Shown here: one piece after another, positions 1-29,156 of the stretch | How the letters are laid out: each line of letters opens with the position of its first letter | How positions within the stretch are numbered: position 1 is the first letter of the stretch | DNA from: a virus | Reading direction: 5' to 3' (one strand) | IMG/VR virus record: IMGVR_UViG_3300012920_000178 | Span: 1-29,156 of that record | DNA length: 29,156 bases | Translations under genes and position numbers: made by a program | Notes under the pieces: generated by a model | Told to the model about the DNA's origin: nothing | The model's input: only the letters and a program-made list of their open reading frames with translations | The model's database searches: none

Positions 1-2
1 GA

Positions 3-56
3 TATGAAACAGTAGATATTAATAATGATAACAAAAAAAATACAATAGCAGGATAA
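3..56 (+). CDS. C-terminal end of an upstream gene (partial)
   Basis: One frame is open from base 3 to a TAA at 54-56 and encodes a polar tail ending in N-T-I-A-G. The stop lies 5 bases before the ATG of the ParB-like gene, the tight spacing seen throughout this operon, so this is probably the end of a gene whose body lies outside the window. Too little is present to identify it. Phage ParB-fold genes often sit next to DNA methyltransferase genes, but nothing here shows that. Confidence 0.45.
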   Translation, partial: YETVDINNDNKKNTIAG

Positions 57-61
57 AAAAA

Positions 62-676
62 ATGGACATACAAATATTAGATATAGAAAAAATCAAAAAC
101 TACGAGAAAAATCCTAGAATAAATGTTGATGCAGTAGAAAAAGTAAAAGAGAGCATTCAAGAGTTTGGTTTTAGGCAACCAATAGTAACAGATGAAAATA
201 TGATAATTCTGGCAGGTCATACTAGATTTAAAGCAAGTAAGGAATTAAATCTTAAAAAAGTGCCTGTTCATATAGCTAAAGATTTAAGTGAGGCACAAAA
301 AAAAGCATATAGAATTATGGACAATAAAAGTAATGAGTTCTCAGAGTGGGATTCAGGATTATTAAAATCCGAGATGATTGAGTTAGGCGATTTAGATATA
401 AATATGCAATTAACTGGTTTTGAATTAGATGAAATAAATAAATTAACAAAAAATGAATTACTTAAATTTGATGGAGATGTAAGTGAAGATTTAGAACTAG
501 AGGAAATGGGCGATTATGAACAGAGTAATGTTAAAATGATACAGCTATTTTTAAACACAGAAACTGAACCAGAGTTTAAAAAAATGGCACAGGCATTACA
601 GGAGAAGTTTGGAATAAATAATATTACTGATTTAATGTTTAAAATATTAAAAGAAAGATACGATAGTGAAGTATAA
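62..676 (+). CDS. ParB/Srx-fold (ParB N-terminal domain) protein
   Basis: A 204-residue protein. Its N-terminal ~90 residues match the ParB/sulfiredoxin fold: an N-P-R-I segment (residues 18-21), S-I-x-E-F-G-F-R-Q-P-I-V (31-42), then the core motif A-G-H-T-R-F-K-A-S (51-59), the phage form of the G-x-x-R-x-x-A nucleotide-binding box. The C-terminal half is acidic and helical and not recognised. ParB-fold proteins of phages act as CTPases, DNA-binding proteins or nucleases, often beside DNA-modifying enzymes. The ATG at 62 follows AGGA at a good distance. It overlaps the dioxygenase gene by 11 bases, so the two are probably co-translated. A role in directing or policing base modification is inference. 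It lacks the rest of a chromosome-segregation ParB. Confidence 0.85.
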   Translation: MDIQILDIEKIKNYEKNPRINVDAVEKVKESIQEFGFRQPIVTDENMIILAGHTRFKASKELNLKKVPVHIAKDLSEAQKKAYRIMDNKSNEFSEWDSGLLKSEMIELGDLDINMQLTGFELDEINKLTKNELLKFDGDVSEDLELEEMGDYEQSNVKMIQLFLNTETEPEFKKMAQALQEKFGINNITDLMFKILKERYDSEV

Positions 677-1601
677 AAGAATTAAAGTTAAAAGTGATGG
701 CAGTTTTGAAGATTGGAGAAAAAGAGCAGGAACTTTTGTTGATGAAAATGAGATAGATCAAATTATTGATTATGATTGCGATGCTTATGATGAGGAGGGT
801 AATCCATTATTTTTCTTTAGAAAAGGAGTTATCCCTTTAAATATATGTAAAACTGCATATAGTGTGCTGCGAGAGGCTGCGACAGTTACTACAAACAGAG
901 GTAACGCAGGTGGAGTAATGAGTAAAGAAGATTTGAAGTATTTTAATAATAAAGCTGTAAAACATGGACAATCAGAAAAGCAAGTCTTCAAACTAAAGAG
1001 AGATGGCACAGTATCTAACACAGTTTATGCTAAACCTGTTCATTCAGGAATAATAGGATATTTTGACAGGCAAATAAGATTTCCATATTGTAGACAAACT
1101 GCTTGGACAGAAAATAATTTTGATAAGTTTAATAATGCAAGACCTTATATAAGAAAAATATCCCAAGAATTTGAAAAAGCCTGTCCTGAAAGATTTAATG
1201 CACAAAAAAAATATGTTGATCAAACTAATGAAGACTTCTTTATAAAAGATACAGTATTTACCACAGTAACAGTAAATAAAAACTGGAGAACTGCTATTCA
1301 TACTGATGCAGGTGATTGCCACGAAGGATTAGGAAATATAGCAGTATTACAAGCAGGAAAATATGAAGGTGGACAAACTTGTTTGCCTAGATATAGATTG
1401 GGCTTTGATGTAAGAAATGGTGATGTTTGTTTTTTTAATGTTCACGAATGGCATGGAAATTTACCAATAAAATCCAATAAACCCTATGAAAGAATATCTA
1501 TAGTTTGTTATTACAGGCAAAATATGGTGAATTGTAAATCTGCACAAGAAGAATTAGAAATTATAAAAAATAGAACAGATAGAGTAGGTCTTAATAAATA
1601 A
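666..1601 (+). CDS. TET/JBP-family 2-oxoglutarate/Fe(II) dioxygenase (DNA base hydroxylase)
   Basis: A 311-residue double-stranded beta-helix oxygenase. Visible features in order are N-R-G-N-A-G-G (residues 77-83), matching the N-R-G-x-A-x-G segment of TET/JBP proteins; T-V-T-V-N-K-N-W-R-T-A (200-210); the iron motif H212-T-D214; a G-G turn (235-236); D-V-R-N-G-D (248-253); the distal histidine in H260-E-W-H263; and R276 in Y-E-R-I-S, likely the 2-oxoglutarate-binding arginine. The family oxidises the methyl group of thymine (JBP) or 5-methylcytosine (TET) in DNA. The H-T-D-A-G-D context looks more JBP-like to me, but the substrate is not proven. Translation starts at GTG (666) inside the ParB-like gene, and the stop overlaps the next ATG (TAATG). 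It is the first committed enzyme of the proposed modification operon. A protein-directed dioxygenase is less likely given the full TET/JBP motif set. Confidence 0.85.
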   Translation: MKYKRIKVKSDGSFEDWRKRAGTFVDENEIDQIIDYDCDAYDEEGNPLFFFRKGVIPLNICKTAYSVLREAATVTTNRGNAGGVMSKEDLKYFNNKAVKHGQSEKQVFKLKRDGTVSNTVYAKPVHSGIIGYFDRQIRFPYCRQTAWTENNFDKFNNARPYIRKISQEFEKACPERFNAQKKYVDQTNEDFFIKDTVFTTVTVNKNWRTAIHTDAGDCHEGLGNIAVLQAGKYEGGQTCLPRYRLGFDVRNGDVCFFNVHEWHGNLPIKSNKPYERISIVCYYRQNMVNCKSAQEELEIIKNRTDRVGLNK

Positions 1602-2254
1602 TGTGTGGTATATTTGCTATAGTTTCTAAGGATTATATTTCTTTAGAATTAGTAAAAAAAATACTTATTCAACTCAAAATTAGAGGTAAACATTCAACAG
1701 GATTATCTTGGGTAGAAAATGATGAATTGAAAGTGAATATACAGCCAGTTCCTGCAGATTTATTTACCATACCAAAATTAAAAACTAAAGTGCTGATAGG
1801 TCATACTAGATATAGCACATCTTCATTAGAATATAATCAACCAATAATGAATGAACACTTATCAGCAGTGCATAATGGAGTTATTACACAACAAGACAGC
1901 AAACATTGGGATAATCAAGAATATGTATTCAAAACAAAGAATGACAGCGAATATATATTAAAATCTTTTTTATTAAATAAACACCCATTAAAAGATTATC
2001 CCAATGCCTCAATCTCAACTTGTGTTATAGATAATAAAGATAAGAAATTAAAATTTTTTAGAAATGATAAAAGACCACTATGGTATTACAAAAGTGAAGA
2101 ATGTATTATTGCAACAAGCACTAAAGATATTTTTGAAAGATTACAATATCAAGATACAAAAAAATGTATTTCTTGCAACGAATACGAAATCTCTTTTGAA
2201 AAATTAAATATACAAGAAAAAAACATTACAGAATCAATAAGAGATTTACAATGA
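1601..2254 (+). CDS. Stand-alone class II (Ntn-type) glutamine amidotransferase
   Basis: A 217-residue glutaminase domain with no attached synthase. It begins M-C-G-I-F-A-I, so removal of Met exposes Cys2 as the N-terminal nucleophile. Further family motifs are I-R-G-K-H-S-T-G (27-34), I-G-H-T-R-Y-S-T (66-73), A-V-H-N-G-V-I (89-95), N-D-S-E (114-117) and R-P-L-W-Y-Y then A-T-S. Class II domains release ammonia from glutamine and normally pass it to a fused synthase such as GlmS, PurF or AsnB. None is fused here, so ammonia may be delivered to another operon product. Its ATG overlaps the dioxygenase stop by one base and its end overlaps the acetyltransferase by four. Amination of an activated hydroxymethyl base is a reasonable inference. 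A role in making a small-molecule donor is possible. Confidence 0.88.
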   Translation: MCGIFAIVSKDYISLELVKKILIQLKIRGKHSTGLSWVENDELKVNIQPVPADLFTIPKLKTKVLIGHTRYSTSSLEYNQPIMNEHLSAVHNGVITQQDSKHWDNQEYVFKTKNDSEYILKSFLLNKHPLKDYPNASISTCVIDNKDKKLKFFRNDKRPLWYYKSEECIIATSTKDIFERLQYQDTKKCISCNEYEISFEKLNIQEKNITESIRDLQ

Positions 2255-2880
2255 TAGCAGAATACAAAATCATTGATATGCAGGAAGTATTAAAGGTTAT
2301 TATGTTAAGCAAAGATGGTTTTAATACAAAGTTCCTCAAAGCATCACATAGTTTATGGTTTAGATTTAAAAATTATGTAAAGAATCCTCCTTATGCTATG
2401 TATATGAATAATGAATGTTGTTCTCTTATATTTGGCACACACAGTAGATTAAATAAATATGTTAATGTTTATGAGGTATGCACAGTACAAGGAAAAGAGG
2501 GTAAAGGATATGCAACCAAACTTTGGGAAAATTACATTAAGTACTCTGTAGGTCAAGGAATGAAAAGATTGAAAATTTCTTGCACACCAGATTCTTTAGG
2601 TTGGCATATCAGGAATGGTTTAGTTTTTTGGGGAGTAGATAAGCAAGGAAGTTTGAAATCAGATCAACCACTATATCCAACTAGAGAAGAACAGATAAAA
2701 TTTAGACATAAGGCGATAAATAATCCTGAAATTGCATTACCTGATATAAAAGTAATACAAAAACTAAAGCAAACTAATTTAGAAGAATTAAATCTGTCAG
2801 CTAATAAAATACAAAAGACAATCAATGCTATTGATAAATATAAATTATATTATTTAAGAGATAGTCTTTATGGATTATAG
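2251..2880 (+). CDS. GNAT-family N-acetyltransferase
   Basis: A 209-residue protein with the acetyl-CoA-binding motif A of GNAT enzymes: V-Q-G-K-E-G-K-G-Y-A-T-K-L (residues 79-91), the Q/R-x-x-G-x-G/A box, preceded by the strand V-Y-E-V-C-T (73-78) and followed by a long helix. The next segment, K-I-S-C-T-P-D-S-L-G-W-H-I-R-N-G, fits motif B with a Trp and an Asn-Gly turn. The last ~50 residues are a polar helical tail. GNAT enzymes move an acyl group from acyl-CoA to an amine. In characterised thymidine-hypermodifying phages, acetyltransferases act on amino-modified bases, so this enzyme may cap an amino group installed by the pathway (inference). The start overlaps the amidotransferase stop as ATGA, and the end overlaps the next gene by 11 bases. 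Confidence 0.82.
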   Translation: MIAEYKIIDMQEVLKVIMLSKDGFNTKFLKASHSLWFRFKNYVKNPPYAMYMNNECCSLIFGTHSRLNKYVNVYEVCTVQGKEGKGYATKLWENYIKYSVGQGMKRLKISCTPDSLGWHIRNGLVFWGVDKQGSLKSDQPLYPTREEQIKFRHKAINNPEIALPDIKVIQKLKQTNLEELNLSANKIQKTINAIDKYKLYYLRDSLYGL

Positions 2881-3832
2881 ATTAAGAGAAAATAGATTAA
2901 AAGCCTTCAAGGATTGGTACAAGTGGAGTATCAAGTACAACGATTGCGACCCTAGTATATATTTACTTAATTATTTATTTGATAGATTTGAGCATAATAC
3001 GGAACAAAAACTTTGGATATGTTTTTTGTATGGCACAACTTATTATTTACCTACAGCTTGGATAATTTGGAATGAGTTTCCAGATTTTGAGTTAGTAGAT
3101 TATGATAGATTAAAAGAATGGAATGATGCAAATTATAGTAGGCTAAGATACCAAACTGACACAAAATATAATAAAGGATATTTACCACAACAATTTTTAA
3201 GTTATAAAAAATGGATAGAATCTTTTAACCCTAGTAAATTACAGCTTGAAAAATTTAATTCGTACCCTGAAAATAATTTTGAAATAGTTTGGAGTGAAAT
3301 CAAAAATAATTTATACAAGTTTGGTAGATATAGCACTTGGTTTTATATGCAAACTTTACATAGTTGTGCAAATATCAAACTAGAACCTAACACTTTAAAA
3401 TTAAATGATTATTCTGGTAGCAAAAGTCATAGGAATGGTCTGTTATATGCTTTAGGTCAAGACTCTTTAATTAATGCAAAATTGACCAACAAACAGTATA
3501 GCATATTAGAGCATAAAAGTAAAAATATTCTACAAAATATTAATCAGTATAAGAAAAGTAATTTTTATGAGATGGAAACTGTGCTTTGTAGTTTTAAAAA
3601 AATTTTTAGAAGAACAAGAGGTAGATATTTAGGATATTATTTAGACAGACAAGCAGAGGAAATCAAGAAAGTAGAACAAGACAATTGGACTGGTATAGAC
3701 TGGAATGTTTTTTGGCAAGGCAGAGAAGAATGTTTAAATAAAAAATTATACATATCAAAAAACATAGACAAAGATAAATATAACTTTTTTTTAGATAATG
3801 GTCATTTTAATCATCAGGAGTTGGCAATATGA
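2870..3832 (+). CDS. Alpha-helical aGPT-PPlase / 5-hmdU DNA kinase helical-domain family protein
   Basis: A 320-residue, aromatic- and charge-rich, all-helical protein. Conserved-looking segments are R-L-x-A-F-K-D-W-Y-K-W (residues 9-19), D-x-D-P-S-I-Y-L-L (25-33), Y-G-T-T-Y (54-58), G-Y-L-P-Q-Q-F (103-109), F-G-R-Y-S-T-W-F (151-158), S-H-R-N-G-L (186-191), E-T-V-L-C-S-F-K-K (236-244) and R-Y-L-G-Y-Y-L-D-R (252-260). This pattern matches, from memory, the family predicted as alpha-glutamyl/putrescinyl-thymine pyrophosphorylases. Members were later assigned either to amino-acid:DNA transferases or to the helical half of 5-hydroxymethyl-dU DNA kinases. I cannot settle which clade it is. The four-base ATGA overlap with a P-loop kinase favours the kinase-partner reading. 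Confidence 0.72.
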   Translation: MDYRLRENRLKAFKDWYKWSIKYNDCDPSIYLLNYLFDRFEHNTEQKLWICFLYGTTYYLPTAWIIWNEFPDFELVDYDRLKEWNDANYSRLRYQTDTKYNKGYLPQQFLSYKKWIESFNPSKLQLEKFNSYPENNFEIVWSEIKNNLYKFGRYSTWFYMQTLHSCANIKLEPNTLKLNDYSGSKSHRNGLLYALGQDSLINAKLTNKQYSILEHKSKNILQNINQYKKSNFYEMETVLCSFKKIFRRTRGRYLGYYLDRQAEEIKKVEQDNWTGIDWNVFWQGREECLNKKLYISKNIDKDKYNFFLDNGHFNHQELAI

Positions 3833-4359
3833 TAAGTTTAGCAATAGGTGGTTTGCCTGCAGTAGGTAAATCTACATTAGTAAGAAAATTTTTCAAAGAG
3901 TATAATGCTTGGCAAAACTTCAAATTTGGTTTAGTGCAAGGACACCATAACAAAGATATTAATTTAATGATTGTGGGTAAATATGGACAAAATAAAGTAT
4001 TTGAAGGAACAGATTTACTATCAATGGCAGTTCACAACGATTTCAAAAAGTTAATACAAAAACAATATAAGTATAATATTTTATTTGAGGGCGACAGATT
4101 GTTTACATCTAGTATTTTAGAATATCTAGATCAGTGGAGCAGTTTAAATACAATCATTATCAAAAGTAATCATACAGAACAAAGACATATTGACAGACAA
4201 GACAATCAGTCAGAAAGATTTATAAAAAGTAGAAATACAAAAATAAATAACATTTGTAAATTAAATTTCAAAAGAAAAATTATTTTTCTTAATAATGACA
4301 ACCAAGAAGAATTAGATAAAAATTTTGAAACTATCAAAAAAATAATTAATATTATATAA
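3829..4359 (+). CDS. Small P-loop kinase, putative hydroxymethyl-base DNA kinase subunit
   Basis: A 176-residue P-loop protein. The Walker A is G-G-L-P-A-V-G-K-S-T at residues 7-16, right at the N-terminus. A second hydrophobic strand ends in I-L-F-E-G-D-R-L-F (84-92), the usual place of the Walker B / substrate-binding acid. A lid-like stretch D-R-Q-D-N-Q-S-E-R-F-I-K-S-R-N-T-K (122-138) carries several arginines. The size and layout are those of nucleotide or base kinases. P-loop kinases of this kind phosphorylate 5-hydroxymethyl-dU in phage DNA (family knowledge). Its ATG overlaps the helical-family gene stop by four bases, suggesting a 1:1 complex. The target (5hmU or 5hmC in DNA, or a free nucleotide) is not shown by sequence. 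Confidence 0.78.
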   Translation: MISLAIGGLPAVGKSTLVRKFFKEYNAWQNFKFGLVQGHHNKDINLMIVGKYGQNKVFEGTDLLSMAVHNDFKKLIQKQYKYNILFEGDRLFTSSILEYLDQWSSLNTIIIKSNHTEQRHIDRQDNQSERFIKSRNTKINNICKLNFKRKIIFLNNDNQEELDKNFETIKKIINII

Positions 4360-4365
4360 ATAATT

Positions 4366-4674
4366 ATGGATTATCTTATCAAAATAGCTTTAACATCTAT
4401 ATTATATAATCCTATACCAGTAGCAAACAATCTATGCGATTATATTATGACAGATTGGTTTGTTTGTATGAATGAAGCCACACACGATTATAGTATTAAA
4501 GAAAAGATGAAAGAATTTAATGAGAATGTAGAAGATTGTAAACTAATACATTTTGTAAATGAAGAAAACAGGACTTTGTGTTATTATGAGCATAGCGATG
4601 GAACAAAAAGTATTTTTATACAAAGTTTAAATAATTGTCCTTTAAAAAAACAATGTTTAGGAAATATTAAATGA
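4366..4674 (+). CDS. Hypothetical cysteine-containing small protein
   Basis: A 102-residue protein I do not recognise. The first ~28 residues are moderately hydrophobic and the rest is polar, with a run of acidic and lysine residues in the middle. Cysteines occur at positions 24, 34, 58, 72, 91 and 96, with no obvious CxxC zinc knuckle. It starts 6 bases after the kinase stop and its last four bases overlap the next gene (ATGA), so it is co-transcribed. No clear ribosome-binding site precedes the ATG. A link with base modification rests on position only. Confidence 0.6.
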   Translation: MDYLIKIALTSILYNPIPVANNLCDYIMTDWFVCMNEATHDYSIKEKMKEFNENVEDCKLIHFVNEENRTLCYYEHSDGTKSIFIQSLNNCPLKKQCLGNIK

Positions 4675-5000
4675 GAAAAAAAACACAAAAAAAATTACAA
4701 AAAAATTCTAATTATGCTCAGTATGATATGAATAAAGATGGAGTGGTTTCTGATGAAGAACTAGAGCACATGCAACAAATCAAAAAGACTGAACATGAGC
4801 TTAGAAAACATAGGGCTCAAAGAAGAATGGCAACTTTTACTCTAGCAGGAATGGGTTTATTTACTGCTATGATGTTTACTCCTTTTGTAACTATTGAAAG
4901 AATCGAGGCATTAAGCGATATCAGTAATTTGTTTTATATATCAGGTGCAGGTATAGTTGGTGCTTATATGGGAGCAACAGCATGGATGTCAAAAAAGTAA
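4671..5000 (+). CDS. EF-hand plus two-helix membrane protein
   Basis: A 109-residue protein. The basic N-terminus leads into one canonical 12-residue EF-hand loop, D19-x-N21-x-D23-G24-x-x-S27-x-x-E30, with calcium ligands at positions 1, 3, 5, 9 and 12. A charged helix (about 35-50) follows, then two hydrophobic segments at about 52-72 and 86-105 that look like membrane spans, ending in K-K. Only one EF-hand is present, while calcium sensors usually carry pairs. Calcium-dependent membrane association is an inference and no function is known to me. It overlaps the preceding gene by 4 bases and the following gene by 19. Confidence 0.65.
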   Translation: MRKKTQKKLQKNSNYAQYDMNKDGVVSDEELEHMQQIKKTEHELRKHRAQRRMATFTLAGMGLFTAMMFTPFVTIERIEALSDISNLFYISGAGIVGAYMGATAWMSKK

Positions 5001-5325
5001 TTGATTTTGATAAACATATCAAATGGAAAAAATTACATGGCAATAATCCTTATGCATTAGTATTAAACGCTAAAAATATTTGGTGTTTTACAGAACAAGA
5101 GGATAGAGAAAACTATGTATTTATGAAATTAGTAATTCAGATCATGCAGTGGATTTTAGATGGGGATTACATAAACAAAAATGTTTTAAAATTTTTTATC
5201 ATAGTATTTATGCATATTTTGTAGCACCTCCAGATATTGTTTATAAAGTAGAACTGAGACAAAATACCAAAGAAAAGAAAAAAATAAAAAGAAAAAAAGA
5301 AAAAGGAGTAGTCATAGTAAAATGA
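4982..5325 (+). CDS. Hypothetical protein with an apparent internal frameshift
   Basis: The ATG-started frame at 4982 ends at 5224 (80 residues). Up to about 5122 the protein looks natural and ends in E-N-Y-V-F. After that it turns into a run of Met/Ile/Phe. The -1 frame from 5119 is instead open for 69 codons to TGA at 5323-5325, reading Y-E-I-S-N-S-D-H-A-V-D-F-R-W and, later, A-P-P-D-I-V-Y-K-V-E-L, with a Lys-rich tail. That TGA overlaps the ATG of the next gene as ATGA, exactly like the neighbouring genes. One extra T in the TTT run at 5120-5122 would join the frames into about 114 residues. The sequence therefore carries a one-base deletion (real or a sequencing/assembly error), or decoding shifts frame. 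No classical -1 slippery heptamer is present. The function is unknown. Confidence 0.6.
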
Positions 5326-5615
5326 TAGATTTTTTGCTTTTATTAAATTTACCAGTTTTTGTTTATGGCATAGTTGCAATTATGATAAACTGGATATTAA
5401 AAAAGGATATGTTTGTTGCTGATGTATTTACAGCTATTAGTGTTATTGCCATTACTATTTGGACTAATGGCTATTTTTTTGCTATTTGTGGTGGTATTTA
5501 TACTTTCCTTGCCTGTTATTATCGCTCTGAAATTACTTTATATATTCGTAAGAAATTTAATAAAAAAAAATGGGAACAATATTTAAACACCAATCATTTG
5601 AAAGGCGATGGCTAA
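5322..5615 (+). CDS. Small integral membrane protein
   Basis: A 97-residue protein with about three hydrophobic segments: residues 3-26 (L-L-L-L-N-L-P-V-F-V then I-V-A-I-M), 32-49 and 50-67. A basic C-terminal tail follows, with K-K-F-N-K-K-K-W. The positive tail suggests the C-terminus lies in the cytoplasm. The ATG overlaps the stop of the frame-restored upstream gene (ATGA), with GGAG about 13 bases upstream. It is the last gene before a ~106-base gap. I cannot assign it; holin, superinfection-exclusion or envelope-stress roles are all possible. Confidence 0.62.
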   Translation: MIDFLLLLNLPVFVYGIVAIMINWILKKDMFVADVFTAISVIAITIWTNGYFFAICGGIYTFLACYYRSEITLYIRKKFNKKKWEQYLNTNHLKGDG

Positions 5616-5686
5616 ATTAATAGCCACCAACCAAAAAAATAGGGAAACCTAAAATAGCATATTTTATAAATCAATGAAAGTAATTA

Positions 5687-5715
5687 TTGTTTAATTATAA
5701 CCAATGTAAGATAAT
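5687..5715 (+). promoter_or_regulatory. Candidate promoter for the primase-helicase gene
   Basis: The 106-base gap between 5615 and 5722 contains TTGTTT (5687-5692), a 17-base spacer and GATAAT (5710-5715). The -10 matches the consensus at 5 of 6 positions and the -35 at 3 of 6. Transcription would start about at the ATG (5722), so the mRNA would be nearly leaderless. No Shine-Dalgarno sequence lies before that ATG, which agrees. AT-rich DNA produces such matches by chance. Confidence 0.35.
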
Positions 5716-5721
5716 GTATTT

Positions 5722-7488
5722 ATGATTAATGTATCAAGATTAAGAATTGGAAATAATAAAATCCAATGTCCTAAATGTAGCCACACTAGAAAAAATAAGT
5801 CAGATAAATGCTTATCAGTTACAGTTGAATCAGACCAAAGTTATGTTTGGCACTGTCATCATTGTGGAGATCAAGGTGGTTATTCTCCTAATTTTGCAAA
5901 GCAACATTACTATCCATATTCTAGTAGAAAGTTATATGCAGTGCCTAAAACAGTAGAGAAAAAACCAATGGACACTAAATATGAACAATTTTTTATAAAC
6001 AGAAAAATTAGTAATGAAACATTAAATTATTTTAAAATAACTTTTGATAAATTAAAATTCAATGGGCAAGTTAAAGAAACAGCTATATTCCCATATATTT
6101 ATGATGGCAAAGAAGTGAATTATAAATACAGAAGTATTGACAAAGAATTTAGACAAACAAAAGATGCACAAAGAACACTGTATAATATTGATTCATTAAA
6201 GCATGAAGAAACTGATGAACCATTAATAATAGTAGAGGGAGAATTAGATGTATTATCTTTTTATGAATGTGGATATAGAAAAGTAGTAAGTTTACCAGAT
6301 GGTGCACCTAAAGAGGCAAAATACAAAGAAGATGATGCAAGATTTGAGGCATTAAAAGTACACGCTGAAGAACTAGCACAGGAACAGGCAATAATCATAG
6401 CAACTGATAATGACGATGCAGGAAATGCTCTTGCATTAGAATTAGCACATAGGTTTGGTAAAGATAGATGCTCTAGACTTAATTGGGGTACTATAGGAGG
6501 TGATATAGAAATAAAAGATGCTAGTGATGCATTAGTATACGGAGCAAAAGATACAATAGAGTATTTTGTTAATAAGGCAGTTCCATATCCTATTGATGGG
6601 CTATACAAGGCTAATGATTACATTAATCAGGTAATGGATTTATATTATGGTAAGGAAGAAAAGCCTTTAACTACAGGATATAAGTTACTAGATCAGACTT
6701 ATAAATTAATGCAAGGTATATTTACAGTAGTAACAGGTATTCCTAATCATGGAAAATCTAATTTTCTAGATCAAATATTAATGAATGCTAGTAAATTACA
6801 TAATTGGAAGTTTGCTATTTTCTCACCAGAACATTCTACTCCTAGACATCTAACTAGATTGGCTGAAAAATATCTTGAATTACCATTTAATGATGGAGCT
6901 GCAAGAAAAATGTCAGAGCAAGAACTGATTACAGCTATGAGATATATAAACAATCATTTTTTCTTTTTAGAGAGTAGAGAACAAAGACCCACAATAGATT
7001 GGATATTAGATAAAGCTAGAGTTTCAGTAATTAAAAATGGAATAAATGGTATTGTAATAGACCCATATAATGAAATAGATACAGATAAAAGAGGCAAAAA
7101 AAGAGAGGACGAATACATTAAAGATATAATCGCCTCATGTAAAAGATTTGCTAGAACACACAATGTTTCAGTATGGATAGTTGCACACCCATCTAAAATG
7201 CATAGGAATAATGATGGAACATACCCTGTTCCTAGTATGTATGACATATCTGGATCAGCACATTGGCATAATATGGCAGATGTTGGTATATGTGTGCATA
7301 GGGATTTCGATAGTGGTGAAACTATTGTTTATACAAAGAAAGTAAGGGAGCAAGGACTATATGGAGAAATAGGACAGACCTCATTCCAATACAATACTTC
7401 TACAAAAGTCTATAAAGAAGTAGAGATAGATGTTGCTCCAATTAATAGTAAATCTTCAAATGAAGATAAGTGGTATAATAAAGATTAA
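5722..7488 (+). CDS. T7-like bifunctional primase-helicase
   Basis: A 588-residue replication protein of T7 gp4 type. An N-terminal zinc-binding domain has C16-P-K-C19 and C45-H-H-C48. A TOPRIM primase core follows, with I-I-V-E-G-E-L-D-V (residues 169-177) and the acidic motif A-T-D-N-D-D-A-G (227-234). The C-terminal RecA-like DnaB-family helicase has Walker A G-I-P-N-H-G-K-S (339-346), Walker B G-I-V-I-D (443-447) and a sensor-like V-A-H-P-S (487-491). It unwinds DNA as a hexameric ring at the phage replication fork and lays RNA primers. Length and domain order match the family. Its stop codon and that of the minus-strand gene share the palindrome TTAA at 7485-7488, so the genes converge with no spacer. 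The ATG lacks a Shine-Dalgarno. Confidence 0.93.
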   Translation: MINVSRLRIGNNKIQCPKCSHTRKNKSDKCLSVTVESDQSYVWHCHHCGDQGGYSPNFAKQHYYPYSSRKLYAVPKTVEKKPMDTKYEQFFINRKISNETLNYFKITFDKLKFNGQVKETAIFPYIYDGKEVNYKYRSIDKEFRQTKDAQRTLYNIDSLKHEETDEPLIIVEGELDVLSFYECGYRKVVSLPDGAPKEAKYKEDDARFEALKVHAEELAQEQAIIIATDNDDAGNALALELAHRFGKDRCSRLNWGTIGGDIEIKDASDALVYGAKDTIEYFVNKAVPYPIDGLYKANDYINQVMDLYYGKEEKPLTTGYKLLDQTYKLMQGIFTVVTGIPNHGKSNFLDQILMNASKLHNWKFAIFSPEHSTPRHLTRLAEKYLELPFNDGAARKMSEQELITAMRYINNHFFFLESREQRPTIDWILDKARVSVIKNGINGIVIDPYNEIDTDKRGKKREDEYIKDIIASCKRFARTHNVSVWIVAHPSKMHRNNDGTYPVPSMYDISGSAHWHNMADVGICVHRDFDSGETIVYTKKVREQGLYGEIGQTSFQYNTSTKVYKEVEIDVAPINSKSSNEDKWYNKD

Positions 7489-7685
7489 GAGAAATCAATT
7501 AATTGATAAAAACCATACCAAAAGGTATCTCTGTCAACTTTGTATTTGTCTGCAAATTCATCTGATTTAATACAAAGTTTGTCAAACAATTTATCATCGC
7601 AATAGCCTTGTAACTCTAGTGCCTTTTGATATTCAGACACTAGAGTTGAAACAATTTTTTTATCTTTTGCAGATAAGTCAATCAT
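7485..7685 (-). CDS. Small hypothetical protein downstream of the DUF932 gene
   Basis: A 66-residue polar helical protein (S-A-K-D-K-K-I-V-S-T-L-V near the start, F-W-Y-G-F-Y near the end). Its ATG overlaps the TAA of the DUF932 gene by one base (TAATG on the minus strand), so it is translationally coupled to it. Its C-terminal codons contain the 14-base perfect palindrome at 7494-7507. The function is unknown. Confidence 0.7.
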   Translation of the reverse strand: MIDLSAKDKKIVSTLVSEYQKALELQGYCDDKLFDKLCIKSDEFADKYKVDRDTFWYGFYQLIDFS

Positions 7686-8686
7686 TAAGCTACAAGTTTT
7701 TCTACTAAAGAACGATTTGTTAGTAAATCGCCTCCAGTCTTTTCAAGATAAAGAGTTCTGCTATTTCTCATCGCTCTACCAGTACCAGTAAATGCTTGAA
7801 TTACACCATAAAGGCTACCATCTTTTTCCTTATTGTACTCTAATTCAAATATTTCCATTTCTTTATCATTTAAAGTATATTCTGATTTTACTTTATCAAA
7901 ATCTAATTTAGAAACTGGAGTTCTAGTAGCTAACTTTAATCTTTCAATATTATCTACAAAGTCAGTTTTATTATTTAGTTTAGTAATACTTTCATCAATT
8001 TGATTGCATACTACATCTGGAATGATATAATTAGGTCTAATACCAATTTCATTCCTTTTACCTAAATGAAAACTGTTTTGAAAAGAATCAGCTTTAGGTA
8101 ACATCAAACCATTAGTGCAAACTAATCTATATACTAATGTTTGAAATGTTAAGGAAGATAATCCAACCTCTGAATTTCTAAGATAGATACCACCATAACA
8201 AGTATCACCTTGTTTTGGCTGACCTTTTAAATCAGGAAATCTAACTTTTAAACTCATATAAGAATCATCTAACTGACCTTCTAAAAGAACCATCTTTTTA
8301 CTTTCAAAGTGTGGCTCTAAGTAATCTAGTAGTTCTTTATTATCCATAATCTTATATCTGTCAGAAAGCATACCTCTTATTTCAGTCTTGCCTTCATTTT
8401 TATAAAATCTGAATAATCTATTCTTATTATCATTTAAAGCATTTACAGAATTAGCTAATAATTCAGGTTGGTCTTTTCTAATTCTATCATAATAAGACTT
8501 TGGTATTCTAAGTCTATGTGCTAAATGAGAATGAAAAGTATTTGATAAACCATACTCCTCACCAGATAAATTACCATTTAGGTTATTATTCATAGTAAAT
8601 TCTCTACTATTGATTACTTGGTCTTCTCTGACATTAGCTTTAATGTCTACTGCTTTTCTTAGGTCTTCATAGTTTGTATAAATCAT
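7685..8686 (-). CDS. DUF932 family phage/plasmid protein
   Basis: A 333-residue protein recognised as DUF932 by the combination of S-N-T-F-H-S-H-L-A (47-55), a central segment with R-L-V-C-T-N-G-L-M (187-195), and the C-terminal N-S-R-T-L-Y-L-E-K-T-G-G-D-L (310-323). The family is common in phages and plasmids near replication genes and its biochemical role is not established. The start is well supported: on the minus strand AAGGAG lies 7 bases before the ATG. Upstream is a promoter-like arrangement shared with the other minus-strand gene of this window. It forms a two-gene unit with the 66-residue protein, facing the primase-helicase. Confidence 0.85.
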   Translation of the reverse strand: MIYTNYEDLRKAVDIKANVREDQVINSREFTMNNNLNGNLSGEEYGLSNTFHSHLAHRLRIPKSYYDRIRKDQPELLANSVNALNDNKNRLFRFYKNEGKTEIRGMLSDRYKIMDNKELLDYLEPHFESKKMVLLEGQLDDSYMSLKVRFPDLKGQPKQGDTCYGGIYLRNSEVGLSSLTFQTLVYRLVCTNGLMLPKADSFQNSFHLGKRNEIGIRPNYIIPDVVCNQIDESITKLNNKTDFVDNIERLKLATRTPVSKLDFDKVKSEYTLNDKEMEIFELEYNKEKDGSLYGVIQAFTGTGRAMRNSRTLYLEKTGGDLLTNRSLVEKLVA

Positions 8687-8716
8687 AATTTTCTCCTTGT
8701 AATATTTACTTATGAT

Positions 8717-8749
8717 CTATTATTGGTTATATATATAAATAGACAACAA
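8717..8749 (-). promoter_or_regulatory. Minus-strand promoter-like element, copy 1 (DUF932 gene)
   Basis: Read on the minus strand, TTGTTG (8749-8744), a 19-base spacer and AATAATAG (8724-8717) lie upstream of an ACAAGGAG ribosome-binding site (about 8700-8693) and the ATG at 8686. The same words with the same 19-base spacing recur before the minus-strand gene ending at 16524. The arrangement looks like a -35/-10 pair with a slightly long spacer. Confidence 0.5.
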
Positions 8750-8763
8750 AATTATGTATAGCA

Positions 8764-8871
8764 ATGGCAAAGAAAATACAGCATAATCATATTAAGACAA
8801 AACCTAGAAAAAGGAAGGGAAGACATTCTAAAAAGGATAAAAAAACTTATAGAGGTCAAGGGAGGCGATAA
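8764..8871 (+). CDS. Very small, highly basic conserved phage protein
   Basis: A 35-residue ORF, M-A-K-K-I-Q-H-N-H ... K-P-R-K-R-K-G-R-H-S-K-K ... Y-R-G-Q-G-R-R, about half Lys/Arg/His. Tiny basic proteins with the R-K-G-R-H-x-K-K and Y-x-G-Q-G-R words occur upstream of terminase genes in marine phages (from memory). A nucleic-acid- or ribosome-binding role is inferred from composition only. Its TAA overlaps the next ATG by one base (TAATG). It is the first rightward gene after the intergenic region shared with DUF932. No Shine-Dalgarno is visible. Confidence 0.7.
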   Translation: MAKKIQHNHIKTKPRKRKGRHSKKDKKTYRGQGRR

Positions 8872-9056
8872 TGATAGACTGTCCATATTGTGATGCAGGT
8901 CAAATGATACATAGTGGCTCATCAGATATAGAGGATAACGAGGAGTTTGACATAAGAGATTTTTTTGTATGTTCAAATTGTTATTCAACAGCTGAGGGCT
9001 ATAGATATAATCAAAAATATAAGGAGGAATGGGAGAAAAAACATGGCAAGACCTAA
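8871..9056 (+). CDS. Small zinc-ribbon protein
   Basis: A 61-residue protein with two cysteine knuckles, C4-P-Y-C7 near the N-terminus and C34-S-N-C37 in F-V-C-S-N-C-Y-S. They are separated by an acidic linker, the layout of a zinc ribbon. The tail is charged (E-E-W-E-K-K-H). It lies between the small basic protein and terminase, overlapping the terminase small subunit by 14 bases. It may assist DNA packaging or transcription, but only the zinc fold is supported. Confidence 0.72.
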   Translation: MIDCPYCDAGQMIHSGSSDIEDNEEFDIRDFFVCSNCYSTAEGYRYNQKYKEEWEKKHGKT

Positions 9057-9456
9057 AAAACAAATAACAAAAGAATTATGTAAGAGAGCAGAGGCACTAG
9101 CTGCTCAAGGTTTAACAGTATCTCAAATAGCTAATGTATTGGGAATGGGTGAATCTACTCTATATGAAAAGCAACAGGAGTTTCCAGAGTTTTCAGAGGC
9201 TATAAAAAGGGGAAGGGATAAAGGAGTTGCTAGTATAACAAATGCATTATTTACAGCTGCTAGAGGAGGAAATCTAGGAGCAATGATATTTTATTTAAAG
9301 AATAGAGCAGGATGGAAGGATAAAATTGAAACAGAGCATACAGGAGATGGACTCAAAGTCGATGTCAACATGGGGGATGAGTTCAGAGAAATTCTGCAGG
9401 TCATTGACGAACTTGCCTACAGAAAGTCAGAAACAGACGATAAAACTATACAATAA
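9043..9456 (+). CDS. terS: Terminase small subunit
   Basis: A 137-residue protein starting M-A-R-P-K-K-Q. A helix-turn-helix spans residues 22-45 (G-L-T-V-S-Q-I-A-N-V-L-G then S-T-L-Y). A helical oligomerisation region follows, with F-S-E-A-I-K-R-G-R-D-K-G (50-61) and F-Y-L-K-N-R-A-G-W (86-94), a sequence style typical of phage small terminases. It recognises the packaging site and loads the large subunit. The frame is open further upstream, but ATG 9043 has GGGAG 7 bases before it and AAGGAGG just above, so the shorter form is preferred. The adjoining large subunit confirms the call. Confidence 0.85.
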   Translation: MARPKKQITKELCKRAEALAAQGLTVSQIANVLGMGESTLYEKQQEFPEFSEAIKRGRDKGVASITNALFTAARGGNLGAMIFYLKNRAGWKDKIETEHTGDGLKVDVNMGDEFREILQVIDELAYRKSETDDKTIQ

Positions 9457-10651
9457 CTGGTATAAAACAGCCAGAAGTAAACAGCTTAAAAGAAGAGGCG
9501 ATTGGAATATATGGCTTATTCTAGCAGGAAGAGGTTGGGGTAAAACTAGAACAGGTGCTATGGATATTATATTATATGCTCTTATGCACCCTAATGTAAG
9601 ATGTGCAGTAGTAGCACCTACAAGTGGTGATTTAAGAAGAGTGTGTTTTGAAGGGGTATCTGGTATAGTTAACAATATTCCACACGAATGTTATAAAGAT
9701 GGATTAAATAGTTACAACAAATCTACTTCGGAGATTGAATTATTTAATGGTTCTAAAATAATGGGATTTTCAGCATCTGAGCCTGATAGATTCAGAGGAA
9801 GTCAATATCACAGGGCTTGGTGTGATGAGTTAGCTAGTTGGAGATACCCAGATGCATTTGACCAATTACAATTTGGTATGCGTTTAGGGGAAAGACCACA
9901 AACTCTAATAACCACTACTCCTAGACCAACAAATATTATTAAAAGTTTAATGGACAGAAAAGATGTATTATTAGTACAGGGTAATACATTTGAAAATAAA
10001 GATAATTTAGCAGATTCAGCATTAGATTTGTTTAGAGAGCGATATGAAGGAACAAGATTAGGTAGACAGGAACTTTATGCAGAAATATTAGAGGATTTTG
10101 AAGGTGCGTTGTGGACATATTCGCAAATTGATGCTACAAGGGTAGATACAGTACCAGAAATGAGTAGGATAGTTGTAGGAATAGACCCTGCAGTAACAGC
10201 AAACGAAAATTCAGATGAAACTGGTATTGTGGTTGCAGGAAGAGGTGTTGACGATAGGTTCTATATATTGGAAGATTTATCAGGTAAACATACTGCAGAT
10301 AATTGGGGTAGGATTGCAATTAATGCTTATTATAGACACAAGGCAAATATGCTAATAGCAGAAACAAACAATGGTGGAGACTTGGTAGGAAGATTAATCA
10401 GAAGTATAGATACAACAGTAAAATACAAATCAGTAACTGCCACCAGAGGTAAGATATTAAGAGCAGAGCCTATTTCAGCTTTATACGAACAAAAGAAAGT
10501 ATCTCATTGTGGCATTTTCAAACAATTAGAAGACCAAATGTGCAGTTATAATGGTCATAGTAAAAAATCGCCTGATAGACTAGATGCTTTAGTTTGGGCT
10601 TTAACAGATTTAAGTTCATCATCAAGAACACCAATGTGGAGGGTAACATAA
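9377..10651 (+). CDS. terL: Terminase large subunit
   Basis: An ATPase-nuclease motor of about 424 residues that packages DNA into the prohead. Walker A is L-A-G-R-G-W-G-K-T (about residues 49-57), Walker B is A-W-C-D-E-L (about 147-152), and a coupling segment reads T-T-T-P-R-P-T. The RNase H-like nuclease carries V-G-I-D-P-A-V-T, I-A-E-T-N-N-G-G-D and the last acid in S-P-D-R-L-D-A-L-V-W-A. The order matches Terminase_6-type large subunits. The start is uncertain. The frame is open over the 3' end of terS, with candidates at TTG 9326 (good GGAAGGA upstream), ATG 9347, 9362 or 9377, and later TTGs. All conserved parts lie after 9377. The stop overlaps the portal ATG (TAATG). Confidence 0.93.
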   Translation: MSSEKFCRSLTNLPTESQKQTIKLYNNWYKTARSKQLKRRGDWNIWLILAGRGWGKTRTGAMDIILYALMHPNVRCAVVAPTSGDLRRVCFEGVSGIVNNIPHECYKDGLNSYNKSTSEIELFNGSKIMGFSASEPDRFRGSQYHRAWCDELASWRYPDAFDQLQFGMRLGERPQTLITTTPRPTNIIKSLMDRKDVLLVQGNTFENKDNLADSALDLFRERYEGTRLGRQELYAEILEDFEGALWTYSQIDATRVDTVPEMSRIVVGIDPAVTANENSDETGIVVAGRGVDDRFYILEDLSGKHTADNWGRIAINAYYRHKANMLIAETNNGGDLVGRLIRSIDTTVKYKSVTATRGKILRAEPISALYEQKKVSHCGIFKQLEDQMCSYNGHSKKSPDRLDALVWALTDLSSSSRTPMWRVT

Positions 10652-12999
10652 TGGGATTTAGAGAAGCATGGAAATCTTTATTTTCATCTAAACAATACAG
10701 TGGCTATGGACAGCCAGTAGTATCTTATCATCAAACAGGATATAACAATCGAACTAAAAAAGACTCTTATGCAGACTTGGCAAAAGAAGGTTATGTAGAA
10801 AACGCAGTTGCTTTTAGATGTGTAAATGAGATTGCAAATGGTGCTTGTTCAGTAAAGTTTGTTTTAATGAGAGGAGAACAGCCTTTGGAAGAACACCCAA
10901 TATTAACTCTGCTGCAAAGACCTAATCCTACTTGTTCACAGAGTGAGTACTTTAGAGATGTTTATTCTTACTTACTATTAGCAGGTAATAGTTATTTATT
11001 AAGTATAGGCGAAGAAGGGCAAGAACCTAAAGAATTGCATACTTTAAGACCAGACAGAATACAGATAAAAACAAGTGATGGTTATTACCCAGAGGAATAC
11101 AGGTATGTTATTGATGGTAAAGTAAAAGCAGTTTACCCAGTAGATCAATTAAATGGAAGGTCAGAGTTAAAGCACATAAAAACATTTCACCCATTAGATG
11201 ACCATTTAGGATTATCTCCTATAATGCCTAGTGCTACAGATATTGACCAACATAACTTAACAAACAGACATAATGCACATCTATTAGTTAATGGAGCGAG
11301 ACCTTCAGGAGCAGTAATATATAAACCTAAAGACGAGATTGGTGCTATGACTACCTTAACAGATGCACAAAGAGAACAATTAAGAGTAGACTTAAGACAG
11401 AGATTTGAAGGTAGTGAAAACTCTGGAAGAACTATGATATTGGAAGGCGACTTTGATTACAAAGAAATGGGATTATCACCAAAAGAAATGGACTTTTCTA
11501 CTATGAAAAATATGTCTGCAAGAGATATTGCTTTAACATTCGGTGTTCCTGCACAGTTAGTAGGTATACCTGATGCACAAACTTATGCAAATATGGCAGA
11601 GGCAAGATTAGCTTTGTATGAAGAAACTATTATACCATTGTTGCAACACATAGAGTCTGATTTAAATGAATGGCTTGTGCCAATGTTTGGCGATGATTTA
11701 ACATTAAAATATGATATTGATAGCATTCCTGCTATTACTGAAAGAAGAAGAATGATTACTGATAACATACTTAGAGCAGTAAATGAAGGAGTGCTTACAA
11801 GAAATGAGGCTAGAGAAAGATTAAATCTTGAGCCCATAAGTGGTGGAGATGAGGTTTATATCCCTTCAAACTTATTCCCTCTTGGTAATCCAACACCTAA
11901 TCCACCACAACCTTTAACAGGAGATGATGCAGAGAAAATAGCTGAAGAATACTTTAATATCAAAAGAGAAGTAAGAAAAGATGTATTTACAACAGAATCA
12001 GAGGCACAAGCTAGAGCAGATGAATTAGGTTGTACAGGTATACATTCACACGATACAGGTAATGGAACAATCTACATGCCTTGTGGTAGTCATGCAGATT
12101 ATGAAAGAATTACAGGAGAAGAATTAAAACAACCACCTGACCCTAGAATGGGTGAGGGGGAAGATGTATTTGATACAGTTGGAGAGGCAAGAGCAAGAGC
12201 AGAACAAATAGGTTGCGAAGGAACACACACTTTAAGAACTCCTGATGGTAATGTTTACATGCCTTGCAGTTCACACGCAATATATCTAAGAGAAACTGGA
12301 TATAATAAGGCATTGAGTGATATAAATACAACACCAACAGAAGGTATGGCAGACGAGGCACAAAGAGGACTAGATTGGAGAGCAGAGTTTGGTAGAGGAG
12401 GTACAGCAGTTGGTTTAGCTAGAGCAAGACAGTTAGTAAGAAGAGATAATCTTTCTATATCTACAGTAAGGAGAATGTATGCTTTCTTTAGTAGACACGA
12501 AGTAGATAAACAAGCAGAAGGCTTTAATAGAGGTGAAAAAGGCTATCCTTCAAATGGAAGGATTGCTTGGGCTTTGTGGGGTGGTGATGCAGGATTCTCT
12601 TGGTCTACAAAGAAAAGAGCAGAAATACTTTCAGAGATGGAAGAAAATAAGTATGTTACAGGTGGCTATGTAGAGATAGACGAAGATGATGAGGATATGA
12701 AAAAACTATCAGGAAGAATGGCTGAAACAATAAAAAACAAAGTTACTGAACATAATGAAAAATATGGTAATGATAAAGGCAAAAGAGTTAATTCCAGAAT
12801 GCTAGAGGCAGTTTTTAGAAGAGGAGTAGGTGCATATCGAACTAATCCAGAGAGTGTAAGAAGAACAGTGCTTGGTCCTGAGCAGTGGGCTATTGCTAGA
12901 GTAAATGCCTTCCTTTATGCAGTTAGAAGAGGTCGTTTTAGAGGAGGACAATTTGATAGGGATTTATTGCCAAAAGATCACCCACTATCCACTAGATAA
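10651..12999 (+). CDS. HK97-type portal protein with four extra C-terminal modules
   Basis: Residues 1-~420 are a portal of the HK97/phage_portal family, with A-F-R-C-V-N-E-I (51-58), R-P-N-P-T-C-S-Q-S, D-I-A-L-T-F-G-V-P-A-Q-L and R-N-E-A-R-E-R-L-N-L. It forms the dodecameric DNA channel at the capsid vertex. The total of 782 residues is nearly double the usual length. The extension holds two copies of a ~45-residue module (445-489 and 506-550), a third domain (about 568-665) with G-R-G-G-T-A-V-G and R-I-A-W-A-L-W-G-G-D-A-G, and a basic fourth domain (about 683-782) with G-V-G-A-Y-R-T-N-P and E-Q-W-A-I-A-R-V-N-A-F. These small domains recur on portals, MuF proteins and proteases of other phages. 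The start follows GGAGG, and an upstream TTG extension is unlikely. Confidence 0.9.
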   Translation: MGFREAWKSLFSSKQYSGYGQPVVSYHQTGYNNRTKKDSYADLAKEGYVENAVAFRCVNEIANGACSVKFVLMRGEQPLEEHPILTLLQRPNPTCSQSEYFRDVYSYLLLAGNSYLLSIGEEGQEPKELHTLRPDRIQIKTSDGYYPEEYRYVIDGKVKAVYPVDQLNGRSELKHIKTFHPLDDHLGLSPIMPSATDIDQHNLTNRHNAHLLVNGARPSGAVIYKPKDEIGAMTTLTDAQREQLRVDLRQRFEGSENSGRTMILEGDFDYKEMGLSPKEMDFSTMKNMSARDIALTFGVPAQLVGIPDAQTYANMAEARLALYEETIIPLLQHIESDLNEWLVPMFGDDLTLKYDIDSIPAITERRRMITDNILRAVNEGVLTRNEARERLNLEPISGGDEVYIPSNLFPLGNPTPNPPQPLTGDDAEKIAEEYFNIKREVRKDVFTTESEAQARADELGCTGIHSHDTGNGTIYMPCGSHADYERITGEELKQPPDPRMGEGEDVFDTVGEARARAEQIGCEGTHTLRTPDGNVYMPCSSHAIYLRETGYNKALSDINTTPTEGMADEAQRGLDWRAEFGRGGTAVGLARARQLVRRDNLSISTVRRMYAFFSRHEVDKQAEGFNRGEKGYPSNGRIAWALWGGDAGFSWSTKKRAEILSEMEENKYVTGGYVEIDEDDEDMKKLSGRMAETIKNKVTEHNEKYGNDKGKRVNSRMLEAVFRRGVGAYRTNPESVRRTVLGPEQWAIARVNAFLYAVRRGRFRGGQFDRDLLPKDHPLSTR
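11983..12300 (+). repeat. Two diverged tandem 45-residue modules inside the portal gene
   Basis: The segments at 11983-12117 and 12166-12300 encode related modules. Both have V-F-x-T, E-A-x-A-R-A, G-C-x-G-x-H, Y-M-P-C-x-S-H-A-x-Y and R-x-T-G in register. Each has two cysteines and two histidines in matching places, suggesting a small metal- or disulfide-stabilised unit. The linker is proline-rich. Confidence 0.75.
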
Positions 13000-15005
13000 T
13001 GCCTAACTTACAGCTTAAACAAACTAGATTTGTAAATGCTAGAAAAGAATGGAGAGAAGTTAATCGAATGCGATTAAACTTCGAGAGGTCTTTGATTAGG
13101 CGATTAATTATAATGTTTAATGAAATAGGAACAAATGCCTCTGAAAAATACACTACTAATGGTAAAACAGGATTAGATTTATATTTAACAAAAACTAGAA
13201 CTTTGGTAGAAAGCACACTAATGCCTTTTTACTTTAGTGTCTTAAAAGAATTTTCAGAGAGATTTGAAAAGTATTATGCAAAAAAATTAGAAGATGCCAG
13301 AATACAAGGTATGCTTGATAAATTTATATTTACTCAAGGTAGTTCAAGAATCACAGCAATAGACGACACTACTAGAAGAAGAATACAAGATATTATATCA
13401 AAATCAGCTAGAGAAGGTCTTGGAGAACAACAAATAGCTAGAAACATAGAAAATACTTTTAAACCACAGTTTAGTAGGGCAAGAGCATCGGTTATTGCTA
13501 GAACAGAAGTGCATAGTGCATCAACATTTGCTAATCACGAAATGGCTACAGATTTAGCTAATACAGGAATTGTTCTTAAGAAAAGGTGGGTAGCTAATAC
13601 AGATGACAGAGTTAGAAACATACATTCTGAGGCGAATGGTAAAGAAGTAGGAATGGAAGAAGATTTTATAGTAGGTGGTATGCCAATGAAATATACAGGC
13701 GACCCTAGAGGAGGTGCTAAGAATGTTATTAACTGTAGGTGTACCACATTATATTTAGAGGAAGAAACAACAGTTTATGATTCACCTACTGCTACATCAA
13801 CAACAAGAATGCCAAAGAAAAGATTTTATGGATATGGAGATACAATACCTGAAGAAAAAGCATATATGGAGGCATCTTTAAGTAATGCACCTTTAAGAAT
13901 AAGAAACATTGTAAATTTATTTCCTGCTACTACAAGAATATATCAAGATAGCACACAAACAGCTTATGCAACCATTACAGGAGGTGCTGTAAATTACACA
14001 AGAGGTAGATTACAAGGTAATGCTGTAATAAATATGTCTGATTACAATACTAAAGAATTAACAGGACAAAATGTTTTTAGACACGAATATGGTCATGTCA
14101 TGGATTATCAAATAGGTAGAATATTACCAAAAAACAGACAGAAACCAGATGTTGATTATAATAAAAGAAGATTAGATCAAGAAAGATTCTCTGGTAGAGA
14201 AGGTAGCACAGAGTTAATATATTCAGCTAATTATGTTGATGAAATTAATACAGATAAGGCATTATTAAGGGTAAAACACCCAGAAACAAAAATCACCAGT
14301 AAAAATTTTGCTATTTCTAATGAGTTTGCATCTAATGAGATGAATAAAGCAGGATTTGTATTAGATTTGGATAGTCCTTTAAGAAAAACAAAAAGAATTA
14401 CTAAAAAAGATATAGATTATGCTTTGCAAGATGGAAAGCTATTTACAAAACAAGAATTACTACAGATTATAGGAGGTAAAAAAATAAATACGATAGAAGA
14501 GATACTAGATGGTTTAAAAAATGCTAGTTTTGAAGGACATTCAGATACTTACAGAAAATTGATGTTTTTAAGGTATTATAATCAAAAAGGTACTTTTGGA
14601 GTAGGAGGAACTAAACATAGTAGAAATATTTTTATAGAAATAGATTATTTACAGCGATTGGCACTTAGAAAAGGTAAGTTTGGAGGAGCAGATTCATTAA
14701 GTGAATATATAAAAAGAAAAGAATTTTTAGATACTTTTGCTGATTATTTAGGTGCAATCACAAATGAAAAAGTAGGATATGGGCATGGATTATCATATTA
14801 TGTAAAATTTGGTAGAATAGGTAGAGGTTTAGGTTCTGGAAACAGCACAGAGGCTTTCGCAAATTATATGGCTATTGCAGGTGCTGATGATGAGATTAGA
14901 GATATTTACTTTAACTTATATAAAAAGTTTGCACCTAATACTACAAAAGGCTTTGATGAGGTAATAGATGAATTAGAGAGGTATGTTAATGAGCTTAATA
15001 GTTGA
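12999..15005 (+). CDS. MuF (SPP1 gp7-like) head protein fused to a zincin-like metallopeptidase domain
   Basis: A 668-residue protein. Residues ~100-255 are a MuF/SPP1-gp7 domain, with S-V-I-A-R-T-E-V-H-S-A, W-V-A-N-T-D-D-R-V-R-N-I-H and the closing N-C-R-C (243-247). MuF proteins are minor head proteins beside the portal, packaged or injected with DNA. The C-terminal part (about 270-668) holds a zinc-protease motif H362-E-Y-G-H366-V-M-D-Y and, far downstream, S-T-E618-A-F-A-N-Y, the pattern of gluzincins related to anthrax lethal factor. The motifs support a metallopeptidase; its target is unknown. It could process internal head proteins or act in the host after injection. The gene follows the portal with TAATG and overlaps the next gene. 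Confidence 0.85.
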   Translation: MPNLQLKQTRFVNARKEWREVNRMRLNFERSLIRRLIIMFNEIGTNASEKYTTNGKTGLDLYLTKTRTLVESTLMPFYFSVLKEFSERFEKYYAKKLEDARIQGMLDKFIFTQGSSRITAIDDTTRRRIQDIISKSAREGLGEQQIARNIENTFKPQFSRARASVIARTEVHSASTFANHEMATDLANTGIVLKKRWVANTDDRVRNIHSEANGKEVGMEEDFIVGGMPMKYTGDPRGGAKNVINCRCTTLYLEEETTVYDSPTATSTTRMPKKRFYGYGDTIPEEKAYMEASLSNAPLRIRNIVNLFPATTRIYQDSTQTAYATITGGAVNYTRGRLQGNAVINMSDYNTKELTGQNVFRHEYGHVMDYQIGRILPKNRQKPDVDYNKRRLDQERFSGREGSTELIYSANYVDEINTDKALLRVKHPETKITSKNFAISNEFASNEMNKAGFVLDLDSPLRKTKRITKKDIDYALQDGKLFTKQELLQIIGGKKINTIEEILDGLKNASFEGHSDTYRKLMFLRYYNQKGTFGVGGTKHSRNIFIEIDYLQRLALRKGKFGGADSLSEYIKRKEFLDTFADYLGAITNEKVGYGHGLSYYVKFGRIGRGLGSGNSTEAFANYMAIAGADDEIRDIYFNLYKKFAPNTTKGFDEVIDELERYVNELNS

Positions 15006-15300
15006 CGCAATCAAGGAAAGTATAAACAGTAGCTTTATGGACAATGAAGTAAAGAGCATTAATATAAAGTATATAGAAACATTTAAAAGTGTTGCTTACA
15101 GAGATTTAGAGGATTGGCACTTTAATAAAACTAATGGCTTTAAAGGTGTTCGACATTCTCAATTAAGATTAAGGTATTTAGAAATGGTAAATAGGGCGAT
15201 AGAAAATAATACAAGAGTGACTTCTGAAGATTGGACTCAATTTTACAAAATCCCTAGAACTTTTGACGATGAAGGAAATGAGATAGCAGTTTCCTTTTAA
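14989..15300 (+). CDS. Hypothetical small protein after MuF
   Basis: A 103-residue protein with W-H-F-N-K-T-N-G-F-K-G-V-R-H-S-Q-L-R-L-R in the middle and an acidic end (F-D-D-E-G-N-E). I do not recognise it. Two in-frame ATGs compete, 14983 and 14989. The second has GAGAGG at 8 bases and is preferred. It overlaps the MuF 3' end by 17 bases and may be a partner or regulator of that protein. Confidence 0.65.
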   Translation: MSLIVDAIKESINSSFMDNEVKSINIKYIETFKSVAYRDLEDWHFNKTNGFKGVRHSQLRLRYLEMVNRAIENNTRVTSEDWTQFYKIPRTFDDEGNEIAVSF

Positions 15301-15327
15301 TATTATATATGTTATACAGGAGTTATT

Positions 15328-15789
15328 ATGATAGACCCAATGAGTGCATTCGCTGCAGTGTCGGCTGCAAGTTCAGCAATATCAAGTGCAATACAGGCAG
15401 GTAAAGATTTAAGTTCATTATCTGGTCCAATTCAAAAATATGCTAAAGCAGAGGCTGAACTACAAGCAGGAGCAAAAGCTAAGAAAAACTCATTCTTCTC
15501 TAAGTTTGGTGGAGTAGAGGCTAATGCTATAGATGAATTCTTTAAAAAAGAAGAGGTAGCAGAGGCTAGAGCAAAGCTAAGAGAAATATTTATGATTTAT
15601 GGTAAAGCAGGACAATGGGAGAGGCTACAAGCAGAGATAGCAAGGCAAAGAAAGTTAGAAATGGAGAGAGTTGAAGAAGAATTAAGAATTAGAAGGTTAA
15701 AACAACAGATTACAATTTGCATTTGTATAGCAATAGTTGTAGGATTGTTTGGTTATTACTATATAAAATATTTGTTGAGTTTAGGTTAA
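15328..15789 (+). CDS. Small-residue-rich protein with coiled coil and C-terminal membrane anchor
   Basis: A 153-residue protein. The N-terminus is rich in Ala and Ser (F-A-A-V-S-A-A-S-S-A-I-S), followed by charged helices with long Glu/Arg/Lys heptads (about 72-125) likely to form a coiled coil. A single membrane span lies at about 130-148 (I-C-I-C-I-A-I-V-V-G-L-F-G). Proteins of this layout are frequent in marine phages next to head genes, but no function is known to me. CAGGAG precedes the ATG at 5 bases. A 27-base AT-rich gap separates it from the previous gene. The TAA overlaps the next ATG. Confidence 0.7.
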   Translation: MIDPMSAFAAVSAASSAISSAIQAGKDLSSLSGPIQKYAKAEAELQAGAKAKKNSFFSKFGGVEANAIDEFFKKEEVAEARAKLREIFMIYGKAGQWERLQAEIARQRKLEMERVEEELRIRRLKQQITICICIAIVVGLFGYYYIKYLLSLG

Positions 15790-15986
15790 TGTTAAAGAAA
15801 ATGAATATAAAGATTGAAACAATTATTACAGTGGTTGCAGTAGTAGTAGGAGTAGGAGTTGCTTATGGCTCTTTAACTACTAGAGTAACAGACTTAGAAA
15901 ATAAAGTAGTAGATATGAACCAAATGGCTATCGACATAGCAGTTATCAAAGAAAAGATAGAAAATATAGATAGTAAAATAGATTAA
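15789..15986 (+). CDS. Small one-span membrane protein with coiled-coil tail
   Basis: A 65-residue protein with an N-terminal membrane span (I-I-T-V-V-A-V-V-V-G-V-G-V-A, about residues 12-27) and a C-terminal heptad region (V-T-D-L-E-N-K-V ... I-E-N-I-D-S-K-I-D). ATG 15789 forms TAATG with the preceding stop. ATG 15801 is an alternative; the open frame upstream is probably not used. The size and layout fit a small holin-like, spanin-like or tail-accessory protein, with nothing decisive. It is the last gene before the terminator. Confidence 0.65.
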   Translation: MLKKMNIKIETIITVVAVVVGVGVAYGSLTTRVTDLENKVVDMNQMAIDIAVIKEKIENIDSKID

Positions 15987-16025
15987 AAAAAAGAGGGCGA
16001 TAAACCCTCTTTAATAATTTTTCTC
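15985..16025. terminator. Rho-independent terminator acting in both directions
   Basis: AAAGAGGG (15990-15997), a 7-base loop and CCCTCTTT (16005-16012) form an 8-bp stem. On the plus strand it is followed by TAATAATTTTT. On the minus strand the stem runs into eight Ts. It sits between the stop of the rightward gene (15986) and the stop of the leftward gene (16039), where a shared terminator is expected. Confidence 0.85.
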
Positions 16026-16028
16026 CAA

Positions 16029-16053
16029 GAGGAGGTGGCTATGCCACCTTCTT
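16029..16053 (-). other. Stem-loop over the stop codon of the minus-strand gene
   Basis: GGTGGC (16034-16039), TAT and GCCACC (16043-16048) pair. The stem extends outward with A-T, G-C and G-U pairs to about 11 bp. On the minus strand it covers the last codons and the TAG. No T-run follows directly, so it may protect the mRNA 3' end or assist the adjacent terminator. Confidence 0.5.
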
Positions 16054-16524
16054 AACTTTGAAAAGTGTTCTATTGTGGATACATTGAATATTGTAACCAC
16101 CTGCAATAATGGTATCTATTTCAATTCTTTTAGTACCTTGATCTGTTTCTACTTTGAAAGAGCCATGAAACCCATCAGCACAAAACTCAACCTTTGAATC
16201 TACAACTTTTGTAATGCCAATTTTTTTAAGTTTAACAGCAAGAGATTTATTTCTAGTCTTTATAACTCTCTTAGCTTGTTTTTCACCTTGCTCGAAAACA
16301 TCATCAAGTCCTCTATGCTCAATAAGTCTAAGTATTGTAATACCACCTGCTGCACTTATTCTAGCATTGAAGTATTCTGCTCCACAAAGACCCTTGCCAT
16401 TTACTTCTCTTACTGCCTTTGCTCTCTCAACAAAAAACTCACCATTTTTTTTAATGAATTCTTTGTCAGTGATATCAAAGAACTTTTTAAGACTTTCTTC
16501 TATTTTTCTAATTTCTTCTATCAT
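16039..16524 (-). CDS. Hypothetical protein, single leftward gene inside the structural block
   Basis: A 161-residue protein, helical in the first half (I-E-E-S-L-K-K-F-F, then A-E-Y-F-N-A-R-I-S-A-A-G-G) and probably beta-rich in the second (V-E-F-C-A-D-G-F-H-G-S-F-K-V, then I-A-G-G-Y-N-I-Q-C-I-H-N-R-T-L). I do not recognise a named family. The start at 16524 has AAGGAG 7 bases upstream on the minus strand. The frame continues upstream to 16632 but that part is hydrophobic and unlikely to be translated. Its own promoter-like region, terminator and reversed orientation inside morphogenesis genes make it moron-like, meaning it is expressed independently of the structural operon. Confidence 0.75.
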   Translation of the reverse strand: MIEEIRKIEESLKKFFDITDKEFIKKNGEFFVERAKAVREVNGKGLCGAEYFNARISAAGGITILRLIEHRGLDDVFEQGEKQAKRVIKTRNKSLAVKLKKIGITKVVDSKVEFCADGFHGSFKVETDQGTKRIEIDTIIAGGYNIQCIHNRTLFKVKKVA

Positions 16525-16553
16525 ATTTATCTCCTTGTAAGTTATATTTGTAA

Positions 16554-16586
16554 CTATTATTACGCATAAATACCAAAAAACAACAA
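16554..16586 (-). promoter_or_regulatory. Minus-strand promoter-like element, copy 2
   Basis: Read on the minus strand, TTGTTG (16586-16581), 19 bases and AATAATAG (16561-16554) are followed by TTACAAGGAG and the ATG at 16524. Words and spacing match the copy upstream of the DUF932 gene. A 12-base palindrome (16583-16594, ACAATATATTGT) overlaps its -35-like box and could be an operator. Confidence 0.5.
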
Positions 16587-16617
16587 TATATTGTATAAAT
16601 ATTGAAAAAAACTTGCA

Positions 16618-16623
16618 TATAAT
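16618..16623 (+). promoter_or_regulatory. Candidate -10 box for the capsid block
   Basis: A perfect TATAAT lies at 16618-16623, 35 bases before the ATG of the prohead protease gene and just after a terminator-isolated leftward gene, where a new rightward promoter is needed. No good -35 is found at 16-18 bases (TTGTAT at 16591 is 21 bases away), so this is tentative. Confidence 0.35.
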
Positions 16624-16657
16624 GTAAAACACTGTTAAATACAGTAATTAGGGTAAT

Positions 16658-17770
16658 ATGGTCGATAGTAAAACAGTAACTAGAGGAACTTTACCTATAC
16701 TAGATGATAGAGATAGGGAGTGGGATTCAGACTCTGCAATCGCTAGAGTAAGAGCCTTCACAAACAGTGAAGATTCACCTAGTACTGAATATAGAAAAGC
16801 ATTTCTTTTTTTTGAGTCAGAAAATGCTGATAATTTCGGAGCATATAAGTTACCAATAGCAGATGTAGTGGATAATCGGCTTGTAGCAATCCCTAGAGGC
16901 ATATTCGCTGCTGCAGGTGCAGTAAGTGGAGCAAGAGGTGGAGTAGACTTACCAGAAGGCGATAGGGAAGGTATTATTAACAAAATAAATGGGTATTATG
17001 AAAATATGAGTAAATTATTTAATGATGACATGGAATCTCCTCTAAAATATAAGCCAGAATATGATATGGAAGAGGAAGATAAATCGGAAACTAAAACACT
17101 ACAATTTAATTGTGAACTTAAAACTTACATGGATGACGAAGAGCGTAAAGGTGAATTCGAAGGCTATGGTTCTATATTTGGAAATAAAGATTTAGGTAAT
17201 GATGTAGTTATGGAAGGTGCTTTCAAAAGGTCTTTATATAGAAAAAAGCCAAAAAATGTAAAAATGCTTTTCCAACATGATACTAAAATGCCAATAGGAG
17301 TTTTTGAAGAAATAGAAGAAGACAGTAAAGGCTTAAAAGTTAGAGGACGATTAGCTTTAGGTACACAACTTGGCAAAGAGGCATACGAATTAATGAAAAT
17401 GGGAGCATTAGATGGTCTAAGTATTGGTTATAAAGCAGACCCAAAAATGCAAACATATGATAAAAGAGGTCGTAAAAGATACCTCAAAGAGGTTGACCTA
17501 ATGGAAATTAGCTTGGTCACTTTTCCTATGAACCCCAAAGCAACAGTTACAGGGGTGAAGGCTAGTGAACGAACTATCAGGGAATGGGAAAAAGTTCTGC
17601 GAGATGCAGGAGGACTTTCCAGAACCGAATCAAAGATTGCCTCCAAAGCAGTCTATAGTAGTCTGGTGAAACATTGGGATGATGGGAAACAAGACAATAG
17701 TGGTGAGTTAGTTACATCTCTTCAAAATGTAATAAATATATTGTCAACTAAAAAAGGAGAGAAGATATGA
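16658..17770 (+). CDS. HK97-family prohead protease with an N-terminal extra domain
   Basis: A 370-residue protein. Residues ~15-115 form a small domain with R-E-W-D (19-22), F-G-A-Y-K-L-P-I-A-D-V-V (60-71) and G-A-R-G-G-V-D-L-P (91-99), a module also attached to other phage head proteins. The protease domain follows (about 148-310), with a conserved F-E-G-Y-G-S-I-F-G (168-175), catalytic H207 in L-F-Q-H-D, catalytic S255 in L-D-G-L-S-I-G-Y, and the acid E283 in V-D-L-M-E-I-S-L-V-T-F-P-M. It cleaves the scaffold part of the capsid protein and itself during maturation. The ATG has only a weak GGG upstream. The end overlaps the capsid gene by four bases (ATGA). Confidence 0.92.
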   Translation: MVDSKTVTRGTLPILDDRDREWDSDSAIARVRAFTNSEDSPSTEYRKAFLFFESENADNFGAYKLPIADVVDNRLVAIPRGIFAAAGAVSGARGGVDLPEGDREGIINKINGYYENMSKLFNDDMESPLKYKPEYDMEEEDKSETKTLQFNCELKTYMDDEERKGEFEGYGSIFGNKDLGNDVVMEGAFKRSLYRKKPKNVKMLFQHDTKMPIGVFEEIEEDSKGLKVRGRLALGTQLGKEAYELMKMGALDGLSIGYKADPKMQTYDKRGRKRYLKEVDLMEISLVTFPMNPKATVTGVKASERTIREWEKVLRDAGGLSRTESKIASKAVYSSLVKHWDDGKQDNSGELVTSLQNVINILSTKKGEKI

Positions 17771-19002
17771 GTGAAAATATTACTCAAACTGAACTCAAGG
17801 AATGCATTGAAGGCATGGGGAAGGCATTTGAAGAATTCAAAAGCACTAACGATGCAAAGATTGCAGAACTTGAAAAAAAAGGCTCTGTAGACCCACTTGT
17901 TGAAGAAAAAATAAAGAACATTGAATCTACACTAGATAAATGGGAAGAAGTAAACCAAAAGGCTACTAAGATTCATCTTGAACAAAAACAGGTCGCAGAT
18001 AAAGTTTCTAATTTAGAAACAATGATGAAAAGACCAAATTCTGGTTTTAGTACACCAGAAATTGATGAGAAAGCATTAGCATACGATAAGTATCTAAGAA
18101 AAGGTAAGGATTCTTTAGACGATATGGAAAAGAAGGTTCTAACTGTTTCTAATGATACAGGTGGTGGTTATTTAGCACCTCCAGAGTATGTCAGAGAGAT
18201 AATCAAAAAGGTAACTGAAATGTCTCCTGTTAGAGCTGCTGCTAGAGTAAGAAGTACTACACAAAGAAGTATACAGATGCCTTCAAGAACTGGCACTTTT
18301 TCAGCACAGTGGGTTTCAGAAGTAGGTACTAGAAGTGAGTCAACAGGCTTAACTTATGGTATGGAAGAAATCGCTGCTCACGAATTATATGCTTTAGTAG
18401 ATATTTCAGAGCAAGATGTTGAAGATCCAGTTTTTGACATGGAGTCAGAATTATCAAGTGAATTTGCTACCCAGTTTGCAAAAGCTGAAGGCACTTCATT
18501 TGTTAATGGTACTGCTCAAGGTCAGCCAGAGGGTTTCTTAACTAATGCGTCAGTAGGTACTACTAACTCAGGTGCAGGTGCTGCTCTGACTATTAATGGT
18601 CTTATTGACCTATATTCAGCTGTAAAAACAGATTATGCTAGAAATGGTACTTTTATGTTCAACAGAGGTACTTTAGGCAAAATCAGACAGTTAAATACAG
18701 GTACAGGTGGCTCTTATGTATTTCAAGCAGGATTTAGCTTACAGACAGGTGTTCCTAATACTATATTAGGTCAGCCTTATGTAGAGGCTACTGATATGCC
18801 TGATGTAGGAGCAGGAAATAAGCCTATTGCTTTTGGAGATTTCTCAAGAGCATATGTCATTGTGGATAGAATCAACTTATCAATCTTAAGAGACCCATTT
18901 ACTCAGGCGTCTACAGGTACTATTAGATATCTTGCTAGAAAAAGAGTCGGTGGACAGGTTGTATTAGCTGAGGCTATCAGAACTCAAACAGTATCAGCGT
19001 AG
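17767..19002 (+). CDS. Major capsid protein, HK97 fold
   Basis: A 411-residue protein. Residues 1-~105 are charged and helical (coiled coil with L-E-K-K, E-E-K-I-K-N-I-E), matching the scaffolding delta domain removed by the protease. The shell domain begins near V-S-N-D-T-G-G-G-Y-L-A-P-P-E (about 121-134). It continues with S-P-V-R-A-A-A-R-V-R, V-S-E-V-G-T-R-S-E-S, F-V-N-G-T-A-Q-G-Q-P-E-G-F-L and a C-terminal A-R-K-R-V-G-G-Q-V. These are hallmarks of HK97-type phage capsid proteins. GGAGAG lies just upstream of the ATG, supporting high expression. Placement directly after the protease is canonical. Confidence 0.95.
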   Translation: MSENITQTELKECIEGMGKAFEEFKSTNDAKIAELEKKGSVDPLVEEKIKNIESTLDKWEEVNQKATKIHLEQKQVADKVSNLETMMKRPNSGFSTPEIDEKALAYDKYLRKGKDSLDDMEKKVLTVSNDTGGGYLAPPEYVREIIKKVTEMSPVRAAARVRSTTQRSIQMPSRTGTFSAQWVSEVGTRSESTGLTYGMEEIAAHELYALVDISEQDVEDPVFDMESELSSEFATQFAKAEGTSFVNGTAQGQPEGFLTNASVGTTNSGAGAALTINGLIDLYSAVKTDYARNGTFMFNRGTLGKIRQLNTGTGGSYVFQAGFSLQTGVPNTILGQPYVEATDMPDVGAGNKPIAFGDFSRAYVIVDRINLSILRDPFTQASTGTIRYLARKRVGGQVVLAEAIRTQTVSA

Positions 19003-19014
19003 AGGAGATAGAAT

Positions 19015-19476
19015 ATGTCAAAAAAAGATTTAGCGAATAATCTAACTGTTACACAGTTATTAGACCCTGCAACTTTAACTGCTACTGCAAACTCAAATGG
19101 ATTAGACACTCAATTTGACAATGGTGCTATGATAATAGTAAATGTTGGTGAGAGTGGTGATACATTAAGTTCAACAGTTAAATGGGACTACATTTTGCAA
19201 GACTCATCAGATAATGCAACTTTTTCAGCAGTTACAGACACTAAAAGAGTAACTTATGGAACAGTTGATAGTTCTGGTATTTTTGCTACTGTAGATGCAG
19301 CAGCCGAAGACGATGCAGCTTATAAAATTGGATATATTGGTCCAGAGAGATATGTAAGAGTCGCAGTTACAAAAACTGGAACTCATACTAATGGTACTCC
19401 ACATGGAGTAGTTGGACTAACAAGCCCAATTCATAAGCCAGATTCTGGTGGCAACGATGGTTCTCCAACTGGATAA
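19015..19476 (+). CDS. Putative head decoration / small structural protein
   Basis: A 153-residue, Thr/Ser/Gly-rich, probably all-beta protein with S-S-T-V-K-W-D-Y-I-L-Q-D-S-S-D (residues 53-67), G-P-E-R-Y-V-R-V-A-V-T (109-119) and T-N-G-T-P-H-G-V-V (125-133). The motif Y-V-R-V-x-x-T-x-T-G-T-x-T-x-G-T is found in small virion proteins encoded just after the capsid gene in many phages. Decoration of the capsid surface is inferred from location and composition. GAGGAG precedes the ATG. An RNA hairpin follows the stop. Confidence 0.68.
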   Translation: MSKKDLANNLTVTQLLDPATLTATANSNGLDTQFDNGAMIIVNVGESGDTLSSTVKWDYILQDSSDNATFSAVTDTKRVTYGTVDSSGIFATVDAAAEDDAAYKIGYIGPERYVRVAVTKTGTHTNGTPHGVVGLTSPIHKPDSGGNDGSPTG

Positions 19477-19491
19477 CAATTGTTTAACTTT

Positions 19492-19520
19492 TTTGGGGGG
19501 ATTAATTCTCCCCAAAGGAG
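19492..19520 (+). promoter_or_regulatory. Stem-loop touching the ribosome-binding site of the next gene
   Basis: TTTGGGGGG (19492-19500) and CTCCCCAAA (19508-19516) can form about 9-10 pairs including one G-U, with a short ATTAATT loop. The 3' arm overlaps the AAAGGAG Shine-Dalgarno (19514-19520) of the gene at 19526. No T-run follows, so it is not an intrinsic terminator. It may lower translation downstream or stabilise the capsid mRNA 3' end. Confidence 0.5.
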
Positions 19521-19525
19521 TTTAA

Positions 19526-19750
19526 ATGATTGATGTTCATAAAGAGATACTAGCATTAAGAAAAAGAGTAAAAGAAGTAGAGGAAGAATTAGAGTTTATC
19601 AGAGATGAACAAATAGAAGTGGCAAAAGATACAGTTCATCAAATGATAGATAAAGAAGAGATAAGATTAGGTGCAGACAATGATGGTTCAGTAAGAATCA
19701 TTAGTGATTTAGAACAAGAGAGGTACAATTATGAAGATAAAGATGATTAA
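19526..19750 (+). CDS. Small coiled-coil hypothetical protein
   Basis: A 74-residue, acidic protein with heptad-like I-L-A-L-R-K-R-V-K-E-V-E-E-E-L-E-F-I near its start, giving a coiled coil of about 35 residues. The second half is charged (D-N-D-G-S-V-R-I-I-S-D-L). AAAGGAG lies 5 bases before the ATG. It overlaps the next gene by 20 bases. I know no function; it lies between capsid and connector genes. Confidence 0.65.
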   Translation: MIDVHKEILALRKRVKEVEEELEFIRDEQIEVAKDTVHQMIDKEEIRLGADNDGSVRIISDLEQERYNYEDKDD

Positions 19751-19964
19751 AGATTCTGCAGGCATGGCAAACAGTATTGGAAGTGTAAGTATGACCTATG
19801 AGGCAGGGGTTACTTACGATATGACTGAAGATTGGCAAAAAGGTATAGCACAAGTTTTTATTAATGAAGGTTGGGCAGAAGAAATAGGTAAAATAGAAAA
19901 AAAGGTAGTAAAGCCAAAAGAAACTAAAGAAGAAAAGCCAAAGAAAAAAACAAAGAAGGGCTAA
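19731..19964 (+). CDS. Small hypothetical protein with Lys-rich tail
   Basis: A 77-residue protein. The first ~55 residues form a compact polar region with Y-E-A-G-V-T-Y-D-M-T-E-D-W (24-36) and F-I-N-E-G-W-A-E (43-50). The last ~20 are almost only Lys, Glu, Pro and Thr. Small proteins with an insert like A-G-x-x-Y-x-x-x-x-x-x-A-x-x-x-I-x-x-G-W-A-E are common between capsid and connector genes in phages. GAGAGG precedes the ATG. The role is unknown. Confidence 0.65.
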   Translation: MKIKMIKDSAGMANSIGSVSMTYEAGVTYDMTEDWQKGIAQVFINEGWAEEIGKIEKKVVKPKETKEEKPKKKTKKG

Positions 19965-19968
19965 TTAA

Positions 19969-20631
19969 ATGAGTGGAGTTACTGTAGTTACACCTGCATC
20001 AGCAGAGCCTATAGAGGATAATGAAGTCAAAAGAGCCTTGAGAATACCTACAAGCGACTCTACACACGATAATCTAATAAGTACAGCAAGAGCAACAGCT
20101 ACTCAAATAGTAGAGGATTATCTAGGAAGGTCTTTAATAAATAGAACACTTAAACTTTCTTTAGATGCTTTGCCTTACGAAGATGATAATTTACCTAATG
20201 TAGAGGGTTTAGTTACTGCTCCTTATATGACTAAAATAGCTAGAAATATATATTTGCCACAGCCTCCATTAGTTTCTGTTACACACATAAAAACTTTTAA
20301 TGATAGCGATACTGCTACTACTTTATCCACTTCTGTGTATTATGTAGACACTGCTAGCGATATAGGAAGAGTAGTATTGAGAACAGGACAAGTTTGGGGA
20401 GAAATGCTAAGAGTGGCTAACTCTATGGAGATAACTTATGTGGCAGGATATGGTAGTGCATCAGGAAATGTACCTATAGCCATTAGACAGGCGATAATTA
20501 GCTTGGCAGTGCATTATTTTGAAAATCCTGAGCCTATCATTAAAGGCGAAACTGCAAATCCTGTGTCTGGTGTATTACAATCTTTACTAAGACCATTTGC
20601 AGTAAGGAGATTTGGTATAGGGTTTAGCTGA
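19969..20631 (+). CDS. Head-tail connector (gp6 / phiE125 gp8-like)
   Basis: A 220-residue protein. The N-terminal helical part (E-V-K-R-A-L-R-I, D-N-L-I-S-T-A-R-A-T-A-T-Q-I-V-E-D-Y-L-G-R) is typical of the phage gp6-like connector family. It is followed by P-Q-P-P-L-V-S-V-T-H-I-K (95-106), a beta region ending M-E-I-T-Y-V-A-G-Y-G and P-I-A-I-R-Q-A-I-I-S-L-A-V-H-Y-F. The protein attaches under the portal and forms the adaptor ring. Its stop is joined to the next ATG (TGATG). Family and position agree. Confidence 0.85.
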   Translation: MSGVTVVTPASAEPIEDNEVKRALRIPTSDSTHDNLISTARATATQIVEDYLGRSLINRTLKLSLDALPYEDDNLPNVEGLVTAPYMTKIARNIYLPQPPLVSVTHIKTFNDSDTATTLSTSVYYVDTASDIGRVVLRTGQVWGEMLRVANSMEITYVAGYGSASGNVPIAIRQAIISLAVHYFENPEPIIKGETANPVSGVLQSLLRPFAVRRFGIGFS

Positions 20632-21002
20632 TGCCAAAAAAGTCAGTAAATTTAGGTAATTTAAGATATTCAGTACAATTACAAAGTAGAACAAAATCTA
20701 CAGACTCTGGAGGTGGTTTCACTACTTCTTGGGGTACAACTAGGACTGTATTTGCGAATGTTATGCCTGTAAGTGGTGATAATCCATACGATGCAGGTAG
20801 AGTAGAACATAAACTTACACACGATGTTTATACAAGGTTTTATAGTAACATTAATTACACTGCTAAAGGTGGACAGATGAGAATATATTGGAATGACTTT
20901 GGTACTAACAGAATTTTATCTGTAAAATATGTTTTAACTATACAAGAAAGAGATAGATGGTTACTATTTAGATGTACTGAAGGCACTAACGAGGATGTAT
21001 AA
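20631..21002 (+). CDS. Head closure / head-tail joining protein
   Basis: A 123-residue beta-rich protein of the phage head-tail joining family (SPP1 gp16 / HK97 gp7-like). The start L-R-Y-S-V-Q-L-Q-S-R (residues 11-20) and the segment D-S-G-G-G-F-T-T-S-W-G-T-T-R-T-V-F-A-N-V (25-44) are characteristic, as is the late R-I-L-S-V-K-Y-V. It closes the connector after packaging. It starts with ATG overlapping the gp6-like TGA by one base. Confidence 0.85.
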   Translation: MPKKSVNLGNLRYSVQLQSRTKSTDSGGGFTTSWGTTRTVFANVMPVSGDNPYDAGRVEHKLTHDVYTRFYSNINYTAKGGQMRIYWNDFGTNRILSVKYVLTIQERDRWLLFRCTEGTNEDV

Positions 21003-21005
21003 TAT

Positions 21006-21449
21006 ATGGCAGGAATCACACTTAAAGCAATCAATCAAAAAGACTTTGAAAACAAACTAAATAAGCAAGGTTCACAGATAAATAAAAATGTTATTAGAAC
21101 TGTCAATTTAATAGCTAATGCTATAAGAAATGATGCAGTTACTAGCATTAATCAAAATCCTAGAAAAGGTAAAACAGTTACTAGATATAATCCTACAAGA
21201 ACAATTAAAATATCTGAAGTGGGTGATGCTCCTGCAGGAGATACTGGATTTTTAGCCAATCAAATATATCTAAAAATAGATACTGATGGATTAGGGGGAA
21301 GTGTAATAAGTAATGCTGATTATAGTCAGTTTCTAGAATTTGGAACTATCAAAATGGGAGCAAGACCTTTTATGCAACCTGCAGCTGAAAAAAATAGAAA
21401 AAAATACTCTGAACAACTTAAAAAAGGAATAAAGGAGGGATTAAAATGA
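21006..21449 (+). CDS. HK97 gp10-like neck / tail completion protein
   Basis: A 147-residue protein. The hallmark is the C-terminal Y-S-Q-F-L-E-F-G-T-I-K-M-G-A-R-P-F-M-Q-P (residues 106-125), the Y-x-x-x-x-E-F-G-T-x-x-x-x-x-x-P-F-x-x-P box of HK97 gp10 proteins. The N-terminus is an amphipathic helix with A-N-A-I-R-N-D-A (37-44), and G-D-T-G-F-L-A-N-Q-I fits the family's T-G-x-L-x-x-S-I site. It acts at the head-tail joint. AAGGAGGG for the following micro-gene is embedded in its last codons. Confidence 0.87.
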   Translation: MAGITLKAINQKDFENKLNKQGSQINKNVIRTVNLIANAIRNDAVTSINQNPRKGKTVTRYNPTRTIKISEVGDAPAGDTGFLANQIYLKIDTDGLGGSVISNADYSQFLEFGTIKMGARPFMQPAAEKNRKKYSEQLKKGIKEGLK

Positions 21450-21517
21450 TAAAAAAAATTAAAAATATGTTAAAGTATATAAAAGATAAGATTAAAGGAA
21501 TATGGAAAAGAAAGTAA
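21446..21517 (+). CDS. Cationic amphipathic 23-residue peptide (micro-ORF)
   Basis: An ATG at 21446 overlaps the TGA of the previous gene (ATGA) and has AAGGAGGG 5 bases upstream, a stronger site than that of most genes here. The peptide starts M-I-K-K-I-K-N-M-L-K and ends G-I-W-K-R-K. It has nine Lys, one Arg and one Asp (net about +9). Hydrophobic residues at 2, 5, 9, 12, 16 and 19 are spaced 3-4 apart, an ideal amphipathic helix. The TAA overlaps the next gene by 16 bases. It resembles membrane-active or nucleic-acid-binding peptides. It could also serve only to couple translation to the next gene. No family is known to me. Confidence 0.55.
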   Translation: MIKKIKNMLKYIKDKIKGIWKRK

Positions 21518-21810
21518 ATTATAAGATTATGGCATTTAATTCTCAAGGCGATTTGATAGATCACTTTGAGGATTGTCAGGTATTTGTAGTAGTAGAAGAC
21601 ACTAAACCTGCAAGAGTGATGTCTGAAGGGGTATATTCTTTAATATTAGAAAACTCTTTTGAAATAGGAGATTATGTTATTGGTGGTTGTAATGCTGATA
21701 AAATGATAGTTCCTTTAGCAATTAAAAAAGATTCTTATGATTTAAATAAACACGAGATTATTGGAAGAATACTTAGTAAAGATATTAATGTAGCAAGGGT
21801 AATGATATGA
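21502..21810 (+). CDS. Hypothetical protein in the neck/tail gene cluster
   Basis: A 102-residue beta-rich protein with C-Q-V-F-V-V-V-E-D (residues 25-33), Y-S-L-I-L-E-N-S-F-E-I-G-D-Y-V-I-G-G (45-62) and I-V-P-L-A-I-K-K-D-S-Y-D-L (69-81). I do not recognise it. It begins inside the micro-peptide gene and ends overlapping the next ATG by 4 bases. Neighbours suggest a tail completion or accessory role. Confidence 0.6.
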   Translation: MEKKVNYKIMAFNSQGDLIDHFEDCQVFVVVEDTKPARVMSEGVYSLILENSFEIGDYVIGGCNADKMIVPLAIKKDSYDLNKHEIIGRILSKDINVARVMI

Positions 21811-22205
21811 GCCTACATTCTTTTCCTTTACAAGAAAGATTATACTCTACATTAAATGGAGACTCTACTCTAGGAAATTTAGTTACAGGAGTTTTTGATA
21901 GTGTGCCTGATGATACTACTTTACCTGTAGTTCAAATAGGTTCAGCTACAACTACTGATGATGGAATGAAGGGAACAGATGCTAGATCATATATATTTCA
22001 GATTGATATTTTTAGCAATTATAGGGGTTTTAAGGAAGTAAAACAGATTATGCAGAGAGTCTATACTTTACTGCATGAACAGGCTCTGGTAGTATCAGGA
22101 GCAAATCTAATTAATTTGAGATGTGAATTTACAACTCAGATTATTGAAGGTGATGGTGTCATAAGACATGGCATCATGCGTTTTAGGGCATACATAACTG
22201 ATTAA
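21807..22205 (+). CDS. Tail terminator / completion protein (DUF3168)
   Basis: A 132-residue protein of the DUF3168 family. L-Q-E-R-L-Y-S-T-L is the N-terminal helix, V-F-D-S-V-P-D-D-T-T-L-P-V-V-Q-I-G is a signature (residues 29-45), and S-Y-I-F-Q-I-D-I-F-S (61-70) and G-I-M-R-F-R-A-Y (122-129) form the sheet. DUF3168 proteins cap the tail tube end near the head. It sits between the neck proteins and the tube protein as in lambda-like and GTA clusters. Confidence 0.85.
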   Translation: MSLHSFPLQERLYSTLNGDSTLGNLVTGVFDSVPDDTTLPVVQIGSATTTDDGMKGTDARSYIFQIDIFSNYRGFKEVKQIMQRVYTLLHEQALVVSGANLINLRCEFTTQIIEGDGVIRHGIMRFRAYITD

Positions 22206-22223
22206 CAAAAAAGGAGGTAAATT

Positions 22224-22637
22224 ATGGCAGCTCAAAAAGGATCAGCATTACTAATGAAGATAGGAGATGGTGCTTCACCAGAAGTATTCACGACTATCGG
22301 TGGTATGCGTTCAACATCTATATCAATGAATGATGAAATGGTTGATATAACAAATAAAGATAGTGGTAGAGCAAGAGCAATACTGGCACAAGGTGGAGTG
22401 AATAGTATGACAATATCTGGTTCAGGAGTTTTTACAGATACTGCATCTGAAACAACACTAGAAGGTAAGTTTGACTCTTCTACTTTATCAAACTATCAAT
22501 TTTTAGTACCAGACTTTGGAACTTATACTGGTTCTTTTATGCTTACTACTTTAGAATATGCAGGTGAATATAATGGTGAAGTAACATATTCATTTACTTT
22601 CGAGAGTAATGGAGCAATAACTTTTGCAACTGTATAG
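22224..22637 (+). CDS. Major tail (tube) protein, GTA/TP901-1-like
   Basis: A 137-residue protein with the order expected of small tube proteins: a start with K-G-S-A-L-L-M-K-I-G-D-G (residues 5-16), T-S-I-S-M-N-D-E-M-V-D-I-T (31-43), a central S-M-T-I-S-G-S-G-V-F-T-D (60-71) and the C-terminal E-Y-A-G-E-Y-N-G-E-V-T-Y-S-F-T-F-E-S (110-127). It polymerises into the tail tube through which DNA passes. A strong AAGGAGG precedes the ATG. Confidence 0.88.
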   Translation: MAAQKGSALLMKIGDGASPEVFTTIGGMRSTSISMNDEMVDITNKDSGRARAILAQGGVNSMTISGSGVFTDTASETTLEGKFDSSTLSNYQFLVPDFGTYTGSFMLTTLEYAGEYNGEVTYSFTFESNGAITFATV

Positions 22638-22645
22638 GTGATTAA

Positions 22646-22891
22646 ATGGCTTGGGAAAAAATTGATATTACCATTGATGGAGAAACTATCAAAGGCGACA
22701 TTAATGGTAATATGATAGAAATACCTTTTATGGATTCTTTTTCTGATAATAGTGTCGTTTCCATTGGCGAAAAAACAAAAAAAGTGATAAACATAACTAA
22801 TGTTGGTAACAGAAATGAAATTTTGCAATTGGAGGTAGAAGATGACAAACAAGTTCAGAGGAGAACTAAAGGTAAAACTAAACAAGACTGA
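22646..22891 (+). CDS. Small hypothetical protein next to the tail tube gene
   Basis: An 81-residue, probably beta-rich N-terminal two thirds (I-D-I-T-I-D-G-E-T-I-K-G, then V-I-N-I-T-N-V) with a basic tail R-R-T-K-G-K-T-K. It follows the tube gene by 8 bases and overlaps the chaperone gene by 50, an unusually long overlap in this window. GGTG is a modest ribosome-binding site. The function is unknown; it may be a tail accessory or small chaperone. Confidence 0.55.
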   Translation: MAWEKIDITIDGETIKGDINGNMIEIPFMDSFSDNSVVSIGEKTKKVINITNVGNRNEILQLEVEDDKQVQRRTKGKTKQD

Positions 22892-23201
22892 CTATAATAC
22901 TAGATTAACTCTTGATGGTATTATGAGAATAGAACAGTCAACAGGAAAGCCTATTCTTAAATTAGCTAATGATTTAATGAGTAGTAATATTTCTATGACT
23001 GATATTTTAACTATAATGACCACTGCCATAAGAGGTGGGGGAAATAATATCCAACAAAAAGAAGTAGGCGATATATTATTTGAAGCAGGTATGATAGAGT
23101 CTATGAGGGCTTGTAGTTTAATTCTCACTAATACCATTACAGGAGGGGAACAGCAAGAAGATGAAAAAAAGCAGGAGGAAGTGTCAAATCAGACCGATTA
23201 G
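22842..23201 (+). CDS. Tail assembly chaperone, GTA gp10-like (G-type frame)
   Basis: A 119-residue protein of the GTA gp10 / Phage_TAC_11-like family. It has F-R-G-E-L-K-V, L-T-L-D-G-I-M-R-I-E-Q-S-T-G-K-P-I (22-38), D-I-L-T-I-M-T-T-A-I-R-G-G-G (54-67) and a Glu/Gln/Lys-rich end after T-I-T-G-G. Such chaperones coat the tape measure protein before tube assembly. GGAGG lies 6-7 bases before ATG 22842. The frame ends at TAG 23199-23201, 28 bases past a slippery site from which a -1 shift would extend the protein. Confidence 0.85.
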   Translation: MTNKFRGELKVKLNKTDYNTRLTLDGIMRIEQSTGKPILKLANDLMSSNISMTDILTIMTTAIRGGGNNIQQKEVGDILFEAGMIESMRACSLILTNTITGGEQQEDEKKQEEVSNQTD

Positions 23202-23386
23202 ATTGGCACAGGTATATACAAATCGGTATAGGAATGATGGGCATGAGTCCTGATACATTTTGGAATCTAAGTCTTTCTGAATTAAATCTAGCTATAGATG
23301 GTTTTAGAGAATTTCATGGAGGTAAGAAACCAAAGTCAATGACCAAAGATGAACTCAAAGAATTAATGGAGGTATATCCAGACTAA
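22842..23386 (+). CDS. Frameshift product of the tail assembly chaperone (GT-type fusion)
   Basis: From the slippery site A_AAA_AAG (23165-23171) the -1 frame is open to TAA at 23384-23386 and adds 71 residues. These include D-W-H-R-Y-I-Q-I-G-I-G-M-M-G-M-S-P-D, T-F-W-N-L-S-L-S-E-L-N-L-A-I-D-G and K-P-K-S-M-T-K-D-E-L. This is the GTA-type second chaperone (TAC_6-like, usually G-L-G-x-L-x-L-x-P-D-x-F-W-x-x-T-P). This frame has no start codon before its conserved region, because its upstream stop (TGA 23162-23164) directly precedes the slip site. Its TAA overlaps the tape-measure ATG as TAATG. The ~181-residue fusion is analogous to gpGT of lambda. Confidence 0.78.
23165..23171 (+). promoter_or_regulatory. 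Programmed -1 frameshift site A_AAA_AAG
   Basis: In the chaperone frame the codons are GAA AAA AAG, placing the heptamer A AAA AAG exactly in X_XXY_YYZ phase, one of the most efficient bacterial -1 slip sites. An SD-like AGGAGGGG lies 16 bases upstream (23141-23148). An inverted repeat ACCGATT / AATCGGT (23193-23199 and 23221-23227) could form a stem 21 bases downstream. The distances are longer than in textbook stimulators. Confidence 0.75.
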
Positions 23387-25521
23387 TGGCAACTGTAGAT
23401 ACATTACAGGTTAGAATAACTGCTGATATGAAAGACCTAAAAAGGTCTTTAAAAGAAGTAGAGAGAAATACAAAACAATCAACTCAAAATATGAGTAATA
23501 GCTTTAGAAAGCTAGGGAATGTTGTAAAGGTAGTTGCAGGTGCAGTAATTGTAAGAGAGCTTGGAAGAGGAGCAATTGCAGCAGTCAATTTTGCAGCAGA
23601 CATTGAGGAAATGCAGGCAAAATCTTCAGTAGTTTTTGGTGCTTTTGCAGGTGATGTTAGAAATCAATTAGCAGTTTTTGCAGATGAGGTAGGTAGATCG
23701 AGGTTTGAACTAGAAGGTATGGCATCTAGCATTCAGGATACTTTTGTTCCTCTAGGATTCGCCAGAGGTGAGGCATCTCAATTATCAGTACAATTAACAA
23801 AGTTAGCTACAGATGTAGCATCTTTTAACAATGCATCTGATGTTGATACCATGAGAGCATTTCAAAGTGCTTTGGTAGGTAATCATGAAACTGTTAGAAG
23901 ATTTGGTATTGTGATTACAGAGGCAACATTAGAACAAGAATTATTTAGAATGGGAATAACAAAAGCCAAAGATGAGGTAAGTAATGCAGAGAAAGTACAA
24001 GCTAGACTTAATTTGATACTAGCAGGAACAACAGATGCTCATGGAGATGCAGCGAGAACTGCAGATAGTTTTGCTAATAGACAAAAGGCTTTGAAAGCAG
24101 CTACTGATGAATTAATGAATAGTTTAGGACAAATATTTATGCCTTTAATGTCAAGCATACAAAATAGTCTGATAAATGCAGCAACAGCAGCAAATGATTT
24201 TCTTATAAAACTTGGTTTAGTAGGTGATAAGATAGGGGAAATAAGATTACAAAAATTAAAAGCAGAATTACAAGAAGTTAATACAGAATTGCAAAATCTT
24301 GGTGAGGTATCAGATGGTGTTAGCGATGATCTAGTATTATTTGGTAATGTGACTAGTGAGGGTGAAACAAGATTATTTGAATTACAAACTAGAGCAAATG
24401 CTTTATCTAAACTAATTAAACAAATAGAAGATGAAAGAACCAGATTAGGTAGAAATGAAGTCAATCAAAAGAAAGTAGATGAAACACAGCCTAAAACAGA
24501 AACTTTAACTAAATCGCAAATCAAAGCTAATGAAGATTTAAAAAAATCTATTGAAGACGTCAGATTTGAAAATCAATTATTAGAGGCTCAAATGAGAGGA
24601 GCAAGTGAGGCAGATTTAGAAATAATGAGGTTGAGAAAAGAGCATCAAGGTACAAATGAAGAACAACTCTCATTTTTAGTAGAGGAGACTAGATTAAGAC
24701 AAGCATTACAGCAACAAATGGAAGATGAGATTGAGGCATCAAAATTACAACAAGAACAAGCCTTACTACAAGTACAAAAAGAAAAAGAACAATTAGATTT
24801 GTTAAGAGAATTAGGTATGGCAAACCAAGATTTTTCTGCAGAGATGCAAACATTAAAAGAGGCATTAGAGGGTGGCACGATTACTACTGATCAATATAAT
24901 GAGGCATTAGCTAGATTAAATATTAAAATATTTGAATCTACAGAGGCAGGGGGTATTTTAATGGAGGGGTTAAATAGAACCATGGATTCTTTATCTACAA
25001 CAATGGCTGATAGCTTAATGCACATGGGTGAAGGTTGGAAGGGTTTTAGAGATAGTTTAAAAAATATTGTTAGAGATATTATAGCACAATTCATTAAGGT
25101 GCAAATACAGGCACAGATTACCAGAGCAGTAACTTCTATGGGAGGAGGTGGTAGTATGTTTTCTTCTATAGGTTCTTTATTTGGTGGAGGTGGTGGAGGT
25201 GGTGCTCCTACTCCTTCTTATGGATTTGCACAAACAGGAGCAACAGGAGTACACAGCAGAAGTCCTTATGTAGTAGGTGAGCGTGGTCCAGAACTATTTG
25301 TTCCTAATACTTCAGGCTCTATTATGAGTAATGCACAGTCCAGAAAAGTATCTGGAAGTGGGGGTGTAACAGTAAATCAAACATTAAATTTTGATGTAGG
25401 TGTAGCACAAACTGTAAGAAGTGAAATATTACAATTAATGCCTACTATAAAACAACAATCAGTAGATGCAGTTATAGATGCAAAAGAAAGAGGTGGCAGA
25501 ATGGCAGATGTATTCAAATGA
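23386..25521 (+). CDS. Tail tape measure protein
   Basis: A 711-residue protein, the longest in the tail block, which fixes tail length. The N-terminus L-Q-V-R-I-T-A-D-M-K-D-L-K-R-S-L (residues 7-22) is followed by a hydrophobic helix (V-V-K-V-V-A-G-A-V-I-V). A conserved tape-measure core follows, with V-F-G-A-F-A-G-D-V, D-T-F-V-P-L-G-F and F-Q-S-A-L-V-G-N-H-E-T. Extended heptads occupy about 280-480. A late F-R-D-S-L-K-N-I-V-R-D-I-I-A-Q precedes a glycine-rich stretch with several G-G-G runs. The end A-Q-T-G-A-T-G-V, V-V-G-E-R-G-P-E-L-F-V-P-N is the usual tape measure C-terminus. It starts from TAATG with the chaperone fusion stop. Confidence 0.92.
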   Translation: MATVDTLQVRITADMKDLKRSLKEVERNTKQSTQNMSNSFRKLGNVVKVVAGAVIVRELGRGAIAAVNFAADIEEMQAKSSVVFGAFAGDVRNQLAVFADEVGRSRFELEGMASSIQDTFVPLGFARGEASQLSVQLTKLATDVASFNNASDVDTMRAFQSALVGNHETVRRFGIVITEATLEQELFRMGITKAKDEVSNAEKVQARLNLILAGTTDAHGDAARTADSFANRQKALKAATDELMNSLGQIFMPLMSSIQNSLINAATAANDFLIKLGLVGDKIGEIRLQKLKAELQEVNTELQNLGEVSDGVSDDLVLFGNVTSEGETRLFELQTRANALSKLIKQIEDERTRLGRNEVNQKKVDETQPKTETLTKSQIKANEDLKKSIEDVRFENQLLEAQMRGASEADLEIMRLRKEHQGTNEEQLSFLVEETRLRQALQQQMEDEIEASKLQQEQALLQVQKEKEQLDLLRELGMANQDFSAEMQTLKEALEGGTITTDQYNEALARLNIKIFESTEAGGILMEGLNRTMDSLSTTMADSLMHMGEGWKGFRDSLKNIVRDIIAQFIKVQIQAQITRAVTSMGGGGSMFSSIGSLFGGGGGGGAPTPSYGFAQTGATGVHSRSPYVVGERGPELFVPNTSGSIMSNAQSRKVSGSGGVTVNQTLNFDVGVAQTVRSEILQLMPTIKQQSVDAVIDAKERGGRMADVFK

Positions 25522-26150
25522 CGACATATCCAGTAACATTTCCAACAACTATTGCTCCTAGAGATACTAACTTTAGATTAAATAGGATAGTTGGTGTGAA
25601 TGAAAGTATTTATACAGGACAACAACAAGTTTATCAGTATTCAGGTGAATATTGGGAGGTAGATATTACTATGCCTCCAATGAGAACTGCTACTGCTAGA
25701 GAATTTGTATCTTTTTTAGTAAGTTTAAGAGGACAATATGGAAGTTTTTTTGTTGGTGATTTTGATGCTAAAACTGCTTTAGGAACTGCAGGAACTTCTG
25801 CAGGTACTCCTTTAGTAAATGGAGCAGACCAGACAGGTAATACTTTAGTTTGTGATGGTGCTCCTAATAGTCAGACAGGATATTTAAAAGCAGGAGATTA
25901 CATACAAATAGGTAGTGGTTCAACACAAAGATTGCACATGGTAGTAGCAGATTCAAATTCTGATAGTAGTGGAAACTTTACTCTTTCAATAGAACCTGCA
26001 TTAAGAGTTTCTCCTGCTAATAATACAGCTATAACAGTAGCAAATACAAAAGGTGTATTTAGATTAGCTACAAATGTAGTAGAATGGAATGCAAATCAAG
26101 CGTCAACTTATGGTATTTCTTTTTCTGCAAGAGAGGTAATTGATGTATGA
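25518..26150 (+). CDS. Distal tail protein (putative)
   Basis: A 210-residue beta-rich protein directly after the tape measure, overlapping it by 4 bases. Signature-like parts are Y-S-G-E-Y-W-E-V-D-I-T-M-P-P-M (residues 41-55), A-R-E-F-V-S-F-L-V-S-L-R-G-Q-Y-G-S-F (60-77) and a C-terminal F-R-L-A-T-N-V-V-E-W-N. The middle (about 90-165) looks like an inserted beta domain. Position matches GTA gp12 / distal tail proteins that begin the baseplate-like tip. Detailed family membership is uncertain. Confidence 0.68.
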   Translation: MTTYPVTFPTTIAPRDTNFRLNRIVGVNESIYTGQQQVYQYSGEYWEVDITMPPMRTATAREFVSFLVSLRGQYGSFFVGDFDAKTALGTAGTSAGTPLVNGADQTGNTLVCDGAPNSQTGYLKAGDYIQIGSGSTQRLHMVVADSNSDSSGNFTLSIEPALRVSPANNTAITVANTKGVFRLATNVVEWNANQASTYGISFSAREVIDV

Positions 26151-27100
26151 GAACAACTTCTGCAGCATATAGAGCACAAGCTAGATCAAATAAAGTTAAG
26201 ATTGCAGTATTCATTGAGGCAACCTTTTCATCTGGTGCAGTCAATCTTTGGAGTGGATATGGAAATTTAACTTATGCAGGAGTTACTTATGCAGGTGCAG
26301 GCAGTTTATTAGACATTAGCACTGTAACTGAAACTTTAGAAACAAGAGCAAATGGTTTTACTTGCCAACTAAATGGTTTAGATGCATCTTTACTTTCTAT
26401 AGCTTTATCAGAGCCTTATACAGGCAGACCATTTAAAGCAAAGATAGGATTTGTAGCACCAGACCCTGATCAAGAAACAACATTTGCTATCAAAGTACAA
26501 TCTACTTCTGGAGGTAATAAATATTTTATAGAAAATGAACAACAAGAAACAATAGAAGTAAAGTATGGTAATAAATATATATTTGATACTTCAGATTCCT
26601 CTGTAAGTGGACATCCATTTTTATTATCTACAACAAGTGATGGGCATCATGGAGGTGGTAGCACTTACAATACAGGTGTTACTTATTTTTTAGATGATGT
26701 AGCAGTAAGTGAAACAGATTATAAAAATACCACTAATTATAATGCAGCTGCAAAAAGACAATTGAAGTTTACTGTTCCTGCAGAAGGTTCTTTTCCTGCA
26801 AACTTGTATTATTTTTGCCATATTCATTCTGGTATGGGGGGTAGTGTTACAGGATATAGTTCAATAATTGTATCAGATACTTACACAATATTTGATGGAT
26901 TTATGGATGTGATGAGATTAACTGATAGTGGTGGTAAAGCAAATATATCATTAAATTGTGAAAATCAACTTATAGCATTAGAGAAACCTAACATTAGAAG
27001 ATATACCCCAGAGGATCAAAAGATAGATTTTCCTAATGACAAAGGCTTGGAATATGTAGCAGCACTACAGGATGATGAGGTAGTATGGGGAAGAGGATAA
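26147..27100 (+). CDS. Tail hub protein (DUF2163/GTA gp13-like) with an inserted cupredoxin-like domain
   Basis: A 317-residue protein. The N-terminal ~110 residues (L-W-S-G-Y-G-N-L-T-Y-A-G-V-T-Y-A-G-A-G, 34-52; G-F-T-C-Q-L-N-G-L-D) and the C-terminal end (F-D-G-F-M-D-V-M-R-L-T-D-S-G-G-K, 249-264) follow the DUF2163 / GTA gp13 pattern of a tail-tip hub. Between them, about residues 113-243 form a separate beta domain with G-H156-P-F, a histidine-rich turn (D-G-H-H-G-G-G), and Y-Y-F-C224-H-I-H227-S-G-M230-G-G. This matches the His-Cys-His-Met copper ligands of cupredoxins. It overlaps the next gene by 16 bases. Confidence 0.75.
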   Translation: MRTTSAAYRAQARSNKVKIAVFIEATFSSGAVNLWSGYGNLTYAGVTYAGAGSLLDISTVTETLETRANGFTCQLNGLDASLLSIALSEPYTGRPFKAKIGFVAPDPDQETTFAIKVQSTSGGNKYFIENEQQETIEVKYGNKYIFDTSDSSVSGHPFLLSTTSDGHHGGGSTYNTGVTYFLDDVAVSETDYKNTTNYNAAAKRQLKFTVPAEGSFPANLYYFCHIHSGMGGSVTGYSSIIVSDTYTIFDGFMDVMRLTDSGGKANISLNCENQLIALEKPNIRRYTPEDQKIDFPNDKGLEYVAALQDDEVVWGRG

Positions 27101-27534
27101 ACAATTGGCAGATAGCTTATCAATCTGAAATACAAAAACCTAGAAAATTTGAAAGAGGCAAAACAGACTGTGGTATGTTTGTCTTAGAATGCATAAGTAA
27201 ATATACAGACAATAATTTGTATGATAAATATAAAAATACATACTCTAGCCTTCATCAATGTATAAAACTTTTTAAACAAAATAATATTAAAGGTAATACT
27301 CTTAATGAGTATATAATTAATTTTTTTGATAAACAATTTGAAAGAGTGCATATTAATTTAGCTCAGAGAGGTGATATTGTTGGATTTAATTCTGATAAAA
27401 TTAGCAAATCAAATAAAATGATTGATAGTGGTTTTACAGTTGGTATTATGTGTGAGGGGTTTGGTAGATTTGTAATGAGTGGTGGATACGAGGATATACC
27501 TATAGAAAATCTACAAATGGCTTGGAGGGTTTAA
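27085..27534 (+). CDS. Tail-associated cysteine peptidase-like protein (GTA gp14 / DUF6950-like)
   Basis: A 149-residue protein with K-F-E-R-G-K-T-D-C29-G-M-F-V (residues 21-33), the nucleophile-helix pattern of NlpC/P60-like tail peptidases, then A-Q-R-G-D-I-V-G-F-N (93-102) and a C-terminal G-I-M-C-E-G-F-G-R-F-V-M-S-G-G ... M-A-W-R-V that is typical of this small phage family. NlpC/P60 enzymes cut peptidoglycan stem peptides, so it may help tail penetration. A usual catalytic His is not clear (H90 in V-H-I-N-L is a candidate), so activity is uncertain. GAGG precedes ATG 27085. The stop is followed immediately by the next ATG. Confidence 0.72.
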   Translation: MGKRINNWQIAYQSEIQKPRKFERGKTDCGMFVLECISKYTDNNLYDKYKNTYSSLHQCIKLFKQNNIKGNTLNEYIINFFDKQFERVHINLAQRGDIVGFNSDKISKSNKMIDSGFTVGIMCEGFGRFVMSGGYEDIPIENLQMAWRV

Positions 27535-29156
27535 ATGGGAGGTGATATTGTCCAATCATTAGTAGCAGGAGCAATAGCTTTTGTTACAAGTGGTGGTAAT
27601 ATATATGCAGCAATAGGAGCAGCTGTTATGACTTATGCATCTATAAAGTTAGCTCCAAAACCTAAAGTACCTGATTTAGAACCTTTTAATAATCTGTCTG
27701 AAAGCGACAGAAAACAATCATTTAGACAGGCGATAACTACTAGAAAAATAGTTTATGGTAAAATAAGAGTAGGTGGTCCAATAGTGTTTTTAGAATCTAC
27801 TGCTGATGGCTCTACAGAAAATGTATTTTTACACATGATTGTTATATCTGCATCACATGAAATAAATAGCTTTCAAGAATATTATATTAATGGAAATAAA
27901 ATTTTACCTAGTCAGTTAGATGCTGATGGTAATGTAAATGATTCAAGCACTCCTTATTTTGATGGCACAACTTCTTTTGTAAGAATACAAAAAGCAACAG
28001 GCTCAGCACTCCAACCTGCAAATGCAGATTTAATAAGTGAATCTGGAGGACTTTGGACAAGTGATCATAAATTATCTGGTATTGCCTATGTATATTTAAG
28101 ATTTAGATTTAATAGAGATTTATGGAGTGGTATTCCTCAATTTGCTTGTGTTATTGAAGGTAAAAAAATACTTGACCCAAGAACAGGAGTTACTGCATAT
28201 AGTAGAAATCCTGCATTAATATTAAGAGATTATATGACTGACACATTAGGAATGGCGATGTCAGGCTCTAAAATAGATAGTACATCAGTAAATACAGCAG
28301 CGAATATTTGTGATGAAACACAAGCATTAGCTAGTGGAGGAACAGAATTAAGATACACAGGTGATGGAATGATTGACACAGGAGTAACCCCAAGACAAAA
28401 TATAAATGATATATTAACTGCTATGTCTGGTGTTTTAACTTACTCTAATGGTCAGTTTAAAATGTTTGCAGCTAGTACTTCAACTGCTACTATCACATTA
28501 GATGAAAATGATGTTATAGGAGAATTAACTACACAAGCTAGATTATCAAGAAAAGATAATTTTAATTCAATTAAAGGAAAGTTTTTATCAGAAGACACTG
28601 AATGGGAGCAAACAGACTATCCATCTTTAAGTCCTACTACTTTTATAGATGAAGATAATGGAGAAACGATTTTCAGAGATTTTGATTTACCTTTTACTAC
28701 ATCACAAACAATGGCACAAAGAATAGCTAAAATACAACTATATTTAGCTAGACAACCTTTGACTGTAACTGGAACTTTTAAATGTACTGCATTTGCTTTA
28801 GACAATAATGATTTAGTAAAAATAACAAATGCCAGATATGGTTGGAATGAAAAAGTATTTAGAGTATCTTCTTGGAGTTTTGATTCTGGCAGTAATGGTG
28901 TTCAGGTAAGAATGACATTAGTGGAATATTCAGCAAGTGCGTATTCTTGGTCTACCACCGAAGAACAAGCATTAGCAGATGCTCCGAATACCACCTTGCC
29001 TAATGCGTTTACAGTCGCACCTCCTACAAATTTACAAGCAGTAGAAAATCTAGTTGTAGCAAGAGATAATTCTAGGTTAGCATCAAGTTTAGATATTTCT
29101 TTTACTGAATCTGTAGATGCTAGAGTAACAGGATATGAAACTGAATTTAAATTAAC
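27535..29156 (+). CDS. J-like host-specificity / tail tip protein (GTA gp15-like), 3' end cut by window
   Basis: The frame is open from ATG 27535 to the window edge (540 codons). It begins with a glycine- and alanine-rich, partly hydrophobic segment (V-A-G-A-I-A-F-V-T-S-G-G) then L-A-P-K-P-K-V-P-D-L. R-Q-A-I-T-T-R-K-I-V-Y-G-K-I-R-V-G-G-P-I-V matches the start of J-like tail tip proteins. Later parts include R-N-P-A-L-I-L-R-D-Y-M-T-D, a tail_3-like region with I-L-T-A-M-S-G-V-L-T-Y-S-N-G-Q-F, F-N-S-I-K-G-K-F, and the beginning of a fibronectin-like domain (A-P-P-T-N-L-Q-A-V-E-N). It is the receptor-contacting end of the tail. GGAGGG precedes the ATG. Confidence 0.88.
   Translation, partial: MGGDIVQSLVAGAIAFVTSGGNIYAAIGAAVMTYASIKLAPKPKVPDLEPFNNLSESDRKQSFRQAITTRKIVYGKIRVGGPIVFLESTADGSTENVFLHMIVISASHEINSFQEYYINGNKILPSQLDADGNVNDSSTPYFDGTTSFVRIQKATGSALQPANADLISESGGLWTSDHKLSGIAYVYLRFRFNRDLWSGIPQFACVIEGKKILDPRTGVTAYSRNPALILRDYMTDTLGMAMSGSKIDSTSVNTAANICDETQALASGGTELRYTGDGMIDTGVTPRQNINDILTAMSGVLTYSNGQFKMFAASTSTATITLDENDVIGELTTQARLSRKDNFNSIKGKFLSEDTEWEQTDYPSLSPTTFIDEDNGETIFRDFDLPFTTSQTMAQRIAKIQLYLARQPLTVTGTFKCTAFALDNNDLVKITNARYGWNEKVFRVSSWSFDSGSNGVQVRMTLVEYSASAYSWSTTEEQALADAPNTTLPNAFTVAPPTNLQAVENLVVARDNSRLASSLDISFTESVDARVTGYETEFKL

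Follow-up and report, generated by a model that had tools for sequence, protein, structure and literature searches.

The thymidine pathways of phages ViI, M6 and phiW-14 include tailoring such as acetylation, and the characterised relatives of the amino acid:DNA transferase (ADDT) that serves them attach amino acids. Class II glutamine amidotransferase (GAT) domains are normally part of the polypeptide that also carries their synthase, and PurF displaces the pyrophosphate of PRPP with ammonia. A precedent for the passage from kinase to ADDT is the 5-hmdU DNA kinase (PMC6449724), and a phiW-14 mutant accumulates 5-(hydroxymethyl)-O-pyrophosphoryl-uracil in its DNA (PMC5977210). Here we describe a viral operon whose six genes very probably direct hypermodification of a DNA base, and which is best read as a variant of known thymidine hypermodification. 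It lies in a window of 29,156 nucleotides, the whole stretch of DNA that was analysed (IMG/VR virus record IMGVR_UViG_3300012920_000178, positions 1 to 29,156). The virus is a virus of bacteria, and the gene set recurs in many uncultured aquatic viruses.

The six ORFs occupy positions 62-4359 on the plus strand, and successive members overlap by 11, 1, 4, 11 and 4 bases, in agreement with the sequence-only reading of this DNA, which had reported six genes overlapping by 1-11 bases. The first three assignments of that reading also stood: a ParB_N-domain protein of 204 aa (62..676; PF02195, 5.7e-10; phrog_620, 2.3e-48), a TET/JBP Fe(II)/2-oxoglutarate DNA-base dioxygenase of 311 aa (666..1601; PF12851 (Tet_JBP), 3.7e-21, above cut-off) and a free-standing class II GAT of 217 aa (1601..2254; GATase_6, 3e-9). 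The fourth, a GNAT-fold acyltransferase of subfamily A (209 aa, 2251..2880), was weak by Pfam alone (Acetyltransf_1, E 0.017, below cut-off), but became solid when its profile was compared with the PDB, where acetyltransferases were matched (best 1.5e-6), and when an AF2 model was examined (pLDDT 96.7; Foldseek matches are GNATs at 1e-7); the acyl-CoA loop Q/RxxGxG/A is seen as QGKEGKGYA. The fifth protein (320 aa, 2870..3832), proposed as a member of an aGPT-PPlase/HMUDK-helical family, is an ADDT of a GAT-linked clade (PF18724, 1e-20; formerly aGPT-PPlase clade 2) and does not belong to the HMUDK helical family. The sixth (176 aa, 3829..4359) is a P-loop kinase with Walker A sequence GGLPAVGKST, as had been proposed, but it matches neither of the described 5-hmdU DNA kinase families, HMUD2 (PF18747) and HMUDK_hel (PF18723). 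Taken alone, its sequence reaches the cut-off of no Pfam family, but Ploopntkinase3 (PF18751) is matched by 19 of 29 aligned relatives, and the kinase is placed in that group. Its Walker A Gly-Lys is invariant, and its GTD and EGDR motifs are conserved.

Dozens of IMG/VR contigs keep these genes in the same order, and TET, ADDT and kinase were all present in 43 of the 46 distinct GAT loci having enough flank, the remaining three being explained variants. Comparison with the counterparts in L003 and L004 shows purifying selection on each of the six genes (pN/pS 0.09-0.35), which, together with the wide recurrence, argues that the operon is not a product of chance. ParB had been counted among the six genes of the pathway; it is dispensable, being present in siphovirus-like loci and absent from T4-like loci and from those fed by a hydroxymethylase, and it is likely a DNA-binding or targeting accessory outside the conserved chemical core.

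The identity of the target base was approached from the enzymes that could supply a 5-hydroxymethyl group. In the TET/JBP protein, the Fe(II) site H212xD214...H263 and the 2-oxoglutarate residue R276 are invariant in all 4 positions (27 homologues), the profile matches human TET2 (1e-5), and close relatives (~60% identity) adjoin a TET-associated glycosyltransferase (TAGT) in L029 and L041. The window TET also keeps HxDxxD, as does the TET of Melnitz, which adjoins a C5-methylase. In NgTet1 an Asp of this motif reads the cytosine amino group, and its retention would favour a route in which 5-methylcytosine is oxidised by TET to 5hmC and is thereafter activated, aminated and acylated. Such a route, which we consider unlikely, draws also on the side-by-side HhaI-type methylase, TET and kinase of Melnitz, on L202 and L203, where TET and kinase are fused with a C5-methylase-like domain, and on the reported activity of a phage TET in C5-cytosine hypermodification, according to the title of Burke 2021 as cited in PMC11347163. 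Yet a search for C5-methyltransferase (PF00145) found none in the window or in the GAT-ADDT phage contigs that it covered, which reach 133 kb but are mostly fragments, so that a methylase could lie outside them. None was detected either in HTVC112P, P12024L, Cr30, DLP6 or Ottawa; of these, Cr30 carries TET and ADDT, the Arthrobacter phage Ottawa TET, kinase and a GAT-like gene, and HTVC112P TET and FkbM. Moreover, the methylase-like domain of L202 has VPPELL where PCQ is expected, and for this reason probably lacks the catalytic Cys.

Two further loci, L176 and L204, carry the GAT-ADDT-GNAT core together with a hydroxymethylase-type TS homologue, HMUD2, HMUDK_hel and a YfbR-like nucleotidase, and no TET was seen in either. 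Conversely, TET-fed phage contigs, TET being present, contained no homologue over cut-off of TS/dCMP hydroxymethylase (PF00303). In the TS homologue of L176 and L204, the segment AVNVFNF carries Asn at the position occupied by Asp in CMP 5-hydroxymethylase, which we take to separate dUMP from dCMP enzymes; this uracil-type residue also speaks against cytosine. The hydroxymethylase-fed loci and the lack of a C5-methyltransferase in the GAT-ADDT contigs searched favour thymine, which is probably the target base. The pathway had been called complete, and this description applies only if the target is thymine; if it is cytosine, the C5-methyltransferase is missing.

The GAT has the residues of an Ntn-type class II enzyme: nucleophile Cys2 following the initiator Met, R70, the oxyanion pair N92-G93 and the glutamine-binding D115, all invariant or nearly so, as well as a conserved Asp-Leu-Gln (215-217) near the C-terminus. 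Its best profile matches to solved structures are PurF (1.8e-10) and then GlmS (5e-7), although the 217-aa chain consists of the GAT domain only, and no PRTase or isomerase C-terminal domain was found in it. No close homologue was present in 50,697 annotated phage records (best about 26-30% identity). The literature search, which did not reach Iyer 2013, Lee 2018, Lee 2022 or Burke 2021, returned no paper in which thymidine hypermodification is linked to an amidotransferase or an amidoligase, and this is weak evidence of novelty. Phage class II GATs are usually annotated as fructose-6-phosphate aminotransferase, and one could therefore regard GAT and GNAT as host-metabolism (moron) genes lodged inside a TET-kinase-ADDT modification operon. 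We consider this very improbable, since GATs of the window clade were found only with the GAT-linked ADDT clade, in TET-fed and hydroxymethylase-fed loci alike, the GAT has no isomerase domain, and L176 encodes an ADDT-GNAT fusion, which ties the GNAT to the ADDT product. The reading of the GAT as a GlmS moron specifically was rejected on its gene context.

Gene neighbourhoods thus support a partnership between GAT and ADDT, although no GAT-ADDT fusion was found among the GAT loci examined. On the tree, all ADDTs linked to a GAT fall into a single clade (1 change, local support 95). The window ADDT has in common with 13 of 13 non-GAT ADDTs compared, that of ViI included, the residues E45, G55, P71, D97, K102, G152, R153, G190, E236, C240 and K243. 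Comparison of the ADDT profile with the PDB gave no solved relative, and a genome scan with ADDT yielded only three MAG contigs. The charge-to-neutral changes R101N/E161Q were considered as a signature of ammonia use and rejected, because the ADDT of Cr30 has both without a GAT.

The scheme that we propose would operate after replication and modify thymine of the phage's own genome; taken as a whole, we hold it with just under even confidence. TET/JBP, perhaps targeted by ParB, would hydroxylate the thymine 5-methyl group in DNA to give 5-hydroxymethyluracil, and the P-loop kinase would (pyro)phosphorylate the hydroxyl to create a leaving group. The GAT would hydrolyse glutamine while ADDT holds the activated base, and the glutamine nitrogen would displace the (pyro)phosphate, giving 5-aminomethyl-dU as the immediate product; the GNAT could then acylate the amine, for example to 5-(acetamidomethyl)-dU. 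Sister operons would instead use an amidoligase and another GNAT to couple an amino acid and then cap it. We infer the individual reactions, the base acted on, the nature of the leaving group and the use of ammonia as nucleophile from the gene families, their intact motifs, the fixed GAT-ADDT pair, the exchange of cassettes, and the interchange of TET and kinase with the hydroxymethylase and 5-hmdU-kinase families. The order of oxidation, phosphorylation, displacement by nitrogen and acylation set out in the sequence-only reading is supported to this extent, with GAT as the fixed partner of the ADDT clade and the product inferred.

Direct amination is possible, in our judgement a little short of an even proposition, and ADDTs of known chemistry use amino acids, so that this ADDT may still take one while the GAT acts elsewhere. 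In that event ADDT would attach a whole amino acid, as in ViI and M6, the GAT would deamidate a DNA-linked glutamine or provide ammonia for carboxylate amidation with an amidoligase, and the GNAT would cap the amine. The invariant core shared with the ViI enzyme is consistent with this, as are the Amidoligase_2 gene that adjoins GAT in about a third of the operons, the GAT and amidoligase pairs of PaP3-like phages with no ADDT nearby, and the precedent of CmoY for amide ligation on a DNA base (PMC12783734). We nevertheless think it rather unlikely: neither the window nor most of the operons have the amidoligase, although the GAT is kept, activation of a carboxylate for amidation is beyond a GNAT, and L077 and L079 have a minimal core of TET-GAT-ADDT-kinase with neither amidoligase nor GNAT, which indicates that the GAT is independent of both.

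The finishing genes are exchangeable between otherwise near-identical operons. L072 and L076 have ADDT, kinase and ParB that are 99% identical, and GNAT-A of L076 is replaced in L072 by amidoligase and GNAT-B; the GNAT subfamily tracks the amidoligase in 29 of 29 cases, as expected if the acceptor changes. Tentatively, the operon may encode a split PurF-like DNA aminase, in which a free-standing glutaminase feeds ammonia to ADDT for displacement of (pyro)phosphate from 5-hydroxymethyluracil that a thymine-acting TET/JBP makes directly on DNA, and cassettes of GNAT-A, amidoligase with GNAT-B, or amidoligase with LMW phosphatase would convert 5-aminomethyl-dU into a family of unmeasured bases. 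If so, glutamine-derived amination joins the chemistry of DNA bases, and a route starting on DNA, through TET, and not on nucleotides, feeds a downstream module that both share. Among uncultured aquatic viruses the system is common; with its exchangeable finishing enzymes it points to DNA bases that have yet to be measured, and the natural swap between L072 and L076 offers a ready means of linking genes to bases. Such bases would probably serve against restriction.

The operon resembles the thymidine pathways of ViI, M6 and phiW-14 (5-hmdU route; PMC6449724; PMC5977210) in its ADDT family and, as predicted here, in kinase activation of a 5-hydroxymethyl-pyrimidine in DNA and in tailoring such as acetylation, and L176 and L204 carry those known genes plus GAT-ADDT. 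It differs from them in that the 5-hydroxymethyl group is predicted to be made on DNA by TET, whereas there it is made on dUMP by a TS homologue, in its PF18751-group kinase, in the added class II GAT, and in the amidoligase of its relatives. With phage TET systems that include TAGT or an HhaI-type methylase (P12024L; Melnitz) it shares a TET homologue, but it has amination and acylation genes in place of a glycosyltransferase and a C5-methylase. Like PurF and GlmS, the GAT has a glutaminase domain with an N-terminal Cys and with the Arg, Asn-Gly and Asp residues intact; unlike them it is free-standing, has a conserved DLQ near its C-terminus and no PRTase or isomerase domain, and would act with ADDT on DNA. 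PaP3/LUZ24-like operons also place a class II GAT beside COOH-NH2 ligases; their GAT, of about 25% identity, lies in a longer chain, and their neighbourhood has no ADDT, TET or kinase. Finally, the CmoX/CmoY carboxymethylcytosine-glycine system (PMC12783734) is similar in that a phage ligase tailors a DNA base through an amide bond, but there the base is cytosine, the handle is carboxymethyl, and the ligase is asparagine-synthetase-like.

The six overlapping open reading frames that the sequence-only reading had placed at 62-4359 are present as it described them, with successive overlaps of 11, 1, 4, 11 and 4 bases, in a virus record of 29,156 bases and 32% G+C that also carries virion genes (terminase, portal, MuF, prohead protease, HK97-type capsid and tail genes). 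Five of the six were placed by Pfam, as ParB_N, Tet_JBP (TET), GATase_6 (the class II glutamine amidotransferase, GAT), GNAT (weakly) and ADDT (amino acid:DNA transferase, PF18724); the GNAT identity was confirmed by a profile search against PDB and by a confident structure model that had GNATs as matches. The P-loop kinase has an intact Walker A motif, and 19 of 29 relatives match Ploopntkinase3 (PF18751). Comparison with two relatives gave pN/pS values of 0.09-0.35, indicating purifying selection on all six genes. Some existing labels are misleading: in phage records, homologues of TET (666-1601) carry the name SNF2 DNA repair protein; they also match phrog_6059, named queuine tRNA-ribosyltransferase, and those of the kinase (3829-4359) match phrog_800, named terminase small subunit.

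Homologue scans recovered 52 loci with TET as query and 80 with ADDT. Using the GAT alignment as query gave at least 588 stretches encoding a GAT relative, and the analysis retained the 80 best. The order (ParB)-TET-GAT-GNAT-ADDT-kinase was kept across loci, TET being relocated in some to directly upstream of the kinase. When only distinct GAT sequences with flanks of at least 2 kb upstream and at least 4.5 kb downstream were counted, TET, ADDT and kinase were all present at 43 of 46 loci. The exceptions were L050, with a degenerate GAT and a divergent short ADDT; L123, where tblastn gave a kinase-like match; and L176, which is hydroxymethylase-fed. GAT-linked ADDTs formed a single group on the ADDT tree (one change; local support 95, quick FastTree), and ADDTs without GAT (ViI, L005, L026, L053 and others) fell outside it.

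The genes between GAT and ADDT differ among operons: GNAT-A alone in the window, an amidoligase with a second GNAT subfamily (GNAT-B) or with an LMW phosphatase (L056, L111, L123) elsewhere, and no finishing gene in L077 and L079. Amidoligase_2 was matched by 12 of 16 amidoligase members, and the model (pLDDT 93) has a glutamine-synthetase/gamma-glutamylcysteine-ligase fold (Z about 10-11). GNAT-B occurred in all 29 rows with amidoligase, and GNAT-A in none; mapped onto the ADDT tree, the amidoligase shows no fewer than 8 gains or losses, with parsimony giving 11. Loci L072 and L076 share about 99% identity across ADDT, kinase and ParB yet carry different cassettes (amidoligase plus GNAT-B and GNAT-A, respectively), the homology stopping inside GAT and restarting at ADDT. 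This is the pattern expected from swapping tailoring steps on a constant core. ADDT and GNAT are fused in one protein in L176, which ties acylation to the ADDT product.

The glutaminase site of GAT is intact, since Cys2, Arg70, Asn92, Gly93 and Asp115 are invariant or almost so among homologues; the nearest solved structures by profile were PurF (1.8e-10) and GlmS (5e-7). About 97% of GATs conserve Asp-Leu-Gln near the C-terminus (2243-2251), also where GAT and the next gene do not overlap, and we infer that this tail is a partner-docking element. The degenerate GATs of L027 and L050 have neither the Asn-Gly pair nor this tail; in L050 the short ADDT and an FAD-dependent oxidoreductase adjoin the gene. 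We favour a scheme in which GAT would supply ammonia to ADDT, giving 5-aminomethyl-dU, which GNAT would then acylate. Two points underlie this preference: GAT persists in operons that have neither GNAT nor amidoligase, and in the PurF reaction ammonia takes the place of pyrophosphate. The main rival is that ADDT, which in characterised phages replaces the (pyro)phosphoryl group with an amino acid, would do so here, GAT then working on the attached residue; sequence does not discriminate between the two routes. In M6, ViI and phiW-14, 5-hmdU is phosphorylated in DNA, and a pyrophosphoryl-hydroxymethyl-uracil intermediate is documented (PMC6449724; PMC5977210). The ADDT substitutions R101N and E161Q had looked suggestive of the ammonia route and were dropped, since both also occur in the Cr30 ADDT, which is without GAT.

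As to the base, L176 and L204 encode GAT, ADDT and GNAT (L204 also amidoligase), and no TET was seen on these contigs. Both also encode HMUD2 (PF18747), HMUDK_hel (PF18723), a thymidylate synthase homologue and a YfbR-like nucleotidase, together the gene set of the 5-hmdU pathway already known. CMP 5-hydroxymethylase is the closest solved structure to the synthase homologues, which have Asn in place of its Asp, at a position that distinguishes dUMP from dCMP enzymes. TET with the PF18751 kinase and the synthase homologue with the 5-hmdU kinase families are interchangeable entries to one module, which favours 5-hydroxymethyluracil. That base is also supported by the lack of a C5-methylase (PF00145) in the GAT-ADDT phage contigs searched, one of them 133 kb, and in the complete phages HTVC112P, P12024L and Ottawa. 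Counting against thymine are the HxDxxD motif, retained in TET as in the Melnitz TET, which adjoins an HhaI-type methylase, and a fusion protein in L202 and L203 that joins TET and kinase to a C5-methylase-like domain apparently lacking the catalytic Cys. Weighing these, we regard thymine as the probable target.

The fusion protein (1184 aa; L202, 4215-7766, minus strand; L203), in which PCQ is apparently lost, adjoins ADDT on bacterial MAG contigs. In consecutive genes of Melnitz-3 (L135), the HhaI-type methylase and TET are followed by a 427-aa protein that matches no Pfam family and then by a kinase, likely a cytosine pathway with an uncharacterised enzyme. In HTVC112P (L130, 5902-6600), an FkbM-type methyltransferase directly follows TET and could O-methylate a hydroxymethyl base. 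In the cultured Arthrobacter phage Ottawa (L136), TET and Ploopntkinase3 occur with three ParB genes and a gene resembling GAT, and the phage gave no ADDT match.

Close GAT homologues were absent from annotated phage records, where the best matches, as in PaP3, are about 26-30% identical and lie in a different gene context; ADDT matches listed from such records are ~25% identical. On these grounds the operon adds a new form to thymidine hypermodification rather than a separate kind of system, with the caveat that GAT may already appear among the gene neighbourhoods listed in Iyer 2013.

Follow-up and report, generated by a model that had tools for sequence, protein, structure and literature searches.

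A probable programmed -1 frameshift joins two tail assembly chaperones of gene transfer agent families in a phage genome and its relatives

The tail assembly chaperone locus of the viral record analyzed here almost certainly gives rise to two proteins by a programmed -1 frameshift, namely a gpG-like protein of 119 residues and a gpGT-like fusion of 181 residues, in which two chaperones of gene transfer agent (GTA) families are joined. The stretch of DNA studied, referred to as the window, comprises the 29,156 bases of IMG/VR record IMGVR_UViG_3300012920_000178 (32% G+C). It is a marine phage genome with a replicative primase-helicase (DnaB/Toprim), a terminase and an HK97-type capsid, and by its gene content it is not a GTA. 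The gene order at the locus is canonical, with all features on the plus strand: the major tail (tube) protein (22224-22637; PF06199, E=1.2e-38; TIGR02126 above its cut-off) is followed by the chaperones and then by the tape measure protein (23386-25521), which was recognized through PHROG tape-measure matches such as phrog_1535 (E=1.6e-17).

The zero frame of chaperone 1 runs from the ATG at 22842 to the TAG at 23199-23201 and encodes 119 amino acids that match the GTA-gp10 family PF11836 (E=4.2e-12; 46.4 bits against a curated cut-off of 27.8). A run of seven A's at 23164-23170 is read in the codons GAA AAA AAG, which places the slippery heptamer A_AAA_AAG (23165-23171) in the zero-frame phase, as originally predicted, within the last 12 codons of the gene. 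The -1 frame is closed by a TGA at 23162-23164, directly 5' of the heptamer, and is then open from 23165 to the TAA at 23384-23386, where the stop and the tape-measure ATG (23386) overlap as TAATG. Its first ATG, GTG or TTG is the ATG at 23234, corresponding to residue 24 and lying inside the domain of the second chaperone, PF09550 (E=1.7e-11; 44.8 bits against a curated cut-off of 23.4); the match of the same protein to TIGR02216 was 34.9 bits, below the cut-off of 56.1. Translated in silico, a -1 shift at the heptamer yields a fusion of 181 residues, with a T-like extension of 71 new residues (23165-23386) and the junction EKKAGGSVK. The original prediction had described this closed and start-less -1 frame, its coding for the second GTA chaperone, its overlap with the tape measure gene, the length of the extension and the junction peptide, and all of its coordinates for the locus proved correct. 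In the annotation of the window, the 181-residue fusion should be added.

In-phase X_XXY_YYZ motifs occur at a rate of 0.0098 per codon in the genes of the window (approximately one per 100 codons), and the probability of finding one in the 11-codon overlap, calculated from the window sequence alone, is p ~0.10. Since a chance occurrence of about 10% is to be expected in such an AT-rich window, the single sequence is only suggestive, and it is conservation that decides. Purifying selection acts on the -1 frame: past the first stop, a pN of 0.15 and a pS of 0.54 were obtained for the pair formed by the window and its relative L011, and neither of the other frames was low.

Two protein scans of IMG/VR provided 17 loci, from which 11 distinct relatives of the first round carrying both chaperones were obtained. 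In all 11, chaperone 1 is kept, the second chaperone occupies the -1 frame, its domain is not preceded by a start, and an in-phase heptamer is present. The letters of the heptamer vary by lineage (AAAAAAG, AAAAAAC, AAAAAAA, and GGGAAAC), and the X_XXY_YYZ form is kept. The heptamer of phage lambda is G_GGA_AAG, a sequence that occurs in some of the relatives as well. In eight weaker-matching GenBank phage records, the second chaperone is likewise in the -1 frame, with an in-phase heptamer; seven of them are annotated with two separate genes or with a truncated second gene, and the eighth, Streptomyces phage OnionKnight, has a joined CDS in its annotation, with GGGAAAC in phase. Gene callers, which had been expected to miss the extension, truncate or drop the second half in deposited relatives. 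No near DNA relative of the window was found among GenBank phages, and a comparison of the chaperone profiles with solved structures gave no confident relative.

With larger scans, the number of non-redundant phage pairs rose to 58 (collapsed at 90% identity); these pairs share ancestry, so that the counts do not represent independent events. Of the 58 pairs, 57 showed both the -1 relation and an in-phase heptamer, most often A_AAA_AAN or G_GGA_AAN; among these 57, no start codon lay 15 nt or less from the first stop in 50, and a -1-frame stop was located at most 9 codons 5' of the heptamer in 50. In the lone exception (L111, 1350-1500), chaperone 1 has an indel of one base in its tail, just upstream of an intact heptamer, probably through an assembly error or because the copy is broken. 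As a control for phase, GGGAAAN was correctly phased in 30 pairs and occurred in neither of the other two phases (0 and 0), whereas A-runs alone were less phase-specific (9, 22, and 27 across the phases). Across the relatives, the conservation of the heptamer goes far beyond chance, and the homologue comparison called for by the original prediction came out in its favor.

Among the alternatives, transcriptional slippage fares best and is nevertheless very improbable. RNA polymerase would add an A on the A run, so that part of the mRNA would code for the fusion directly, which is in keeping with the seven consecutive A's of the window and with the frequency of A-run lineages among the relatives. 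At this place, however, approximately half of the phage relatives have G_GGA_AAN, which contains only three A's and is strictly in the phase expected for ribosomes (0/0/30). Slippage of the polymerase needs a long homopolymer and should not be supported by such a short mixed run.

Still less probable is a separate gene for the second chaperone with an internal start, for example at the ATG at 23234 or at a non-standard start codon after AGGAGGA (23174-23180). This Shine-Dalgarno-like sequence lies in the overlap in the window and in L011, separate starts exist in several GTA clusters, and gene callers place internal starts in the phage relatives. The -1 frame, however, has no ATG, GTG or TTG near AGGAGGA, which is missing from relatives other than L011, and a protein beginning at 23234 would lack the invariant L and W of the PF09550 domain; what the phages conserve is the heptamer and not a start. 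An assembly or sequencing error or a broken gene, as might be suspected for a junction within a homopolymer of a metagenomic contig, is refuted for practical purposes by the same -1 relation in the near-identical contig L001 and in the 57 phage pairs, GenBank Rhizobium phage RHph_Y3_1 included, and by the conservation of both frames as protein.

For the preferred reading, a programmed ribosomal frameshift, we infer the following course of events. Most ribosomes translating chaperone 1 (22842-23201) would terminate at 23201 and release the gpG-like protein, and a minority would slip back by one base on A_AAA_AAG and go on reading in the -1 frame as far as 23386. The simplest mechanism would be a simultaneous -1 shift of two tRNAs on the heptamer, as in lambda G/GT, whose proteins do not occur in mature virions. 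By analogy with lambda (PMC5009743), the shared N-terminal part may coat the tape measure protein, the C-terminal extension may recruit the tail tube protein, and the rate of frameshifting would set the ratio between the two forms.

Long-tailed phages widely conserve -1 frameshifting at the tail chaperone position (PMC5009743), and the chaperones of R. capsulatus phages are said to employ it as a rule (PMC8601537). With respect to lambda G/GT, in the account of Xu, Hendrix and Duda (2004) as relayed in PMC5009743, the window shares the position between tube and tape measure and the start-less second frame, and it differs in its protein families, PF11836 and PF09550, and in the heptamer A_AAA_AAG. 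Of the marks of lambda G/GT-type recoding, overlapping ORFs between tube and tape measure genes, a start-less -1 ORF and a conserved in-phase X_XXY_YYZ were found, in agreement with the lambda-style recoding originally proposed. The OnionKnight gp15/gp16 pair resembles the window in being an annotated frameshift-joined tail assembly chaperone with a weakly similar second part, but the profile used here did not detect its chaperone 1 as PF11836-like. Recoding had also been considered noteworthy in a GTA-like tail; it is near-universal in the phage relatives of this chaperone family, where, as far as the sequences indicate, this known kind of recoding is the rule and not the exception.

Candidate stimulatory elements were also inspected. 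A hairpin with the stem GUGUCAA/UUGGCAC is a tentative candidate at 23180-23209, approximately 9 nt 3' of the heptamer. In the A_AAA_AAN clade its covariation was 0.152 as compared with 0.086 in shuffled alignments, a difference based on few independent changes in a region that codes in two frames, and a downstream hairpin in this clade is possible. The folding of G_GGA_AAC relatives revealed no such hairpin and was no better than that of shuffles. A generally conserved downstream RNA structure was accordingly rejected, the modest hairpin being confined to the A_AAA_AAN clade. The same applies to a conserved Shine-Dalgarno stimulator, as neither AGGAGGGG (23141-23148) nor AGGAGGA is generally kept in relatives.

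What deserves to be followed is the comparison with GTAs, which provides a test of how tail assembly changed as phages became gene transfer agents. In the window itself, the proteins at 25518-27531 were compared with NCBIfam, which contains the g12-g14 families of RcGTA (TIGR02217-02219), and had no match. Relatives of RcGTA were gathered with the Rcc01691 sequence, after the tail tube of one locus had matched Rcc01691 over its full length; they are labeled Rhodobacteraceae by inference from tail-tube identities of approximately 75 to 91% to RcGTA. The RcGTA cluster was thus assessed through its relatives, R. capsulatus itself being outside the sample and the best tail-tube identity being 91%. 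None of the 49 RcGTA-like pairs had an in-phase heptamer, and all 49 had a start codon at or near the first stop, mostly as ATGA or GTGA; in 9 of them the second gene was not even in the -1 frame. The window and the RcGTA-like g10 (Rcc01692) and g10.1/g10.5 (Rcc01693) genes therefore share both protein families and the place in the tail cluster, but the latter have an independent start and no heptamer. In a 2024 paper (PMC11409702), tail chaperones 1 and 2 of RcGTA are presented as two separate genes, and the word "frameshift" does not occur. No description of frameshifted chaperones from RcGTA-type GTAs turned up in a literature search of incomplete coverage.

Different observations were made in GTA head-tail clusters of Rhizobiales, for example that of Ochrobactrum sp. 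CGA5 (L031), in which TIGR02216-02219 all scored above their cut-offs, so that the RcGTA type was verified in this one case. These clusters share both families with the window, with the second gene commonly in the -1 frame and often with an in-phase heptamer; they differ from it in being GC-rich and cellular, in their heptamers (A_AAC_CCY, C_CCT_TTN or G_GGA_AAG), and in frequently having a TTGA overlap, a rival start that may offer a second route. The heptamer A_AAC_CCT or A_AAC_CCC often lies directly before the stop. In the first cellular set, AAACCCN was correctly phased in 27 cases and out of phase in 1, and a heptamer was present in 47 of 57 pairs without a nearby ATG compared to 3 of 17 pairs with one. 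The phase specificity of C_CCT_TTC in cellular clusters is partly confounded, as the -1 frame there encodes a conserved P-F-P-W. A second cellular sample, from the order of Brucella, had a -1 heptamer in 31 of 65 pairs, 26 of these without a nearby start.

The notion that the classical GTA has separate chaperone genes consequently holds for the RcGTA-like clusters but not for many Rhizobiales clusters, which keep an in-phase heptamer. Homologues with their own start and no slippery site, which the original prediction had named as counter-evidence, were found among remote cellular/GTA clusters and not among the phage relatives. The best-studied GTA family seems to have dropped the frameshift-made fusion chaperone, which the phage relatives and many sister GTAs keep. 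We lean slightly towards a scenario in which GTAs inherited the chaperone frameshift at phage domestication, Rhizobiales retained A_AAC_CCY or C_CCT_TTN, and RcGTA-like Rhodobacteraceae replaced it by an ATGA/GTGA stop-start overlap, with tails that would lack a gpGT fusion. In the Rhizobiales loci L027, L030-L035, L042-L045, and L225-L258, the end of g10 carries an in-phase A_AAC_CC[TC] and the -1 frame encodes the second chaperone, several of these loci having no start at all. They probably represent cases of unannotated frameshifting in GTAs.

Further features of the window were noted. A small gene (22646-22891, 81 aa) lies after the tail tube gene and overlaps the start of chaperone 1 by 50 bases; it occupies the same place in dozens of relatives, with 25 to 61% identity apart from near-identical copies, and Pfam and PHROG searches gave no confident family match. 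The hub (g13-like) protein (26147-27100), for which there was no TIGR02218 match, contains at residues ~110 to 234 an insert that resembles other phage tail/baseplate proteins (phrog_708 and phrog_677), has a cupredoxin-like appearance and includes YYFCHIHSGMGG. The portal protein (10633-12999) is unusually long, with 788 aa from the ATG at 10633, and its portal domain is followed by a cysteine-containing DUF3721-type repeat that is present twice. The Mu F-like head protein (12999-15005) has a long C-terminal part with an HEYGH (HExxH zincin-like) motif. Genes for a ParB-like protein, a Tet/JBP-type 2OG-Fe(II) oxygenase and a class II glutamine amidotransferase follow one another at 62-2254 and are perhaps DNA base modification genes.
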